From Citreicella sp. C3M06 (GTDB lineage: Bacteria; Pseudomonadota; Alphaproteobacteria; Rhodobacterales; Rhodobacteraceae), in contig NZ_JAHKQA010000100.1 in assembly GCF_018860705.1 (NCBI RefSeq), forward strand, positions 1-61,419: a DNA stretch of 61,419 nt, read 5' to 3'. Within the stretch, counting starts at the first letter, position 1, and every line of letters begins with the position of its first letter. Positions 1 to 61,419 of the stretch are shown here, piece by piece. The notes under the pieces were generated by a model. The model was not told the DNA's origin, did no database searches, and saw only the letters and a program-made list of their open reading frames with translations. Made by a program: the position numbers and the translations under genes.

Positions 1-364
1 CGGATCAGCCGGTTGCCGATTTGCTCAGGCGCCCGGTCGACCGGCAGGCGCATGCGCAGCATGCTGCCAGGAGCGGGCCGTTCTTGATCCGCTCGACAAC
101 CTGATTTCGAAGCTCTGGATGCCGGATCAATTTGCGCTGACGGGCGCGCCGATGGATGGCTTTCTGATGCGCGGCAGCATAATGCTCGCCGTCATCGCCC
201 GGTAGGCTTTCGTCACTGAACCAGCTCCGCGTGATCTCGCAGTGGCTCGTGGCTTTTGAACGCTGCAACACCCCCGCCATCTCCCGGACGGGGATCTTCG
301 CCAGCCGCCAGCGTTCGATCTAAAGACGTTCCTTGACGCTCAGTTGCGTGTATACCGCTCCCAA
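1..364 (-). pseudogene. IS30-family transposase, N-terminal fragment, broken
   Basis: Read on the minus strand, the frame gives LGAVYTQLSVKERL, a stop, then IERWRLAKIPVREMAGVLQRS and a region ending VVERIKNG, which looks like the N-terminal HTH part of IS30-family transposases. The expected ATG is a TTG here (362-364); the second IS30 end at 2230-2313 keeps ATG at the same place. There is an in-frame stop at 320-322. A 44-bp hairpin element at 33-76 then splits the usual WSPEQI motif: the frame resumes as APEQIGNRLIR at about 1-32. The rest of the gene lies outside the window. It is clearly non-functional as read. Confidence 0.75.
33..76. repeat. 44-bp hairpin element, copy 1 (inside IS30 transposase relic)
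   Basis: This segment sits between the codons for KNG and PEQ of the IS30 relic and does not belong to a transposase. On the plus strand it contains GGCAG, a GCG bulge, CATGC, the triloop GCA, GCATG and CTGCC, followed by AGGAGCGG. It therefore folds as two 5-bp stems separated by a one-sided 3-nt bulge. It matches the segment at 1100-1143 in length, architecture and most bases. That it is an insertion is inferred from the interrupted family motif. Confidence 0.7.
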
Positions 365-432
365 GGCAGACTTTCTCCATTAGATAACCATCCGTTTTCT
401 AATGGGAGTCGCGCTTGAGGGTAGCGCGCAAC
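365..432 (-). mobile_element. IS30-family terminal region, copy 1
   Basis: About 68 bp upstream of the IS30 relic start are nearly identical to 2246-2313 (shared blocks include GTTTTCTAATGGGAGTCGC and TTGAGGGTAGCGCGCA). Similarity stops after GCGCGCA, so the element end is placed near 432. It is the terminal repeat and leader of the IS30 element. Confidence 0.6.
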
Positions 433-650
433 GGGTTTTATGTGAAGCAAGATCGGGAGGACCGGGGTCGCACATAGGGTGTGCTACGGTGACCCTCGTC
501 GCAGGCCGATCCGGCAACTAGGCGACATGACAACGGCAGGTCTCCGGTCACCCTTACTCACCACTCGCATCATGCACTTAATATCAGTGGATTGACGGAC
601 CCAGACTGAGGCTCATGATGAACCTATCAAGCTCGGGCTGGGGAAAAACG
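433..650. other. intergenic stretch between IS remnants
   Basis: This 218-bp stretch runs from the IS30 end to the small broken gene at 651. No convincing coding frame, RNA gene or repeat was recognised. Confidence 0.5.
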
Positions 651-899
651 ATGGCCAACGACGAGGACCCACCGCAGTACTTCTCCTTTCGGGAGCGTCA
701 ACGCCAGTAACAGCTTTCGCGCCAACGGGACGAGGAGCGTTTGGAGCGAGGCGAGCTCTCTGCGCGCGACCTGCAACGTGAGAACTACGCCTTTGCGCAT
801 GTCCCATTCAACTGGTTTTCGATCCGACGCAGGGATGGCTCCCATATGCGTATTCCCATACCGCCACGCCGGTCACTGACCGAACCGGAAGACCCATGA
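651..899 (+). pseudogene. small hypothetical gene with an in-frame stop
   Basis: From the ATG at 651 the frame reads MANDEDPPQYFSFRERQRQ, a TAA stop (708-710), then a charged stretch of about 62 residues containing QRDEERLERGELSARDLQ and FNWFSIRRRDG, ending at a TGA (897-899). The part after the stop looks like ordinary hydrophilic protein (many Arg/Glu, no further stops), so this may be one 82-codon gene broken by a nonsense change. I do not recognise the family. The 3' end touches the presumed left end of the IS3 element. Confidence 0.35.
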
Positions 900-1009
900 C
901 CTGCCCCCCCCCCCGCGGGTCCCTCATTCATGACGAGAGTCTGCAGGTTGGTGATGTGCTACCCGACGCGCCCTCGGCCGTTCTTAGAGTATCCGCGCTT
1001 GCATCAGGC

Positions 1010-1884
1010 TCACGGGCTGGTGTCGTGAGCTGATTTGATCAGGTCTGTCGGGACCTTGTTCCCGATGGCCCCGTGCGGTCTTTCTTCGTTGTCGTCTCTA
1101 CCACTGCCCGGCAGGCGATTGCGAAGCAATCTGCCGAGAGCGGCCAAGCCTCCAGCTTTTCGGCGGCATCTTCAAGGCTCATGAACCAGTGGCTGTTCAG
1201 GCATTCCGCCCGGAAGCGCCCGTTGAACGCCTCGATTAAGGCGTTGTCCGTGGGTTTTCCGGGGCGCGAGAAGTCCAGCGTCACACCCTTGGCGTAGGCC
1301 CATATCTCCATGTCCTTCGAGATGAACTCGCTGCCCTGATCGACGCGGATTGTGGCTGGATAGCCGCTGCGTTTGCACACCCGCTCGAGGGGCGCGACGA
1401 CGTCTTCGCCGCGGTAGGTGAAGCGTGCCTCGAGCACCGGCACATAGCGCGAGAATGTGTCCACCATCGTGAGCACGCGAAGCTTGCGCCCCGTCGCGAG
1501 CTGATCGTGGACGAAGTCCATAGCCCAGATATCGTTGGGATCGACAGCCTCCTTCCGGTCGTCGCGGAGCTTGGCCTTTACCCGCCGCTTCGGCGTCTTG
1601 TTCCCCAATTTCATGCCCAACTCATTGTAAATGCGATAAGTCTTCTTCGCGTTGATCTCCCAACTCTCGCGGCGCAACAGCACATGCACCCGCCTATAAC
1701 CGAAGCGGACACGGGTCTGGCAAATCTCTCGGATCCGCTGTTCCAAAGCGGCCTGCCCAGGTCGGCGAGACTTGTCGCGATAGCTCCTTGGATCGGACCG
1801 GATCACCTCGCAGGCGCGGCGGATCGACACCTGCCAATCCGCCCGCATCTCATCGACCAGCGTCCTCTTCCGGGCAGGCCTCAA
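1010..1884 (-). pseudogene. IS3-family transposase OrfB (DDE integrase), frame broken near the C-terminus
   Basis: The frame starts MRPARKRTLVDEMRADWQVS and carries the HTH_21 region (RVRFGYRRVHVLL) and the DDE integrase core: Asp in IWAMDFVHD, Asp in RVDQGSEF and Glu in NALIEAFNG. After EKLEAW the normal continuation RDYNEERPHGAIGNK is displaced by a 44-bp hairpin element (1100-1143) and shifted out of frame; the original ending SAHDTSP with its stop lies at 1010-1012. The uninterrupted frame instead runs to 1039 with an unrelated tail. All three catalytic residues survive, but the C-terminal part is lost. Confidence 0.8.
1100..1143. repeat. 44-bp hairpin element, copy 2 (inside IS3 orfB)
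   Basis: This segment lies between the codons for EAW and RDYNEERPH of orfB. It reads ...GGCAG, GCG, ATTGC, triloop GAA, GCAAT, CTGCC, GAGAGCGG. Compared with copy 1 at 33-76, the inner stem differs at two base pairs and both changes are compensated on the other arm, while the outer stem, bulge and GAGCGG-like tail are kept. Length (44 bp) and orientation on the plus strand are the same. Confidence 0.7.
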
Positions 1885-2146
1885 AGCTTTCGCTTGATGA
1901 CGTCCTGCAACATCTCCTTGTCCAGCGCGAGATCGGCGGCGATCTTCTTCAACCGCGCGTTCTCCTGCTCAAGCTCCCGCAGCCGCTTCATCTCGGACGG
2001 CATCAATCCCGCGTACTTCTTCTTCCAATTGAAGAAGGTCGCCGTGCTGATCCCCGCCTTGCGGCAGACCTCTACGACAGGCGTGCCATCCTCCGCCTGC
2101 TTGAGATGAACGCCTTCTGCGCGTCCGTGAACTTCGATGCCTTCAT
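1881..2146 (-). pseudogene. IS3-family transposase OrfA, 1-bp frameshift
   Basis: The start at 2146 reads MKASKFTDAQKAFI and then goes out of frame; the correct continuation (LKQAEDGTPVVEVCRKAGIS, then TATFFNWKKKYAG and a leucine-zipper-like LRELEQENARLKKIAADL) is in the next frame. One base is missing near 2105. The HTH_Tnp_1 domain and coiled coil are typical of IS3/IS407 OrfA. The end overlaps the OrfB start by 4 bp. A start at 2171 would give an unbroken 96-residue frame, but with an unusual N-terminus. Confidence 0.7.
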
Positions 2147-2229
2147 GCGTTTCCGCTCCTCTCCCAGCCAAGGATTCCGCCCGGAAAACTCTAAGCTGGA
2201 ACGGGGGCGTTTTCGGGGATCACATCACG

Positions 2230-2313
2230 CGTAAACCGCTCCCATGGCAGACACTCTACAATAGATGACCATCTGTTTTCTAATGGGAGTCGCACTTGAG
2301 GGTAGCGCGCACC
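2230..2313 (-). mobile_element. IS30-family terminal region, copy 2, cut by the IS3 element
   Basis: This is a near-copy of 350-432. It keeps the IS30 transposase start codon (ATG, 2243-2245, minus strand) and the first codons MGAVYA, after which the frame runs into the IS3 terminus. It was probably one IS30 element into which the IS3 element inserted, or a second IS30 copy. Confidence 0.55.
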
Positions 2314-2681
2314 ACAGTACCAAGCATAATCTGATAAGATTTCCCTTGGATAAGGGGTCCAGTTAACCATCTGCTTTGGCAGCATTTATCCGCTTTTGCA
2401 CGGCTGTCAAACGCGCGAGCGACTTGCGCAGCGCATGTTGCATCAACGCGGGGTCAAGGCACCGGCGAGGCCATCCTCGCATGCCGGGGTCATGCGGTGT
2501 GGCTTGCCGCTCCTTGCCTTGCAGGCGGGTGCGCGGCGCACCGGCAACGGCGGGCGACGGCCCACCGCACGGGAGATTCCCTTCCAGAACTGGCGTTGTC
2601 CGGCACACAAGGTGCTTTGCCTTTGGGCCGCTGCTGCGCCACAAAGGGCAGGCCCAGACACGCCCAAAGGACCGCGCTCGC
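2314..2681. other. 368-bp stretch before the acyl-CoA ligase gene
   Basis: A plus-strand frame stays open upstream of 2682 (back to 2376), but its translation is Arg/Cys-rich, low-complexity and unlike any ligase N-terminus. No other gene, terminator or known operator was recognised. In particular I saw no clear BioR-type palindrome. Confidence 0.4.
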
Positions 2682-3839
2682 ATGACTTTTGCCACCTTCC
2701 ACTGGCACCCCGAAAGCCGCCTGTGGCGACATGGCGATGCATGCGCGTCGCATTTGCTGGACAAGCTGCAGGCGGCGCTGGCGCAGGGCGCTTCGCTCGC
2801 CATCGGGCCAAACGGGATCGACTCCCTGGCCGGCGCGCCGCGCGGGCTGTTGCAGACCCGATCCTCGGGGACGACCGGCAGCGCCAAGGCGATCCGGCGC
2901 AGCCATGGCTCGTGGATCTCCAGCTTTGCGGTGAATGCTGACGCGCTGGGGATCACGCCGCGCGACAGCTATGGCATCCTTGGCGCGCCCGCCCAGTCGC
3001 TGGCGCTGTATGGCCTCGTCGAGGCGGCATTTCTGGGCGCGGATTTGCACAGTCTTCAGAGGCTACGGCCGGCGCGGCAGGCCGCACTTATGGTGGAGGG
3101 TGGCGTGACCATCCTCTATGCCACGCCGACCCAGCTGCGGCTGCTGTGCGAGGTCGGCCAGCCGATGCCGAGCCTCCGGCACATCCTGTGCGGCGGCGGG
3201 CGGATGCCGGACGGGCTGCGCGCGCGGGTTGCGCAGCTGTGCCCCGGCGCGGCGCTGCGTGAATTCTACGGCGCCGCCGAGACCAGCTTCATCGCCTGGG
3301 GCGACGCGGACACGCCAGAGGGCGCCGTGGGCCGCGCCTATCCCGGTGCCGAGATCCGGATCGACGCCGCGCCGGGCGGCTTTGGCGAGATCTGGGTGCG
3401 CAGCCCCTATCTGTTCGACGGTTATGCCGAGGGCGACAGCGCCGACACCCGCTGGCAGGACGGATTCGTCACCGTGGGCGAGATCGGGCGGATCGAGGGC
3501 GGAGTTCTAACCGTCGCCGGGCGGCGCTCTCGCATGGTCACCATTGCCGACACCAATGTCTTTCCCGAGGACATCGAGGCGCTCTTGCTTGGCGATCCGG
3601 CTGTCAGCCATTGCGCGGTGCTCCCTCGCCGTGATCCGCGTCGCGGCACGCAGCTGGTGGCAGTGATCGCTGGCAACTGCCCCCCTGCGCTCGAGGATCA
3701 TTTGCTGAGGCTCTGCCGCGCCGGGGTCGGGGCGCTTGCCGCGCCGCGCCGGGTGATCGGCATCAGCGACTTTGACTTGACCGCGACAGGCAAACCCGAC
3801 CTGCGCGCCCTCGCAAAGCGGCTGGAGGATCTGCCATGA
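2682..3839 (+). CDS. AMP-forming acyl-CoA synthetase (YhfT-like), short form
   Basis: This 385-residue protein belongs to the ANL superfamily, which activates carboxylic acids to acyl-AMP and then acyl-CoA. Visible motifs in order: the phosphate loop TRSSGTTGSAKAIRRSH near residue 62, YGAAETSF (A5) near residue 195, DGFVTVGEIGR (A7), GRRSRMVTIADTNVFPEDIEAL (A8 hinge), and TATGKPDLRAL with the C-terminal catalytic lysine. It is short for the family (about 480-550), with a reduced N-terminal subdomain. Start 2682 is chosen because upstream codons look non-coding. It overlaps the next gene by 4 bp. The ligase-thiolase-BioY association resembles the Bacillus yhfT-yhfS-yhfU (bioYB) locus, so a role linked to biotin or its fatty-acyl precursors is inferred; the substrate is unknown. 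Confidence 0.8.
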   Translation: MTFATFHWHPESRLWRHGDACASHLLDKLQAALAQGASLAIGPNGIDSLAGAPRGLLQTRSSGTTGSAKAIRRSHGSWISSFAVNADALGITPRDSYGILGAPAQSLALYGLVEAAFLGADLHSLQRLRPARQAALMVEGGVTILYATPTQLRLLCEVGQPMPSLRHILCGGGRMPDGLRARVAQLCPGAALREFYGAAETSFIAWGDADTPEGAVGRAYPGAEIRIDAAPGGFGEIWVRSPYLFDGYAEGDSADTRWQDGFVTVGEIGRIEGGVLTVAGRRSRMVTIADTNVFPEDIEALLLGDPAVSHCAVLPRRDPRRGTQLVAVIAGNCPPALEDHLLRLCRAGVGALAAPRRVIGISDFDLTATGKPDLRALAKRLEDLP

Positions 3840-4939
3840 GCGGCGTGCGCATCGTTGCGGCGCTGCGCACGCCGGTCGCCCCGCGCGGCGGTGCGCTGTC
3901 GCGGATGTTGCTGCATGAGCTTGCCGCGCCCGTCTTGAACGCGGCTCTGGCGGCGGCAGGGCTGGCGCCCGAACAGGTCGATGAGCTGGTGCTTGGCAAT
4001 GCGCTTGGCGCAGGCGGCAACCCGGCGCGGCTGGTGGCGCTTGCGGCCGGGCTGCCCGAACGCGTCGCGGGCCTGACCATCGACCGGCAATGCTGCGCCG
4101 GGCTGGATGCGCTGGTGCTTGGGGCGGCGCTGATCGCCTCGGGGCAGGCGGAGGTGGTGGCGGCTGGCGGGGTGGAATCCTATTCCCGGCGGCCCTTGCG
4201 GCTGCGCACCGATCCGGATGGCGGCACACCGCAAGCTTACGACCGCCCGCCTTTCACCCCCTTTCCAGAGCGTGACCCGGATATGGACACCGCCGCCGAT
4301 ACGCTGGCGCAGCGGGCTGGCTTTGATCGCGCCGCGCAGGACGATTGGGCCGTGGACAGCCATCGCAAGGCCCGCGCCGCCGATCTTCGGGAGGAGATCG
4401 TGCCTCTGGCGGGGCTTGCGCGCGATGCCTTCACCCGCGATCTGTCGCCTCGGCTTGCGGCGCGGGCGCGGGTGCTGACCGGCAGCATCACCCCGGCCAA
4501 TGCCGCCGTCGCTGCTGATGGCGCGGCGATCTGCATCATGGTGTCGGATCGCGTCGCCGCGCGGCTGGGGCAGGGCGGCCTTCGCTGGGGCGGTGGTCTG
4601 ACCCTTGGCGCGCGCCCCGATCTGCCCGGCCTTGCGCCGGTTGCCGCCATCAAGGCCTTGCTGAATCGCAACCGGCTTCACCCGCAGGACTTGCGCGTGG
4701 CCGAGATCATGGAGGCCTACGCCGTGCAGGCGCTGGCCTGTATCGCGGGCGCGCAGATCGACCCGCAAATCGTCAACCCCGGCGGCGGCGGGCTGGCGCG
4801 CGGCCATCCGGTTGGCGCTTCGGGGGCGATCAACGCGGTACGGCTATTTCATGAACTGCGGGGCAGGGGGGGCAGCGGCATCGCCGCCATCGCGGCGGCG
4901 GGTGGGCTAGGTAGCGCGGTGCTGATGTCCGCCGACTAG
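3836..4939 (+). CDS. divergent thiolase-family protein (YhfS-like)
   Basis: This 367-residue protein has the thiolase fold. The acyl-accepting cysteine lies in DRQCCAGLDAL near residue 84, and the C-terminal NPGGGGLARGHPVGASGA carries the catalytic histidine. The second catalytic cysteine, normally in a CxGGG motif near the end, is absent: the matching stretch reads IAAAGGLGSAV. The usual NEAFA motif is also changed (MEAYA). It may therefore not be an ordinary acetyl-CoA acetyltransferase; a condensing, hydrolytic or binding role is possible. It is translationally coupled to the ligase (ATGA overlap) and ends tail-to-tail with the nitroreductase on a shared CTAG. Confidence 0.8.
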   Translation: MSGVRIVAALRTPVAPRGGALSRMLLHELAAPVLNAALAAAGLAPEQVDELVLGNALGAGGNPARLVALAAGLPERVAGLTIDRQCCAGLDALVLGAALIASGQAEVVAAGGVESYSRRPLRLRTDPDGGTPQAYDRPPFTPFPERDPDMDTAADTLAQRAGFDRAAQDDWAVDSHRKARAADLREEIVPLAGLARDAFTRDLSPRLAARARVLTGSITPANAAVAADGAAICIMVSDRVAARLGQGGLRWGGGLTLGARPDLPGLAPVAAIKALLNRNRLHPQDLRVAEIMEAYAVQALACIAGAQIDPQIVNPGGGGLARGHPVGASGAINAVRLFHELRGRGGSGIAAIAAAGGLGSAVLMSAD

Positions 4940-5613
4940 AAGCCCCTGAGCGTCGCGAACTCTTCAAGGGGCGCGCGCTCGGTCCGCACGGAATTGGCCG
5001 GGGCATCCGGATCGGCGCGCCCGAGCGCGAGGCCGCATACCACCATCTCGTCAGCGCCAAGGCCAAGCGCTGCGTGGGCGACATCGGCATGATTGGCCAG
5101 CGCGCCGATGCCGCAGCTGGCGTAGCCCATGCCTTCGGCGGCGATCATCAGCGCCATCAGCGACAGGCCCAGATCCATGAAGCAGCCCTTGCCCATCGCC
5201 GGGTCGATGGTCACGACGATGCCGACCGGCGCATCGAAGAAGCCGTAGTTGCGGGCAAACTGGGCGCGTCGCCCCGGCAGATCGCGCCGTTCGATCCCCA
5301 GCGCTGCATACAGAGCATGGCCCGCCGCGCGCTGGCGGGCCTTCAGGGCGGGCGGCATTGGCTGCGGAAAATAAGAGTATTGCGACACTTGCGCCCGGCC
5401 CGCGCTGGCCGCATCCACCAGCGCCACGCTGAGCTTTGCCAAGGGCGCACCGGTCAGTGCATGGAACCGCCCGGGCTGTAGATTGGCCCCGCTTGGCGCG
5501 GTGCGCGCGGCGCGCAACATGCGTTCCACATCGCCGCGCGGCACTGGATCCGGCAGAAACCCGCGGACAGAGCGCCGCGCGAATAGCAGCGCCTCTGCCG
5601 CGCTCAGGCTCAT
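4936..5613 (-). CDS. nitroreductase-family flavoprotein
   Basis: This 225-residue protein has the nitroreductase signature: an N-terminal RRSVRGFLPDPVP FMN-binding stretch, AARTAPSGANLQPGRF, and the C-terminal region GYASCGIGALANHADVAHAALGL and VCGLALGRADPDAPAN. The family uses FMN and NAD(P)H to reduce nitro groups, quinones or enones. Start 5613 overlaps the bioY stop by 4 bp, so it is the last gene of the bioMNY operon. Its physiological substrate cannot be told from sequence; a link to biotin is only positional. Confidence 0.85.
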   Translation of the reverse strand: MSLSAAEALLFARRSVRGFLPDPVPRGDVERMLRAARTAPSGANLQPGRFHALTGAPLAKLSVALVDAASAGRAQVSQYSYFPQPMPPALKARQRAAGHALYAALGIERRDLPGRRAQFARNYGFFDAPVGIVVTIDPAMGKGCFMDLGLSLMALMIAAEGMGYASCGIGALANHADVAHAALGLGADEMVVCGLALGRADPDAPANSVRTERAPLEEFATLRGF

Positions 5614-6152
5614 GCGCGCGACAGCACGCTGGCTGGGCGCGCCCGCGCCAGCGCCGAGGTGATCAGACCGGCCAGAACCGCCTTGATGACATCGCCCGGC
5701 AGGAAGGCGGTGACCAGAAGCGCGGCCTCGGGGAGGGTCTTGCCAAGCGTCACCGACATGCCGACGATGCCGAAAGCGTAGACCACAGCGATGCCGCCGA
5801 TCAGCGAGGCCACCGCCGCCACCAGCGCCAGCTTGCCGCGCCAGCGCTCGACGATCAGCCCGGTGACAAAGGCGGCAATCGGCCAGCTCACCAGAAAACC
5901 CACGGTGGGCGAGGCAAACACCCCAAGCCCGCCGCGCCCGCCCGCCAGAAGCGGCAGCCCCAGCGCCACCAGCGCCACGAACAGCAGCGCTGCCAGCGCG
6001 CCGCGCCGCGCCCCCAACACCGTGCCGCACAGCATCACGCCCAGCGTCTGCGCGGTGATTGGAACGCCAAAGGCGAGGGTGAATTTCGGGATCAGTCCGA
6101 GCCCGGCGATCAGCGCGGCAAACAGCGCGATCATGGTGAGATTGCGTTCCAA
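5610..6152 (-). CDS. bioY: biotin ECF transporter substrate-binding protein BioY
   Basis: This is a 180-residue integral membrane protein with about six hydrophobic segments and the BioY signatures VPITAQTLGVMLCG and GRGGLGVFASPTVGFLVSWP. BioY is the S-component that binds biotin in the inner membrane. With BioM and BioN it forms a high-affinity group I ECF transporter. It is the third gene of a minus-strand operon bioM-bioN-bioY, 11 bp after bioN. BioY can transport biotin alone in some bacteria, but the dedicated M and N partners are present here. Confidence 0.93.
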   Translation of the reverse strand: MERNLTMIALFAALIAGLGLIPKFTLAFGVPITAQTLGVMLCGTVLGARRGALAALLFVALVALGLPLLAGGRGGLGVFASPTVGFLVSWPIAAFVTGLIVERWRGKLALVAAVASLIGGIAVVYAFGIVGMSVTLGKTLPEAALLVTAFLPGDVIKAVLAGLITSALARARPASVLSRA

Positions 6153-6163
6153 GGGCGGTCCTC

Positions 6164-6781
6164 CTAAGGGTTCAGGTCGGGCGGTTCCAGCCCGCCCCGG
6201 GCGCGCAGCGCCTCGGCGACCTGTTCTGCATCATCGATGGCCAGTGCCGCAAGGGGCATTACGATGCGCCAGCCTGCCCGCCGCCGCGACCGCGCCCGCC
6301 ATGCGTCGGACAAAAGCCCGCCCTTGCGGGCGATCGCCGGGGTGAACCGCACCACCAGCGCCACCGACAATTCCAGTGCGCGGGTCGACAGGCCGAAGCG
6401 GCGCAGCGGCGCCAGCACTGCGGATGCCACGGCGATCATGTCGGTCAGCCGCGTCGTCATGGTGACGAAATTGGCAAGGCTCAGCGCCGCCATCAGGCGC
6501 AGCGCCACCTTGATGCCTTCGCCGATCTGCCCGGTCAGCCCGTGCCACAGCGCGATCAGCGCGAGGAACGGCAGTAGGATGCGCAGGCTGGCCGCGGCGG
6601 CGCGGGAAAAGCGCCACCCGCAGCTAAGGATCAGCGCCAGCACCGCGACGCAGGCCAGCGCCAGCGCGCCGGGCGAGGGCAGGGCGAACAGCCCCACCGT
6701 CGCCGCCGACAGCGCCGCCAGCTTGAGGCCGGCGGGCAGCCGGTGCGCCCATGTGTCAACCGGCGAGGTCAGAGAGATCAT
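6164..6781 (-). CDS. bioN: biotin ECF transporter transmembrane protein BioN
   Basis: This 205-residue EcfT-type transmembrane coupling protein has four to five hydrophobic segments in the first 120 residues and the two cytoplasmic Ala-Arg-rich coupling motifs (DAWRARSRRRAG and EALRARGG) that contact the ATPase grooves. Start 6781 (MISLTSPVDTWAHRL) is chosen because it matches the family N-terminus; it overlaps the end of bioM by 26 bp. Together with BioM it energises BioY. Confidence 0.9.
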   Translation of the reverse strand: MISLTSPVDTWAHRLPAGLKLAALSAATVGLFALPSPGALALACVAVLALILSCGWRFSRAAAASLRILLPFLALIALWHGLTGQIGEGIKVALRLMAALSLANFVTMTTRLTDMIAVASAVLAPLRRFGLSTRALELSVALVVRFTPAIARKGGLLSDAWRARSRRRAGWRIVMPLAALAIDDAEQVAEALRARGGLEPPDLNP

Positions 6782-7469
6782 CGCAGCCCCCCCAATCGCG
6801 CATCTGCGCTTCGAACGCGGGCAGCACCGCGCCGGGCGGGCCATCAGCCCGCAGCGTGCCGTCGTCGATCCAGATGATCCGCTCGTAATCGCGCACGCTG
6901 CCCGGATCATGGGTGATCTGGATCAGCCGGGCCTCTGCCTGATCAAAGGCACGCGAAAGCTGCATCCGTGTCGGGATATCCAGCCCCGAGAACGGCTCGT
7001 CGAGCAGGATCAACCGAGGGCGCATCGCCAGCACCGCCATCAGGCAAACCAGCTGCTTTTGCCCCTGCGACAGCCCGTGGGTCGGCGCATCGGCCCAATG
7101 CGCCTTGCCGAATTGCGCAAGGATCGCAGCGGTCTGCGCGGCGGCATCCGGTTTCGACTGGCCAAGCTGGGTCAGGCCAAAGGCGATCTCTTCGCTGACG
7201 GTGGGAAAGATGATCTGATGGTCGGGGTTCTGGAACAGGATGCCAACGCTGCGCAGCGCCGCCTTGCGATCACGCGCCATGTCGCGCCCGTCGATGCGGG
7301 CGCTGCCGGTGTCCGGGGCCTGAAGCCCGGCGATGATCCGCGCCAGCGTCGTCTTGCCCGATCCGTTGCGCCCGACGATGCCGATGCGCCGCTCGTCCGC
7401 ACGCAACGAGATGTCGCGCAGGGCCAACGTCTCTCCGAGGGTCACCGAAACGTTGCTGAGTTCCAGCAT
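6756..7469 (-). CDS. bioM: biotin ECF transporter ATPase BioM
   Basis: This 237-residue ABC ATPase has Walker A GRNGSGKTT (about residues 34-42), Q-loop FQNPDHQ, signature HGLSQGQKQ, Walker B RLILLDEP with the following FSGLD, and switch histidine ITHD. It is the usual length of a single-domain ECF ATPase. It is the first gene of bioMNY. The 136 bp upstream (7470-7605) show no BioR or BirA palindrome that I could recognise, so regulation is open. Confidence 0.9.
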   Translation of the reverse strand: MLELSNVSVTLGETLALRDISLRADERRIGIVGRNGSGKTTLARIIAGLQAPDTGSARIDGRDMARDRKAALRSVGILFQNPDHQIIFPTVSEEIAFGLTQLGQSKPDAAAQTAAILAQFGKAHWADAPTHGLSQGQKQLVCLMAVLAMRPRLILLDEPFSGLDIPTRMQLSRAFDQAEARLIQITHDPGSVRDYERIIWIDDGTLRADGPPGAVLPAFEAQMRDWGGCDDLSDLAG

Positions 7470-7605
7470 TTGCGTCGTGTTCCTTGCGCTGCGCAGACCG
7501 CCCGCGCGCCGCGAAGATCCGGGCGCAACCGCAAGCCTGCTAGGTCGCGGCCGCTTATGCCCCGCAGCGCTGGCAAGGCCAAGGCAGAACGCGCGATGCG
7601 GGGGG

Positions 7606-8514
7606 TCAGAAACTCAGCCGGTAATTCGTCGTCAGTTTCAGCGGCTGGGCCGGGTCGAACACCTGCCGCCCGTCCAGTTGCACCGACACCGAATGTTTCT
7701 GGCGCGACCACAGCAACCCGGCGGCAAGGGTCTGCGCGCTGTAATCGCCTCTGCCGTCGGCGTTGCTCCACTGGCCCTGCGTCATGCCGAAATCGACATA
7801 GGGGCGCAGGGCGTTCTGCGGCAGAAAGGTGGCGCGGGTCGACAGCGTGCTATCGAGCTTGGTGATGCCAAACCCCCCGAGGCTGCGGCGCCCCGGCGTC
7901 ACTTGCCGCGAGAATTGCAGGGTCGCGGTGCTGCCCAGCCGGACATCGCCGAAATCGCGTTCCAGTCTTGCGCGCGCTCCGGCGCCGAAGCGGGCGGCAC
8001 GCAGGGTGGCTCCGGCGATGCGGTAGACAGGGCGCGAAAAGCTGGCCCAGCTTTTGAGATTCAGATACTTGCCGACTGGTGTCTTGAAATAGGGGCCAAA
8101 GGAAAAGGTGCGGCTCTGCACGGTTTCGCCGTTGCTCAGCTCGGCGCTGCCAAGGCTGGCCACAAGCCCAAGCCGGCTGGCATTCATCACCGGCACATCG
8201 TAGCCCAGCAGCAGGCGGCGGCTGACCCCGTGCGGGGTGCCGTCGTATTCGGTCATGCGAAACGCTGTCCAGGCGCGGGCGGTATTGGCCCCGGCCTGCG
8301 TTGCAAGATACAGCCCGTTGCCGTTGAGGCTGACATGGCCAAAACCATCCATCACATGCCCCAGCGCCGCCTCATGCGCGGCGATATCGGCGGCCAGCGT
8401 GGTTGTCGCCCCGAGCCGGAGCGCGGCGCGCAACTCGGCATCTTCCGCGCGGAGGGGCAGAGGGGCAAGCGCCAGAAGGACGGCGCACATGGCTTTGGCG
8501 CTCAGCGCGTGCAT
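7606..8514 (-). CDS. beta-barrel-like outer-membrane protein of unknown function
   Basis: This 302-residue protein has a signal peptide (MHALSAKAMCAVLLALAPLPLRAE). The mature part alternates polar and hydrophobic residues throughout, is rich in Gly, Ser, Tyr and Arg, and ends in YRLSF: the C-terminal aromatic residue is the outer-membrane insertion signal of beta-barrels. It resembles an autotransporter barrel without a passenger. It follows the RTX gene on the same strand with a 233-bp gap. Function not recognised. Confidence 0.55.
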   Translation of the reverse strand: MHALSAKAMCAVLLALAPLPLRAEDAELRAALRLGATTTLAADIAAHEAALGHVMDGFGHVSLNGNGLYLATQAGANTARAWTAFRMTEYDGTPHGVSRRLLLGYDVPVMNASRLGLVASLGSAELSNGETVQSRTFSFGPYFKTPVGKYLNLKSWASFSRPVYRIAGATLRAARFGAGARARLERDFGDVRLGSTATLQFSRQVTPGRRSLGGFGITKLDSTLSTRATFLPQNALRPYVDFGMTQGQWSNADGRGDYSAQTLAAGLLWSRQKHSVSVQLDGRQVFDPAQPLKLTTNYRLSF

Positions 8515-8747
8515 GACAGCGGGGCTCTTTTGGTCTGGACGTTTGGTCTTCGGGGTCTTCCCTCGATACCCGCCGCGCGGCGTTCGATCAAATCACAATG
8601 CCGCCCTGTCTGGCGATACCCTGCGGTAACGTAACGTTAGCCACACTTGCGAGGCTCAGCGCCAACGGTCGCCTTACGGGCAGCCCAGATACAAAGGGGG
8701 CGCCCCACGCACAGAGAGGCGACCCCGGAACGCACAGGCACGGACGA
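8515..8747. other. 233-bp gap between RTX and outer-membrane genes
   Basis: No gene seen. It contains overlapping GTAACG repeats (8626-8636) and a GC-rich short hairpin (GGGGGCGCCCC near 8696). The hairpin could act as a terminator for the RTX gene. Confidence 0.35.
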
Positions 8748-10976
8748 TCAGACCAGCGGATCGCTCAGCGCGAAGGTCATGCTCAGATCGGTTTGCGTGG
8801 TCAGCACGCCGCTCAGGGTGACGGTGGCGCCATCGCCATAGGACACGACGGTGTCGCCAGTCAGTTGCACGACGTTGTCAATCCCCACGTCGAAGAAGCT
8901 CAGCACGTCGGTTGCCACGTCGAAATCGGTGATGGTGTCATCGCCGCCAGCGGTCTCGAAGACAAAGACATCGACGCCGGTGCCGCCGGTCAGGATATCA
9001 TCGCCGGTGCCCCCGGACAGCAGGTCATCGCCGATCCCGCCATCCATCCGATCATCGCCGCCGCGCCCGTACAGCATATCGTCGCCCGCATAGCCTTGCA
9101 GGGCATTGCGGTAGTCGTTCCCCGACAGCGCGTCGTCATGGATCGTGCCGCGCAGCGCCTCGATCGACAGCAGGATGTCGCCCGCCGCATCGCCGGTGTT
9201 GGCGCTGGCATCGGCAAGATCGACGGTGACGCCGCTGCTGGCGCCCAGATAGCTCGCCACGTCGCGCCCGATGCCGCCGCGGATCAGGTCAGCGCCGCTG
9301 CCACCGTTCATCGTGTCGTTGCCGAAGGAGCCGATCAGCGTGTCGTCGCCTTCCCGGCCTGTCAGGCTGTCATCGCCCGCAAGGCCGATCAGCCGGTTGT
9401 CCTCGGCATCTCCTGCGATGGTGTCGGCCAGATCGCTGCCCCGGATGTTCTCGATGCCGGTCAGCACATCCCCAAGCGCTGCGCCAGCGTTGGCCGCGCT
9501 GTCCTGAAGATCAAGCATCAGCGACATCGTCTGATCGTCATAGGCGGCCAGATCGATGCCCAGCCCGCCATCCATGCTGTCGGCGCCCACGCCGCCCACC
9601 AGCGTGTCGTTGCCCTCGCCGCCGATCAGCGTGTCGTCGCCGATCCAGCCCGACAGGAAATCCCGCCCGCCGCGCCCGTCGAGCAGATCGTCGCCGATCC
9701 AGCCAAGCAATTCGTTGCGATAGGCGTTGCCCGAAAGGTCATCGTTCTCGGCTGTGCCAAGCAGGGTTTCAATACTGCTCAGAACGTCGCCCGCCGCGGC
9801 CCCGGCATTCAGCGTCTGGTCGTCAAGGTCGATCACCGCAGCCAGGGTTGCTCCGGAATAATCTGCCGTATCCCAGCCATTGCGCCCGTAAATCATGTCG
9901 GCACCGGCGCCGCCGATCAGCGTGTCGGCGCCGCTCCCCGCCCGCAGGGTGTCGTTGCCATTGCCGCCGCGCAGCAGGGCGGAATTGCTCCAGCTTGTCA
10001 GGTCGTCGTCCCCGTCGCCGCCGTTCAGAGTGTGCTCGCCCCAATCGGCGTAAAGCGTGTCATCGCCGCCTTCGCCGAACACTGCGCTGCGGGAGCCATA
10101 TGCATAGATCTCATCGCCGCCGTCGCCGCCAAGCGCGACGGTGTTGGTGCCGCTGGCATAAATGGTGTCATCGCCCGCGCCGCCTTCGATGTGGTTGGTG
10201 CCGCCGTAGGAATCGATTTGGTCGTTGCCGTCGCCGCCAAGCAGCACGTCGTTATCGCTGCCGCCGATCAGCGTGTCCTTGCCATCGCCGCCGATCAGCG
10301 TGTTGTTGCCGCCCGCATAGCCCGCAAGCGAATCGTCGCCCGCGCCGCCATCAAGCAGATCGTCGCCCGTGCCGGACAGCAGGCGATCGTTGCCCTCGCC
10401 GCCCAGCAGCGTGTCGTTGCCATTGTATCCGGCAAGCAGATCATCGCCTGCGCCGCCGTCAAGGCTATCGTCCCCGGCCTGACCACGCAGTGTATCGTCA
10501 GCGTCCGAGCCGATCACCGTGTCATTGCCCGCCAGCGCATCGACGTCGCCGCCCCCGGCCTCTGGCATCTCGTAGAAATCGTCGCCATTGGTCAGGCTGA
10601 GCTGGGCGGTTGCCTGCAGCACATAGGCGCCCGTGCTGCTGCTGTAGCCACCGGCGGCGATATAATAGGTGCCGGTATAGCTTGTGGTGTAGACGATGCG
10701 CGAATTCAGCCCCGGCCCGGAGTCGTCGTTCTGGGTGAGCAGGTTGCCGCTGCTGTCATAGAGATAAAGATACGGATCGCTCATCCATTGGCTGTAAGGG
10801 GCGTAGGTGCCATCCAGCGTGATGGTCACCTCTCGCCCCTCGGCGAGTTCAATGCCGACCCAGTCGGTTTCACGCGACGTTTCCACAATGCCGTAGAACC
10901 TGTCGTTCAGGTTTATGGAATAGGGGGTGGTGATATCGCTCGGCGCGTCGCCGGCGTCTTCGTTTACAATTGCCAT
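8748..10976 (-). CDS. large RTX-repeat calcium-binding protein, probably type I secreted
   Basis: This acidic 742-residue protein has no classical signal peptide. Residues about 1-130 resemble a pre-peptidase C-terminal-type beta-sandwich (VTITLDGTY, GTYYIAAGGYSS). From about residue 145 to 690 there are many RTX nonapeptides of the GGxGxDxLxG type (GGAGDDLLAGYNGND, GGEGNDTLVGG), which bind calcium and fold outside the cell. Longer spacer units (TADYSGATLAAVIDLDD, DVLSSIETLLGT) recur three times. The hydrophobic C-terminus fits a type I secretion signal. No HlyB/HlyD/TolC genes are nearby. Cysteine is absent. Adhesin, matrix or enzyme carrier are all possible; no catalytic motif was seen. Confidence 0.85.
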   Translation of the reverse strand: MAIVNEDAGDAPSDITTPYSINLNDRFYGIVETSRETDWVGIELAEGREVTITLDGTYAPYSQWMSDPYLYLYDSSGNLLTQNDDSGPGLNSRIVYTTSYTGTYYIAAGGYSSSTGAYVLQATAQLSLTNGDDFYEMPEAGGGDVDALAGNDTVIGSDADDTLRGQAGDDSLDGGAGDDLLAGYNGNDTLLGGEGNDRLLSGTGDDLLDGGAGDDSLAGYAGGNNTLIGGDGKDTLIGGSDNDVLLGGDGNDQIDSYGGTNHIEGGAGDDTIYASGTNTVALGGDGGDEIYAYGSRSAVFGEGGDDTLYADWGEHTLNGGDGDDDLTSWSNSALLRGGNGNDTLRAGSGADTLIGGAGADMIYGRNGWDTADYSGATLAAVIDLDDQTLNAGAAAGDVLSSIETLLGTAENDDLSGNAYRNELLGWIGDDLLDGRGGRDFLSGWIGDDTLIGGEGNDTLVGGVGADSMDGGLGIDLAAYDDQTMSLMLDLQDSAANAGAALGDVLTGIENIRGSDLADTIAGDAEDNRLIGLAGDDSLTGREGDDTLIGSFGNDTMNGGSGADLIRGGIGRDVASYLGASSGVTVDLADASANTGDAAGDILLSIEALRGTIHDDALSGNDYRNALQGYAGDDMLYGRGGDDRMDGGIGDDLLSGGTGDDILTGGTGVDVFVFETAGGDDTITDFDVATDVLSFFDVGIDNVVQLTGDTVVSYGDGATVTLSGVLTTQTDLSMTFALSDPLV

Positions 10977-11081
10977 TTTGATTAAATCCTCCGCTAACTG
11001 AAAGGATCATGGGCTCAAGTTTGCAATTTTTTCAACCTAAAGCTTATTGCGCACACTCTATCGTTCATCATTTTGCGCTTT

Positions 11082-11801
11082 TTATTTGTCGGTTCGGATC
11101 GCGCGCGTGATGTCTGGCGTCAGCACGGTCGCAACGATGCGGTCGCGAAACAGGTCGACATGGGCGGCGGCAACCCGTTCGGCCGCGGCGGCATCGCGGG
11201 CGCGGATGTGGGCGATCAGCTCGCGGTGGTGACAATTGGTCTGGGCAAGATGCTCGCGCAGGCGGGTCTCATGACCGGCATGTTCGACAAAGCTGACATG
11301 GCCGACCCGCATCCCCTCGATCAACGCGCGCTCGTAGGAATCGTGCAGGTGCGATGATCCGGCGGCGGCGCTGATGGCGAGATGAAAGGCGCAGTTGGTC
11401 TCGTTGATCTCTTCGACATCGCGGGCGGTGGCGGCGGCTTCAAAGGCATCCTGCGCGGCTTCGATGGCGGCCAGTTGCGCGTCGCTGCGGCGCAGGGCGG
11501 CAAGATGAGTCTGCGCGCGCTGCAGCAGGTCGAGCGCTTCGAAGAAATCGCGCAAATCAAACAGGTTCATCGCCGCGACCCGCGCGCCGCGCCCACGCAC
11601 CACCTGCACCAGTCCTTCGGAGCCGAGCCGGATCAGCGCCTCGCGCACCGGCGTGCGCGACACCTCGTAGCGGGCCGAGATCTCCAGCTCGTCGAGATCC
11701 GATCCCGGTGTCAGTTCCATACGCAGAATCGCGCGTCGCAGCATCCGGTACACATGTTCCGCCCCGCGCGCCGCGCCGGGGTCTGTCGGTTTGCGTGCCA
11801 T
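11082..11801 (-). CDS. GntR-family regulator, FadR/FCD subfamily
   Basis: This 239-residue regulator has an N-terminal winged helix (VYRMLRRAILRMELTPGSDLDE, then SRTPVREALIRLGSEGLV, residues about 17-70) and a C-terminal helical FCD ligand domain with likely metal ligands in NCAFHLAIS and in the later His residues (AHIRARD, AAAHVDLF). It is divergent from the hydantoinase operon. The 147-bp gap holds a near-perfect inverted repeat (11910-11926) over a likely promoter. It is inferred to repress that operon until an effector, probably the substrate acid, binds. Confidence 0.85.
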   Translation of the reverse strand: MARKPTDPGAARGAEHVYRMLRRAILRMELTPGSDLDELEISARYEVSRTPVREALIRLGSEGLVQVVRGRGARVAAMNLFDLRDFFEALDLLQRAQTHLAALRRSDAQLAAIEAAQDAFEAAATARDVEEINETNCAFHLAISAAAGSSHLHDSYERALIEGMRVGHVSFVEHAGHETRLREHLAQTNCHHRELIAHIRARDAAAAERVAAAHVDLFRDRIVATVLTPDITRAIRTDK

Positions 11802-11890
11802 TCCTGATCCCTTCCTGCCCGGTTTTGATGCCTTTGTATGCGCAATGCGCGGATGATGCGTGGGAAAATGACCGTCACTTGATATTTTGT

Positions 11891-11926
11891 TTGACTCATT
11901 CTTTGCATACTTTGTGTATTACAAAG
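11891..11926 (+). promoter_or_regulatory. promoter and operator of the hydantoinase operon
   Basis: TTGACT (11891-11896) lies 18 bp before TGTATT (11915-11920), a plausible -35/-10 pair. CTTTGT (11910-11915) and ACAAAG (11921-11926) form a 6-bp inverted repeat with a 5-bp spacer over the -10 element. This is a typical place for a GntR-type repressor to bind. The operator role is inferred from position only. Confidence 0.45.
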
Positions 11927-11948
11927 CAATACCGAAGGAAGACAGACG

Positions 11949-14003
11949 ATGGCGGAACACTGGACAATCGGCGTGGACGTGGGGGGCACCTTCACCGACC
12001 TGTGCGCGATCGAGGCGCAAACCGGGCGCATCGCGCTGCACAAGGTGCCCAGCACCCCGGCGAATCCGGCGCTGGCCATCGTTTCGGGGCTGGATGGGCT
12101 GGCCGACAAGGCGGGGTTCGATCTGGGTGATGTGCGCGCCATTGGCCATGGCACCACGGTGGCCACCAACGCGCTGATCCAGCGCACCGGCGCGCGAGTG
12201 GCGATGCTGACCACCCAGCATTTCCGCGATCTGGTCGAGATCGGTCGCCAGACCCGCCCGCTGATGTATGATCTGCGCGCCGATTACCCCGCGCCGCTGG
12301 CCCCGCGCCATCTGCGGCTTGAAATCACCGAACGCATCGGCGCTGCGGGCGAGGTGGTGACCCCGCTGGATATGGCCACGGTCGATGCCGCCATCGAGGT
12401 GCTGAAGGCCGAAGCGGTCGAGGCGGTGGCCATCGCCTTCCTGTTCTCCTATCTCAACCCGTCGCACGAACAGGCGGTCAAGGCGCGCCTGACCGAGGCG
12501 CTGCCCGGCGTCGCCATCAGCGCCTCGTCGGACGTGATGCCCGAATTTCGCGAATATGAACGGTCTTCGACCACGCTGCTCAACGCCTATCTGCAACCGG
12601 CCTTCGGCGATTACATGCGCACGCTGTCGGCCGAGGTCGCCGCCTGCTCGCCGCGCGCCAGCCTTGGGGTCAACCAGTCGAGCGGCGGCCTGATGTCGGT
12701 GGACAAGGCCCGCGATTTCCCGATCCGCACCGCCATGTCCGGCCCTGCGGCGGGGGCGAATGGCGCGATCCACACCGCGATGCAATCGGGCATCGAGAAT
12801 GTCATCACCTATGACGTGGGGGGCACCAGCGCCGATGTGGCGCTGATCAAGGGGCAGGCCATCGGGCTGGCCTTTGACCGCGACGTGGCGGATTTCCCGG
12901 TGCGCATGCCGATGGTCGACATCAACACCGTCGGGGCCGGGGGCGGCTCCATCGCATGGTTCGACCGGGGCGGGTTGATGAAGGTCGGCCCGGCCTCGGC
13001 GGGCGCGCGGCCCGGCCCGGCCTGCTATGGCCACGGCGGCAGCCACGCCACCGTGACCGACGCCAACGTGGTGCTGGGGCGGCTGTCGACACGCGGCCTG
13101 CTGGGCGGCGACATGTCGCTGGATGTCGAGGCTTCGTTCCGGGTGGTGGGCGAGGTGGCCCGCCAGCTCGGTTGCCCGATCGAAACCGCGGCGCGCGGCA
13201 TTCTGGATATCATGGCGGCAAATTCGGTGCGCGCGATCCGGGCGATTTCGGTCGAACGCGGCCATGATCCGCGTGATTTCGCGCTGATGCCCTTTGGCGG
13301 CGCCGGCCCGCTGCATGCCGAAGCGGTGGCGCGGGCGCTTGGCATCCGCACCATCCTCGTGCCGCTGCTGCCGGGCATTCTCTGCGCCGAAGGTCTTCTG
13401 GTCGCGGGCCGCTCCGAAGCGCTGGTGCGCTCGCAGCGCCTGCCGCTCGACGCCGCCGCGCCGGATACGCTGGCCACCCTGTCGGCAGAGCTGCGCGCCG
13501 AGGCCGAGGCATGGTTCGACGCCGAAGACATCGCGCCGCAGGAGCGCAGCGTCAGCCTTGTGGCCGACATGCGCCATGCCTCGCAGAATTACGAATTGCA
13601 GATCCCGGTGGGGGCGAATGTCGGTGATCTGGAGGCGCTGAAAGACGCCTTCTTCGAGGCCCACACCCGCGCCTACGGCTTTCACAACTCCGAAGATCCG
13701 ATCGAGATCATCGCCCTGCGCATGACCCCGCAGGGGGCAAAGCCGCAGGTCGGAACGCCGCCGCAGGGGGCAGGGGCCTCGACCACCCCCGCGCCGCGGT
13801 CGCGCCGCCCGGTCTGGTTCAACGGCCCTGAGGCCATCGACACCCCGGTCTTTGAACGCGCCGATCTTGCGCCCGGAACCGCGCTGCACGGCCCCGCCGT
13901 GATCGACCAGTTCGACAGCACGCTGCTGCTGTTCCCCGGCGATGCGGCCCGCATCGACGACGCGCTCAATATTCTCATCACCCGTGGAGGCCTCGACCAA
14001 TGA
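11949..14003 (+). CDS. hydantoinase/oxoprolinase family protein, subunit A (HyuA-like)
   Basis: This 684-residue protein has the three HyuA domains: N-terminal Hydant_A_N with the ATP-binding IGVDVGGTFTDL and GHGTTVATNALIQRTGARV, a central hydantoinase_A domain with SGPAAGANGAI, YDVGGTSADVALI and GAGGGSIAW, and a C-terminal domain (about 510-684). The family hydrolyses cyclic amides or carboxylates ketones with ATP, always with a B subunit. RBS GAAGGAAG precedes the ATG. The B gene overlaps by 4 bp. With a TRAP transporter and a ThDP enzyme downstream, it probably acts on an imported small acid or lactam. Substrate unknown. Confidence 0.85.
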   Translation: MAEHWTIGVDVGGTFTDLCAIEAQTGRIALHKVPSTPANPALAIVSGLDGLADKAGFDLGDVRAIGHGTTVATNALIQRTGARVAMLTTQHFRDLVEIGRQTRPLMYDLRADYPAPLAPRHLRLEITERIGAAGEVVTPLDMATVDAAIEVLKAEAVEAVAIAFLFSYLNPSHEQAVKARLTEALPGVAISASSDVMPEFREYERSSTTLLNAYLQPAFGDYMRTLSAEVAACSPRASLGVNQSSGGLMSVDKARDFPIRTAMSGPAAGANGAIHTAMQSGIENVITYDVGGTSADVALIKGQAIGLAFDRDVADFPVRMPMVDINTVGAGGGSIAWFDRGGLMKVGPASAGARPGPACYGHGGSHATVTDANVVLGRLSTRGLLGGDMSLDVEASFRVVGEVARQLGCPIETAARGILDIMAANSVRAIRAISVERGHDPRDFALMPFGGAGPLHAEAVARALGIRTILVPLLPGILCAEGLLVAGRSEALVRSQRLPLDAAAPDTLATLSAELRAEAEAWFDAEDIAPQERSVSLVADMRHASQNYELQIPVGANVGDLEALKDAFFEAHTRAYGFHNSEDPIEIIALRMTPQGAKPQVGTPPQGAGASTTPAPRSRRPVWFNGPEAIDTPVFERADLAPGTALHGPAVIDQFDSTLLLFPGDAARIDDALNILITRGGLDQ

Positions 14004-15691
14004 GCGCGCCCGATCCAATCACCGTCGAAATCGTCGCCTCCGCCTTTCGCTCGGTGGTGGATGAAAGCTTCATCGCGCTGATGAAAAGCGCCTATTCGAC
14101 CAATATCAAGGAACGGCACGACCATTCCTGCGCGATCTGCGATCCGCGCGGGCGTCTGATCGTGCAGTCGGAACAATCGCTGCCGATCCATCTGGCCTCG
14201 ATGACCGGGCTGATGCAGGCGGTGCTGGCGCGCTATCCGCTGGACCAGATCCACGAGGGCGATATCTTTGTCGCCAATGACCCGCATGTGGCGGGCGGCA
14301 CCCACCTGCCCGATATCAACTACGCCGCGCCGATCTTTGCCGAGGGGCGCATCCTTGGCTTTGTCTGCAACATCGCCCATCACGCCGATATCGGCGGCAT
14401 GGTGCCCGGCTCGATGGCGGGCGGCATGTCCGAGATCTGGCAGGAGGGCCTGCGCATCCCTCTGGTGCGCCTGTTCCGCGCCGGGCAATTGCAGCAGGAC
14501 ATTCTGGATATCCTGCTGCTCAACGCGCGCATTCCAAGCGAGCGCCGGGGAGACCACTTTGCCCAGATCGCCGCCTGTCGCCTTGGCCTGCGCCGGGTGG
14601 ACGAGATCGTCGCCCGCTACGGCGCGCCGCTGATCGAGGCGGTCTGGGACGAATTGCTGATCCGCACCCACACGCGGATGCGCGCCGCGATTTCCGATCT
14701 GCCCGACGGCATCTACCGGTTTCAGGATGTGATGGATGACGACGGGTTTGGCACCCGTGACATTCCTCTGAAACTGGAAATTCGCGTCAGCGGCGAACGC
14801 GCCGTGTTCGACTGGACCGGCAGCGCGCCGCAGGTGCGCGGCAACATCAACCTGACCTTCGGCGCGACCAAGGCGGCGGTGGCCTATGCGCTGCGCACCC
14901 TGCTCGACCCCGAAATCGCCAACAACGAAGGCGTGCTCGATTGCTGCGAGCTGGTGACGCAGCGCGGCAGCATCGTCGATTGCGTTGCGCCCGCGCCGGT
15001 GGCGCAGCGTCTCAACACCTCGCAGCGTCTGGTCGACATCATCATCGGCGCGCTGGCGCCTGCCATCCCCGATGCGGTGGTTGGCGCCTCGAACGGGGCC
15101 AACACCACCGCCGTCTTTTCCGGCACCGATCCGCGCAATGGCCAGCCCTACCTGTACCTTGAAACGCTGGGCGGCGGGGCCGGGGGGCGGTCTGACCGCG
15201 ATGGCAAGGACGGGGTGCAGGTGCATATCACCAACACCTCGAACCTGCCGATCGAGGCGATCGAAACCGAATATCCGCTGCGCGTTCTGGCCTATGGCTT
15301 TGCCCCCGACAGCGGCGGGGCAGGGCGGTTTCGCGGCGGCGCGGGGCTGCGCCGGGTGATCGCGCCGGTGGGCCATGATTGCACCTTCAACGGCGCGGGC
15401 GAGCGCTTTTCCAACGCGCCATGGGGGATCTTTGGCGGCGGCGAAGGCCGCCCCGGACGCTTCGTGCTGCAGACTGGCGCGCAGGACCAGCTGCTGGCGT
15501 CCAAGCCCACGGCGGTGCCGCTGCCCGAGGGCAGCGCCATCGTTGTCGAAACCCCCGGATCGGGCGGCTACGGCCCGGCGCAGGACCGCCCGCAAGAAGA
15601 CGTCGCCGCCGACGCGCTTGCCGGGAAGTATTCTGATGAGTTTCTCGATCGCAACTACCCCGCGCAACGACGCGGGCAAGACCGGGCCTGA
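14000..15691 (+). CDS. hydantoinase/oxoprolinase family protein, subunit B (HyuB-like)
   Basis: This 563-residue protein is Hydantoinase_B over nearly its whole length. Family marks include SERHDHSCAI-like KERHDHSCAI, FVANDPHVAGGTHLPDI, NIAHHADIGGMVPGSM, and the Gly-rich GGGAGGRSDRDGKDG. It forms the catalytic partner of the upstream A subunit. The start ATG overlaps the A stop (ATGA), which supports coupled translation and a complex. The last residues (about 545-563) look like an unconserved tail. Confidence 0.85.
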   Translation: MSAPDPITVEIVASAFRSVVDESFIALMKSAYSTNIKERHDHSCAICDPRGRLIVQSEQSLPIHLASMTGLMQAVLARYPLDQIHEGDIFVANDPHVAGGTHLPDINYAAPIFAEGRILGFVCNIAHHADIGGMVPGSMAGGMSEIWQEGLRIPLVRLFRAGQLQQDILDILLLNARIPSERRGDHFAQIAACRLGLRRVDEIVARYGAPLIEAVWDELLIRTHTRMRAAISDLPDGIYRFQDVMDDDGFGTRDIPLKLEIRVSGERAVFDWTGSAPQVRGNINLTFGATKAAVAYALRTLLDPEIANNEGVLDCCELVTQRGSIVDCVAPAPVAQRLNTSQRLVDIIIGALAPAIPDAVVGASNGANTTAVFSGTDPRNGQPYLYLETLGGGAGGRSDRDGKDGVQVHITNTSNLPIEAIETEYPLRVLAYGFAPDSGGAGRFRGGAGLRRVIAPVGHDCTFNGAGERFSNAPWGIFGGGEGRPGRFVLQTGAQDQLLASKPTAVPLPEGSAIVVETPGSGGYGPAQDRPQEDVAADALAGKYSDEFLDRNYPAQRRGQDRA

Positions 15692-15723
15692 CCCGGACAT
15701 CCAACCAACAGGGAATCAAAACC

Positions 15724-16701
15724 ATGAAATACATCGCTCTTGCGGCTATGACCCTCGCCGCGCCCGTCTCAGCGCAATCGGTCAGCTGGGATCTGGCCAA
15801 TGAATACCCGCCCAATTCGGTGCACGCCCAATCTGCCGACACCTTCATCGCCGCGCTGGCCGAGGCCTCGGGCGGCGACATGAAGATCACCGCGCATCAC
15901 GGTGCGGCGCTGGGGTATAAATCGCTGGATCAATACGATGCGGTGGGCGACGGCGCGCTGGACCTTGCCTCCAGCTTTGCCACCCCGTGGTCGGGGATCG
16001 ACCCGGTGTTCATCCTGTCGTCTATCCCCTTCCTAGTGAAGACCCCCGCCGAAGAGCGCCAGCTTTATGAAATCGCCAAGCCCTACTACGAAGCCGTGCT
16101 CGAGGCCGACAACCAGGTGCTGCTGTTCGCCACGCCCTGGCCGCCGTCGGGCCTGTGGGGCAACAAGGCGCTCGACAGCCTCGAGGCGCTCGATGGGGTC
16201 AAGCTGCGCACCTATGATGCCAACGGCACCATCACCTTTGGCAACACCCCCGCAACCCCGGTACAGCTAAGCTGGGCCGACACCGTGCCGCAGCTGTCCA
16301 CCGGCGCGGTCGATGCGGTGCTGACCTCGGCCGATGGCGGGGCGTCGGCGATGCTCTGGGAGCAGCAGTCGCATTTCACCGAAGTCAACTACGCCATGCC
16401 GCTGCAATTCGTGCACCTGAACCGCGATGTCTATGACGCGCTGTCCGATGAGCAGAAGGCATGGATCGCACAGGCCACCAAGGCAGCCGAGGATTTCGGC
16501 TGGGGGCTGCTGGAAAACCGCGTGGCGCAGAATTACGCCGACATGGAAAGCCACGGCATGACCATCGTTACCGATGTCGATCCGGCCTATCTCGCCGCGC
16601 TGTCCGAAGCGGCCGCCCCGGCGCTTGAGCAGTGGAAGGACAAGATGGGCGAAGACGCCGAGTCCATCCTTGCCGCCTTCGAGGAAAGCCGCGCGCAATG
16701 A
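15724..16701 (+). CDS. TRAP transporter solute-binding protein (DctP family)
   Basis: This 325-residue periplasmic binding protein has a signal peptide MKYIALAAMTLAAPVSA. The family fold is seen in ITAHHGAALGYKSLDQYDAVGDGALDL, IPFLVKTPAEE and a ligand region LRTYDANGTITFGNTPATPVQLSWADTVPQL, where the arginine is the usual carboxylate clamp. TRAP systems import acids with a sodium gradient. It follows the hydantoinase pair by 32 bp and is coupled to dctQ by an ATGA overlap. Confidence 0.9.
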   Translation: MKYIALAAMTLAAPVSAQSVSWDLANEYPPNSVHAQSADTFIAALAEASGGDMKITAHHGAALGYKSLDQYDAVGDGALDLASSFATPWSGIDPVFILSSIPFLVKTPAEERQLYEIAKPYYEAVLEADNQVLLFATPWPPSGLWGNKALDSLEALDGVKLRTYDANGTITFGNTPATPVQLSWADTVPQLSTGAVDAVLTSADGGASAMLWEQQSHFTEVNYAMPLQFVHLNRDVYDALSDEQKAWIAQATKAAEDFGWGLLENRVAQNYADMESHGMTIVTDVDPAYLAALSEAAAPALEQWKDKMGEDAESILAAFEESRAQ

Positions 16702-17246
16702 GCGAGACCAAGCCTGTCGCCGGCCCGATCGGGCTGGCGATGCGCGCCGTCTGGGGCCTGTCGCAGGCAGCGGCAATCATCGCGGCGGGTCTTGTCGCCG
16801 CGATGACGCTGCACATCCTGCTGGAAATCGTGCTGCGGCTGCTCGACCGCTCGACCTTTGTACTGGACGAGATGGTTGGCTACGCGGTGGCCGGGGCGAC
16901 CTTCCTGTCGCTGGGCTATGCGTTCGAACATGGCGCGCTGGTGCGGGTCGGCCTGCTGATCGACCGCTTTGCCGACCGCCCCCGCCGCCTGATCGAGGCG
17001 CTCTGCGGCCTGCTCACCTGCGCCATCGCCGCTGGCATCGCGCAGGTCATCGCCAAGACCGCGCTGCGCAGCTTTGAGCGTGGCCGCACCTCAAGCTCCA
17101 TCGCCGAGATCCCGCTGTGGATCCCCGAGGCGATCTGCGCCATCGGGCTTGGCATCTTTGCCCTGCAGGTCGCGGCCTATGTGCTGCGGCAGCTGCTCGG
17201 CCTGCCGGGGCCGGTGGCGGCGCCCGCCCAACCTTCGGATCTCTAA
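16698..17246 (+). CDS. TRAP transporter small membrane subunit (DctQ family)
   Basis: This 182-residue protein has four hydrophobic segments. The family centre LDEMVGYAVAGATFLSLGYAFEHGALVRVGLL is easily recognised. Start 16698 is chosen for the 4-bp overlap with dctP. It joins the large subunit DctM in the membrane complex. A basic loop (RSFERGRTSS) lies before the last helix, as is usual in this family. Confidence 0.88.
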   Translation: MSETKPVAGPIGLAMRAVWGLSQAAAIIAAGLVAAMTLHILLEIVLRLLDRSTFVLDEMVGYAVAGATFLSLGYAFEHGALVRVGLLIDRFADRPRRLIEALCGLLTCAIAAGIAQVIAKTALRSFERGRTSSSIAEIPLWIPEAICAIGLGIFALQVAAYVLRQLLGLPGPVAAPAQPSDL

Positions 17247-17255
17247 GGACATCTC

Positions 17256-18566
17256 ATGGACCCAGCTGTTTCCGGCCTCGCCCTTGTGGGCTTTCTTATC
17301 GTGACGCTTGGCAGCGGGGTCTGGATCTTTGCCGGGCTGCTGGTCGTGTCGTTCCTCGGGCTGTATTTCCTCGTGGACATGCCGCTGAGCCGGGTGCTTT
17401 CGGTGGCGGGTTCGATCACCTACCGCAGCGCCTCGACATGGGAACTGGCGGCGGTGCCGCTGTTCATCTGGGTGGCCGAGCTGATCTTTCGCTCGACGGT
17501 GTCCGAACGGCTGTTCCGGGGGCTCGCGCCGTTTGTCGACCGGGTGCCGGGGCGCTTGCTGCATACCAACGTGCTGGGCTGCACGCTGTTCGCGGCGGTG
17601 AGCGGATCGTCGGCGGCGACCACGGCGACGGTGGGCAAGATCACCTCGAGCGAACTGGTGACCCGCGGCTATGACGCGCGGCTGGCGGTGGGGTCTCTGG
17701 CCGGGGCGGGCAGCCTCGGGCTGCTGTTGCCGCCGTCAATCGCGATGATCATTTACGGCATCCTTGCCGAAGTGTCGGTCAGCCGGCTGTTTGCCGCCGG
17801 CGTGCTGCCGGGGCTGATGGTGGCGGGGCTGTATTCGGGGTTCATCATGCTGATGGCGCTCGTGAAACCGTCGATTGCCCCCGCCGGGCACGAGACTTAT
17901 CGCCTGCGCGACTACCTGCGCGGGCTGGTCGATCTGGCCCCGGTGATCACGCTGATGGGCATCGTTCTGGGGGCGATCTACAGCGGCATCGCCACGCCGT
18001 CCGAGGCGGCGGCCGTGGGCGTCTTTGCCGCCTTCGTGGTGCTGGGGCTGATGCGCGAACTCAGCTGGGACTTGCTGCGCGACAGCCTGATGGGCACGGT
18101 GCGCACCTCGGTCATGGTGTGCATCATCCTTGTCAGCGCCTCGCTGCTATCGACCACGCTGGGCTATCTGCACCTGCCGCAGGAACTGGGCGCGGCCATC
18201 GCGGGCATGGGGCTCGACCCGCTGACCCTGATCGCGCTGCTGGCCTTGTTCTATCTGGTGCTGGGGGTGTTCGTCGACGGGGTGGCGATCATCGTGATGA
18301 CGCTGCCGATGACGCTGCCGCTGATCGTGGCGGCGGGCTATGATCCGGTGTGGTTCGGAGTGTTCCTGATCCTGATGGTGGAAATCGGCCTGCTGACGCC
18401 GCCGGTCGGGATCAACCTGTTCGTGCTTCAGGGGCTAACCGGCTGGACGCTGGGCCGGGTGTCACGGGCAGCGGTGCCGTTTTTCCTGCTGTTCGGGCTG
18501 GCGGTGGCGATTCTGGTCGCCTTTCCGCAGATCGCGCTGTGGCTGCCGGGGTTGCTATATGATTGA
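17256..18566 (+). CDS. TRAP transporter large membrane subunit (DctM family)
   Basis: This 436-residue protein has about 12 hydrophobic segments. Family motifs include VSGSSAATTATVGKI (sodium and substrate site region), GSLAGAGSLGLLLPPSIAMIIYG, IYSGIATPSEAAAVGVFAAF and IGLLTPPVGINLFVLQ. It is the permease of the sodium-driven importer encoded with the preceding two genes, 9 bp after dctQ. Confidence 0.92.
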   Translation: MDPAVSGLALVGFLIVTLGSGVWIFAGLLVVSFLGLYFLVDMPLSRVLSVAGSITYRSASTWELAAVPLFIWVAELIFRSTVSERLFRGLAPFVDRVPGRLLHTNVLGCTLFAAVSGSSAATTATVGKITSSELVTRGYDARLAVGSLAGAGSLGLLLPPSIAMIIYGILAEVSVSRLFAAGVLPGLMVAGLYSGFIMLMALVKPSIAPAGHETYRLRDYLRGLVDLAPVITLMGIVLGAIYSGIATPSEAAAVGVFAAFVVLGLMRELSWDLLRDSLMGTVRTSVMVCIILVSASLLSTTLGYLHLPQELGAAIAGMGLDPLTLIALLALFYLVLGVFVDGVAIIVMTLPMTLPLIVAAGYDPVWFGVFLILMVEIGLLTPPVGINLFVLQGLTGWTLGRVSRAAVPFFLLFGLAVAILVAFPQIALWLPGLLYD

Positions 18567-18694
18567 TGCGTGATCCGCGCACCTGACGGCGGCAGGATGC
18601 GCAGATCGTGCATCCTGTCACCCTAAAGCACCGTAACACGCGCCCCGCGTGCGGCGCCGCCGCGCTATCCTTGCCCCAAAGCAAGGAGCGCCCC

Positions 18695-20323
18695 ATGTAC
18701 GATCAGCAGACCGCCACCATCCCGACCCATCAGGCGCTGGCCCGGGGGCTGCATCACCACGGCATCGACACGATGTTCGGCCTGATGGGCGATGCGAACC
18801 TGTTCCTTGCCGATTACTTTGCACGTGAGTGTGGCGGGCGTTTCGTTCCAGCCGCGCATGAAGGCAGCGCCGTGCTGATGGCGCTGGCCTATGCCCATGT
18901 TACCGCCCGCCCCGGCATCGCGACGGTGACCCATGGCCCGGCGCTGACCAATTGCATGACCGCGCTGACCGAAGGCGTGCGGGGCAAGCTGCCGCTCGTC
19001 CTGCTGGCCGGAGACACCCCCGCCATCAACCCCCGCCACCTGCAAGGCATCGACCAGCGCGCCGTGGTTGCCGCCACCGGCGCGGGGTTCGAACAGCTGC
19101 GCGCCCCCGAAACCGCCGCCCGCGATCTGGCCCGCGCCATCTGGCGGGCGCGGGTGGAAAAGCGGCCCGTGGTGCTGAACATGCCCGCCGATTTCATGTG
19201 GGCCGAGGCCGAATACGTTCCGCATAAGCTCGACGTGTTCGAAACCCGCAGCTTCGTGCCCGAAGGCGATGCGCTCGATCAGGCCATCGGCATGATCGCC
19301 AGCGCGCGTCGCCCGGTGATCCTTGCCGGGGGCGGCGCGGTCGATGCGCGCGCGCAGATCCTGCGGCTGGCCGAGCGGCTTCAGGCTCCGGTGGCCACCA
19401 CGCTGCGCGCCAAAGGGCTGTTTCGCGGGCATCCCTATGATCTGGACATCTTCGGCACGCTCAGCACACCCGCCGCCTATGACGTCATCGCCAAGGCCGA
19501 TTGCATTGTCGCCTTCGGCGCGGGGCTGCATGATTTCACCACCGACCGGGGCAAGCTGATGGCGGCCAAACGGCTGGTGCAGATCGACACCGATGCCTCG
19601 GCCATGGGGCGCTCGGTGCATCCGCACGCGGCGCTGGTGGCCGACGCCGGGCTGACCGCCGACAATTTCGTGCATTGGCTGAACGAGGCCGAGATCGCGC
19701 CGTCGGGCTTCACCCCCGAACTGGATCCGGACAGGCTGCGCCAGCACGTGCCGGGGCGGCGATCCAAGTCCCGTGTTAGCTATGTCGAAGCGCTTGAAAA
19801 GCTTGAGGCCGCCCTGCCGCAGGATCGCATCCTTGTCACCGACGGCGGGCGTTTCATGACCGAGGTCTGGTGCCGCATCGGCGTGCGCGACCCGCAAAGC
19901 TTTGTGGTCACGGCACATTTCGGTTCGATCGGGCTGGGCCTGCCGGAGGCGATCGGCGCAGGCATCGCCGCGCCGGATCGCCCCGTGGTGCTGTTTTCCG
20001 GCGATGGCGGCTTCATGATGGGGGGCTTGGGAGAATTCAACACCGCGGTGCGGCTGAAACAGGATCTGGTGGTGATCCTGTGCAACGACGCTGCCTACGG
20101 CGCCGAGCATATCCAGTTTCTGGACCGGCAGATGGACCCGTCGATGACCGAATTCGACTGGCCGTGCTTTGCCGAGGTGGCGCGCTCGCTGGGCGGCAAG
20201 GGGATATTGGTCACCGACGACGCCGGGCTTGATGCGGCGCTGCACGCCATCGCCACCCGCGACGGCCCGCTATTGATCGAGCTCAGGCTTGATCCCAACG
20301 ATGTTCCCCGGATGCGGATCTGA
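18695..20323 (+). CDS. thiamine-diphosphate enzyme of the acetolactate synthase/decarboxylase family
   Basis: This 542-residue protein has the three domains of ThDP decarboxylases: N-terminal Pyr domain with the catalytic glutamate in AAHEGSAVLMA (near residue 50), a central Rossmann-like domain (RPVILAGGGAV), and a C-terminal PP domain with the ThDP/Mg motif GDGGFMMGGLGEFNTAVRL ending in CNDAAYG. AAGGAG (18683-18688) precedes the ATG. Some 128 bp separate it from dctM, so it is probably the last gene of the hydantoinase-TRAP unit. It could decarboxylate or condense a 2-oxo acid made in the pathway; the substrate is not predictable. Its end overlaps the convergent marR gene by 54 bp. Confidence 0.8.
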   Translation: MYDQQTATIPTHQALARGLHHHGIDTMFGLMGDANLFLADYFARECGGRFVPAAHEGSAVLMALAYAHVTARPGIATVTHGPALTNCMTALTEGVRGKLPLVLLAGDTPAINPRHLQGIDQRAVVAATGAGFEQLRAPETAARDLARAIWRARVEKRPVVLNMPADFMWAEAEYVPHKLDVFETRSFVPEGDALDQAIGMIASARRPVILAGGGAVDARAQILRLAERLQAPVATTLRAKGLFRGHPYDLDIFGTLSTPAAYDVIAKADCIVAFGAGLHDFTTDRGKLMAAKRLVQIDTDASAMGRSVHPHAALVADAGLTADNFVHWLNEAEIAPSGFTPELDPDRLRQHVPGRRSKSRVSYVEALEKLEAALPQDRILVTDGGRFMTEVWCRIGVRDPQSFVVTAHFGSIGLGLPEAIGAGIAAPDRPVVLFSGDGGFMMGGLGEFNTAVRLKQDLVVILCNDAAYGAEHIQFLDRQMDPSMTEFDWPCFAEVARSLGGKGILVTDDAGLDAALHAIATRDGPLLIELRLDPNDVPRMRI

Positions 20324-20758
20324 ACATTCGGCGACAAAGGCATCCAGCAGCGCCACCAGCTGCGCGTAGCGTTCGGGGCCAAAGCGCGCGGTGAACGCAT
20401 CGGTCACCGCGCGCGACACCGGCGCAAATTCGTCGATGATGGCACGGCCCTCGGCGGTCGCCGTCACCACCTGCCGCCGCCGGTTGGCGCTGTCCTGCCG
20501 ACGCAGGACAAGCCCGCGCTCCACCATGGATTGCAGGATGCGCGACACCGACGTGGCTTGCAGACAGGCCTCTGCCGCCAGATCCTGCACCGACAGCGCA
20601 CCGCGCTGGGTCAGCACCCGCAGAATACGCCATTGCGGTTCCGACAGCCCCGCCTTGGCCAGCATCGGGCGCAGTTCGCGCAACATGGTTTCGCGCGCGA
20701 GGATCAGCAGGATCGGCAGCGAGGCGCGGATTGGCGGCAGGTCGCTCAGAGCAGGCAT
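20270..20758 (-). CDS. MarR-family regulator (HpaR-like)
   Basis: This 162-residue winged-helix regulator has the MarR core GLSEPQWRILRVLTQRGALSVQDLA, recognition helix ATSVSRILQSMVERGLV and the wing RRQDSANRRRQVV. The overall layout resembles HpaR-type regulators of aromatic acid catabolism. It is the last gene of the homogentisate-TRAP operon and overlaps the TRAP permease gene by 13 bp, so it probably responds to the same aromatic compound. It shares 54 bp of 3' end with the convergent ThDP gene. Confidence 0.85.
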   Translation of the reverse strand: MPALSDLPPIRASLPILLILARETMLRELRPMLAKAGLSEPQWRILRVLTQRGALSVQDLAAEACLQATSVSRILQSMVERGLVLRRQDSANRRRQVVTATAEGRAIIDEFAPVSRAVTDAFTARFGPERYAQLVALLDAFVAECSDPHPGNIVGIKPELDQ

Positions 20759-22053
20759 AGCGACACCCAAGGCACCAGCACCAGCAGCGCAAGCCGGAAG
20801 ATATCGGCGATCCAGAACGGCAGGATGCCGCGAAAGATCGTCGACAGCGCGATGTCGGGCATGACGCTGCGCAGGACAAAGACGTTCATCCCGACCGGCG
20901 GGGTGATCAGGCTGATCTCTGTCACCACGACCACCACCACCGCGAACCATGTCAGCAGCATCTCGGGGTCGGCCAGCAGCCCGGTGCCGAAATCCAGCTG
21001 GATGATGATCGGGTAGAACACCGGCACCGTCAGCAGGATCATCGACAGGCTTTCGAACACGCAGCCCATGATCAGATAGATCAGCACCATGATGCCGATC
21101 ACCGTCCACGGGCTGACATCGAGCTCGTAGATCAAGTCGACCAGCCCGTCGGGCAGCCCGGCGAAGTTGACGAAGGCGGAAAAGATTTCGGCGCCGATCA
21201 TGATGGCAAAGATCATCGCAGAAGCCAGCAGCGTCTCGCGGCAGGCGCTGACAAACCCTTTCCAGCTTAGCGCCCGCATCGCCATCGCCAGTGCCAGCGA
21301 CGCAATGGCGCCCATACCCGCCGCCTCGATCGGGGTGAAGAAGCCGCCGTAGATGCCGATCATGATGAAGGCGAACAGCCCCAGCGTGCCGGCGACGCCC
21401 AGCTTGTCGGTCTTTGACATGGGTTGCGATTGCCCCGCCTCGGGGGCCAGCGACGGGTTTACCCGCACCGCGACCATGACGGCGATCAGGTAGAAGATGA
21501 TGCCGATGGCGCCCGGGATCAGCCCGGCGATGAACAGCTTGCCGATGTCGCTTTCGGTCAGCAACCCGTAGATGATCATGATCACCGACGGCGGGATCAG
21601 AATGCCCAGCGTGCCGCCCGCGGCGATGGACCCTGCCGCCAGACTGTCGGAATAGCCGAACTTGCGCATCGGGGGCATGGCGACGCGGCTCATGGTGGCG
21701 GCGGTGGCCAGCGAAGACCCCGACACCGCCGAGAACCCGCCGCAGGACAGCACGGCGGCCAGCGCCAGCCCACCCCTCATGCGGCCAAACAGCCGGTCGG
21801 CCCCGGCGAACAGCCCATGCGCAATGCCCGAGCCTGCCAAAACGTTGCCCATGAAGATGAACAGCGGCACCACCGACAGCGAATAGCTCAGCCCGGTTTC
21901 GAACACTGTCGCGCCGACCATGGCGCTGGCCGGTTGCCAGCCGCGCAGCAGCGCAAAGCCGACGCCGCCGACCAGCGCCATGGCAAAGGCGATGGGCACG
22001 CGGGCAAAGACCAGCATCAGCAGGATGATGATGGCGATCAGCGATTCAATCAT
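20746..22053 (-). CDS. TRAP transporter large membrane subunit (DctM family), aromatic operon
   Basis: This 435-residue protein has about 12 hydrophobic segments with SGSSLATAATMSRVAMP, GTLGILIPPSVIMIIYGLL, GGFFTPIEAAGMGAIASL and SLITPPVGMNVFVLRSVMP. It overlaps dctQ by 8 bp. It is only distantly like the DctM at 17256, so the two TRAP systems are not a recent duplication. It is inferred to import the aromatic acid degraded by this operon. Confidence 0.92.
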   Translation of the reverse strand: MIESLIAIIILLMLVFARVPIAFAMALVGGVGFALLRGWQPASAMVGATVFETGLSYSLSVVPLFIFMGNVLAGSGIAHGLFAGADRLFGRMRGGLALAAVLSCGGFSAVSGSSLATAATMSRVAMPPMRKFGYSDSLAAGSIAAGGTLGILIPPSVIMIIYGLLTESDIGKLFIAGLIPGAIGIIFYLIAVMVAVRVNPSLAPEAGQSQPMSKTDKLGVAGTLGLFAFIMIGIYGGFFTPIEAAGMGAIASLALAMAMRALSWKGFVSACRETLLASAMIFAIMIGAEIFSAFVNFAGLPDGLVDLIYELDVSPWTVIGIMVLIYLIMGCVFESLSMILLTVPVFYPIIIQLDFGTGLLADPEMLLTWFAVVVVVVTEISLITPPVGMNVFVLRSVMPDIALSTIFRGILPFWIADIFRLALLVLVPWVSLCLL

Positions 22054-22501
22054 TGCGCAACCCTCTCAAGACGCCGAACAGCGCCGCCAGCAGGCAGGCC
22101 GCCGCGCCCAGCCCCGCGAATGGCGCCAGCGGCACCCCCAGCGACACCGAGCGCGCACCATCCGCCGCCTGCGTTTGCATCAGCGTCAGCAGTGTCCATG
22201 CGAACCAGCACAGCATCGCGGCCGAGACCAGCGCCGCGAACACCCCGAGCGCGCGATTGATCCCGCGCGGCAGCAGGGCTGCGACCAGATCGACCTCGAC
22301 ATGCGCACCGTGGTGGCTGACCAGCGGCAGCGCCATGAACACCAGTGCGCCCAGCAGCAATTCGGTCATCTCGAACGCGCCCGACAGGGGTGCATTCAGC
22401 AGGTAGCGCCCCACCACATCGATCCCGGTCACCGCCATCAGGGCCAGCAGCAGCAACGCCGCCAGCCCCAGCAGGACCGTTTCCAGTCTTTGAAGGGTCA
22501 T
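22046..22501 (-). CDS. TRAP transporter small membrane subunit (DctQ family), aromatic operon
   Basis: This 151-residue protein has four hydrophobic segments and the DctQ features TGIDVVGRYLLNAPLSGAFEMTELLLGALVF and SHHGAHVEVDLV. It overlaps dctP by 4 bp and dctM by 8 bp. It forms the membrane complex with the neighbouring DctM. Confidence 0.88.
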   Translation of the reverse strand: MTLQRLETVLLGLAALLLLALMAVTGIDVVGRYLLNAPLSGAFEMTELLLGALVFMALPLVSHHGAHVEVDLVAALLPRGINRALGVFAALVSAAMLCWFAWTLLTLMQTQAADGARSVSLGVPLAPFAGLGAAACLLAALFGVLRGLRND

Positions 22502-23526
22502 TGTGTCGCCACGGTCCCCAACCCGGTCATCGACCGGAAGCGTTGCAGCGCAGCGGTGCCGTCCGCGCCTTCGGGCAGCGTTGCGGCCCAGGCGTCTTCG
22601 TGGATCGTTGCCGCGGCGCGCACCGCCTCGACCACAGCGTCCGAGGCCGGGTACAGGTCAATCCCTGCCTCGTTGATCTCGGCTTCGGCGGCGGCATCGG
22701 CATCGTTCCACGCCTGACCGACGCGTTCGGCAAAGGCTTCGCCCGAGATGGCGTCGATGGCGGCCTGATCTTCGGGCGATATCTCGTCCCACTTGTCCTC
22801 GTCCATCACGAGGAACCAGCTGGTGTTGTAGAGGCCCCCCGGCACGGTCATCGAATACTTCAGATCGTCGGTCAGCTTGAACGCGGTCAGCGCCTCGTAG
22901 GTAAAGGTGACCCCGTCGATCACCCCGCGCGAGAGCTTTTCATAGACCTCGGGCGAGGACATGAACAGCGGCGTCGCCCCCAGATCTTCCATCAGCGCGG
23001 CAACATAGCCGCCCGGCACGCGGATCTTCATGCCTTGCAGGTCGGCGGGGGTTTCGATCTTGCGCAGGTTGTTGTGCAGCAGGCCGGGGCCATGGGTGAA
23101 CAGGCCCAGAAGATGCGTGCCCTCATGTTCGGCGCGGGCGTTCAAATCTTCGGTGTAGACGGTCCAGAAGGCCTTGGACGCGGCGATGGCATCATCGCCA
23201 AGGAACGAGAACTGCCCCAGCTGCGAGCCGGAAAAGCGGTCGTCCTGGGTAAAGCTGTGCAGCCCGTAGGTGATGTCGGCCACGCCGTCGCGGGCCATGT
23301 CGAAATGCGCCGGCGGGCTGCCCAGCGGCTTGCCAAGCACGCGCACCCGCACGCGCCCTTCGGTGACCTCTTCGATCTGCTTGGCCCATGGCTTGATGGC
23401 ATTGACCACGATGGGATGGCGCGGCGGCAGCCAGCTCGACAGCGCCAGCGTCACGTCGGCGGCCTGCGCCGCGCCGCTCATCGCCAGCAGGGCAAGGGCC
23501 GACAGGCCGGTTTTCAGATATGTCAT
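22498..23526 (-). CDS. TRAP transporter solute-binding protein (DctP family), aromatic operon
   Basis: This 342-residue protein has a signal peptide MTYLKTGLSALALLAMSGAAQA. Typical regions include LALSSWLPPRHPIVVNAIKPWAKQI, RVRVLGKPLGSPPAHFDMARDGVADITYG and LQGMKIRVPGGYVAALMEDLGATP, with the arginine that usually binds the ligand carboxylate. It follows maiA by 42 bp with RBS GGGAGGAAAC. It is inferred to bind an aromatic acid such as a hydroxyphenylacetate. Confidence 0.9.
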   Translation of the reverse strand: MTYLKTGLSALALLAMSGAAQAADVTLALSSWLPPRHPIVVNAIKPWAKQIEEVTEGRVRVRVLGKPLGSPPAHFDMARDGVADITYGLHSFTQDDRFSGSQLGQFSFLGDDAIAASKAFWTVYTEDLNARAEHEGTHLLGLFTHGPGLLHNNLRKIETPADLQGMKIRVPGGYVAALMEDLGATPLFMSSPEVYEKLSRGVIDGVTFTYEALTAFKLTDDLKYSMTVPGGLYNTSWFLVMDEDKWDEISPEDQAAIDAISGEAFAERVGQAWNDADAAAEAEINEAGIDLYPASDAVVEAVRAAATIHEDAWAATLPEGADGTAALQRFRSMTGLGTVATQ

Positions 23527-23568
23527 TGTGTTTCCTCCCTTATGGGCGTTCCTCTCGCCCGAATTGGT

Positions 23569-24198
23569 TCAGGTGGTCCGCGGTGCGCGGGCTTCGGCCT
23601 TTTGAAACGCATCGAGCGTCGCGCAATGCGCCGCCACGCGGGTCAGGCGCGGCAGGTCATCGGTTTGCACGCCCCAGCGGGCGGCGTTGTAAAGCTGCGG
23701 CACGATGCACAGATCGGCCAGCGTCAGCGTGTTTCCCATGGCAAAGGGGCCTTGCGCGTCCAGCATCGCCTCGATGGCCTCAAGGCCGGGGCGGATGAAG
23801 GCGCGCATCCATTCTGCCTTGGTCTCGTCGCGCCCACTCAGCGCGACGGCATGGGCCACAACGCGCAGATTACACACCGGGTGAATGTCGCAGGCGATGC
23901 CAAGCGCCACGGCACGGGCGCGCGCCGCCTGCGCCGGATCGGCCGGGGTCAGGGCGATCCGCCCCGTCGCTTCGAGATAATCAAGCATCGCAAGGCTTTG
24001 CGTCAGCCGAGTGCCGTCGATGTCCAGCACCGGCACCAAGCCCTGCGGGCTGCGGGCCAGATGCGCCGCCGCGCGTTGATCGCCGTGCAGCAGATCGACG
24101 GCGCGGCTTTCAAAGGCGATCCCCGCCAGATGCAGCCCGATGCGCACCCGCCACGACGCGGTGCTGCGCCAGTAATCGTAAAGCACCACCTCAGCCAT
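23569..24198 (-). CDS. maiA: maleylacetoacetate isomerase (zeta-class GST)
   Basis: This 209-residue protein converts maleylacetoacetate to fumarylacetoacetate with glutathione. N-terminal thioredoxin fold YWRSTASWRVRIGL carries the active-site serine; the cysteine of the classical SSC motif is alanine, as in several bacterial members. PQGLVPVLDIDGTRLTQSLAMLDYLE binds glutathione, and NTLTLADLCIVPQLYNAARW is the C-terminal zeta-class signature. Start 24198 overlaps the DUF2783-like gene by 8 bp. Its place between hmgA, fahA and transporter genes supports the assignment. Confidence 0.9.
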   Translation of the reverse strand: MAEVVLYDYWRSTASWRVRIGLHLAGIAFESRAVDLLHGDQRAAAHLARSPQGLVPVLDIDGTRLTQSLAMLDYLEATGRIALTPADPAQAARARAVALGIACDIHPVCNLRVVAHAVALSGRDETKAEWMRAFIRPGLEAIEAMLDAQGPFAMGNTLTLADLCIVPQLYNAARWGVQTDDLPRLTRVAAHCATLDAFQKAEARAPRTT

Positions 24199-24379
24199 CG
24201 GCGGCGACCGTCAGCAGATCCTTGAGCGTATCGACATCGCCGATCCGGTTGGCAAGGATCAGCACGATCCGCGCGTTGAGCGCATGGCTCTCCGGCTCCT
24301 CCAGCCCGTCATGCACCGCCATCAGCGCCTCGTAGAATTCATCGCCGCGGGCGCCAAGGCCCATCTCCTGCACACTCAT
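24191..24379 (-). CDS. small DUF2783-like protein coupled to the flavin monooxygenase
   Basis: This 62-residue acidic protein has the core LNARIVLILANRIGDVDTLKDLL, which I recognise as DUF2783-like. It overlaps the monooxygenase stop (ATGA) and the maiA start, so it is translated in lockstep with both. In Pseudomonas putida U a small coupling protein (MhaB) works with the flavoprotein MhaA to make homogentisate from 3-hydroxyphenylacetate. The arrangement here suggests a similar partner role, which is inference; relationship to MhaB cannot be shown by eye. Confidence 0.7.
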   Translation of the reverse strand: MSVQEMGLGARGDEFYEALMAVHDGLEEPESHALNARIVLILANRIGDVDTLKDLLTVAADG

Positions 24380-25977
24380 GCCGACACCTTTTCAGCCCGT
24401 TTCCCCATGGCGCGGGCCAGTGCCGCCCGCGCCTCCCCGGCGGTGCAGCGGCCCTCGAAGCTGGCCGCGACATGGCCATCGGGGCGCAGCAGAAGCGCCC
24501 GTCTGGTACCGTAGCGTTGCAGCGCATAGCCATTCAGATCGTCGTGGCTGTCATAGCCCTGCGCGGGCCCGCCGATGCCGACGCGGCGGATGCCGATATC
24601 GGGCAGGGCGATATCGCCAAAGCCCACCAGCGTGAACTGCCCCTGCACCAGTTCCAGCAGCCAGCCATTGCCCACCGGCGCATCGACCATCGGCAGGCCG
24701 ACGCCCGCGCCCGGGGTCTGCAAGGAAAAGCCTTCCAGCGAGCAGGGCAACGACAGCCGCCCCGAATTGATCAGCCGCCGCGCAAAGGGATGGCGATGCG
24801 CCAGCCGCAGGGTTTCATGCCGGAACATCGCCTCGATCGGGCTTTTCGGGGTCATGAAATTGGTCGCGCGGGCGGAGTTGGCGATATTCTCCGCCGAGCC
24901 ATGGGAGCGTTCCTCGTGGTAGGTCTCGATCAGCGCCGCGTCGGCGTCGCCATGGATCACCGCCGCCAGCTTCCAGCCAAGGTTGTCGACATCCTGAATG
25001 CCGCCATTGCCGCCGCGCGCGCCGAACGGGCTGACCACATGGGCGCTGTCCCCGACAAACACCACGCGGCCATGCACGAAGCGATCCAGCTTGATGCAGC
25101 GGAACTTGTAGACCGACAGCCAGTCGAGCCGGAACGGACGCTCGCCGACGATGGCCTTGATGCGGGGGATGACCCGCTCTTCGGTGGCCTCGGCCGCCGC
25201 ATCCGCGCCCAGATCCAGTTGCAGATCGATGCGATACAGATTGTCGGGCTGCATGTGCAGCAGGGCCGACTTGCCGGGGTGGAAGGTCGGATCAAACCAG
25301 AACCAGCGCTCGGGGGTGCCCTGTTCGAAGGGACTGTCCTCCATCTCGATATCGGCGATGAGGAACTGTTCCTCAAAGGTCTGCCCGGTGAAATCAAGGC
25401 CCATCCGGGCGCGCGTCTGCGAGCCTGCCCCGTCGCAGGCCAGCAGCCAGTCGGCGTTCAGCGTGTAAGTGCCTTCGGGGGTTTCGACCTGCAAGGCGAC
25501 GCCTTGCGCAGTGGCGCTATGGCCGGTGACCTTGGACAGGAAGCGCAGGTCGATCAGCTCGGGGAACTGGCGGGCGCGCTCGAGCAGGTATTCCTCGACG
25601 TAATATTGCTGCAGGTTGATGAAGGCGGGATACTTGTGGCCGTCTTCGGGCAGCAAATCGAAGCTGTAGACCTCGGCGTCGCCGTGGAACAGCCGCCCCA
25701 CCTTCCATGTGACGCCCTTGGCCAGCATCCGCTCGCCCACGCCCAGCCGGTCGAAAATCTCCAGCGTGCGCTTGGCCCAGCAGATGGCGCGGCTGCCAAC
25801 TGACACCACATTGTTGTCGTCGAGCACGATGCTGCGCACCCCGTGCAGCGCAAGGTCAACCGCCATGGCAAGGCCGATCGGCCCCGCCCCGACGATGGCA
25901 ACGGGCGCGCCGCTGGAGCCGCCGTCAAGCTCGGGTGGGCGCACAAACGGCTGTGGCGCATAGGAATAGGCTGGCAT
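24376..25977 (-). CDS. FAD-dependent aromatic monooxygenase (MhaA/MhpA-like)
   Basis: This 533-residue protein is a group A flavin hydroxylase. It shows the Rossmann motif VAIVGAGPIGLAMAVDLA near residue 25, the DG-type stretch LLACDGAGSQTRARMGL, and the FAD-ribityl motif GRVVFVGDSAHVVSPFGARG followed by QDVDNLGWKLA, plus a C-terminal thioredoxin-like domain. Such enzymes add a hydroxyl to phenolic acids with NAD(P)H and oxygen. In a homogentisate operon the expected product is homogentisate, for instance from 3-hydroxyphenylacetate. Start 25977 (MPAYSYAPQP) is preceded by GGAGGAGACC. Exact substrate unknown. Confidence 0.82.
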   Translation of the reverse strand: MPAYSYAPQPFVRPPELDGGSSGAPVAIVGAGPIGLAMAVDLALHGVRSIVLDDNNVVSVGSRAICWAKRTLEIFDRLGVGERMLAKGVTWKVGRLFHGDAEVYSFDLLPEDGHKYPAFINLQQYYVEEYLLERARQFPELIDLRFLSKVTGHSATAQGVALQVETPEGTYTLNADWLLACDGAGSQTRARMGLDFTGQTFEEQFLIADIEMEDSPFEQGTPERWFWFDPTFHPGKSALLHMQPDNLYRIDLQLDLGADAAAEATEERVIPRIKAIVGERPFRLDWLSVYKFRCIKLDRFVHGRVVFVGDSAHVVSPFGARGGNGGIQDVDNLGWKLAAVIHGDADAALIETYHEERSHGSAENIANSARATNFMTPKSPIEAMFRHETLRLAHRHPFARRLINSGRLSLPCSLEGFSLQTPGAGVGLPMVDAPVGNGWLLELVQGQFTLVGFGDIALPDIGIRRVGIGGPAQGYDSHDDLNGYALQRYGTRRALLLRPDGHVAASFEGRCTAGEARAALARAMGKRAEKVSA

Positions 25978-26031
25978 GTCGGTCTCCTCCCTCCGGTGGG
26001 GCGGCCCCTCCTCCGGGGCCGCCGCCATGGC

Positions 26032-26982
26032 TCAGCTTTGCAGGTCGGTCCACATCTGCTGGTCGCGCTCGGCGGTCCAGACGCGGGGCGTGTCAATGCC
26101 GCGCGCCTCGTCATAGGCACGGGCAACGTTGAACGGCAGGCAATGCTCATAGATGGCGTAATCGGCGAATTTCGGATCGCATTCGGCGCGCACCGCGTCC
26201 CACGCCTCTTTGAGGCTGCCGCCCCGCGCCACCACCTTCGCCACCGGGCGATAGGTCGAGCGCACGAAATCATCGGTGCTCGCCAGCGCCTCTGCCACGG
26301 CCTCCTCGCCGATCAGCGCATCGCCGCGCCCCGGCGCGATGGCCTGCGGCTCGTAGGCGGCAATCTGCGCCAGCGTTTCCGGCCAGTCGGCGAAATGCCC
26401 GTCGCCGCAATAACAGGCCGAGTGGAATTCGACGATGTCACCGGTGAACATCACCTCTTGGTCGGGCACCCAGATCACCGCGTCGCCCGCAGTATGGGCG
26501 CGCCCCAGATGCATGATGTCGACCCGGCGGCGCCCGAGATAAACCGTCATCCGGTCGCTGAACGTGGTCGTCGGCCGGGTCAGGCCGGGAATCTCGTCAT
26601 GGCCTTGGAACAGGCGCGGGAAACGGCCGAATTCGCTGTCCCAGTCTTCCTGCCCGCGCTCTTCGACCATGGCGGCGGCGGTGTCGCTCATGATGATCTC
26701 GCGCGCGCCATAGGCCGATGCCCCGAGCACCCGCACCGCGTGGTAATGGGTCAGCACCAGATGGCTGATCGGCTTGTCGGTGACGCTGCGCACGCAGTCG
26801 ATCACCTTGCGGGCAAGGCGCGGCGTCGCCTGCGCCTCGACGATCATCACCGACTCATCGCCGATGATGACCCCGGTGTTGGGATCACCCTGCGCGGTAA
26901 AGGCATACAGCCCATCGCCCACCTGCGTGAAGCTGATGGTTTTTTCTTCCATGTCGCCTTGCGATGCGAATGCTCGTGTCAT
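26032..26982 (-). CDS. metallo-beta-lactamase-fold protein with altered metal motif
   Basis: This 316-residue MBL-fold hydrolase shows GVIIGDESVMIVEAQATPRL, HLVLTHYHAVRVLGASAYGA, HLGRAHTAGDAVIWVPDQEVMFTGDIVE. The canonical HxHxDH is HYHAVR: the aspartate and last histidine of metal site 2 are missing, while the HTAGD histidine and the TGD aspartate remain. One metal or none may be bound. It lies 54 bp before the monooxygenase and 13 bp after fahA. Its role could be thioester or lactone cleavage in the pathway; this is not known. Confidence 0.8.
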   Translation of the reverse strand: MTRAFASQGDMEEKTISFTQVGDGLYAFTAQGDPNTGVIIGDESVMIVEAQATPRLARKVIDCVRSVTDKPISHLVLTHYHAVRVLGASAYGAREIIMSDTAAAMVEERGQEDWDSEFGRFPRLFQGHDEIPGLTRPTTTFSDRMTVYLGRRRVDIMHLGRAHTAGDAVIWVPDQEVMFTGDIVEFHSACYCGDGHFADWPETLAQIAAYEPQAIAPGRGDALIGEEAVAEALASTDDFVRSTYRPVAKVVARGGSLKEAWDAVRAECDPKFADYAIYEHCLPFNVARAYDEARGIDTPRVWTAERDQQMWTDLQS

Positions 26983-26995
26983 TGGGTGTCCTCCC

Positions 26996-28228
26996 TCATG
27001 CCCAGTCCGGTTTCGGCAGCGCCGGCAAAACCTTGCCCGCACAGGCGCCAAACCCGATCCGATAGCCGTTGCCCTCTGCCGCGCCATAAAGCGTCAGCGT
27101 GTCGCCATCTTCCAGAAAGCGGCGTTCCTGCCCGGCGATGCTCAGCGGCTCCTTGCCGCCCCAGCTCATTTCCAGCAGCGAGCCGCGCGCATCCTTCGCC
27201 GCCCCCGAGATGGTGCCCGAGCCCAGCAGATCGCCGCTGCGCATGGCGCAGCCGCTGCTCGTGTGATGGCAAAGCTGCTGCGCGGCGGAATAATACATCT
27301 CGCTATAGTTGGTGCGCGCGATGATCTCTTCGTCGCAGCCGTCCGGTGCCAGCCCCACCGACAGCGAAATGTCATAGAGCATCGGCTTCGGCTCGCTCAG
27401 ATAGGGCAGCAGCTCGCGCTCGCGCTCCGGCGTGCTCACCCGGAACGGCTCCAGCGCCGCCGCCGTCACGATCCACGGCGAGATGGTCGTCGCCGTCGCC
27501 TTGGCCTGAAACGGTCCCAGCGGCTGATACTCCCACGCCTGAATATCGCGCGCCGACCAGTCGTTAAGCAGCACGTAGCCAAAGATCATCTCATCGGCCT
27601 GCGCCACCGACACCATGCCTTCGGACGGCACGCCGACAATCGCCCCCAGCTCCAGCTCAAGATCGAACCGCGCACAGGGCGCAAAGCGCGGCAGCGCCTC
27701 GTCCGGCCCCTTGAGCTGTCCCCAGGGCCGCCGCACCTCGGTGCCAGACACCACCACCGAGGTGGCCCGCCCGTTATAGCCGATGGGAATCGACAGCCAG
27801 TTCGGCGGCAAGGCGTTCTCGGCCCCGCGGAACATCGTGCCGACATTGGTGGCATGATGCTTCGAGGCATAGAAATCCGTGAACTCGCTCACCGCAAACG
27901 GCATCTTCAGCGCCACGTCGGCCAGCGGCAGCAGATGCGGCTCGACTGCGCCCCGATGCGCCGCATCCCCAAGCAGTTCCAGCAGCCGCCCCCGCAGCGC
28001 CGCCCAAGCATCCGGTCCCGCCGCCATCACGGCGTTCCAGGATGGTGCGGCAAACAGCGCCGCATCCAATCCGTGATCCACCGCGGCCACGTCCAGCACG
28101 CAATCCCCGATGGCAACACCCATCCGCGCGCCGTCTCCGGCGTCAAACACCCCATAAGGCAGATTGTTCAGCGGAAATTCACAGCCGGGCGCATTTGCGC
28201 TCTCCAGCCAGCTCGTCATCAAGCTCAT
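26996..28228 (-). CDS. fahA: fumarylacetoacetase
   Basis: This 410-residue enzyme cleaves fumarylacetoacetate to fumarate and acetoacetate, the last step of the homogentisate route. It is the long, eukaryote-like form: N-terminal SH3-like domain (MTSWLESANAPGCEFPLNNLPYGVF, GVAIGDCVLDVA) and catalytic FAH domain with YASKHHATNVGTMFRG, LDLELELGAIVG-type FDLELELGAIVG carrying metal-binding Glu, and LLNDWSARDIQAWEYQPLGPF. A GC-rich hairpin and 118 bp separate it from hmgA. Confidence 0.93.
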   Translation of the reverse strand: MSLMTSWLESANAPGCEFPLNNLPYGVFDAGDGARMGVAIGDCVLDVAAVDHGLDAALFAAPSWNAVMAAGPDAWAALRGRLLELLGDAAHRGAVEPHLLPLADVALKMPFAVSEFTDFYASKHHATNVGTMFRGAENALPPNWLSIPIGYNGRATSVVVSGTEVRRPWGQLKGPDEALPRFAPCARFDLELELGAIVGVPSEGMVSVAQADEMIFGYVLLNDWSARDIQAWEYQPLGPFQAKATATTISPWIVTAAALEPFRVSTPERERELLPYLSEPKPMLYDISLSVGLAPDGCDEEIIARTNYSEMYYSAAQQLCHHTSSGCAMRSGDLLGSGTISGAAKDARGSLLEMSWGGKEPLSIAGQERRFLEDGDTLTLYGAAEGNGYRIGFGACAGKVLPALPKPDWA

Positions 28229-28269
28229 TCAACCCTTCCACGGACGCGCCGCGCCCTGTCTTCTTCTGG

Positions 28270-28318
28270 CCCAAAATATCCCGGGGGGAGCGCGCAGGCG
28301 CGGGGGGCAGCGCCCCCC
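28270..28318. repeat. GC-rich repeat-like hairpin between hmgA and fahA
   Basis: The sequence has CCCAAAATATCCCGGGGGG (28270-28288) followed by GGGGGGC (28302-28308), loop AGC and GCCCCCC (28312-28318). Rhodobacterales genomes carry many intergenic repeats of this style, from memory. Inside an operon it could act as a processing site or partial terminator that lets hmgA be expressed more than the rest. Confidence 0.45.
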
Positions 28319-28346
28319 CCCTCGGCCCTCTCCGCCCGCCGCAGCC

Positions 28347-29714
28347 TCAGTCCCAGTTGCCCTCGATCGTGCCGTCGAACCGCTTCTTCAGGCTCTCCCA
28401 GCAGTCGATGTAATCGTCCTGCAACGGCGCCTCCGATGCGGCAAAGCCGGTCAGATGCTGCGGAAACCGCGTCTCGAACATGAAGCTCATGGTATTGTCG
28501 AGCTTGCCCGGCCCCAGATCCGCAAGGCTCGCCTTTTCGAACGCCTCGTTGTCTGGCCCGTGCGGCAGCATCATGTTGTGAAGGCTCATGCCGCCGGGCA
28601 CAAAGCCCTGAGGCTTGGCGTCATATTCACCGTAGATATTGCCCATCAGCTCGGACATGACGTTCTTGTGGTACCACGGCGGGCGGAAGGTGTTCTCGGC
28701 CACCATCCAGCGCTCGCGGAACAGCACGAAGTCGATGTTCGCGGTGCCCGCCACGCCCGAGGGCGCCGTCAGCACGGTAAAGATCGACGGATCGGGATGA
28801 TCGAACAGCACCGCACCCACCGGGCAATAGGTGCGCAGATCGTATTTCACCGGCGCGTAATTGCCATGCCACGCCACCACGTCCAGAGGCGAATGGCCGA
28901 TCTTTGTCTCGTGAAACTGCCCCTGCCATTTGATGGTGACGGTCGATGGCACCTCGCGGTCCTCGAACGCCGCCACCGGCGTCTTGAAATCGCGCCGGTT
29001 GGCCATGCAGTTGGCCCCGATCGGGCCGCGCCCCGGAAGTTCGAACTTCTGGCCGTAATTCTCGCAGACAAAGCCACGCGCCGGGCCGTCCACCAGCTCG
29101 ACACGGTAAACCAGCCCGCGCGGCAGGATGGCGATCTCCGACGGCTCAAGGTCGATCACCCCAAGCTCGGTGCAGAACCGCAGCCGCCCTTCCTGAGGCA
29201 CCACCAGCAACTCGCTGTCGGCGCTGTAAAAATAGGCGTCCTGCATCGACTGCGTCACAAGATAGATATGCGATGCCATGCCAACCTGCGTGTAGACATC
29301 GCCAGCCGTGGTCATGGTGCGCATCCCCGTCAGCCAGGTCAGCGGCGCGTCGGTATGGGGCACCGGGTCCCAGCGGTACTGGCCAAGGCTGGTCACGTCC
29401 GGGTCAACGCAAGGCGCGCTTTTCCAATAGGGCAGGGCGATCTTTTCATAGCGGTGCGAGTGCTTCACCGACGGGCGGATGCGATAGCACCACGTGCGCT
29501 CATTCTGGTGGCTCGGCGCAGTAAAGGCGGTGCCCGACAGCTGTTCGCCATACAGCCCATAAGCGCAGCGCTGCGGCGAATTCATCCCCTCGGGCAGCGC
29601 GCCCGGCAGCGCCTCGGTTTCGAAGTCATTGCCGAAACCGGGCATGTAGCCGTCGTGCAGCGCGCTGATGCCAGCGGCCCGTGTGAGGCCGGAAGTCTTG
29701 CTCAGATCGTTCAT
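28347..29714 (-). CDS. hmgA: homogentisate 1,2-dioxygenase
   Basis: This 455-residue iron enzyme opens the homogentisate ring to maleylacetoacetate. Seen: [25 protein letters not shown] at the N-terminus, [23 protein letters not shown], and the iron site region [18 protein letters not shown] (His and Glu ligands) with [12 protein letters not shown] carrying the further His. It has the full family length. It is the first gene of the nine-gene minus-strand operon and is divergent from a marR gene across a perfect inverted repeat at 29749-29770. Confidence 0.96.
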
Positions 29715-29748
29715 GAGGTCTCCTCCCTCGACTGATTGCTGACATGAT

Positions 29749-29770
29749 GTTAGTTACTTTTGTAACTAAC
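29749..29770. promoter_or_regulatory. perfect inverted repeat, probable MarR operator
   Basis: GTTAGTTAC (29749-29757), TTTT, GTAACTAAC (29762-29770) form a perfect 9-bp inverted repeat in the 64-bp gap between hmgA and the divergent marR gene. Size and symmetry fit a MarR dimer site, so it probably controls both genes. Confidence 0.75.
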
Positions 29771-29778
29771 AAGAGGCT

Positions 29779-30258
29779 GTGACAGAAAATATGAAATCCG
29801 AAGATGCTTTTGAAATCGGCGAGTTTACGCCCTATCTTCTGAACCTCGCTGCCGAAGCGCAAAGTGACGTTTTTTCAAAGACCTACCGCGACAGATACGG
29901 GATGCTGCGCACCGAATGGCGGGTGCTCTATCACCTTGGTCGCTATGGCGAGCTGAGCGCCAAGGAGATCTCGGACCGGGCCCGGATTCACAAGACAAAG
30001 GTGTCGCGCGCCGTTCGTGCGCTTGAGGAAAAGCGATTCCTCGCCCGTGTCATCAGCCCGCAGGACCGACGCAGCGAGCGGCTGTCGCTGCGCCCGCCCG
30101 GGCGCGAGGCGTTCGACTATCTCAGCGGTGCGGCGCGCGATTACGAGGCGGCGCTGGAAACCCGGCTGGGCAAGCGCGACGCCAAGACGCTGCGCCGCCT
30201 GCTCGAACAGCTTTGCGTCACTCCAGCGGCAGGCCGCCGCGATCCTTCAGGGTCTTGA
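29779..30258 (+). CDS. MarR-family regulator of the homogentisate operon
   Basis: This winged-helix protein of 159 residues (or 155 if started at the ATG at 29791) contains YGMLRTEWRVLYHLGRYGELSAKEI, HKTKVSRAVRALEEKRFLAR and SPQDRRSERLSLRPPG. The GTG at 29779 is only 2 bp after AAGAGG, while the ATG at 29791 is 14 bp after it, so the start is uncertain. It is divergent from hmgA with the perfect repeat between; it is inferred to repress the pathway in the absence of an aromatic ligand. Its 3' end overlaps the convergent lrp-like gene by 41 bp. Confidence 0.88.
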   Translation: MTENMKSEDAFEIGEFTPYLLNLAAEAQSDVFSKTYRDRYGMLRTEWRVLYHLGRYGELSAKEISDRARIHKTKVSRAVRALEEKRFLARVISPQDRRSERLSLRPPGREAFDYLSGAARDYEAALETRLGKRDAKTLRRLLEQLCVTPAAGRRDPSGS

Positions 30259-30679
30259 GCACCAGTTCAGAGCGCACCTGCCCAACCTGCGTCTGCGGCA
30301 GCAGCCAGTCGTGGATGAAGGCCGCGTAGGCATCCAGATCGCGCACCCGGATATCCAGCACGTAATCCGCATCGCCCGATACCGAAAAGGCGGCGCAGAT
30401 CTCGGGCCGTCCGGCGACAAAGCGGGCAAAGTCGCGGTCGCCGCCATGGCCGTGGCTGCGCAGGTTGACCCGCGTGATTGCCCGGAGGCCAAAGCCCAGC
30501 TGCCCGGCGTTCAACCGCGCCGTATAGCCAAGGATCACCTGCGCCGCTTCCAGCGCCGCCCGCCGGCGCGAAATCTGGCTGGCGGACAGGTGCACCACCT
30601 CGGCCAGCGCGGCGTTCGAGACGGTCGCATCCCGCTGCAATGCAACAAGAATGGCATGATCGAAGCAATCAAGCTGCAT
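30218..30679 (-). CDS. Lrp/AsnC-family regulator
   Basis: This 153-residue protein has the N-terminal HTH LDCFDHAILVALQRDATVSNAALAEVVHLSASQISRRRAALE and a C-terminal RAM ligand domain (YVLDIRVRDLDAYAAFIHDWLLP). Start 30679 gives the usual Lrp N-terminus; an upstream ATG at 30721 would add 14 residues. Members often sense amino acids; since homogentisate also comes from tyrosine and phenylalanine, a link to their breakdown is possible but unproven. Confidence 0.87.
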   Translation of the reverse strand: MQLDCFDHAILVALQRDATVSNAALAEVVHLSASQISRRRAALEAAQVILGYTARLNAGQLGFGLRAITRVNLRSHGHGGDRDFARFVAGRPEICAAFSVSGDADYVLDIRVRDLDAYAAFIHDWLLPQTQVGQVRSELVLKTLKDRGGLPLE

Positions 30680-30841
30680 GAGGCGCACTTTTTGGCTAAA
30701 TCTGCAGGTTTCCTGCATCATCCTGCCTTGATTTGCGCGCTACGTCCAGAGGTGGGCAGGGCCGGCGCTGGGTTTGACTATCAATGGCGCGCATTTGCGG
30801 CTATCACTCTAAAAGTTGTTTCAGACGGTTCAGTACCCGTT

Positions 30842-33800
30842 ATGCGCGTTTTTTGCCTGTTCGTGATGTTGCTTTGCCTAAGTCCGGGCTTTGCCTCGGC
30901 GCAGGATGCCACGCGCCCCGTGCTCACCGTGCCATGGACCGCAACGCCCGGGCTCAGCTTCTTGTCCGAAAGCGGCGAGGTCAGCAGCTTTTCCGCCGAT
31001 CTGCTGCGCCTTGTCGCGCAGGACGCGGGTTTTGATCTGCGCTTTGTGCGTTACGACACGCCCGCTGCGGTGCTTGGTGCGGTCGCGCAGGGCGACACAG
31101 ACCTGAGCCTGCTGGCCGCCATGCCCATGCTCGAGACGCAGAACCTGACCCTGTCGGCGGTTTCTGATGTCGAACTGATGCTCTACCTGCGCCGCGACGC
31201 GCCCGTGGACATCACCATCGACACGATTTCGCAAGGGCGGATCGGGGTTCTGCGCGGCACGATCTCAAACCGGCTCGCGCTGCCCGAAGCGGTCGAGATC
31301 GTGCACTTCGATGACGAGGCCATCGCCTTTACCAGCCTGCTGACCAAGGAGCTGGACGGCGTCATCATCCTGCACAGCTTTGCCGAACCGCTGCTGCGCA
31401 CCACCGGGTTGGATAATCTGGTGCGGGCGAGCTTTCCGGCGGTGCGGACCGGCGAGCTACACGCCATTCTGAACAAACGCCATGCGGCGCTGGCACCTCG
31501 GATCGACGCCGCCATTGCCCGGCTCAGGGACAGCGGCGCGCTGGATGCCTTGCGCCTGCGCTGGTTTCTGGTGCCGGCTGCGCCGATGCTCGATGTGCTG
31601 ACCGTGGGCGTCTCGCCCTTCCCGCCCTATCAGATCATCGGCCCGGATGGGCGGGCAAGCGGCTTTGCGGTCGAGCTTCTCCGGGCGCTGGCCGAGCGCG
31701 CCGACCTGAGCTTGCGCTTCACCGAAGTCAGCCGCGACAGCTGGGCCCGCGGCCCGCGCGCCGGGGTCTTCGACATGGTGCCCGCGCGCAGCATCAACCC
31801 GGTCGAGGCCAAGTTCCTGCATTTCTCGTTGCCGGTGCAGACCATCGAATATGCCACCTTCGTTCCGGCGGGCGGCCTGCTTGGGGCAAGTGGCGGGCGC
31901 ATCGGCGTGCTGTCCTCGAGCCCGATCCGCGCCGAGATCGAGGCCGCGCTGAACCGCCCGCTTGTCCCGGTGTCCAGCGCCGCCGCCGGGGCCGAGGCGC
32001 TGCTCGACGGCACGCTCGACGCGCTGATGTTTCCGCGCCTGTCCTTCGGGCAGTATCTTCAGGAGATCGCGGCGCAAGAGCGCATCACCCGGCTGGACTC
32101 GCCGCTGTTTTCGGCGGAACTCGCCGTGGCGCTGCGCCCGGATCTGGGCGAGATCCGGCGGCGGCTTGACGTGGTGATCCCGGGCTTTCTGGGCTCGGCG
32201 CAATATCGGGCGCTGGCGCGCGACTGGCTGGAGCCGACACCGTTCTGGACACAGGATCGGGTGCGCCTGCTGCTGCTGCTGGCCGGCGCTGCCATTGCGG
32301 CGGGCGGGGCGCTGTTCGTAGCACAGATCCTGCGCGCCGCGCGCCGGGCCGAGCGCCTGAGGCGCGAAACCGCGGCGGCCCGCGATCGCCTCTCGGCGAT
32401 TCTGGAGGGCACGCGTCACGCCATCATCGGCTTTGGCAAAGGCGGGCACATCGCGGTGACCAACCCCGGCGCGCGCGCGCTGCTGCATCTGCCCGACGGC
32501 GCGGAGCCTCGGCCATGGCCCGCCGACGCGCAGTTTCTCGACCCGATCACCGGCACCGAACTGCCCCCCGACAGCAACCCCGCCCACCGCGTGGTCAATG
32601 GCGCCGCCACCGACGGGCCGCTTTATCTGTTCCGTGCCTCGACGGCAGATCCACCGCGCTATGTCCGGGTTACGTCGGATCAACTCAGCGCCCGGCGCAC
32701 CGGCCTGACCGCGCTGATGATCGTTGAGGACGACAACGACAACGAGTTGAACCGGCGAAAGCTGGACCGTTCGCAGCGGTTGTCCTCGCTTGGCCTGATG
32801 GCGGGCGGCATTGCGCATGATTTCAACAATATCCTTGCCGCGATCCAGTATCGCGCCGAACTGGCGCGGATGACGGCGAGCGATGCGCTTGCCGAGACCT
32901 TCACCGGCATTCTTGACTCGGTCGAGCGGGGCAGCGATCTGACCCGGCGCCTGCTAGGCTTTTCCCGCCAGTCGCCGCAGGCCCCGGGCGCGATCAATCT
33001 GGCCAGCTGTTTCAGCGCCCTGCGTGAGCTGTCGCGCCCTGTGGCGGGCGCCGGCGTCACGCTGGACATCCCCGACCCCGATCCCGACCTGTTCGTCTGG
33101 TGCGATGGCGGCGAGCTGGAAAACGCCTTGCTGAACCTTGTCATCAACGCGCGGGATGCCATCCTCGGGGCCTCGGAAAAGGGCCGGATCTCGTTGCATC
33201 TGCGCTGCTATGACTGGAGCGACGACGGCGCGCCGCCACGGGCGATGATCGAGATCGCGGTCAGCGATACCGGCCCCGGCATGCCCGAAAGCGTGCGCCG
33301 CCGCGCTGCCGATCCGTTCTTTTCCACCAAGCGCGACATCGGCGGAACCGGGCTTGGGCTGGCGATGGTCGAAAGCTTTGTGCAGCGCGCCGACGGCCAT
33401 CTTGCGATCTATTCCGAGCCCGGGCATGGCACCACAGTGCGCCTGCGCCTGCCGCGCGCGACCGGCGATGCGCCCCGCGCGATCGCGCCCGCAGACCCCG
33501 CGCCAGAACCGGGCAACGGCGCCCACATCCTGCTGGTCGATGATCAGGAGGATCTGCGCCGCTGCATCTCGGGTTCGCTTACGCAGCTCGGCTATACACT
33601 GGAAGCCGCCCCGACAGCGGTGGCGGCGATCACGATGCTTGAAACCGCCACGCATTTCGATCTTGTGCTAAGCGATATCGTCATGCCCGGCGGCCTGTCG
33701 GGCATCGATCTTGCACATCATCTCAGAACTCATCACCCCGGCACCGCCATCGTGCTGATGACGGGGTTCGCCAATGTCGAGACGGTGGATCTGGACGGGG

Positions 33801-33880
33801 TGCAAGTGCTTCAAAAGCCCTTCCCGCTGTCCCATCTGGCGCAGGCGATCCGTGATGCGCTGGACACGCCGAGCGGCTAG
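30842..33880 (+). CDS. hybrid sensor histidine kinase with two periplasmic solute-binding domains (BvgS/EvgS-type)
   Basis: This 1012-residue protein starts with a signal peptide (MRVFCLFVMLLCLSPGFASA), then two tandem SBP_bac_3 domains (about 28-245 and 250-465, each with a PWT/PFPPY-type start), a membrane helix (LLLLLAGAAIAAGGALFVAQIL, about 478-500), a PAS-like region (SAILEGTRHAIIGFGKGG), a HisKA helix with the phosphorylated histidine in GGIAHDFNN (about 659), an HATPase domain with NLVINARDAI, DTGPGMP and GTGLGLAMV, and a C-terminal receiver (ILLVDDQED; acceptor Asp in LVLSDIVMPG, about 945). No output regulator gene is adjacent. It should sense a periplasmic small molecule; partner and targets are unknown. 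Confidence 0.88.
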   Translation: MRVFCLFVMLLCLSPGFASAQDATRPVLTVPWTATPGLSFLSESGEVSSFSADLLRLVAQDAGFDLRFVRYDTPAAVLGAVAQGDTDLSLLAAMPMLETQNLTLSAVSDVELMLYLRRDAPVDITIDTISQGRIGVLRGTISNRLALPEAVEIVHFDDEAIAFTSLLTKELDGVIILHSFAEPLLRTTGLDNLVRASFPAVRTGELHAILNKRHAALAPRIDAAIARLRDSGALDALRLRWFLVPAAPMLDVLTVGVSPFPPYQIIGPDGRASGFAVELLRALAERADLSLRFTEVSRDSWARGPRAGVFDMVPARSINPVEAKFLHFSLPVQTIEYATFVPAGGLLGASGGRIGVLSSSPIRAEIEAALNRPLVPVSSAAAGAEALLDGTLDALMFPRLSFGQYLQEIAAQERITRLDSPLFSAELAVALRPDLGEIRRRLDVVIPGFLGSAQYRALARDWLEPTPFWTQDRVRLLLLLAGAAIAAGGALFVAQILRAARRAERLRRETAAARDRLSAILEGTRHAIIGFGKGGHIAVTNPGARALLHLPDGAEPRPWPADAQFLDPITGTELPPDSNPAHRVVNGAATDGPLYLFRASTADPPRYVRVTSDQLSARRTGLTALMIVEDDNDNELNRRKLDRSQRLSSLGLMAGGIAHDFNNILAAIQYRAELARMTASDALAETFTGILDSVERGSDLTRRLLGFSRQSPQAPGAINLASCFSALRELSRPVAGAGVTLDIPDPDPDLFVWCDGGELENALLNLVINARDAILGASEKGRISLHLRCYDWSDDGAPPRAMIEIAVSDTGPGMPESVRRRAADPFFSTKRDIGGTGLGLAMVESFVQRADGHLAIYSEPGHGTTVRLRLPRATGDAPRAIAPADPAPEPGNGAHILLVDDQEDLRRCISGSLTQLGYTLEAAPTAVAAITMLETATHFDLVLSDIVMPGGLSGIDLAHHLRTHHPGTAIVLMTGFANVETVDLDGVQVLQKPFPLSHLAQAIRDALDTPSG

Positions 33881-34263
33881 GCGCACAGCAGGCCCCCGGT
33901 TCCGCGTGCGCACCCGCGCGTTGCGATCACGGCCACAGGGCGCGAAGATTACATAAGTTAGATTAGACGTGATCGCCAGATCAGTAGGCTGGAGGCTACA
34001 GGCCCGGCTATTGGGCCAAGGCCCGCTGTTACTCTTCGCAGCAATATTATACCGCCGCGCCGCCGCCGCGTCTCGTGGCGCAACGCCTCAAGCACACCAG
34101 TTGACCGGCCGGATGGCGTTGCCAGACAAAGGAACGCCCGCCCGCTACACGAAATAGCGGGCGGGCTTGTGACGGGTATCCGGGCTGCGCGCGGGCCCAT
34201 CAGCGCCATGGCCGCGCAGGTCTTTCGCGCAAGCCCGAAACAGCCCGGTCGCGACGGCGAGCC
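33881..34263. other. 383-bp stretch between the kinase and VOC genes
   Basis: It contains a strong hairpin (34136-34166) but no supported coding frame, RNA gene or repeat family. Confidence 0.5.
34136..34166. terminator. strong hairpin, likely bidirectional terminator
   Basis: GCCCGCCCGCTA (34136-34147) pairs perfectly with TAGCGGGCGGGC (34155-34166) around the loop CACGAAA, followed by TTGTG. It sits between convergent genes (kinase on plus, VOC on minus). Confidence 0.65.
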
Positions 34264-34764
34264 TCAGCTATAGGCGCCTGCGGAATAGGTCAGCTCGTAG
34301 CTATGCGAGTAAAGCTCGAAGACGATGCCGAACGGGTCTTCGACATAGACCATGCGATAGGGCTTCTCGCCCGGGAAATACTCCCGCACCGGCATGCGCT
34401 GCTTGCCGCCCGCCGCGACGATCCGCGCCAGCAGCCCTTCCAGATCGGGATCCTGAATGGCGAAATGAAACAGCCCGGTCTGGCGGTAAGGAAGGTTGTT
34501 GTCGGGTTGGTGGTTTTGCGGGAATTCGAACAGTTCGAATCCGATCCGGTCGGCGGTCGACAGATGCGCGATGCGGAACTTGCCCCAGCCGGGGCCGAAG
34601 ACATCGTCGCACATCACGCCGATGTCGCTGTCATCCTGAGCGATCTCGGTCGGCTCCATAATGACGTAAAAGCCCATCACGTCACGGTAGAATTCGACGG
34701 CCTTGTCGAGATCGGGAACCGACAGGCCGATATGGGAAAAGGTTCTGGGGGTGGTCATGGTCAT
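34264..34764 (-). CDS. VOC/glyoxalase-family protein
   Basis: This 166-residue protein has two beta-alpha-beta-beta-beta units of the vicinal oxygen chelate fold: FSHIGLSVPDLDKAVEFYRDVMGFYV and GLFHFAIQDPDLEGLLARI, ending VYVEDPFGIVFELYSHSYEL, where His and Glu are probable metal ligands. Such proteins include dioxygenases, isomerases and resistance proteins. Start 34764 (MTMTTPRTFSH) fits the fold best. It is divergent from a lysR gene, which probably controls it. Substrate unknown. Confidence 0.82.
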   Translation of the reverse strand: MTMTTPRTFSHIGLSVPDLDKAVEFYRDVMGFYVIMEPTEIAQDDSDIGVMCDDVFGPGWGKFRIAHLSTADRIGFELFEFPQNHQPDNNLPYRQTGLFHFAIQDPDLEGLLARIVAAGGKQRMPVREYFPGEKPYRMVYVEDPFGIVFELYSHSYELTYSAGAYS

Positions 34765-34820
34765 GATGTCCTTCTTTCGTGTCTGACTGTCATCTGGGGT
34801 GACTAGAGCATAAACTCCAA

Positions 34821-34845
34821 TTATCATTCGCTTTCGAAATCATAA
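34821..34845. promoter_or_regulatory. inverted repeat upstream of lysR/VOC, probable LysR site
   Basis: TTATCATTCG (34821-34830) and CGAAATCATAA (34835-34845) form an imperfect, AT-rich inverted repeat in the 85-bp divergent gap, ending 4 bp before the lysR start. LysR regulators usually bind such sites and repress themselves. The role is inferred from position. Confidence 0.45.
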
Positions 34846-34849
34846 CGAA

Positions 34850-35746
34850 ATGGATCAATCCGTGATCAACGCGACTTGGCTAGAGACCTTTGTGACGCTG
34901 TGCGACACCGGCCATTTCACCCGCGCGGCCAGCGTGCTGAACATGACGCAGCCGGGGGTCAGCCAGCATCTCAGGAAGCTGGAAGCGCAGCTGGGCCAAG
35001 CCTTGCTGTCGCGCGATGGCAAAAGCTTCACCCTGACGCCGCTTGGCGAGACGCTACTGGCCATCGGCCAGCGCCGCCGCGCCGAAGAGCGTGATCTGCG
35101 TCAATCGCTGCGCTTTGACGACCCGGACAAGGGCGAGGTCAGCGTCAGCTGTTCGGGCTCCATCGCGCTGTTGCTCTACCCCCGCTTTCTGAAGCTGATG
35201 GACGATGCGCCGGGACTGAGCCTGATGCTGAACGCCGCGCCAGAGGCGCGCATTCTCGAAGACGTTCTGGACGGCGCGGTCGATCTGGGCATCGTCAGCC
35301 ACCCCCCGACCAATCCACGGCTCGAGGGCCACCGCGCCGGGCAGGATGAATTATGCCTGCTGCTGCCGGTCGGGCACCCGGCGCCGCAGAGCCTTGCCGA
35401 TCTCGACCAGCTTGGCTTCATCGCCCATCCCGACGGCTACGCCCATGCGGATGAGCTTCTTGGTGCGAATTTTCCGAAGGATTATCGCGGCTCCGAAACC
35501 CTTGCGCGGCGCAGCTTCGTGAACCAGATCGGCCAGATCCCCGAACCTGTGGTGCGCGGCCTTGGCTATACGATCCTGCCCAGAAGCGGCGTGGACGGGT
35601 TTCGCGACAGTGGGCGCTTGTCCATCGCGGCGCTGCCGAACCCGGTTCGGCATGATCTGTGGCTGATCCAGCGCCGAAACCGGATTGCCGCCGCCCGGAC
35701 AGAGCGGGTGCGCGGTGAAATCATGGCCGTCCTCGAGGTGCTGTGA
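34850..35746 (+). CDS. LysR-family regulator
   Basis: This 298-residue protein has the N-terminal HTH (WLETFVTLCDTGHFTRAASVLNMTQPGVSQHLRKLEAQLGQALLSR, split here only by helix turns) and a C-terminal periplasmic-binding-like sensor domain (SVSCSGSIALLLYPRFLKLMD, LDGAVDLGIVSHPP). It is divergent from the VOC gene, which is its likely target. Confidence 0.9.
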   Translation: MDQSVINATWLETFVTLCDTGHFTRAASVLNMTQPGVSQHLRKLEAQLGQALLSRDGKSFTLTPLGETLLAIGQRRRAEERDLRQSLRFDDPDKGEVSVSCSGSIALLLYPRFLKLMDDAPGLSLMLNAAPEARILEDVLDGAVDLGIVSHPPTNPRLEGHRAGQDELCLLLPVGHPAPQSLADLDQLGFIAHPDGYAHADELLGANFPKDYRGSETLARRSFVNQIGQIPEPVVRGLGYTILPRSGVDGFRDSGRLSIAALPNPVRHDLWLIQRRNRIAAARTERVRGEIMAVLEVL

Positions 35747-35787
35747 GCATGGCCCCGGCGCCGAATGCCGCGGAAAAGCTCGCCCTG

Positions 35788-36975
35788 TCAGGCCCGCGGC
35801 CCGGGCACCCCAAGCCGGCTGCGATACCATTCCCGGCACAGCGGCGGCACCCACAGCAGCACCACCGTGTAAAGCGCCAGCAGCGTGTTGAAGCCTTGCC
35901 CGCTCGGCCCCCAGAGGCTGTCGAGATAGCGCACCGCATAGACCAGCACGACATGCCATGCGTAGACCTCGAGCGAATGCCGCCCGAGCAGGCACAGCAT
36001 CGGGCGCGTGAACACCCAGCGCAGGGCGCGCGACACCCCCCGCAGCCATACGCTTGCGGCCTCGCGTCCCGCGATCACCACCCATGCGAACAGGAACGCC
36101 GCCGGGACGAAGTTGAGCAGGTAGACCGGGCCAAAGTTGCTGCGGAGTTCGAACGGGGCGAACAGGCGGTACATCTCTTTGCTGAAAAGCCCGTGCGCCG
36201 TGGCGATGCGCAGCGGCGCGAACAGCAGCACGAACAGCAGCGCCACCAGCGCAAGATCGCGGCTGCGCGGGCCAAAGACCTGCCCCCAGTCGATGCGCCC
36301 GTCAGCCCAGAGCGCGCCCAGCACCAGCCCCGCCATGAACGGCACCTGCCAGCCCAGAGGGTCGAACGCCATGCGCACGCCTTGCTTGTCGGAGGCGGTC
36401 AGCAGGACGTCGAGCGGCGCCGACACCAGCCCCGGCAGTTCAAGCTGACAGATCGTCCAGACCAGCGCCGACAGCCCCGCCGCCAGCATCCAGCGCCCGG
36501 CGAGAACCCAGCGGATCACGAAGGGCGCCACCCCCATGAACAGAATGTACATGGGCAGGATATCCAGAAAGGTCGGCTGGAACAGCAGCGAGAGAATCGC
36601 CAGCACCCGCACCGGCTCGCTCGCCGAGGCGGTGCCCAGCCAGTTCTGCCACGCCACGATGCCGCCGGGCGCCAGATCGCGCATCAGCAACCCGAGGAAA
36701 ATCAGCCCGATGGTCCAGATCCAAAGCTCGACCATGCGCGCGCTGACCGATCGTCGCATCGCGTCATAGCCGCTGCGCAGGTAACGCCGCGCCTGCGTCA
36801 GGCCAAACATCAACCCCGACATAAAGACGAATCCCTGGGTACTTTCAACGAACATCAGCTCGCGAAAATGCAGATGCTGAAGCCAGAGCCCGTCCCGAAG
36901 CACAAGATGCGACAGAACCATCGTCAGCAGGAAGAACCCCCGGAGCCCATCCAGGAAATCGAGGCGTTTCATCAC
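35788..36975 (-). CDS. OpgC-family membrane protein (acyltransferase-3 fold)
   Basis: This 395-residue membrane protein has about ten hydrophobic segments, beginning MMKRLDFLDGLRGFFLLTMVLSHL, the mark of OpgC/acyltransferase-3 proteins; RHSLEVYAWHVVLVYAVRYLDS is the typical late conserved segment. OpgC adds succinyl groups to osmoregulated periplasmic glucans, or acts on other glycans. No glucan synthesis genes (opgG, opgH or cyclic glucan synthase) are nearby, so its acceptor is open. Confidence 0.82.
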   Translation of the reverse strand: MMKRLDFLDGLRGFFLLTMVLSHLVLRDGLWLQHLHFRELMFVESTQGFVFMSGLMFGLTQARRYLRSGYDAMRRSVSARMVELWIWTIGLIFLGLLMRDLAPGGIVAWQNWLGTASASEPVRVLAILSLLFQPTFLDILPMYILFMGVAPFVIRWVLAGRWMLAAGLSALVWTICQLELPGLVSAPLDVLLTASDKQGVRMAFDPLGWQVPFMAGLVLGALWADGRIDWGQVFGPRSRDLALVALLFVLLFAPLRIATAHGLFSKEMYRLFAPFELRSNFGPVYLLNFVPAAFLFAWVVIAGREAASVWLRGVSRALRWVFTRPMLCLLGRHSLEVYAWHVVLVYAVRYLDSLWGPSGQGFNTLLALYTVVLLWVPPLCREWYRSRLGVPGPRA

Positions 36976-37629
36976 ATCATCGTCCGAACGAGGCGGTTTG
37001 GCACCGGCCAGAATGGCCGGAATCGCTCCGCGCGACTGATGGTCCGGGAAAGAGCCGGTCCCAAAGGAGAGTTAACTTACCTGTTACAACGATCTTGCTC
37101 AATATCGGTTGCATGGCCGGGCATGTTACGGCGCATCACCGCCGAGCCGTTACGAGCATCGTGGTTGGGAGGCGCATGAGCGCGCCGGGCGACACCGTAA
37201 GATGGCAAGGCAGTCGCTTGATCCAACTTAGGACGTCGCGCCATGTCGGCTCAACCCGTTGCGGTCATGATCCGGGCGTGTGCAGGCCACTGAAACGAGA
37301 CCCGATGATAGATTAGGCCATCGCCGGTGCGGGACCGATGTGGGCGGCCCCCGCTGTTGCGCGGCATCAGGCGTTGAGCGCGCTCGCAGCCTTTGGCCAA
37401 AGCGCCAGCATCCACCTGAGCAGCACGGTTCGCCCTGTCATGCCGCGCCGGGAAGCGCGTTGCAGCCCGGCTTGATCTCCCATGCCCGCAGGTGATGCTT
37501 CGAAACCCCGCCAGCCGTCGCGACATCTGGATCGTCGGGGGGAATGCCTGACATCGCCGTTTCGCTCGGCCCCGCTTGGCATTAGACTGAGCCGCGAGGC
37601 ATATCATACGGGCAAACCGAAGGAGTGGA
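36976..37629. other. 654-bp stretch without a supported gene
   Basis: Short frames exist on both strands but none has plausible composition or a recognisable domain. No repeat, RNA gene or clear terminator was recognised. The region precedes the small SH3 lipoprotein gene, whose promoter must lie near its right end. Confidence 0.45.
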
Positions 37630-37929
37630 ATGATGCGCAGATCCCTTGGCGCGCTGGCGGGCGCCATGCTGATGGCCGCGTGCAGCGGCTCTCCCGCCGA
37701 TGTCTTTGCAGACCGCTACGAGGTGCATGGCGTCGAATCCGGCGACATGCTCAAGATGCGGGGCGGGCCGGGCACCGGCTTTAACATCATCACCGGGCTG
37801 CCGAATGGCACCGTGGTGCGGGTGCAGGAGTGCACCCAGACCGGCGGCACCCGCTGGTGCGAAGTGGTGATGGACCGGCCGGGCGGGCTTAGGGGCTATG
37901 TCTCCTTCGCCTATTTGCGCGCGGTCTAA
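37630..37929 (+). CDS. small SH3-domain lipoprotein
   Basis: This 99-residue protein has a lipoprotein signal ending LMAACSG, so the mature protein is anchored at the cysteine near residue 18. The rest is one bacterial SH3 unit: LKMRGGPGTGFNIITGLPNGTVVRVQEC, TRWCEVVMD, GYVSFAYLR. Two cysteines could form a disulfide. Such domains bind peptidoglycan or other ligands. An RBS (AAGGAG) lies just before the ATG pair at 37630/37633. Confidence 0.75.
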   Translation: MMRRSLGALAGAMLMAACSGSPADVFADRYEVHGVESGDMLKMRGGPGTGFNIITGLPNGTVVRVQECTQTGGTRWCEVVMDRPGGLRGYVSFAYLRAV

Positions 37930-38040
37930 TCCGGCCTGGGCGATGGCCTTGGCGGGTTTGAAGACTGGCGGCACCGTGCGCGCCGCTGCCGATATGAACC
38001 GAAGGGTCGCCGCGCCAGCCGCATCAAGGCGCGGCCCTCT

Positions 38041-38643
38041 TTAAACGCCGAGCATCCGCTTGCCCGCGGCGCGCCCCGCGAGGGCGCTGATGGTGATGCC
38101 CAGCCCGTACCAGAGCAGGAAAAACGCCGGGGCGTCCTCGTTGCAATGAAGCGCGTAGATCACCGTCGCCGCGGCCCCGGCGAACAGCCCCGCCATCAGC
38201 CCGGTCCGCGCCGGGCGCGGCTCGATCCGGTGGCGCAGGCCCAGCAGCAATGCCGTCGCCACCGGCAGCGCAAGGAACGGAATCGACACAAGGCAGATCA
38301 GGGCGCTGTCGCCCATCACGTCGCCGCCGCGCAGCACCGACGCCCCCCAGCCAATCGCCGCCAGCCCCGCCACCGCGGCAAAGGGCAGCAGCGGCAATCG
38401 CCGGTCGGGCGCGGGGCGGATCAGCAGCACCCATGCCAGCAGCGCCAGCCCTAGCGGCAGCATTTGCTTGACCAGCGCCGGCCCCCGCGCGATCGCCTGC
38501 GCCCAGTCCGGGCGCACATGCCAGAACAGCACCAGCAGCAGCGCCGAGATCATCAGCCCCGACAGCACCCGCGCTGCAAGGCGCGGGCGTGTCGGGCTTG
38601 TCTCGTCTGCCACGAGGGCGGCAATCAGTTTGTCGGTCTCCAT
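38041..38643 (-). CDS. NrsF-family (DUF1109) membrane anti-sigma factor
   Basis: This 200-residue protein begins [13 protein letters not shown], the usual cytoplasmic sigma-binding start, followed by six hydrophobic segments. Two cysteines lie in SALICLVSIPFLALP and IYALHCNEDAPAFF; in Caulobacter NrsF, conserved cysteines are needed to sense heavy metals. It overlaps the sigma gene by 19 bp. It is inferred to hold the sigma factor at the membrane until metal stress. Confidence 0.88.
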   Translation of the reverse strand: METDKLIAALVADETSPTRPRLAARVLSGLMISALLLVLFWHVRPDWAQAIARGPALVKQMLPLGLALLAWVLLIRPAPDRRLPLLPFAAVAGLAAIGWGASVLRGGDVMGDSALICLVSIPFLALPVATALLLGLRHRIEPRPARTGLMAGLFAGAAATVIYALHCNEDAPAFFLLWYGLGITISALAGRAAGKRMLGV

Positions 38644-39179
38644 TCCTCATCCTTTCTGGCGGCCTCGGCGAGCCGTCGCAGCGCCCGGTGCAGCGCCACC
38701 CGCAGAGCGCCCGGCGACAGGTCGAAGCGCGCGCTCAGCGTTTCCGCATCCGCCCCCATCACCGCATGTTCGCGTACCAGCTCCGCATCGCGCGGCGCCA
38801 GCCGGGCCAGCGCCTGTTCGATGTGCAGCCCCTCGAGCGGGTCGACCTCGGGCGCGCCGATCTGCGGGTGATCCTCGATCGGTTCGTGCTGTCGGCGGGC
38901 CCCGGCGCGCAGCGCGTCGATGGCCTTGTGCTTGACGATCACCCGCACCCAAGGCAGCAGCGGGCGCGATGGCTCCCAGCTGCCACGCTTGAGATGGATC
39001 GACAGCAGCGCCTCTTGCACCACATCCTCGGCCATATGCGCCATGGTCTGCGGCAGATCGCGCGTCGCCATGGCACGCATCCTTGGCGCCAGCAGTGCAA
39101 GCGCTCGTCCATAGGCCTTGCGATCTCCCGCAAGGCCCTGCCGCATCAGCGCTTCGATCTCGGCATCCGGTCCCGTCAT
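38625..39179 (-). CDS. ECF sigma factor, SigF/ECF16-like
   Basis: This 184-residue sigma factor has region 2 ([19 protein letters not shown], then [20 protein letters not shown]) and region 4 ([48 protein letters not shown]). The association with a DUF1109 gene and a neighbouring DUF2282-DUF692-DUF2063-DoxX operon matches the Caulobacter SigF-NrsF system, which answers to chromate, cadmium or copper. Its own promoter (39189-39214) matches that of the bufferin operon. Confidence 0.88.
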
Positions 39180-39188
39180 ACCCTTGTA

Positions 39189-39214
39189 TACGCCAACCTG
39201 CGCCCCCCTGTTAC
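39189..39214 (-). promoter_or_regulatory. SigF-type promoter of the sigma/anti-sigma operon
   Basis: On the minus strand GTAACA (39214-39209) is followed after 16 bp by CGTA (39192-39189), about 10 bp before the sigma start codon. It has the same -35 and spacing as the promoter at 39272, and resembles the Caulobacter SigF consensus GTAACC-N16-CGAA. This indicates autoregulation. Confidence 0.7.
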
Positions 39215-39271
39215 AGCGCCCCGCACAAAATCTGCGCCATTATTTCAGCGCATCACGAGACCGCGAGCAGC

Positions 39272-39297
39272 GTAACATCCGCGCCACTCCATCCGAA
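39272..39297 (+). promoter_or_regulatory. SigF-type promoter of the bufferin operon
   Basis: GTAACA (39272-39277) is followed after 16 bp by CGAA (39294-39297). Together with the divergent copy at 39189-39214 it gives two matches to one rule in a 170-bp gap. The ATG of the DUF2282 gene follows 49 bp later, leaving a normal 5' leader. Confidence 0.75.
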
Positions 39298-39346
39298 GAC
39301 CACTTTGCAGGCAATGATCTGCAAAGTTCAACATCGGAGACAAACC

Positions 39347-39640
39347 ATGACCGTACGTACACCCCTTGCTCTCGCCATCGCCGCCGGCCTCGCCCAGATG
39401 GCCCTGCCCGCCCATGCCGCAGGTCAGGAGAAATGCTATGGCGTCGCCATGGCGGGCGAAAACGGCTGCGCCGCCGGCCCCGGCACCACCTGCGCCGGCA
39501 CCTCGAAGGTCGATTATCAGGGCAACGCATGGTCGCTGGTGCCCGCCGGCACCTGCACCGAGATCGAACTGCCCGCGATGGCAGATGGCACGGCCCGCAT
39601 GGGCTCGCTCGAAGAGCTCGATCGCGACATCCCGATGTGA
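39347..39640 (+). CDS. bufA: bufferin-type DUF2282 precursor peptide (BufA1-like)
   Basis: This 97-residue protein has a signal peptide ([24 protein letters not shown]) and a short mature part with four cysteines in the DUF2282 pattern: [30 protein letters not shown]. In bufferins, cysteines in such peptides are modified by a DUF692 (MNIO) enzyme and the product binds copper. It is the first gene of the operon. The C-terminal 25 residues (after TCTEIELP) are acidic. Copper binding here is inferred from the family. Confidence 0.85.
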
Positions 39641-39708
39641 TCCAGACCGGCGCGGCGGATCCCGCCGCGCCATTTTCCCCGGTCAAGCCCCCACGCAAGG
39701 AGACCGCC

Positions 39709-40524
39709 ATGCCCCTGCCCCCCTCTGCCGGGATCGGCTTCAAACCGCAACATGCCGCGGCGCTGGACAATCCCGGCGCGGTGAGCTGGCTGGAAATCCA
39801 CGCCGAGAACTACATGGTCGAGGGCGGCCCGCGCCTCGCCCTGCTCGCGGAGATGGCGCAGCGCTTCGCGATCTCGGCGCATGGGGTCGGCCTGTCGATC
39901 GGCGGCGAAGACCCGTTGGACAGCGCGCATCTGGCCCGGCTGCGCCACCTGCTCGACTGGCTCAAGCCCGCGCAGTTTTCCGAACATCTGGCGTGGTCGT
40001 CCCATGGCGGGGCCTATTTCAACGACCTGCTGCCCCTGCCCTACACCGCAGCTACGCTGGATCGAATCTGCGCCCATGTCGATACCGTGCAGCAGGCGAT
40101 CGGGCAGCGGATGCTGCTGGAAAACCCCACCAGCTACCTGCGCTTTGACGACAGCACGCTGAGCGAAACCGCCTTTCTGGCCGCCATCGTGCAGCGCACC
40201 GGCTGCGGGCTGCTGCTTGATATCGAAAACGTCTTTCTGTCGGCGCAGAACCTTGGGTTTGAAGCGCGCGACTACCTGTCTGCCTTTCCGCTTGATGCGG
40301 TGGGCGAGATCCATCTGGCGGGCCATGCCCCGGGCGAGGATGTGCTGATCGACAGCCACAGCGCCCCGGTCGGCGATCCGGTCTGGGCCCTGTATGCTGA
40401 CGTGATCGCACGCACCGGCCCGCTGCCGACCCTGATCGAATGGGATGCCGATCTGCCCGAGTTCGCCATCCTGCAAGCCGAGGCCGCCCGCGCCGCGCAT
40501 ATACTGCAAGGCGTGCCGGCATGA
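39709..40524 (+). CDS. bufB: MNIO-family (DUF692) peptide-modifying enzyme, BufB-like
   Basis: This 271-residue TIM-barrel iron enzyme is of the multinuclear non-heme iron-dependent oxidative type. Seen: GIGFKPQHAAAL, WLEIHAENYMVEGG, SAHGVGLSIGGEDPLD, EHLAWSSHGG, LENPTSYLRF, LDIENVFLSAQNLG, EIHLAGHAP and LIEWDADLPEF, which hold the conserved His, Asp and Glu ligands. It is thought to oxidise cysteines of BufA. The start ATG at 39709 fits the family N-terminus. It overlaps the next gene by 4 bp. Confidence 0.9.
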   Translation: MPLPPSAGIGFKPQHAAALDNPGAVSWLEIHAENYMVEGGPRLALLAEMAQRFAISAHGVGLSIGGEDPLDSAHLARLRHLLDWLKPAQFSEHLAWSSHGGAYFNDLLPLPYTAATLDRICAHVDTVQQAIGQRMLLENPTSYLRFDDSTLSETAFLAAIVQRTGCGLLLDIENVFLSAQNLGFEARDYLSAFPLDAVGEIHLAGHAPGEDVLIDSHSAPVGDPVWALYADVIARTGPLPTLIEWDADLPEFAILQAEAARAAHILQGVPA

Positions 40525-41207
40525 GCGAGCCCGCCTTCGCCGCTGCGGTGCTGTCAGACGCGCCGCCCCCGGTTGGTGCGGATCGGTTCGAGGTCTACCG
40601 CGGCTCGGTCACCGGCGCGCTGACCGCCACCCTGCGCGAGGCATTCCCGGCGGTGCGCCGCCTTGTCGGCGACGCTTTCTTCGATGCCATGGCGCGCGAG
40701 TTCCTGCGCGCCCACCCGCCGCGCTCGCCAATCATGGCGCTCTACGGCGACGCCCTGCCCGGCTGGCTGGCGCGCTTTGCCCCGCTGAGCGCGCTGCCAT
40801 GGCTGCCCGAGGTGGCCGCCATCGAACAGGCCCGGCGCGAAGCGACCCACGCCGCCGATGCCGTCTCTCTGGATCCGGCGCGGCTTGCCGAGGCCGACCC
40901 TGATGCGCTGCGCCTTGCGCCGCACCCTTCGGTGCGGTTGCTGCGCACCCGCTATCCCGCGCTGTCGATCTGGGCGCGCAACGCCGAGCGGCCCGATCTA
41001 GAGGCCGCGCCCGCAGGCGAGGTGCTGATCACTCGGCCCGCCCTGTCGCTGCAGATCGCGCCGGCCCCGAACGGCACCGCCGATACCCTTGCCGCCCTGT
41101 CGCAGGGCACCGCGCTTGGCGATGCGCTGCCACAAGGCACCGACCACGCCGCCATCCTTGCCTGCCTGTTCTCGGCGGGCGCCCTGATCGAAAGGCCAAT
41201 GCCATGA
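40521..41207 (+). CDS. bufC: DUF2063 partner protein of the MNIO enzyme, BufC-like
   Basis: This 228-residue protein has the N-terminal DUF2063 domain: FEVYRGSVTGALTATLREAFPAVRRLVGDAFFDAMAREFLRAHPPRSP (split over its helices), then LARFAPLSALPWLPEVAAIEQ. In bufferin systems such proteins bind the precursor and bring it to the MNIO enzyme. It is coupled by ATGA overlaps on both sides (bufB upstream, doxX downstream). Confidence 0.88.
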   Translation: MSEPAFAAAVLSDAPPPVGADRFEVYRGSVTGALTATLREAFPAVRRLVGDAFFDAMAREFLRAHPPRSPIMALYGDALPGWLARFAPLSALPWLPEVAAIEQARREATHAADAVSLDPARLAEADPDALRLAPHPSVRLLRTRYPALSIWARNAERPDLEAAPAGEVLITRPALSLQIAPAPNGTADTLAALSQGTALGDALPQGTDHAAILACLFSAGALIERPMP

Positions 41208-41746
41208 TTGCCCAGCTCCACCGTATCGAAACCGCGCGAATCGACGCCGCACCCTTCATCGGGCTTTCGGCACGACTGGTCTTTGGCGCGGTGCTTGCCG
41301 GGTATTTCTGGGCCTCGGCGCGCACCAAGCTTGACGGGCTGACGCTGTCGCCAAACGCCTATGCGCAAGTGTTCCCGCGCCAGCTTGAAGCGACGGGCTA
41401 TGACCCCTCGGCGCTGCCGTTTCTGGCGCATGTCATCACCGCCGCGGGCACGGCGGCGGAATTTGTCCTGCCTTTGCTGCTGCTGCTGGGGCTGTTCACA
41501 AGGCTAAGCGCGGTAGCGATGCTGGGGTTTCTGGCCGTGATGACCCTGACCGATCTTTACGGCCATGGCGTTGGCCCCGAAACCATCGGCGCCCCCTTTG
41601 ATCGCGACCCTGCCGCGCCGCTCTGGGATCAGCGGCTGCTCTGGGCCTGGCTGCTGGGCGTGCTGGCGCTGAGCGGGGGCGGCGCCTTGTCGCTTGACCG
41701 GCAGTTGCCACGGCTTTGGTCAGGAAAGACCGATATATCCGGATAA
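41204..41746 (+). CDS. DoxX-family membrane protein
   Basis: This 180-residue protein has four hydrophobic segments: LSARLVFGAVLAGYFWASARTK, ITAAGTAAEFVLPLLLLLGLF, LSAVAMLGFLAVMTLTDLYGHG and LLWAWLLGVLALSGGGALSLD. DoxX proteins are common at the end of DUF2282-DUF692-DUF2063 operons and may handle redox or quinone steps. Its role here is unknown. Confidence 0.82.
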   Translation: MIAQLHRIETARIDAAPFIGLSARLVFGAVLAGYFWASARTKLDGLTLSPNAYAQVFPRQLEATGYDPSALPFLAHVITAAGTAAEFVLPLLLLLGLFTRLSAVAMLGFLAVMTLTDLYGHGVGPETIGAPFDRDPAAPLWDQRLLWAWLLGVLALSGGGALSLDRQLPRLWSGKTDISG

Positions 41747-41853
41747 ACCCCCTGTACTTGTGAAAGGACATGCCTTAAAGGGAATGATCCGGCGCCGTGC
41801 ATGGCGCCCCCCGGCATCTTGCCCCCTTTTCGCTGCCCCTGGAATTCCCTGTC

Positions 41854-43995
41854 ATGATCACTTCCTTGTCCGAGGCGCTCGCCGAGCGTGGCTTCGACAC
41901 GCTCACCCCCGTTCAGGAGGCCGTGAGCAACCCCGACCTGGCCTCGTCCGACCTGCTGGTCTCGGCCCAGACCGGCTCTGGCAAGACGGTGGGCTTCGGC
42001 CTTGCCATCGCGCCGACCCTGCTGGGCGAGTCCCCCAGTTTCGGCCCCGCCGCCGAGCCCATGGCGCTGGTTATCGCGCCGACGCGCGAGCTGGCTTCGC
42101 AGGTCAAGGCCGAGCTAAGCTGGCTCTATGCGCGCACCGGCGCCTCTCTTGCCTCTTGCGTTGGCGGCATGGACGCAAGGCAGGAACGCCGCGCGCTGGA
42201 ACGCGGGGCGCATATCGTCGTCGGCACGCCGGGCCGTCTGCGCGATCACATCCAGCGCGGCGCGCTCGATCTGTCGGGCATCCGCGCCGTGGTGCTCGAC
42301 GAGGCGGACGAGATGCTCGACCTCGGCTTCCGCGAAGACCTTGAATTCATTCTTGGCGAAGCCCCCGAAGACCGGCGCACGCTGCTGTTCTCGGCCACGG
42401 TGCCGCCTGCGATTGCCAAACTGGCCGAGACGTTTCAGCGCGATGCGCAGCGCGTCAGCACCATCAGCAACAGCAAGCAGCATTCCGACATCGAATATCT
42501 GGCGGTGCGCGTTGCGGCCCCCGATGCGGAACATGGCATCTTCAACATGCTGCGCTTTCACCATGACAAGGGCGCGATCGTGTTCGCCAACACCCGCGCG
42601 CAGGTCAACCACCTGACCGCCCGGCTGACCAATCGCGGCCTCTCGGTGGTGAGCCTGTCGGGCGAGCTGAGCCAGGACGAACGCACCCGCGCGCTGCAAT
42701 CGATGCGCGACGGGCGGGCACGGGTCTGCGTTGCCACCGACGTTGCGGCGCGCGGCATCGATTTGCCGAACCTCAATCTGGTGATCCACGCCGATCTGCC
42801 GACCAACACCGAAAGCCTGCTGCACCGTTCGGGCCGGACCGGCCGCGCCGGGCGCAAGGGCATCTCGGCGCTGATCGTGCCGCCGCGCGTTGCCAAGAAG
42901 GCCGAGCGCCTGCTGAAATGGGCCAAGATCGACGCCAACTGGGTCGAGGCCCCTTCCGCCGATGCGATCCGCGCTCAGGACGAGGCCCGGCTGCTGGCCG
43001 ATCCGACTTGGGATGAAGCGATCACCGCCGAAGAATCCGCCTTTGCCGCGACCCTGCTGGCGCAGCGCAGCCCCGAGGTGATCGCCGCAGCCTATCTGCG
43101 GCTGCACCAGTCGCGACAGGCCGCGCCCGAAGACCTGCTGCCTGCCGATGCCAAGCCTGAAAAGCGCGCGCCGCGCGAATTCGGCCCCAGCAAGTGGATC
43201 TCGCTGTCGGTCGGCCGCGACAACCGCGCCGAGGCGCGCTGGCTGCTGCCGCTGCTGTGCCGTGCCGGCAACCTGAGCAAAGATGACATCGGCGCCATTC
43301 GCGTGCAGGAAGGCGAGACCTTTGTCGAGCTGACCCAGTCGAGCGTCGATGGCTTTGTCGCCTCGCTGGGCGATGGCGGGCTGCTCGAAGATGGCATCTC
43401 GGCCCGGGTTCTGGACAGCGTGCCGGAATTTGCGCCGCAGCCGCGCCGCGATGGCCCGCGTGGCCCTCGGTCCGATGGGCCGCGTGGCCCGCGCCCGGAT
43501 CGCCCCCGCAAGGATCGTGACGAGGGCGAGCGCAAGCCGCGTCCGCCGCGGGGAGACGATGCCGACCGCGCTCCGCGCCCCAAGCGCGACGACGATGCAG
43601 GCCGCGCTCCGCGCGAGCATCGGGCTGACCGCCCCGACCGCGAAGCACGTGGCCCGCGCCCGGAACGCAAGCCGCTGGAAACCGGCCCTGACGCCCCGCA
43701 TCGCGCCCCGCGCGTCAACCACGGCGGCGCCGGAAAACCCGCGCGCCCCGGCAAGCCGGATTGGGCAGCCAAGGGCGGCCCGAAATCCGGCCCCCGCGGC
43801 CCCAAGCCTGACGGTGCGCCGCGCGCCTCTGCCAATGACACCTCGAAGCGCTTTACCCCTCCGGGCGGCAAACCCGGCGGCAAGCCCGGTCCGAAGGGCC
43901 CCGGCAAACCTGCTGGCAAGTTCGCCAAGCCCGGCGGTAAACCGAACCGCCCCGTGGGCGGGGGCGACACGCCCCGCCGCGGCAAGCGCCCCTGA
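41854..43995 (+). CDS. DEAD-box RNA helicase (CsdA/DeaD-like) with basic RG-rich tail
   Basis: This 713-residue helicase has the Q motif region FDTLTPVQEAV, motif I AQTGSGKTVGF, Ia PTRELASQV, Ib TPGRL, II DEADEM (D-E-A-D), III SAT, IV IVFANTR, V ATDVAARGID and VI HRSGRTGRAGRKG. A DbpA-type RNA-binding domain follows (WISLSVGRDNRAEARWLLPLLC, about 445-525), then a 190-residue tail rich in Arg, Pro, Gly and Asp that is likely disordered and binds RNA. It unwinds RNA in ribosome assembly or mRNA decay. Start 41854 (MITSLSEALAERG) matches the family. Confidence 0.92.
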   Translation: MITSLSEALAERGFDTLTPVQEAVSNPDLASSDLLVSAQTGSGKTVGFGLAIAPTLLGESPSFGPAAEPMALVIAPTRELASQVKAELSWLYARTGASLASCVGGMDARQERRALERGAHIVVGTPGRLRDHIQRGALDLSGIRAVVLDEADEMLDLGFREDLEFILGEAPEDRRTLLFSATVPPAIAKLAETFQRDAQRVSTISNSKQHSDIEYLAVRVAAPDAEHGIFNMLRFHHDKGAIVFANTRAQVNHLTARLTNRGLSVVSLSGELSQDERTRALQSMRDGRARVCVATDVAARGIDLPNLNLVIHADLPTNTESLLHRSGRTGRAGRKGISALIVPPRVAKKAERLLKWAKIDANWVEAPSADAIRAQDEARLLADPTWDEAITAEESAFAATLLAQRSPEVIAAAYLRLHQSRQAAPEDLLPADAKPEKRAPREFGPSKWISLSVGRDNRAEARWLLPLLCRAGNLSKDDIGAIRVQEGETFVELTQSSVDGFVASLGDGGLLEDGISARVLDSVPEFAPQPRRDGPRGPRSDGPRGPRPDRPRKDRDEGERKPRPPRGDDADRAPRPKRDDDAGRAPREHRADRPDREARGPRPERKPLETGPDAPHRAPRVNHGGAGKPARPGKPDWAAKGGPKSGPRGPKPDGAPRASANDTSKRFTPPGGKPGGKPGPKGPGKPAGKFAKPGGKPNRPVGGGDTPRRGKRP

Positions 43996-43999
43996 TCCC

Positions 44000-44032
44000 A
44001 AAACGCCCCGCAGCATCGCTGCGGGGCGTTTT
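44000..44032 (+). terminator. intrinsic terminator after the helicase gene
   Basis: A perfect 15-bp stem, AAAACGCCCCGCAGC (44000-44014) with GCTGCGGGGCGTTTT (44018-44032), has a 3-nt loop ATC and a T run on the plus strand. It lies 5 bp after the helicase stop. The A run on the other arm means it could also stop transcripts from the minus side. Confidence 0.85.
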
Positions 44033-44214
44033 GCCATTGTCCTTATCTGTCCATTCAAGACAGACGGAGCGTCCGATCCAGTCACCCACCGGGGCAGGCT
44101 ATGTCGGCCGGCGGGCAGATCGCCATCGGCATCACTTGCGCCAGCATCGCCGATGCACGGCGATCCTGCGCCCAGCGATTATGTGCCACTGTCTGTGCGC
44201 GACAGCCGCACCGG

Positions 44215-44394
44215 TGGACGCTTACGCATCAGGCCCGCGCCGCGCGGCCCGATCTGAGCATCACTTTTATGACCGGTTACGACGAGTACATGCCCGGCAC
44301 CCCGGATCAGATTCAGGGGGCCGGTCTGGTGACCAAGCCGATCGGCATCGACACGCGGATGCGCAGGGTCTCGCAAACGATCCTGCGCGGCTGA
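44215..44394 (+). pseudogene. response-regulator receiver domain remnant (C-terminal part)
   Basis: The last 60 codons of a plus-strand frame read ARPDLSITFMTGYDEYMPG and GLVTKPIGIDTRMRRVSQTILRG, which resembles the end of a receiver domain (the MTGY Thr and KP lysine). The phospho-acceptor Asp and the first half are not found upstream in any frame that I can follow. It is probably a decayed gene fragment. Confidence 0.4.
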
Positions 44395-46698
<2,304 letters not shown>

Positions 46699-46730
46699 GT
46701 GCTGTCTCTCCTGTTGGGCGCGGAGGCTCT

Positions 46731-47648
46731 TCATAGCCCCCCGTGCGCAGCGGTGGAAGACCCCGCGCCGAGCGTTCCCGCCAGCCAGCCGCGCAGGGCG
46801 CCAAGTGCAGCGTCCTCGTGCCGCGTCTCGGGCCAGACCAGCCAATAGGCGCCGCGCACCGGAACCGCCTGCTTCAGCACCGGCACCAGCCGCCCTTCGG
46901 CGATCTCGATGCGGGCGAGGTAGTCGGGCAGCAGCGCGATCCCAAGGCCGGAACTTGCCGCCTGAATCATCATGGAAAACTGATCCATCAGCATCCCGGG
47001 CCCGCCGGGCGCGGCGCCGCCCTGCCCGGCTGTCCAATCCTCCCAGACGGTGGGCCGCGATTCCAGCCGCAGGGTCGGCAGGTCGCGCAGATCATCAAGG
47101 CTGTGCACCGGATGCTGCTCGGCAAAGGCCGGAGAGACGCAGGCGGTGATCCGCTCGTCGAACAGCTTCAGGTGTTGCGCGCCGGGCCAGTCGGGCTCGC
47201 CGAAATAGATCGCCGCGTCGAACAGTTCGGTTTCGAAATCAAAGCGACCGATGCGAGTCGACAGGTTCAGCGCCACCCCCGGATGCCGCCCGAGGAAATC
47301 CCCCAGACGCGGCCCCAGCCAGCGGGTGGCAAAGGTCGGCAGCACCGCCAGCGACAGGGTGCCGCCCTCGGGGTTGGCGACCACCGCCATCGAGGCGCGC
47401 TGCACCATATCCAGCGCCCGGCCAATGTCGCGCTGATAGCTCAGCGCAGCGGCATTGGGCACAAGGCGGCGCTTTTGCCGGGTGAACAGCTCGCGCCCGA
47501 GCTGGCTTTCCAGCGCGGCGATCAGCTTGCTGACCGCGCCTTGCGTCAGGTTCAGCTCGTCCGCGGCGGCGGTGACAGAGCGATGCCGCACCACCGCATC
47601 GAAGGCCAGCAGCAGCCGCAGCGAGGGCAAAAAGCGCCGCTGTCTCAT
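46731..47648 (-). CDS. LysR-family regulator (GcdR/GcvA-like)
   Basis: This 305-residue protein has the N-terminal HTH ([36 protein letters not shown]) and a sensor domain of the GcvA type ([36 protein letters not shown]). It is divergent from glutaryl-CoA dehydrogenase. The 99-bp gap contains inverted repeats (47649-47683). It is inferred to switch on glutarate use. Confidence 0.88.
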
Positions 47649-47683
47649 ATATTCCTCCTTGGAATGTAATAATGCGGGAATAT
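47649..47683. promoter_or_regulatory. inverted repeats between lysR and gcdH
   Basis: ATATTCC (47649-47655) pairs with GGAATAT (47677-47683), and the inner ATTCC-TCCTT-GGAAT (47651-47665) is a perfect 15-bp T-N11-A type site. The site covers the lysR ribosome-binding sequence, which fits negative autoregulation and activation of gcdH. Inferred from position. Confidence 0.5.
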
Positions 47684-47747
47684 CGCTTTTTATCGCCGCT
47701 TGCCACTGTTATTCGGGCACAAACGGAATGATCCAACGGAGCCGCAT

Positions 47748-48947
47748 ATGTCTTCCTCGTCGCACAAGGGTATCCCCTTCAACTGGTCCGACCCTTTCCT
47801 GCTGGACGACCAGCTTAGCGAAGACGAGCGGATGATCGCGGACAGCGCCCGCGCCTTTGCACAGGACAAGCTGCTGCCCCGCGTCGAAGATGCCTATCTG
47901 AACGAGACCACCGATCCCGAGATCTTTCGCGAGATGGGCGCGGCGGGCCTGCTGGGCGTCACCGTCCCCGAGGAATACGGCTGCGCCGGGGCGTCCTATA
48001 CATCTTACGGGCTTGTCGCCCGCGAGGTAGAGCGGGTCGATTCCGGCTATCGCTCGATGATGTCAGTGCAATCGAGCCTCGTGATGTTCCCGATCTACGC
48101 TTACGGCTCCGAAGAGCAGCGGCAGAAATACCTGCCCAAGCTGGGATCGGGCGAGTGGATCGGCTGTTTCGGTCTGACCGAACCGGATGCGGGCAGCGAC
48201 CCGAGCGGCATGAAGACCCGTGCCATCAAGACCGAGGGCGGCTACCGCCTGATCGGCTCCAAGATGTGGATTTCCAACAGCCCCATCGCCGATGTCTTTG
48301 TGGTCTGGGCCAAATCCGAAGCGCATGACGGCAAGGTGCGCGGCTTCATCCTTGAAAAGGGCATGAAGGGCCTGAGCGCCCCGAAGATCGGCGGCAAGCT
48401 GTCCTTGCGCGCCTCGATCACCGGCGAGATCGTTCTGGACAATGTCGAGGTTGGCGAAGAGGCGCTGCTGCCCAACATTCAAGGCATGGGCGGGCCGTTC
48501 GGCTGTCTCAACCGGGCGCGGTATGGCATCAGCTGGGGTGTTCTGGGCGCGGCCGAGGATTGTTTCCACCGTGCGCGTCAGTACGGGCTGGACCGGCACC
48601 AGTTCAACCGCCCCCTTGCGGCGACGCAGCTTTACCAGAAGAAGCTGGCCGACATGATGAGCGAAATCACGCTGGGCCTTCAGGCCTCGCTGCGGGTGGG
48701 CCGGCTGTTCGACGAGGGCCGCTTCGCGCCCGAGATGATCTCGATGGTCAAGCGCAACAACTGCGGCAAGGCGCTGGATATCGCCCGCATGGCCCGCGAC
48801 ATGCACGGCGGCAACGGCATCCAGATCGAATATCACGTGATGCGCCACGCCGCGAACCTCGAGACGGTGAACACCTACGAGGGCACGCATGACGTGCACG
48901 CGCTGATCCTTGGTCGCGCCATCACCGACATTCAGGCGTTTGGCTGA
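47748..48947 (+). CDS. gcdH: acyl-CoA dehydrogenase, probably glutaryl-CoA dehydrogenase
   Basis: This 399-residue flavoenzyme oxidises and decarboxylates glutaryl-CoA to crotonyl-CoA. It shows [20 protein letters not shown] at the start, [21 protein letters not shown], the FAD loop region and [20 protein letters not shown], where the glutamate in YEGTHD is the catalytic base. The arginine in [10 protein letters not shown] region and the N-terminal length match GcdH better than other members. Start 47748 follows a GGAG-like RBS. It is followed by a CoA-transferase gene only 3 bp later. Confidence 0.88.
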
Positions 48948-48950
48948 CTC

Positions 48951-50090
48951 ATGACCTCTGACGCGCCTCTCAAGGGGCTGAAAGTCATCGAGCTGGCGCG
49001 CATTCTGGCCGGTCCGTGGATCGGCCAGACGCTGGCCGATCTGGGCGCCGAGGTCATCAAGATCGAGGCGCCCGAGGGCGACGACACCCGCCGCTGGGGG
49101 CCACCGTTCATCGAGCGGCCCACCGAGCATGGCACCGAAACCGTCGCCGCCTATTTCCACGCCGCCAACCGCGGCAAGCGGTCGGTGACCTGCGATTTCT
49201 CGAATGCGGGCGATCTTGCCGCGCTGAAAGAGATGATCGCGGGCGCGGACGTGGTGATCGAGAATTTCAAGGTCGGCGGGCTGAAAAAATTCGGCCTCGA
49301 TTACGACAGCCTGTCGGCGCTGAACCCGCGCCTTGTCTATGCCTCGGTCACCGGCTTCGGGCAGGACGGGCCTCGGGCCAAGCAGCCGGGCTATGATTTC
49401 TTGATTCAGGGCATGTGCGGCATCATGGATCTGACCGGCGCGCCGGACGGCGAGCCGCAAAAGGTCGGCGTGGCGTGGATCGACCTGTTCACCGGGCTTT
49501 ACGGGGTGATCGGCGTGCAGGCCGCGCTGGCCGAACGCGAACGGTCGGGCAAGGGGCAGCAGGTCGATCTGTCGCTGCTGGATTGCGGCGTCGGGGTTCT
49601 GGCCAATCAGGCGGCGAATTTCCTGCTGGGCGGCGTAACGCCGACGCGGCTGGGCAATGCCCATCCCAATATCGTGCCCTATCAGGTGTTTCCCTGCGCC
49701 GATGGCCACCTGATCGTGGCCTGCGGCAACGACCGGCAATTCGCCGCGCTGTGCGCCATGCTCGGGCTGGAAGGCCTCGCCGAGGATCCGCGCTTTGCCA
49801 CCAACCCGGCGCGGGTTGCGCATCGCGACACGCTGTGCCCGATGCTCGAAGCCGCCATGGCAGGCCGCCCCAAGGCCGATCTGATCGCCGCGCTGGAAGC
49901 TGCGGGCGTTCCCGGCGGGCCGATCAACACCGTGGCCGAGACGCTGAGCGAGCCGCAGATCGAAGCGCGGGCCATGCGCATCGCCCCCGAGGGCATCGCC
50001 GGGCTGCGCACCCCGATCAGCTTTTCGCGCAGCGATCTGGTGCTGGAGCGCGCCGCCCCCGCGCTTGGGCCGAAAGTCTCGGCCGACTGA
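48951..50090 (+). CDS. CoA-transferase family III protein (glutarate CoA-transferase candidate)
   Basis: This 379-residue CaiB/BaiF-type enzyme shows LKVIELARILAGPWIGQTLADLGAEVIKIE, ADVVIENFKVGGLKKFGLDYDSL and VTGFGQDGPRAKQPGYDFLIQG, with the probable catalytic aspartate in GVAWIDLFTG. The pairing with gcdH and a LysR gene matches glutarate gene sets where the enzyme activates glutarate using succinyl-CoA. The acyl donor and substrate are inferred. Confidence 0.88.
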   Translation: MTSDAPLKGLKVIELARILAGPWIGQTLADLGAEVIKIEAPEGDDTRRWGPPFIERPTEHGTETVAAYFHAANRGKRSVTCDFSNAGDLAALKEMIAGADVVIENFKVGGLKKFGLDYDSLSALNPRLVYASVTGFGQDGPRAKQPGYDFLIQGMCGIMDLTGAPDGEPQKVGVAWIDLFTGLYGVIGVQAALAERERSGKGQQVDLSLLDCGVGVLANQAANFLLGGVTPTRLGNAHPNIVPYQVFPCADGHLIVACGNDRQFAALCAMLGLEGLAEDPRFATNPARVAHRDTLCPMLEAAMAGRPKADLIAALEAAGVPGGPINTVAETLSEPQIEARAMRIAPEGIAGLRTPISFSRSDLVLERAAPALGPKVSAD

Positions 50091-50095
50091 CCGCT

Positions 50096-50120
50096 CCGGC
50101 GCAGGGTTTTCTTGCGCCGG
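50096..50120 (+). terminator. weak hairpin after the CoA-transferase gene
   Basis: CCGGCGC (50096-50102) pairs with GCGCCGG (50114-50120) around an 11-nt loop containing TTTT. The stem follows the stop codon by 5 bp, but no T run follows. Possible terminator or processing site. Confidence 0.4.
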
Positions 50121-50189
50121 GGCATTCACATTCCCTCACTTCTGCCCCATCTGTCCCCTGACGCGACCGAACGGAAAGGCCGACCACAG

Positions 50190-51380
50190 GTGCAGAAACT
50201 AGACTTGCCGGAACGGCCCGATTGGCGCGACAAGGCCGAAGAGCTGGGCTTTACCTTTGCCGACATGCACGGCGAGCCCTATTGGGAAGAAAGCTCGGCC
50301 TATGCTTTCGGCCTTGCCGAGATCGAAGAGCAGATCGAAGACCCCTGCACCGAGTTGCACGGCATGTGCCGCGAGGCGGTGGCGCGGGTTCTGCAATCCG
50401 AAGAACTGCTCGACCGTCTGAGCATTCCCGACGAGCACCGCGATTACATCGCGCAAAGCTGGCACGACGGTGCGCCTGAGCTTTATGGCCGGTTCGATCT
50501 GGCCTATGGCGGCGATGGCCCGGCCAAGCTGCTGGAATACAACGCCGATACCCCGACATCGCTTTACGAGACTGCCGCGTTTCAGTGGCAATGGTTCGAA
50601 GACAATCAGGCGCTTGGCGTGCTGCGCGCCGATGACGACCAGTTCAACGGCGTGCACGAGGCGCTGGTTGCCCGCTTTGCCGAGATCTTCCCACAAGGCG
50701 AAAACCTGCACTTCACCGCCGCCGCAGGCGCGCCCGAAGACTATGCCACCGTCGAGGCGCTGGCATGGGCCGCCCGCGAGGCCGGGATGGGCGCGCATTA
50801 CACCGATCTGCAAAAGATCGCGATCAGCGACGAGGGCCAGTTTCTCGACGACGAGGACCGGGTGATCGGCACGCTGTTCAAGCTCTACCCGTGGGAAGAC
50901 CTGCTGCGCGACGATTACGCAGAGCACCTCGCCACATCGCAATGCCGCATGATCGAGCCGCCGTGGAAGGCGATCCTGTCGAACAAGGGCATCCTGCCTG
51001 TGCTCTGGGAGATGTTCGAGGGCCACCCCAACCTGCTGCCCGCCTTCTTCGAAGCGGATCTGGCCGCCGGGTCCGCGCTGATCGACCGGGCCTTGGTGCC
51101 GATGCAGCGCCATGTTCTCAAGCCGTTGTTTTCGCGCGAAGGCGCATCGGTGACCATCATCGAGAACGGCAAAACCACCGAGACCGCCAAATCCAGCGAT
51201 TACGACGCCCATCCGCGCATCGCGCAGGCCTATCACCCGCTGCCGGTGTTCGGCGGATTTCGCCCGGTGATCGGCGCATGGGTCGTCGGCGAGACCTGCT
51301 GCGCCATCGGCATCCGCGAGGATCAAAGCCGCATCACGCAGGACCTGTCCCGTTTCAAACCGCATTTCATCCGTGACTGA
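50190..51380 (+). CDS. ygiC: glutathionylspermidine synthase-like ATP-grasp protein (YgiC family)
   Basis: This 396-residue protein is of the GSP_synth family: FTFADMHGEPYWEESSAYAF at the N-terminus, GRFDLAYGGDGPAKLLEYNADTPTSLYET (ATP-grasp Asp/Glu/Asn region), EPPWKAILSNKGILPVLWEMFEGHPNLLPAFF, and HPLPVFGGFRPVIGAWVVGE. It lacks the amidase domain, like YgiC/YjfC. GTG start 50190 is chosen: it has an RBS (GGAAAGG) and the family N-terminus follows at once. It is followed 11 bp later by a DUF1190 gene, as in enterobacterial ygiBC. Substrates are not known. Confidence 0.85.
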   Translation: MQKLDLPERPDWRDKAEELGFTFADMHGEPYWEESSAYAFGLAEIEEQIEDPCTELHGMCREAVARVLQSEELLDRLSIPDEHRDYIAQSWHDGAPELYGRFDLAYGGDGPAKLLEYNADTPTSLYETAAFQWQWFEDNQALGVLRADDDQFNGVHEALVARFAEIFPQGENLHFTAAAGAPEDYATVEALAWAAREAGMGAHYTDLQKIAISDEGQFLDDEDRVIGTLFKLYPWEDLLRDDYAEHLATSQCRMIEPPWKAILSNKGILPVLWEMFEGHPNLLPAFFEADLAAGSALIDRALVPMQRHVLKPLFSREGASVTIIENGKTTETAKSSDYDAHPRIAQAYHPLPVFGGFRPVIGAWVVGETCCAIGIREDQSRITQDLSRFKPHFIRD

Positions 51381-51391
51381 GGATTTCCCCG

Positions 51392-51964
51392 ATGACCAAA
51401 CGCTCTCGCACCGCAGCCCTTGCCATCGTCGGCGCCGCCTCGTTCGCCCTTGCGGGCTGCCGCGAGGAACAGGTCGACGCGCGCGCCTTTCCCGACGTCG
51501 ACAGCTGTCAGGCGGCGGTGGGCCCCGACAGCCTGTTTTCCGCGCAGGATTGCACCGATGCCTTTGAAGAGGCGCAACAGCTGCACGCCGAGACCGCGCC
51601 GCGCTACGACAGCCTTGAGGTCTGCGAGGAACAATACGGCGAGGGCAACTGCGGCTCCGAGGCGCAGGCGACGAGCGGCGGATCGGGCAGCATCTTCATG
51701 CCGCTGATCGCCGGCATGCTGCTGGGCAACATGCTGGGCGGGCGCGGCGTCGGGGCGCAGCCGATGTATCGCAACAGCGACGGGCGCTTCACCACGCCGG
51801 GCGGCGGGACCAGCTATGCCAACAACACCGGCAAGGCCAAGATCGGCGCGCAGGCGTTTGCCAAGGCCCCGACGACCATCGGCAAACCGCCGATGACCCG
51901 CGCCACCGCCACCACGCGCGGCGGCTTTGGCTCGACCGGCGGGCAACGCGGCTTCGGCACCTGA
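51392..51964 (+). CDS. ygiB: DUF1190 (YgiB-family) lipoprotein
   Basis: This 190-residue protein has a lipobox ending ALAGC (mature Cys near residue 23). The DUF1190 mark is the repeated Cys pattern: FPDVDSCQAAVG, FSAQDCTDAFEEAQQLHAETAPRY and EVCEEQYGEGNCG. A small hydrophobic Gly-Met-rich segment (FMPLIAGMLLGNMLGGRG) and a Gly/Thr-rich tail follow. Paired with the YgiC-like enzyme. Function unknown. Confidence 0.83.
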   Translation: MTKRSRTAALAIVGAASFALAGCREEQVDARAFPDVDSCQAAVGPDSLFSAQDCTDAFEEAQQLHAETAPRYDSLEVCEEQYGEGNCGSEAQATSGGSGSIFMPLIAGMLLGNMLGGRGVGAQPMYRNSDGRFTTPGGGTSYANNTGKAKIGAQAFAKAPTTIGKPPMTRATATTRGGFGSTGGQRGFGT

Positions 51965-52111
51965 CGCCAGCCTGTGAACGGCCCGCTCCGGCGCGCGCGT
52001 AGACCCAAAGGGCCGATCCTGACCGCCCCCCCTGCCCCGGCCCTGCACCGGGCAAGGATCGAGCGACTGCCCGGCACCACCTTCGACCTTCTTGCAAGAC
52101 TGAAAGCCCCC

Positions 52112-53500
52112 ATGACCGACCCCTGCCCCTCTGGCGCCGCGCTGTCCGAAGCCGAGGCGTTTCTGGCGACCCATCCCGATGTTCAGGCCATCGACATCCT
52201 GCTGCACGATTCCAACGGCATCGGGCGCGGCAAGATCATTCGGCGCCACGAGCTGGAATCGCTGTACCGCAGCGGGCGGCACCTGCCGATCTCGATCCTC
52301 GGGCTGGATGTGGTGGGCGAGGACGTGCATGAAACCGGCCTGATCTGGGATGCGGGCGATGGCGATCTGCGGGCATGGCCGGTGCCCGGATCGCTGGTGC
52401 GCCAGCATGGCACCGACCCCGCTCGCGCCGAGCTGCTGCTGTCGCAATACCACCTCGATGGCACGCCGATGCTGTCCGATCCGCGCCACGCGCTGACCCG
52501 GCAGGTGGCGGCAATGGCGCAACTCGATCTGCACCCGACCGCCGCTTTCGAGCTGGAATTCTTCCTGCTCGATCCTGAACGCGATGCGCAAGGCCGCGTG
52601 CAGCCGGCGCGCGATGTGCTCGACGGGCGCCGCTCGACCCGCACCGAGGTCTATTCCGTCGACCAGTTGATCGGCATGCAGCCGCTGCTTGATGACATCT
52701 ACGCCGGTGCGGCGCTGGCCGGGATCACCGCCGAGACGGTGATTTCCGAATACGCGCCCGGCCAGTACGAGCTGACCCTGCGTCACCGCGACAATATCCT
52801 GCAAGCCGCCGACGATCTGGTGCGGCTCAAGCGGATCGTGCGGGCTCAGGCGCGCCGCCGCGGCGTGGTCGCCTGTTTCATGGCCAAACCGCTTGCCGAT
52901 TTCGCCGGGTCGGGGATGCACCTGCATGTCAGCCTGCGCGACGGCACCGGCAGCAACGCCATGGCCGAAGCCGAGGGTGCGCCCTTTGCCGACACGCTGC
53001 GCCATGCCATCGGCGGCACGCTGGCCACCATGGCCGAGTCGATGCTGGTCTTTGCTCCGCATGCCAACAGCTGGCGGCGCTTTGCCGATCAGAGCTACGC
53101 GCCGGTCTCGCCGGTCTGGGGGGTCAACAACCGTTCGGTCGCGGTGCGGGTACCGGCCGGGGAACGGCGGGCGCGGCGGCTGGAACATCGCCCCGCGGGG
53201 GTCGACGCGAACCCCTATCTGGTCGCAGCGACGGTGCTGGCCGCGATGCGCAAGGGCATCACCGAGCGCATCGACCCCGGCCCCGAAACCACCGGCAACG
53301 CCTATGCCTCTGAGGCGGGGGCGCAGATCCCGCGCGACTGGAACGCCGCCATCGCCGCGGCCAGCGCATCGACGTTCCTCAAAGACGCACTTGGCACCGA
53401 GATGCACCGGACATTCACCGCCGTGAAGGCCGCCGAATACGCCCGCGTCGCCCGCACCATTCCGGATGTGGATTTCGAGCTGTATCTGCACCGGGTGTGA
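52112..53500 (+). CDS. glutamine synthetase-like ligase (gamma-glutamylpolyamine synthetase type)
   Basis: This 462-residue protein belongs to the glutamine synthetase superfamily. N-terminal beta-grasp VQAIDILLHDSNGIGRGKII, metal-site Glu in AAFELEFFLLD and ISEYAPGQYELTL, SGMHLHVSLRDG (metal His), NSWRRF and NNRSVAVRVP (ATP/substrate Arg), and RLEHRPAGVDANPYLVAATVLAA. The length and motifs fit PuuA-like enzymes that join glutamate to an amine. Start 52112 (MTDPCPSG) is chosen; upstream codons look non-coding. The DapA-family gene follows by 60 bp. Confidence 0.85.
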   Translation: MTDPCPSGAALSEAEAFLATHPDVQAIDILLHDSNGIGRGKIIRRHELESLYRSGRHLPISILGLDVVGEDVHETGLIWDAGDGDLRAWPVPGSLVRQHGTDPARAELLLSQYHLDGTPMLSDPRHALTRQVAAMAQLDLHPTAAFELEFFLLDPERDAQGRVQPARDVLDGRRSTRTEVYSVDQLIGMQPLLDDIYAGAALAGITAETVISEYAPGQYELTLRHRDNILQAADDLVRLKRIVRAQARRRGVVACFMAKPLADFAGSGMHLHVSLRDGTGSNAMAEAEGAPFADTLRHAIGGTLATMAESMLVFAPHANSWRRFADQSYAPVSPVWGVNNRSVAVRVPAGERRARRLEHRPAGVDANPYLVAATVLAAMRKGITERIDPGPETTGNAYASEAGAQIPRDWNAAIAAASASTFLKDALGTEMHRTFTAVKAAEYARVARTIPDVDFELYLHRV

Positions 53501-53560
53501 TCCGGTCTTTTTCGGCACTTCGAGCGTCTTGCTGACCGGGCAGACGCCATTTCAGACAGG

Positions 53561-54469
53561 ATGCTTCGCATGTCCATGCCGTCAGGGCTGTCCGCCTTTC
53601 CGATCACCCCCGCCGATGCGGATGGCCGCGTCGATCTGGCCGCGCTTGGCCGGATCATCGATCGGCTTGTCGCCGCTCAGGTCGGTTCGATCGGGGTGCT
53701 GGGAAGCACCGGCATCTACATGTACCTCAGCCGCGATGAACGCCGCCGCGCCGTCGAAGCGGCGCAGGATCGCTGCGGCGCGATCCCGCTGGTGGTTGGT
53801 ATCGGCGCGCTGCGCACCGATGAGGCGATCGGCCTTGCCCAGGACGCAAGGGCCATGGGGGCGGCGGCAGGGCTGCTGTCGGCGGTGTCCTACGCGCCGC
53901 TGAGCCAGGACGAGGTGTATGAGCATTTCTCTGCCGTGGCCAAGGCCAGCGGGCTGCCAATCTGCATTTACGACAACCCCGGCACCACGCATTTCAGCTT
54001 TTCCCCGGATCTCGTCGCCCGTCTGTCGCGGGTGCCGGGTGTCGTCGGGATCAAGAACCCCCCGCCGCCAGATGGCCAGATGGCGCACCACCTTGCCAGG
54101 CAGCGCAGCGCCACCTCGCCCGGTTTCAGCATCGGCTACAGCGGCGACTGGTGCTGCCCCGAGGCGATGATCGCCGGGGCGGATACGTGGTACAGCGTGC
54201 TGGGCGGGATCTTTCCGCGCATCTGTGTCGCGCTGAGCCGCGCGGCGCAGGCAGGCGATACCGTTCAAGCCCGACGGCTCGATGCGGCGCTCGCCCCGGT
54301 CTGGGAAGTCTTTCGCAGCCACAGCAGCCTGCGCGCGGTCTATGAGATCGCCCGCCAGATCGGCCTGACCACCGCCGAGCCACCGCGCCCGATCCTGCCA
54401 CTCGGTGCCGAGGGGCGGCGCGACATCGCACAGATGCTACGCAGCCTTCCCCCGGAGATCTGCGGCTGA
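53561..54469 (+). CDS. dihydrodipicolinate synthase-family aldolase
   Basis: This protein of up to 302 residues (start at 53561 or 53570) has the DapA fold. It contains LSAFPITPADADGRVDLAALG, IGVLGSTGIYMYLSRDERR, CIYDNPGTTHF with the catalytic tyrosine, and VVGIKNPPPPDG with the Schiff-base lysine. Arg 138 of true DapA is not obvious. It is probably a lyase or hydratase for a small sugar acid or keto acid. Following the glutamine synthetase-like gene, it may be in the same unit. Confidence 0.82.
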   Translation: MLRMSMPSGLSAFPITPADADGRVDLAALGRIIDRLVAAQVGSIGVLGSTGIYMYLSRDERRRAVEAAQDRCGAIPLVVGIGALRTDEAIGLAQDARAMGAAAGLLSAVSYAPLSQDEVYEHFSAVAKASGLPICIYDNPGTTHFSFSPDLVARLSRVPGVVGIKNPPPPDGQMAHHLARQRSATSPGFSIGYSGDWCCPEAMIAGADTWYSVLGGIFPRICVALSRAAQAGDTVQARRLDAALAPVWEVFRSHSSLRAVYEIARQIGLTTAEPPRPILPLGAEGRRDIAQMLRSLPPEICG

Positions 54470-54528
54470 ATGCGCAAGTTTGTTTTGTCCGGTCACGATC
54501 CGGGCAATACTGCCCGCGCCAGACCGGT

Positions 54529-55347
54529 TTGGAGAGCAAGATGCAGCCGTCGCAAGAACATGACGCACAAACCGTGAGCGCGCGCATCGACGCCTTCGTG
54601 CGTGCCAACTTCCGTCTTGCCGGAACCCTGCGCCTGCACCGCGCGGCGCTTGGCTGGGATCTGCTGCGCGCCCCACTGAACGTGATGCTGGCGCCAATTC
54701 ACCTGCTGGTCATGCTGATGGGGCTTTGCGCGCGCATGGTCGGGCTGCACCGGCTGGGGCGCTGGCTGACCAGTCGGCAACTGTTGATGAAGACCGCCGT
54801 CGCGCGCGAACTTGAACTGCGACTGCTGGGCGATCTGCTGCAAGGCGCGCCGCTCAGCCCGCAGGGGCTGGCGCGGCTCGACGCCTATTGCGCCGTGCGC
54901 TCTGCCATTGCCGAGATCACCACCTCGCTCTTCGTGCTTTGCGCCGGGCTGGCGCTGTTCGGCAGCGCCACGCCGGGCATCATGTCGCTGGCCCCAAGGG
55001 TGTCGGATTATTTCGGCCACGCCAGCGCGGTTGCAGCCTTTCCGCTTGGGGCGGGGTTGGGGGGCCTGTGGTACGGCGTGTTCCCGGTCGCGCTACCGGT
55101 GTGGTTCGTGATCGCCACCGGGGTTGCGCTGGCAATGACCGGCGCGCTGGTGACCACCTTCGCCGGAATCATCGCCGATCCGGTGCAGGCCCTCGTCGGC
55201 ATTCACCGCCGACGGCTGGCGCGCTTGCTCGAGGCACTTGCGAGAATCGACGGTAACGCCGCGGGAATCGCCCCAGAGCACATTCTGGCAAGGCTGGCAG
55301 ACCTGACCGACGCCGGCATCAGTCTCGTGAGACTGCTGAGGTCGTGA
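54529..55347 (+). CDS. membrane protein of unknown function
   Basis: This 272-residue protein has a first part rich in Arg and Leu (residues 1-70), a hydrophobic stretch at LNVMLAPIHLLVMLMGLCARMVG, and three clear membrane segments: ITTSLFVLCAGLALFGSATPGI, FPLGAGLGGLWYGVFPVALPVWFVIATGVALAM and MTGALVTTFAGIIADPVQAL (overlapping the last). The C-terminal 60 residues are charged and cytoplasmic-like. I recall similar uncharacterised proteins in Rhodobacterales but cannot name a function. The start may be at 54541 (MQPSQEH), after AGAGCAAG. Confidence 0.6.
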   Translation: MESKMQPSQEHDAQTVSARIDAFVRANFRLAGTLRLHRAALGWDLLRAPLNVMLAPIHLLVMLMGLCARMVGLHRLGRWLTSRQLLMKTAVARELELRLLGDLLQGAPLSPQGLARLDAYCAVRSAIAEITTSLFVLCAGLALFGSATPGIMSLAPRVSDYFGHASAVAAFPLGAGLGGLWYGVFPVALPVWFVIATGVALAMTGALVTTFAGIIADPVQALVGIHRRRLARLLEALARIDGNAAGIAPEHILARLADLTDAGISLVRLLRS

Positions 55348-55370
55348 CCACCGCCCGAGCTACGCCTTGC

Positions 55371-56522
55371 TTAACGCATTCCGCTGGCACCGGGACGCAG
55401 CGCCCCTGCCAGCGCCGCCGCCAGCATAGCACAGCAGCCGACAAGCCCGAAAGACACCCGCAACGAGGTCAGCTGCGCGATAAAGCCGATGGCTGGCGGG
55501 CCGAGAAGCATGGCGCCATAGCCCAGCGTCGCCACCGACGCGATGGCCTGCCCCGGCGGGATCTGCGGATCGTTGGCCGCCCGGCTGAACGCCATCGGCG
55601 TCACCGCCGCCAGCCCCATGCCGATCAGCACAAAGCCAAGCACTGCAAGCGATAGCTGCGTGGTCAATGCGCACAGACCATAGCCCACCGCCGCCAAAGC
55701 ACCGCCGATGCGCGCAACCCGAACCGGCCCGATGCGCAGGATCACCCTGTCGATGGTCAGACGCATCGCCACCATCGTCATCGAAAACGCGGCATAGCCC
55801 AGCGTCGCGCGGCTGTCGGCTGCGCCAAGCACATCTCGCAGGAACACCGCGCTCCAGTCGACTGCGGCGCCCTCGCCCAACCCGGCGGCCATGGCGATCA
55901 GCCCCACCAGCACAAGAGCTCCGCGCGGCAGGGAAAACATCTGCCCGCCGCCCTGTGCCCGGCGGATCGGCGACACCCAAGGCAAACGCAGGAATGGCCC
56001 AAGCACGCCCCCGGTGATCAGTGCCGCAAGGCAGAAATGCAGCGCCACGCCCAGCCCGGCGGTGGTCGCGACATAGCCGCCAGCGGCCCCAAGACCCGCG
56101 CCAAGGCTCCACATGGCGTGAAACGATGACATGACGCTGCGCCCGAGGTGACGTTCGACCTCGCTTCCCCAGCTGTTCATCGTGACATCCATCGCCCCGT
56201 GGCACATGCCAAAGACAAACAGCGCGACGGTCAGCGCCAGCGGCGACCACGACAGCCCGACCAGCAGGATGCTCAGCAGATAGACCACTGCCAGCCAGCG
56301 CGTCACCAGCGCGGCTCCGAAATGATCCGACAGCCGACCGGCCAGCGGAAACGACAGCAGCGCGCCGCCGCCCATGAACAGCAGCAGAATGCCAAGGCCG
56401 CGCTCGTCCAGGCCGAGCCGGTCGACAAAGGCCGGGATGCGCCCGGCCCAGCTGCCCAGCAACACGCCGTTGAGCGCAAAGGCGGCGGCAACGGCGCGCC
56501 AAGGGGTGTTCAGTTGCACCAT
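55371..56522 (-). CDS. MFS transporter (YbjJ-like)
   Basis: This 383-residue protein has about twelve hydrophobic segments. MFS marks: WAGRIPAFVDRLGLDERGLGILLLFMGGGALLSFPLAGRLSDHFG (helix 2-3 loop, given here in part) and MDVTMNSWGSEVERHLGR, which is typical of the YbjJ-type branch where the segment AMDVTMNSWG is conserved. Substrate unknown. It is convergent with the membrane-protein gene upstream. Confidence 0.82.
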   Translation of the reverse strand: MVQLNTPWRAVAAAFALNGVLLGSWAGRIPAFVDRLGLDERGLGILLLFMGGGALLSFPLAGRLSDHFGAALVTRWLAVVYLLSILLVGLSWSPLALTVALFVFGMCHGAMDVTMNSWGSEVERHLGRSVMSSFHAMWSLGAGLGAAGGYVATTAGLGVALHFCLAALITGGVLGPFLRLPWVSPIRRAQGGGQMFSLPRGALVLVGLIAMAAGLGEGAAVDWSAVFLRDVLGAADSRATLGYAAFSMTMVAMRLTIDRVILRIGPVRVARIGGALAAVGYGLCALTTQLSLAVLGFVLIGMGLAAVTPMAFSRAANDPQIPPGQAIASVATLGYGAMLLGPPAIGFIAQLTSLRVSFGLVGCCAMLAAALAGALRPGASGMR

Positions 56523-56592
56523 GATCGGCCCCGGATGTCTGCTCCGCTAGGTCTGCGGGCAATCGGATTGAAAGGCAACAGGCGGGCTGCGT

Positions 56593-57075
56593 TCAGGCAC
56601 ATGTCGCAGAAAATCCCGCGAGGCGCATCGCCTTGCGTCTGCCGTGAAGACTGCGGGTCAGGTGCAATTCTCCGATGCCGGCCTTGCGGATCATGCCGCT
56701 CAGATATCCGGTTGGCGAGGAAATCTCTCCACGACAGAATTTTTCGAAGATCAACGCCAGCGCAGCGGTTGCGGTGGCAGTGCCCAGCCGGTGCTGTGCG
56801 CTGTTCCATGCCTCGGCGGTGATGCCGATCATCGGGCGCAACTGGCCCGCAATGCGGTGCAGATCTGGCCAGCTGCGTAGCGGGCCGCCAACGGTGCGCG
56901 CCCATGCGGTAAAGTCCTTGCGGCATTCCAGAACGGTTTGGGGATCAGGGCTGTCTGGCCTTGGCGTCTCTGCCGTTGCGGCTTGCTGATTTTCAACATC
57001 CGGTTGTTTTACAAGATTATGTTGATTTTTAGGTTGTATGTGAGGGCCGAAACCGGACCCCACGGAGGTCATATC
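56593..57075 (-). pseudogene. RepC replication initiator, C-terminal fragment
   Basis: A 159-residue frame has RepC-style features: GSGFGPHIQPKN in the linker, then TVGGPLRSWPDLHRIAGQLRPMIGITAEAW, GTATATAALALIFEKFCRGEISSPTGYLSGMIRKAGIGELHLTRSLHGR (given in parts of the C-terminal domain). The N-terminal DNA-binding domain, about 250 residues, is gone: the frame is cut at an IS5-family terminus near 57076. No repA or repB of the RepABC type lies alongside. This suggests a lost RepABC system on this replicon. Confidence 0.7.
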
Positions 57076-57823
57076 GGGGCTTTGTTGCGCAAAGGCCGAG
57101 TGGGGGATTCATCTCGTGAATCCAGCGTGGTAGCTGTGCCGCATGAGCAGACCGATCCCGCCAAGCTACAAGACCAGGAACTGGCCATCCTGCAACGAAG
57201 CGCTGAAGCGCGTGGCTCCCTGACCATCTGGTTCGATCCGGACATGGCTTGGGCGCCTACGCCGACCGGTAAGCGAGGCAGGCAGCCGCAGTATAGTGAT
57301 GTCGCGATCCAGACCTGCCTGACGAGGGAAGTTCTCTTCGGCATGGCCCTCAGGCAGACCACGGGCTTCGTCGAGAGCCTGCTGCGGCTGCTCGGGCTTG
57401 ACTGGACGGTGCCGGATTTCAGCACGCTTAGCCCGCGCCAGAAGACATTGGCCGTGACCATTCCCTACCGGGGCTAGCCAGGGCCGCTGAACTTGCTGAT
57501 CCCCTGTCGGGCAGCGGACAGCACCGGCATCAAGGCGAATTTCACGCCCGCAAGCATGGTGGCGCAAAACGTCGTCTATGGCGCAAGATCCACATTGGCA
57601 TCGATGAACAGACGCTGAAGATCCGAGCCATTGAGATCACCGGGAGCAACATCGGCGACGCCCCCATGCTGCCTAAACTGCTCAGCCAGATCCCCGCGGA
57701 TGTAGAGATAGGCTCGGCACTGCAGACGGGGCCTATGTCACACGCAGGTGTCATGACGCAGTCGCCGACCGAGGCGGCTCATGCCGTCATACCGCCACGC
57801 AAGAACGCCAGGCCTTGGAAGCC
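57076..57823 (+). mobile_element. IS5-family insertion sequence fragment, broken transposase
   Basis: It begins with a GGGGCTTTGTTGCGCAAA-type terminus near 57076. A transposase start at 57143 reads MSRPIPPSYKTRNWPSCNEALKR; after a frameshift RGSLTIWFDPDMAWAPTPTGKRGRQ and VLFGMALRQTTGFVESLL follow, then a stop. Later blocks in other frames read FHARKHGGAKRRLWRKIHIGIDEQ, AIEITGSNIGDAPMLPKLL, and HAVIPPRKNARPWK, ending at about 57823. The C-terminal catalytic Glu part is missing. Several frameshifts make it inactive. Confidence 0.75.
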
Positions 57824-58010
57824 ACCGATCTCGATCTGATCCTGACTGGCATCACCACTGGCTGCGCGAACCCAATGATTGCGAGTTCGAATGTGTCGCG
57901 CTCGAAGACTGCTGCGGTGCCAACCTTGCGGCTGCCTTCGCCATGATCCAGATGCAGAGCGGCGCGTTCGGCACCGTTTCGATCACCGCTGGCTTTGCGG
58001 CGCGTCTATT
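57824..58010 (+). pseudogene. isochorismatase-family hydrolase, C-terminal relic
   Basis: After the IS5 fragment the frame reads TDLDLILTGITTG and, shifted, LREPNDCEFECVALEDCCGAN, AFAMIQMQSGAFGTVS. The usual family order is LxLTGITTDVC...MREANDRGFECVxLEDxCGA, so this is the end of a cysteine-hydrolase (isochorismatase-like) gene with a frameshift near 57866. It overlaps the 3' end of the DnaA-like gene on the other strand. Unlikely to encode a working protein. Confidence 0.5.
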
Positions 58011-58693
58011 TCGATCCGGTGCACCCCGGAGAATTCCAGCGCCACTGCGCCCTGAAGCGGGCGCATGTGATGGGTGCGCAGATATTGCGCAGCAAAGGAC
58101 GAAGGCGCGGTAAGGTGCAGGCAGCTGCCATCGCAATGTGCAAAGCGCAGCGCGGCAAACCAGCTGGCATGCAGACCCGGATCGGTTCGGGCCAGTCGGT
58201 CCTGCACCTTGTTCCAGCGCGGATCGCCGGCGGGCTCTGCGGTTCTGGGCGCGCCGAAATTCAGGTGTACGACATTGGGCAGGTCGGGGGCCTGCGACTC
58301 GGCCCCCATGCGCGCGGTGAAATCGGGGCCGACGTTTTCCCAGACCGGTGCGCTCAGCCGGTGAATCTCGGCCAGGTTCAGACGATAGGCGGCGACCCTG
58401 CCCCGCACCCCCGGACGCAGCTGCAACAGGATCCCCGCGCTTGTCAGCCGCTTGATCTCGCGCTTGACGGTGCGTTCATCGACCGACCACATGCGTGCAA
58501 GTTCCCGCTGGCCTACCGTCAGCTCGTCAAGGCGCCAGTTGTAACGCGCCGTCACTACCGCCACGAGGCGCAGCATAGAGGTCTGGAACGTCGCCGACCC
58601 GTTCAGCCCGGCGACAGACATCGCCGTCAGTAGGTCGTATTTCTGCGGACCCGCCTGCGGTCCCGTAAATCGGTTTGTCTTCATGATTGCCAC
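57983..58693 (-). CDS. DnaA-like plasmid replication initiator
   Basis: This 236-residue protein has a winged-helix-like N-terminal half (LTVGQRELARMWSVDERTVKREIKRLTSAGIL, residues about 57-90) and a C-terminal part that resembles domain I of DnaA: WNKVQDRLARTDPGLHASWFAALRFAHCDGSCLHLTAPSSFAAQYL (in its helix-strand order). Rhodobacterales plasmids often use such short DnaA-like initiators divergent from parAB, exactly the layout here. It lacks an AAA+ domain. A second start at 58684 is possible. It is inferred to bind the iterons at 58838-58912. Confidence 0.75.
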   Translation of the reverse strand: MAIMKTNRFTGPQAGPQKYDLLTAMSVAGLNGSATFQTSMLRLVAVVTARYNWRLDELTVGQRELARMWSVDERTVKREIKRLTSAGILLQLRPGVRGRVAAYRLNLAEIHRLSAPVWENVGPDFTARMGAESQAPDLPNVVHLNFGAPRTAEPAGDPRWNKVQDRLARTDPGLHASWFAALRFAHCDGSCLHLTAPSSFAAQYLRTHHMRPLQGAVALEFSGVHRIEIDAPQSQR

Positions 58694-59052
58694 TCGCTGC
58701 CTCAGGGTCCGGCTTCTAAGGCCGATTCCCGTTCTGTCCCAACTGTCGCTTAATCCCGTAATTTGTCAACCGTGCGATAAAAGCAGGAGGCAAGAAGAGC
58801 TTTCAAAATTCTATCGAAGAAAAGGTTTATTGGTAATGGGTGACATATATCTGTCACCCTATCCTCCCTGTTCTGTCACCCTATAAGCGGTTTCCCCCAG
58901 CCTCCTGTCACCAAAACCGGTTCTCCACATGCCGGAAAGCCCCGCAATTTCGCGACTCAGGCGAGAAAAATCCGAAAAACGGGATTTCAGGATTTGAGCT
59001 TTGGGGAAATCGCGTTATCAACCCCGCAATAGCATAAAACAAGAGCAGGGCC
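58694..59052. other. probable origin of replication with iterons
   Basis: This is a 359-bp gap between the divergent initiator and parA genes. It holds TGTCACCCTAT at 58852-58862 and 58874-58884 (22 bp apart, two helix turns), the core TGTCACC again at 58906-58912, and the inverted core GGGTGACA at 58838-58845. An A+T-rich stretch (58790-58850) lies beside them. No parS-like palindrome was recognised. Iterons next to an initiator gene mark an origin; this one is inferred. Confidence 0.65.
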
Positions 59053-60363
59053 ATGCGCGATCACTCTCACCTTCAATCGATGAACGAACGCAGCCTTGCG
59101 CAGCAAGCCGCGGTACGCCGAGCGACCTTTTCCCCGGCCGAAGAAAAAATCCTCCGGCCCTTCTCGATCTGGGAAATCAGTCAGTTCATGTTCAATGTGC
59201 CCGCCGACACGCTGCGCAAGAAGCTTGCCGATGATCCGGCGTTGCCGCAGGGCTCGGTCGAGGAAGACGGGCGCCAGCGTTGGTTCTCTCTGGCGGAAAT
59301 CAACGAGCTGCGCCGTCGTTTGCGGTTTCGTGGCAAAAGCTTGCTGCCGCGACGTCCAGCGGGGCGCGCGATGCGGGTCGCTGTTTCGAATTTCAAGGGC
59401 GGCGTTGGCAAGACCGTGGTGGCGCAGCATCTGGCCAATGCGGCGGCGCTGGATGGCTATCGCGTGCTTGTCGTTGATTTTGATCCGCAGGCGACGCTGA
59501 CCCATTCGATGGGGCTGGTCGAGGTCAAGGAATGGAACACCGTCTGGGGCATCATGTGCCGCGATCTGTGCCGAGAAGCCGATCGCATCGCCGCGGCCTA
59601 TGACGACCCCGCTGACTGCCCCTATCCCACCTCGCATGAGCTGCCCGAGGATGTGCAATCCATCGCTGCGCAGCGCACCCAGGATTTCATCCAGAAAACC
59701 TCCTGGCCAACCATCGACATCATTCCCAGCTGCGCCAATGCCGCCTTTGTCGAATTCGCCAGCGCGCAATATCGCGCCATGCACAAGGCCTGGAGCTTCT
59801 TTGGCTGCGTCTCGCGCTATCTGGGCGAGTTGCCCGACGATCAATACGACCTGATCATCTTTGATTGCCCGCCTGCGATTGGCTACCAGTCGCTGAATGC
59901 AGCCTTTGCTGCCGATATCCTGTATATCCCGTCGGGCCCCGGCTATTGGGAATATGACAGCACCACCAGCTTTCTGGGTCAGCTTGGCGATGCGCTGCAC
60001 GACATCTCCGAAGGCTACGCCAAGATCGCCACCGATGCGGGCATTCGCTTGCCCAAGAAATTCGATGACGTACGCCTGCTGATGACCCGGTTCGAAGCCT
60101 CCAACCCGCTGCACGCCGCGATGATGGAAGCCTTTCAGAATGTGTTTGGTGATGATGTCTGCCTCAACGCCATCGAAATGACCCGTGCTGTTGAACAATC
60201 GGGCCGCTTTCAGATGTCGGTCTATGAGCAGGACTACCGCCAGATGACCCGCGAAACATGGAAGCGCGCGCGGCAGAGCTTTGACAACGCCTACACGGAA
60301 TTTCGCGAGGTGGTTCTGGCCGCCTGGGATCGTCGCGACCAAGAACAGGAGGGTGAGGTATGA
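59053..60363 (+). CDS. parA: ParA-family partition ATPase (RepA-like)
   Basis: This 436-residue protein has an N-terminal extension with a MerR-like HTH region (WEISQFMFNVPADTLRKKLADDPALPQG, residues about 35-85), then the deviant Walker A NFKGGVGKTVVAQHLA (near residue 115), DFDPQATLTHSMG, and Walker B-like YDLIIFDCPPAIGYQSLNA. It positions plasmid copies before division and probably represses its own operon. It overlaps parB by 4 bp (ATGA). Confidence 0.9.
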   Translation: MRDHSHLQSMNERSLAQQAAVRRATFSPAEEKILRPFSIWEISQFMFNVPADTLRKKLADDPALPQGSVEEDGRQRWFSLAEINELRRRLRFRGKSLLPRRPAGRAMRVAVSNFKGGVGKTVVAQHLANAAALDGYRVLVVDFDPQATLTHSMGLVEVKEWNTVWGIMCRDLCREADRIAAAYDDPADCPYPTSHELPEDVQSIAAQRTQDFIQKTSWPTIDIIPSCANAAFVEFASAQYRAMHKAWSFFGCVSRYLGELPDDQYDLIIFDCPPAIGYQSLNAAFAADILYIPSGPGYWEYDSTTSFLGQLGDALHDISEGYAKIATDAGIRLPKKFDDVRLLMTRFEASNPLHAAMMEAFQNVFGDDVCLNAIEMTRAVEQSGRFQMSVYEQDYRQMTRETWKRARQSFDNAYTEFREVVLAAWDRRDQEQEGEV

Positions 60364-61409
60364 GCAGCAAGAACAAATTCGGGTTTGGCCCGCTCGATGA
60401 TACCGCCCTGCCCCGCAAGCGCGCCCGCGATGTCGGGCCCATGGGCGCCGCTGTGCGCGAAGCTGCGGGCAGTCTTGCCGAGAGCACCGAAAACTTGGTT
60501 GAACAACGACGGATGAACGCCGCGGATGCCAAGGAATTCCGCCGTGCGCAGGACGAAGGGCGCGTGCTGGTCAGTATCCCTCTAGATCAGATCCGCACCG
60601 ATGATCTGCCGCGTGACCGGTTGGACCTGGATGCGGTTGCCGCCTCGGATGAGATGGAAGAGCTGAAAAGCTCGATCCGCGAGCGGGGCCAGAAAGAGCC
60701 GATTGAGGTGTTCCGTCTGGGCGATGGTTATCAGCTGAAAAAGGGATGGCGCCGCCTGACCGCGCTGCGCCATCTGTTCGAGGAGACCGGCGATGAACGG
60801 TTTTCTCAAGCCGTGGTGCGGGTCGATGAAGGCGCTGCGAGCCGCATCGATCTCTATATCGACATGGTCGAAGAAAACGTCATCCGTGAGGATCTGAGCT
60901 TCGCCGAAATGGCGCAGGTTGCCATCGTGGCCGCCGCCGATGATGCGATGGAAGGGCAGGGCGCAGATGCCCTCGTGGGTCGGCTATACGCCTCGATGCA
61001 CAAGATGAAGCGCTCGTATATTCGCAGTTTCGTGTTCTTGATGCAGGCGGTCGGGCCGTCGTTGCGGTTTCCCAAGGCGGTGCCGCGCAATCTTGGGGTC
61101 GATGTGGCGCGCCGCCTACAGGCGGCCCCGGATCAGGCGAAGGCGCTGGCGCGTGATCTTGCCCGCGCCGACACTCCGGACGCACAGGCCGCGATCCTGC
61201 GGCGGTTTGCCGACCATCCCGCCGACGCACCCGTGGCCCGCCCTCGGCGTGAGAAGAGCGAAAAATACGAGTTTCACGTCGGTCGCTCGAAGGTCACGGC
61301 CCGCAAGGGCGAATGCCGAATCCTGTCTGAAACGGATTTTTCATCGGTCGATCGCCAGACGCTTCAGCGCGCCATTGAGGCGTTCGAGGCCGTCCTGCTC
61401 AAAGGGTAA
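60360..61409 (+). CDS. parB: ParB-family partition protein (RepB-like)
   Basis: This 349-residue protein has an N-terminal ParB/Srx domain: VSIPLDQIRTDDLPRDRLDLD, SIRERGQKEPIEVFRLGDGYQLKKGWRRLTALRHL (a GxRR-type nucleotide motif), VEENVIREDLSFAEMAQVAI, and a C-terminal dimer region (about 290-349). The family binds parS-like sites and CTP. The site is not visible in the window. The gene ends 10 bp before the window end. Confidence 0.9.
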   Translation: MSSKNKFGFGPLDDTALPRKRARDVGPMGAAVREAAGSLAESTENLVEQRRMNAADAKEFRRAQDEGRVLVSIPLDQIRTDDLPRDRLDLDAVAASDEMEELKSSIRERGQKEPIEVFRLGDGYQLKKGWRRLTALRHLFEETGDERFSQAVVRVDEGAASRIDLYIDMVEENVIREDLSFAEMAQVAIVAAADDAMEGQGADALVGRLYASMHKMKRSYIRSFVFLMQAVGPSLRFPKAVPRNLGVDVARRLQAAPDQAKALARDLARADTPDAQAAILRRFADHPADAPVARPRREKSEKYEFHVGRSKVTARKGECRILSETDFSSVDRQTLQRAIEAFEAVLLKG

Positions 61410-61419
61410 CCCGTGGGTT

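Follow-up and report, generated by a model that had tools for sequence, protein, structure and literature searches.

Small hairpin elements with conserved ends and a freely varying, paired stem within transposase genes of Rhodobacteraceae-level bacteria

Transposase genes in a bacterial family of Rhodobacteraceae level are interrupted by a short hairpin element, in which conserved ends flank a stem-loop whose sequence appears free while its pairing is kept. The most probable account, to which we give roughly a 70% chance, is a non-autonomous mobile DNA hairpin resembling REP sequences and Rickettsia palindromic elements (RPEs), moved in trans and lodged in other mobile DNA, usually breaking the gene that hosts it. 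The element forms a large family found mainly in one bacterial family of mostly marine members, most of the element's named carriers being Rhodobacterales, and apparently it has not been described so far. Mobile hairpins of ∼41 bp, with fixed ends, a free but pairing-constrained stem and no known enzyme, would rank with the smallest mobile DNAs, and this one may account for many broken transposase genes in the genomes of its family.

Two copies in the window

The window, a stretch of 61,419 nucleotides of Citreicella sp. C3M06 (contig NZ_JAHKQA010000100.1), had been credited in a first-pass annotation with two related 44-bp hairpin segments, at 33–76 and 1100–1143. Both are present and belong to one family (81% identity over 36 nt, 41–76 against 1108–1143), at a size of 41 bp rather than 44: the real limits are 35–75 and 1102–1142, and the remainder consists of neighbouring bases. 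The core GGCAGGCG-N3-GC-N3-GC-N3-CTGCC matches both copies exactly, and they are its sole matches in the window at up to two mismatches (two or more matches arose in 4/100 shuffles). The window's own genome (G000, 5.0 Mb) holds 11 occurrences of the exact core, against 0 for the reversed control, so repetition of the core is not due to chance.

Copy 1 (35–75, minus strand) is a net 41-bp insertion in a fragment of an IS30-family transposase gene. The 5′ part of that gene (5–319, minus strand), recognised by its reading frame and by 80% DNA identity to annotated IS30 transposases, is truncated twice, once where the window ends and once by the element. Similarity to annotated IS30 genes breaks off at window position 77, and visual comparison with an intact IS30 gene at another locus (L378) gave the net gain of 41 bp. 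This copy is degenerate, with the CATGC stem kept and the conserved GGGCARTG end absent, and its fold stability is unremarkable (z −0.75 on the plus strand, −0.98 on the minus strand).

Copy 2 (1102–1142, minus strand) is a 41-bp insertion in an IS3-family orfB, with the coding-strand form CGCTCTC-stem-CTGCCGGGCAGTG and good fold stability (z −2.5 on the plus strand, −3.2 on the minus strand). The orfB frame (1039–1968, minus strand; identified by its reading frame and its relatives) is out of phase past the element; the orfA frame of the same IS3 lies at 1881–2219 (minus strand, by reading frame). The nearest element-free relative of this IS3 is 90.8% identical, and an annotated relative, ISSisp1, 82%. 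Because no empty sites were found among the loci, which had been selected for the element, plasmid relatives were used as comparators. Alignment with four element-free IS3 relatives places exactly 41 bp inside TTGGC^GTAGAGAC, between C and G, with neither target duplication nor deletion. Intact relatives of the IS30 and of the IS3 alike carry no insert, which bears out the first-pass view of both segments as interruptions.

An 84-bp direct repeat, 88% identical, lies at window 347–430 and 2228–2311, past the starts of the IS30 fragment and of the IS3 element respectively; it may represent a shared insertion sequence (IS) end or a duplication border. Plus-strand frames that by eye resemble an acyl-CoA ligase (2367–3839) and a thiolase (3776–4939) adjoin the IS cluster.

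Ends, stems and distribution

Read on the coding strand, the element comprises CCCTCTC, a hypervariable stem-loop and then CTGCCGGGCARTG, giving conserved ends of 7 nt on one side and 13 nt on the other. Total length is 34–47 bp with a mode of 41 (196 of 224 entries retained by a fold and length filter, which itself sets the upper bound of 47 bp). Lengths span all three residues modulo 3, which argues that the element is not read through. A target logo built from 202 independent sites (out of 267 elements, after removal of similar flanks, low scores and short flanks) holds information almost solely at positions −1 to +5, as C^GAYGR; on the opposite strand this corresponds to insertion directly 3′ of YCRTC. 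Some search patterns fixed position −1, but in the window's own genome, for which most searches left it open, −1 was C in 23/34 sites and +1 was G in 28/34. Four precise insertions were seen in a single IS3 of another genome (G013) by comparison with its element-free relative. The frame was off across the junction in 4/18 same-strand pairs of loci occupied at the same site, indicating either that the left limit is not always the same or that an adjoining base has been altered.

Covariation of the stems, first claimed from the two window copies, is upheld across the family. The 374 end-defined matches reduce to 209 distinct variable regions of 14–27 nt, of which 71% contain a perfect stem of ≥6 bp, compared with 0.8% of shuffles; the longest perfect stem is mostly 6–7 bp, reaching 8 bp in 15/209. 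Across 71 distinct 21-nt forms, five inner pairs were 91.5% Watson–Crick and comprised 14 pair types (some loci had been retrieved by patterns with set stem letters, which slightly favours those stems in this count), against 63% (maximum 69%) in 500 permutations, a control that leaves the relatedness between forms in place, and 11–18% when the arms were slid. The stems fall into several types (GGCA..CGC with a CGC bulge, GGGA..GCC, ATCG..CGA and others); the one-sided GCG bulge described for the window pair, though present, is accordingly a mark of just one of them. Homologous genes often carry different stems at the same site. At loci L085:1501 and L116:1282, flanks that are 97% identical over 120 nt on each side enclose different stems; stems therefore change or are swapped faster than flanks. 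The proposal that emerged from the window, of a small mobile hairpin that inserts into genes, belongs to an alphaproteobacterial family and is strongly constrained to fold in single-stranded form, is thus one that the wider data sustain. A known RNA family was rejected as an explanation: a search of 14 loci other than the window against Rfam gave 10 weak matches and none at gathering score, so that no curated model was reached.

Many copies were found beyond the window pair. The window's own genome contains 51 places matching a loose end pattern (reversed control, 0 forward and 1 reverse) and 28 copies by a strict pattern. The strict pattern was present in 55/198 sampled genomes of the Rhodobacteraceae-level family, with control columns of 0 among the rows listed; G013 and G002 have 7 strict copies each. 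A class-wide scan of 385 genomes, using the strict pattern with a slightly shorter gap permitted, found the element in six: 4/5 family members and 2/380 genomes from other families. At least 119 stretches lie in named genomes, with titles mostly of Rhodobacterales or Rhodobacteraceae among the matches listed; those listed from other phyla have variable regions that look unpaired by eye, and are for that reason considered chance matches. Seventeen stretches from viral contigs match the element pattern, and one stem type used as a query retrieved 127 plasmid records and 0 phage records. Two or more elements were present at 71/245 loci.

Host genes and the fate of interrupted frames

Twenty sites were drawn at random from the 123 strict ones and their flanks compared with Pfam, the queries being short pieces with mostly hand-chosen frames. 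A transposase domain was found in the flank of 14/20 (E up to 0.01), eight of them above the curated cut-off; of the other six sites, two are IS3-like by eye and four have no clear host. One transposase-positive site, L147:1870, has an IS3 piece on one flank and a ZinT-like host gene on the other. Both window host genes code on the minus strand, and the orientation that the two window copies share does not extend to the family: at the 16/20 sampled sites that were readable (two by eye only) nine elements were in sense and seven in antisense to the host gene, and both orientations occur even within one gene. Neighbouring elements within 1.5 kb were in the same orientation in 49 cases and inverted in 45. 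Together with the 9:7 ratio this suggests that the element enters as DNA.

When the element was disregarded, the frame across the junction was kept in 5/9 and lost in 4/9 of the sampled sites that were readable on both flanks, which leaves the earlier suggestion that interrupted genes may tolerate the insertion without clear support. Annotated coding sequences (CDS) contained 0/10 elements in three annotated plasmid stretches; among 60 plasmid records listed, a CDS underlay the match in one, none did so in 58 and one had no annotation, in a table that omits pseudogenes. Three viral contigs (L213, around 5559–5595, L205 and L214) share the same downstream sequence beside the element and carry three different stems; their host gene resembles a cytosine methylase by eye, and in L213, another piece of which gave no match in a Pfam search, the remnant of a second CCCCTCTC-CTGCC adjoins the element.

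Several ISs have multiplied while carrying more than one element. In G013, all six full-length copies of a 1385-bp IS3 carry one and the same set of four elements, of which two point each way; the element-free relative, in G055, is 72% identical. The one copy that was read has a 285-codon orfB frame otherwise free of lesions, and 3-bp matching flanks were seen by eye in 3/6 copies and were absent in 3/6. G055 holds four IS5-type copies of full length, every one with two elements. The long IS3 copies of G075 include two with five elements and one with four plus a gap in the match, and a shorter copy has three. Searches of these closed or nearly closed genomes (2, 1 and 6 contigs for G013, G055 and G075) found no element-free full-length copy of the loaded ISs. 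Such multiplied ISs are the strongest sign of continuing IS movement, in cis or in trans and, as no empty copy accompanies them, a reading in which the genes are dead requires a transposase that has been lost or that acts in trans. How ISs carrying two to five inserts could multiply is a question that they raise. In the window's own genome, contigs C34, C50, C100 and C101 bear the same element at equal distance from the contig start, and the three that were read share an IS5-type end and then diverge, indicating that several copies of that IS carry the element.

Coding constraint beside the element depended on the distance compared. Five of the six G013 copies could be aligned, the sixth having a variant end, and showed 10 nonsynonymous changes, 1 synonymous change and 0 stops, the expectation without selection being 69:28:3. 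Among same-site pairs of loci, 18 recent ones (5–19 differences) summed to 99 nonsynonymous and 77 synonymous changes, with a stop in 9/18, and 91 diverged ones (≥20 differences) to 1653 and 2501; these sums omit 1 of the 110 pairs, which had <5 differences. Against an expectation of ∼2.5:1 (taken from one orfB), the recent pairs are less constrained than the diverged ones and not cleanly neutral, bearing in mind that pairs are non-independent and that the best of six frames was taken, which lowers the count of 99. For example, L162/L176, which have identical stems, differ by 20 synonymous and 4 nonsynonymous changes, and L064/L065 by 71 and 21 with one stop. Strand and frame were kept across the exact junction in 14 of the 19 pairs (out of 110) that were divergent enough and had an unambiguous frame on each side: 12 were sense and 2 antisense, set against 9:7 in the random sample, though pairs are non-independent. 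All three insertion phases were seen among same-site pairs.

Strong constraint at long distance and weak constraint at short distance would be given alike by an IS lineage that is active while individual copies decay and by repeated insertion into once-functional genes. Ten pairs have identical stems despite flanks that are 13–33% apart; this, with the different stems found within 97% identical flanks, favours repeated insertion or exchange over inheritance. Two further tests are insensitive in GC-rich DNA: codon usage gave 31 confident calls at 178 sites, 11 of them in phase, and at 438 sites the mean open-frame length after exact removal was 147.7 aa, compared with 144.0–145.3 aa after shifts of 1–2 bases. 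Taken together, the evidence suggests that genes hosting the element are usually broken.

Movement, alternatives and known systems

The best-supported reading, a mobile DNA hairpin moved in trans, allows a mechanism to be proposed. Conserved ends, with pairing kept in a stem otherwise free in sequence, suggest that the ends plus the hairpin would be recognised on a single strand. Insertion at C^GAYGR, which in the comparisons above is precise and without target duplication, would be carried out by an enzyme supplied in trans. HUH-type single-strand insertion, as for IS200/IS605 and REP elements, is the best anatomical fit, since no target bases are duplicated, the target is one-sided and a hairpin is needed; as an assignment it is tentative and rather doubtful. 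Accumulation in IS and phage genes would follow if these are dispensable targets, and upon copying of an interrupted IS, its transposase probably supplied in trans, the element would ride along. The mobile-hairpin reading needs in addition a copying or correcting step by which stem sequence would change while pairing is kept.

No autonomous version, with a gene between the same ends, was found among the loci examined. With one mismatch allowed, the left half of the element matched 502 times in the loci, 64 of these without a right half within 45 nt; by eye the 64 comprise decayed copies, the opposite end read as a palindrome and matches by chance, besides bare left halves in L196 and L208. The Y1_Tnp profile occurred in 18/198 family genomes and was not found in G000, G013 or G002. 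By hand counts, elements were present in 9/18 genomes with the domain and 46/180 without (p = 0.049). Y2_Tnp, the profile of IS91-type HUH transposases, occurred in 21/198 genomes, as fragments only in G000, and was not found in G013, G055 or G075; its association with the element was stronger (13/21 with the domain, 42/177 without, p = 0.0006, again by hand counts). General mobile-DNA load could produce both associations, and for Y2 probably does so.

An alternative to gene breakage is that interrupted genes are expressed with the element removed or skipped, as a mini-intron, as a mobile bypassing element or by frequent precise DNA excision, so that the transposases work. The loaded ISs lend themselves to this idea: the six G013 copies with their same four elements, an otherwise lesion-free frame in the copy read and 3-bp flanks in half of them, and the multicopy ISs of G055 (two elements each) and G075 (three to five). 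So do the mostly synonymous differences of diverged same-site pairs such as L162/L176 and L064/L065, and the strand and frame kept in 14/19 clear pairs, 12 of them sense. However, both orientations are in use, even within one gene and at 9:7 in the random sample, which makes removal from RNA unlikely; the 10:1 changes in G013, the stops in 9/18 recent pairs, the 4/9 sites out of frame and lengths in all residues modulo 3 also speak against it, as do annotated CDS over 0/10 plasmid-stretch elements and 1/60 plasmid records (pseudogenes omitted there). Identical stems between flanks 13–33% apart are better explained by repeated insertion of common stem types. Translational bypassing in particular was rejected: insertions occur in all phases and both orientations, and the sites read have variable upstream codons beside a fixed element end, with no matching take-off and landing codons. 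Removal or skipping is accordingly improbable, and we give slightly less credence still to its fullest form, a novel kind of mobile interruption subject to removal, skipping or excision in either orientation, such that transposase genes with up to five insertions still work and spread.

It is likewise improbable that the element is an ordinary REP family, GTAG- or CGTC-tagged, moved by a RAYT (Y1) transposase, even though its size, hairpin, adjacent short tag (CRTC on one strand) and lack of target duplication resemble those of REPs, and the weak Y1_Tnp association points the same way. RAYT as the mobiliser was rejected because Y1_Tnp was not found in several element-rich genomes, namely G000, G013 and G002 (28, 7 and 7 strict copies). 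Moreover, sampled sites lie mainly within transposase genes, inverted neighbours are not in excess (49/45), and the tag is a target preference that is not invariant, beside conserved ends of 7 + 13 nt where an ordinary REP would have a bare tag. The 14/20 transposase-like hosts might instead suggest that a host defence or control system aimed at transposase genes puts the hairpins there, with no selfish transposition involved, and several sites do abut codons of what we take to be IS5- and IS256-type catalytic Asp motifs. Other hosts occur too, for example the viral methylase-like gene, and the transposase bias is explained by the fit of the C^GAYGR preference to catalytic Asp codons together with loss of insertions in needed genes; placement by a host system is very improbable.

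Among known systems, RPEs are also palindromes inside genes of an alphaproteobacterial group, and within genes they are read in frame as extra residues; the present element differs in having lengths in all three residues modulo 3. Members of IS200/IS605 have a hairpin near their ends and insert 3′ of a short target without duplication. The present element likewise lacks target duplication and adjoins a short specific target on one strand, but is only 34–47 bp long, with no transposase gene found between its ends. The byp elements of yeast mitochondria and the gap in T4 gene 60 likewise break up reading frames with hairpins of comparable size, whereas the present element occurs in both orientations and showed no matching take-off or landing codons. 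GTAG REPs with their RAYT (TnpA-REP) are, like it, non-autonomous hairpins considered to be mobilised in trans in single-stranded form; unlike them, it has no GTAG at the hairpin foot (202-site logo), and the Y1 domain was not found in several genomes rich in it. A text search with six stretches, mostly outside the subscription literature, found no paper containing the element's sequence.

The nearest described group that we found is that of the CGTC-tagged REPs, which are short and predominantly alphaproteobacterial, with no known dedicated transposase (Di Nocera et al. 2013, PMC3733652). There, RPE-6 equals CGTC-1 and RPE-4 equals CGTC-4, REP-encoded residues are mentioned for R. conorii, and the main text contains no word starting with Rhodobacter, Roseobacter or Dinoroseobacter (PMC3733652). 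The likeness lies in short palindromes, mainly of alphaproteobacteria, with no known transposase, and perhaps also in a CGTC-like tetranucleotide on one side. How REP-like hairpins without a dedicated transposase are mobilised, which the same account leaves open for CGTC REPs (PMC3733652), is a question that the present element raises too. CGTC REPs carry CGTC, or TGTC or CCTC, at one end (PMC3733652); beside the present element CRTC is frequent as target context and variable (202-site logo). Their stem is 8–9 bp with a loop of 4–5 nt and AT pairs almost always at its foot, and their 3-nt tail is mostly CCA (PMC3733652), whereas the stem here is mostly 6–7 bp and the ends differ from that tail. 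Head-to-head dimers, mostly outside genes, predominate among CGTC REPs according to the same source (PMC3733652); the present element has no head-to-head excess (49 same, 45 inverted), and is set apart by conserved 13-nt and 7-nt arms around a free stem and by sites mostly inside transposase genes.
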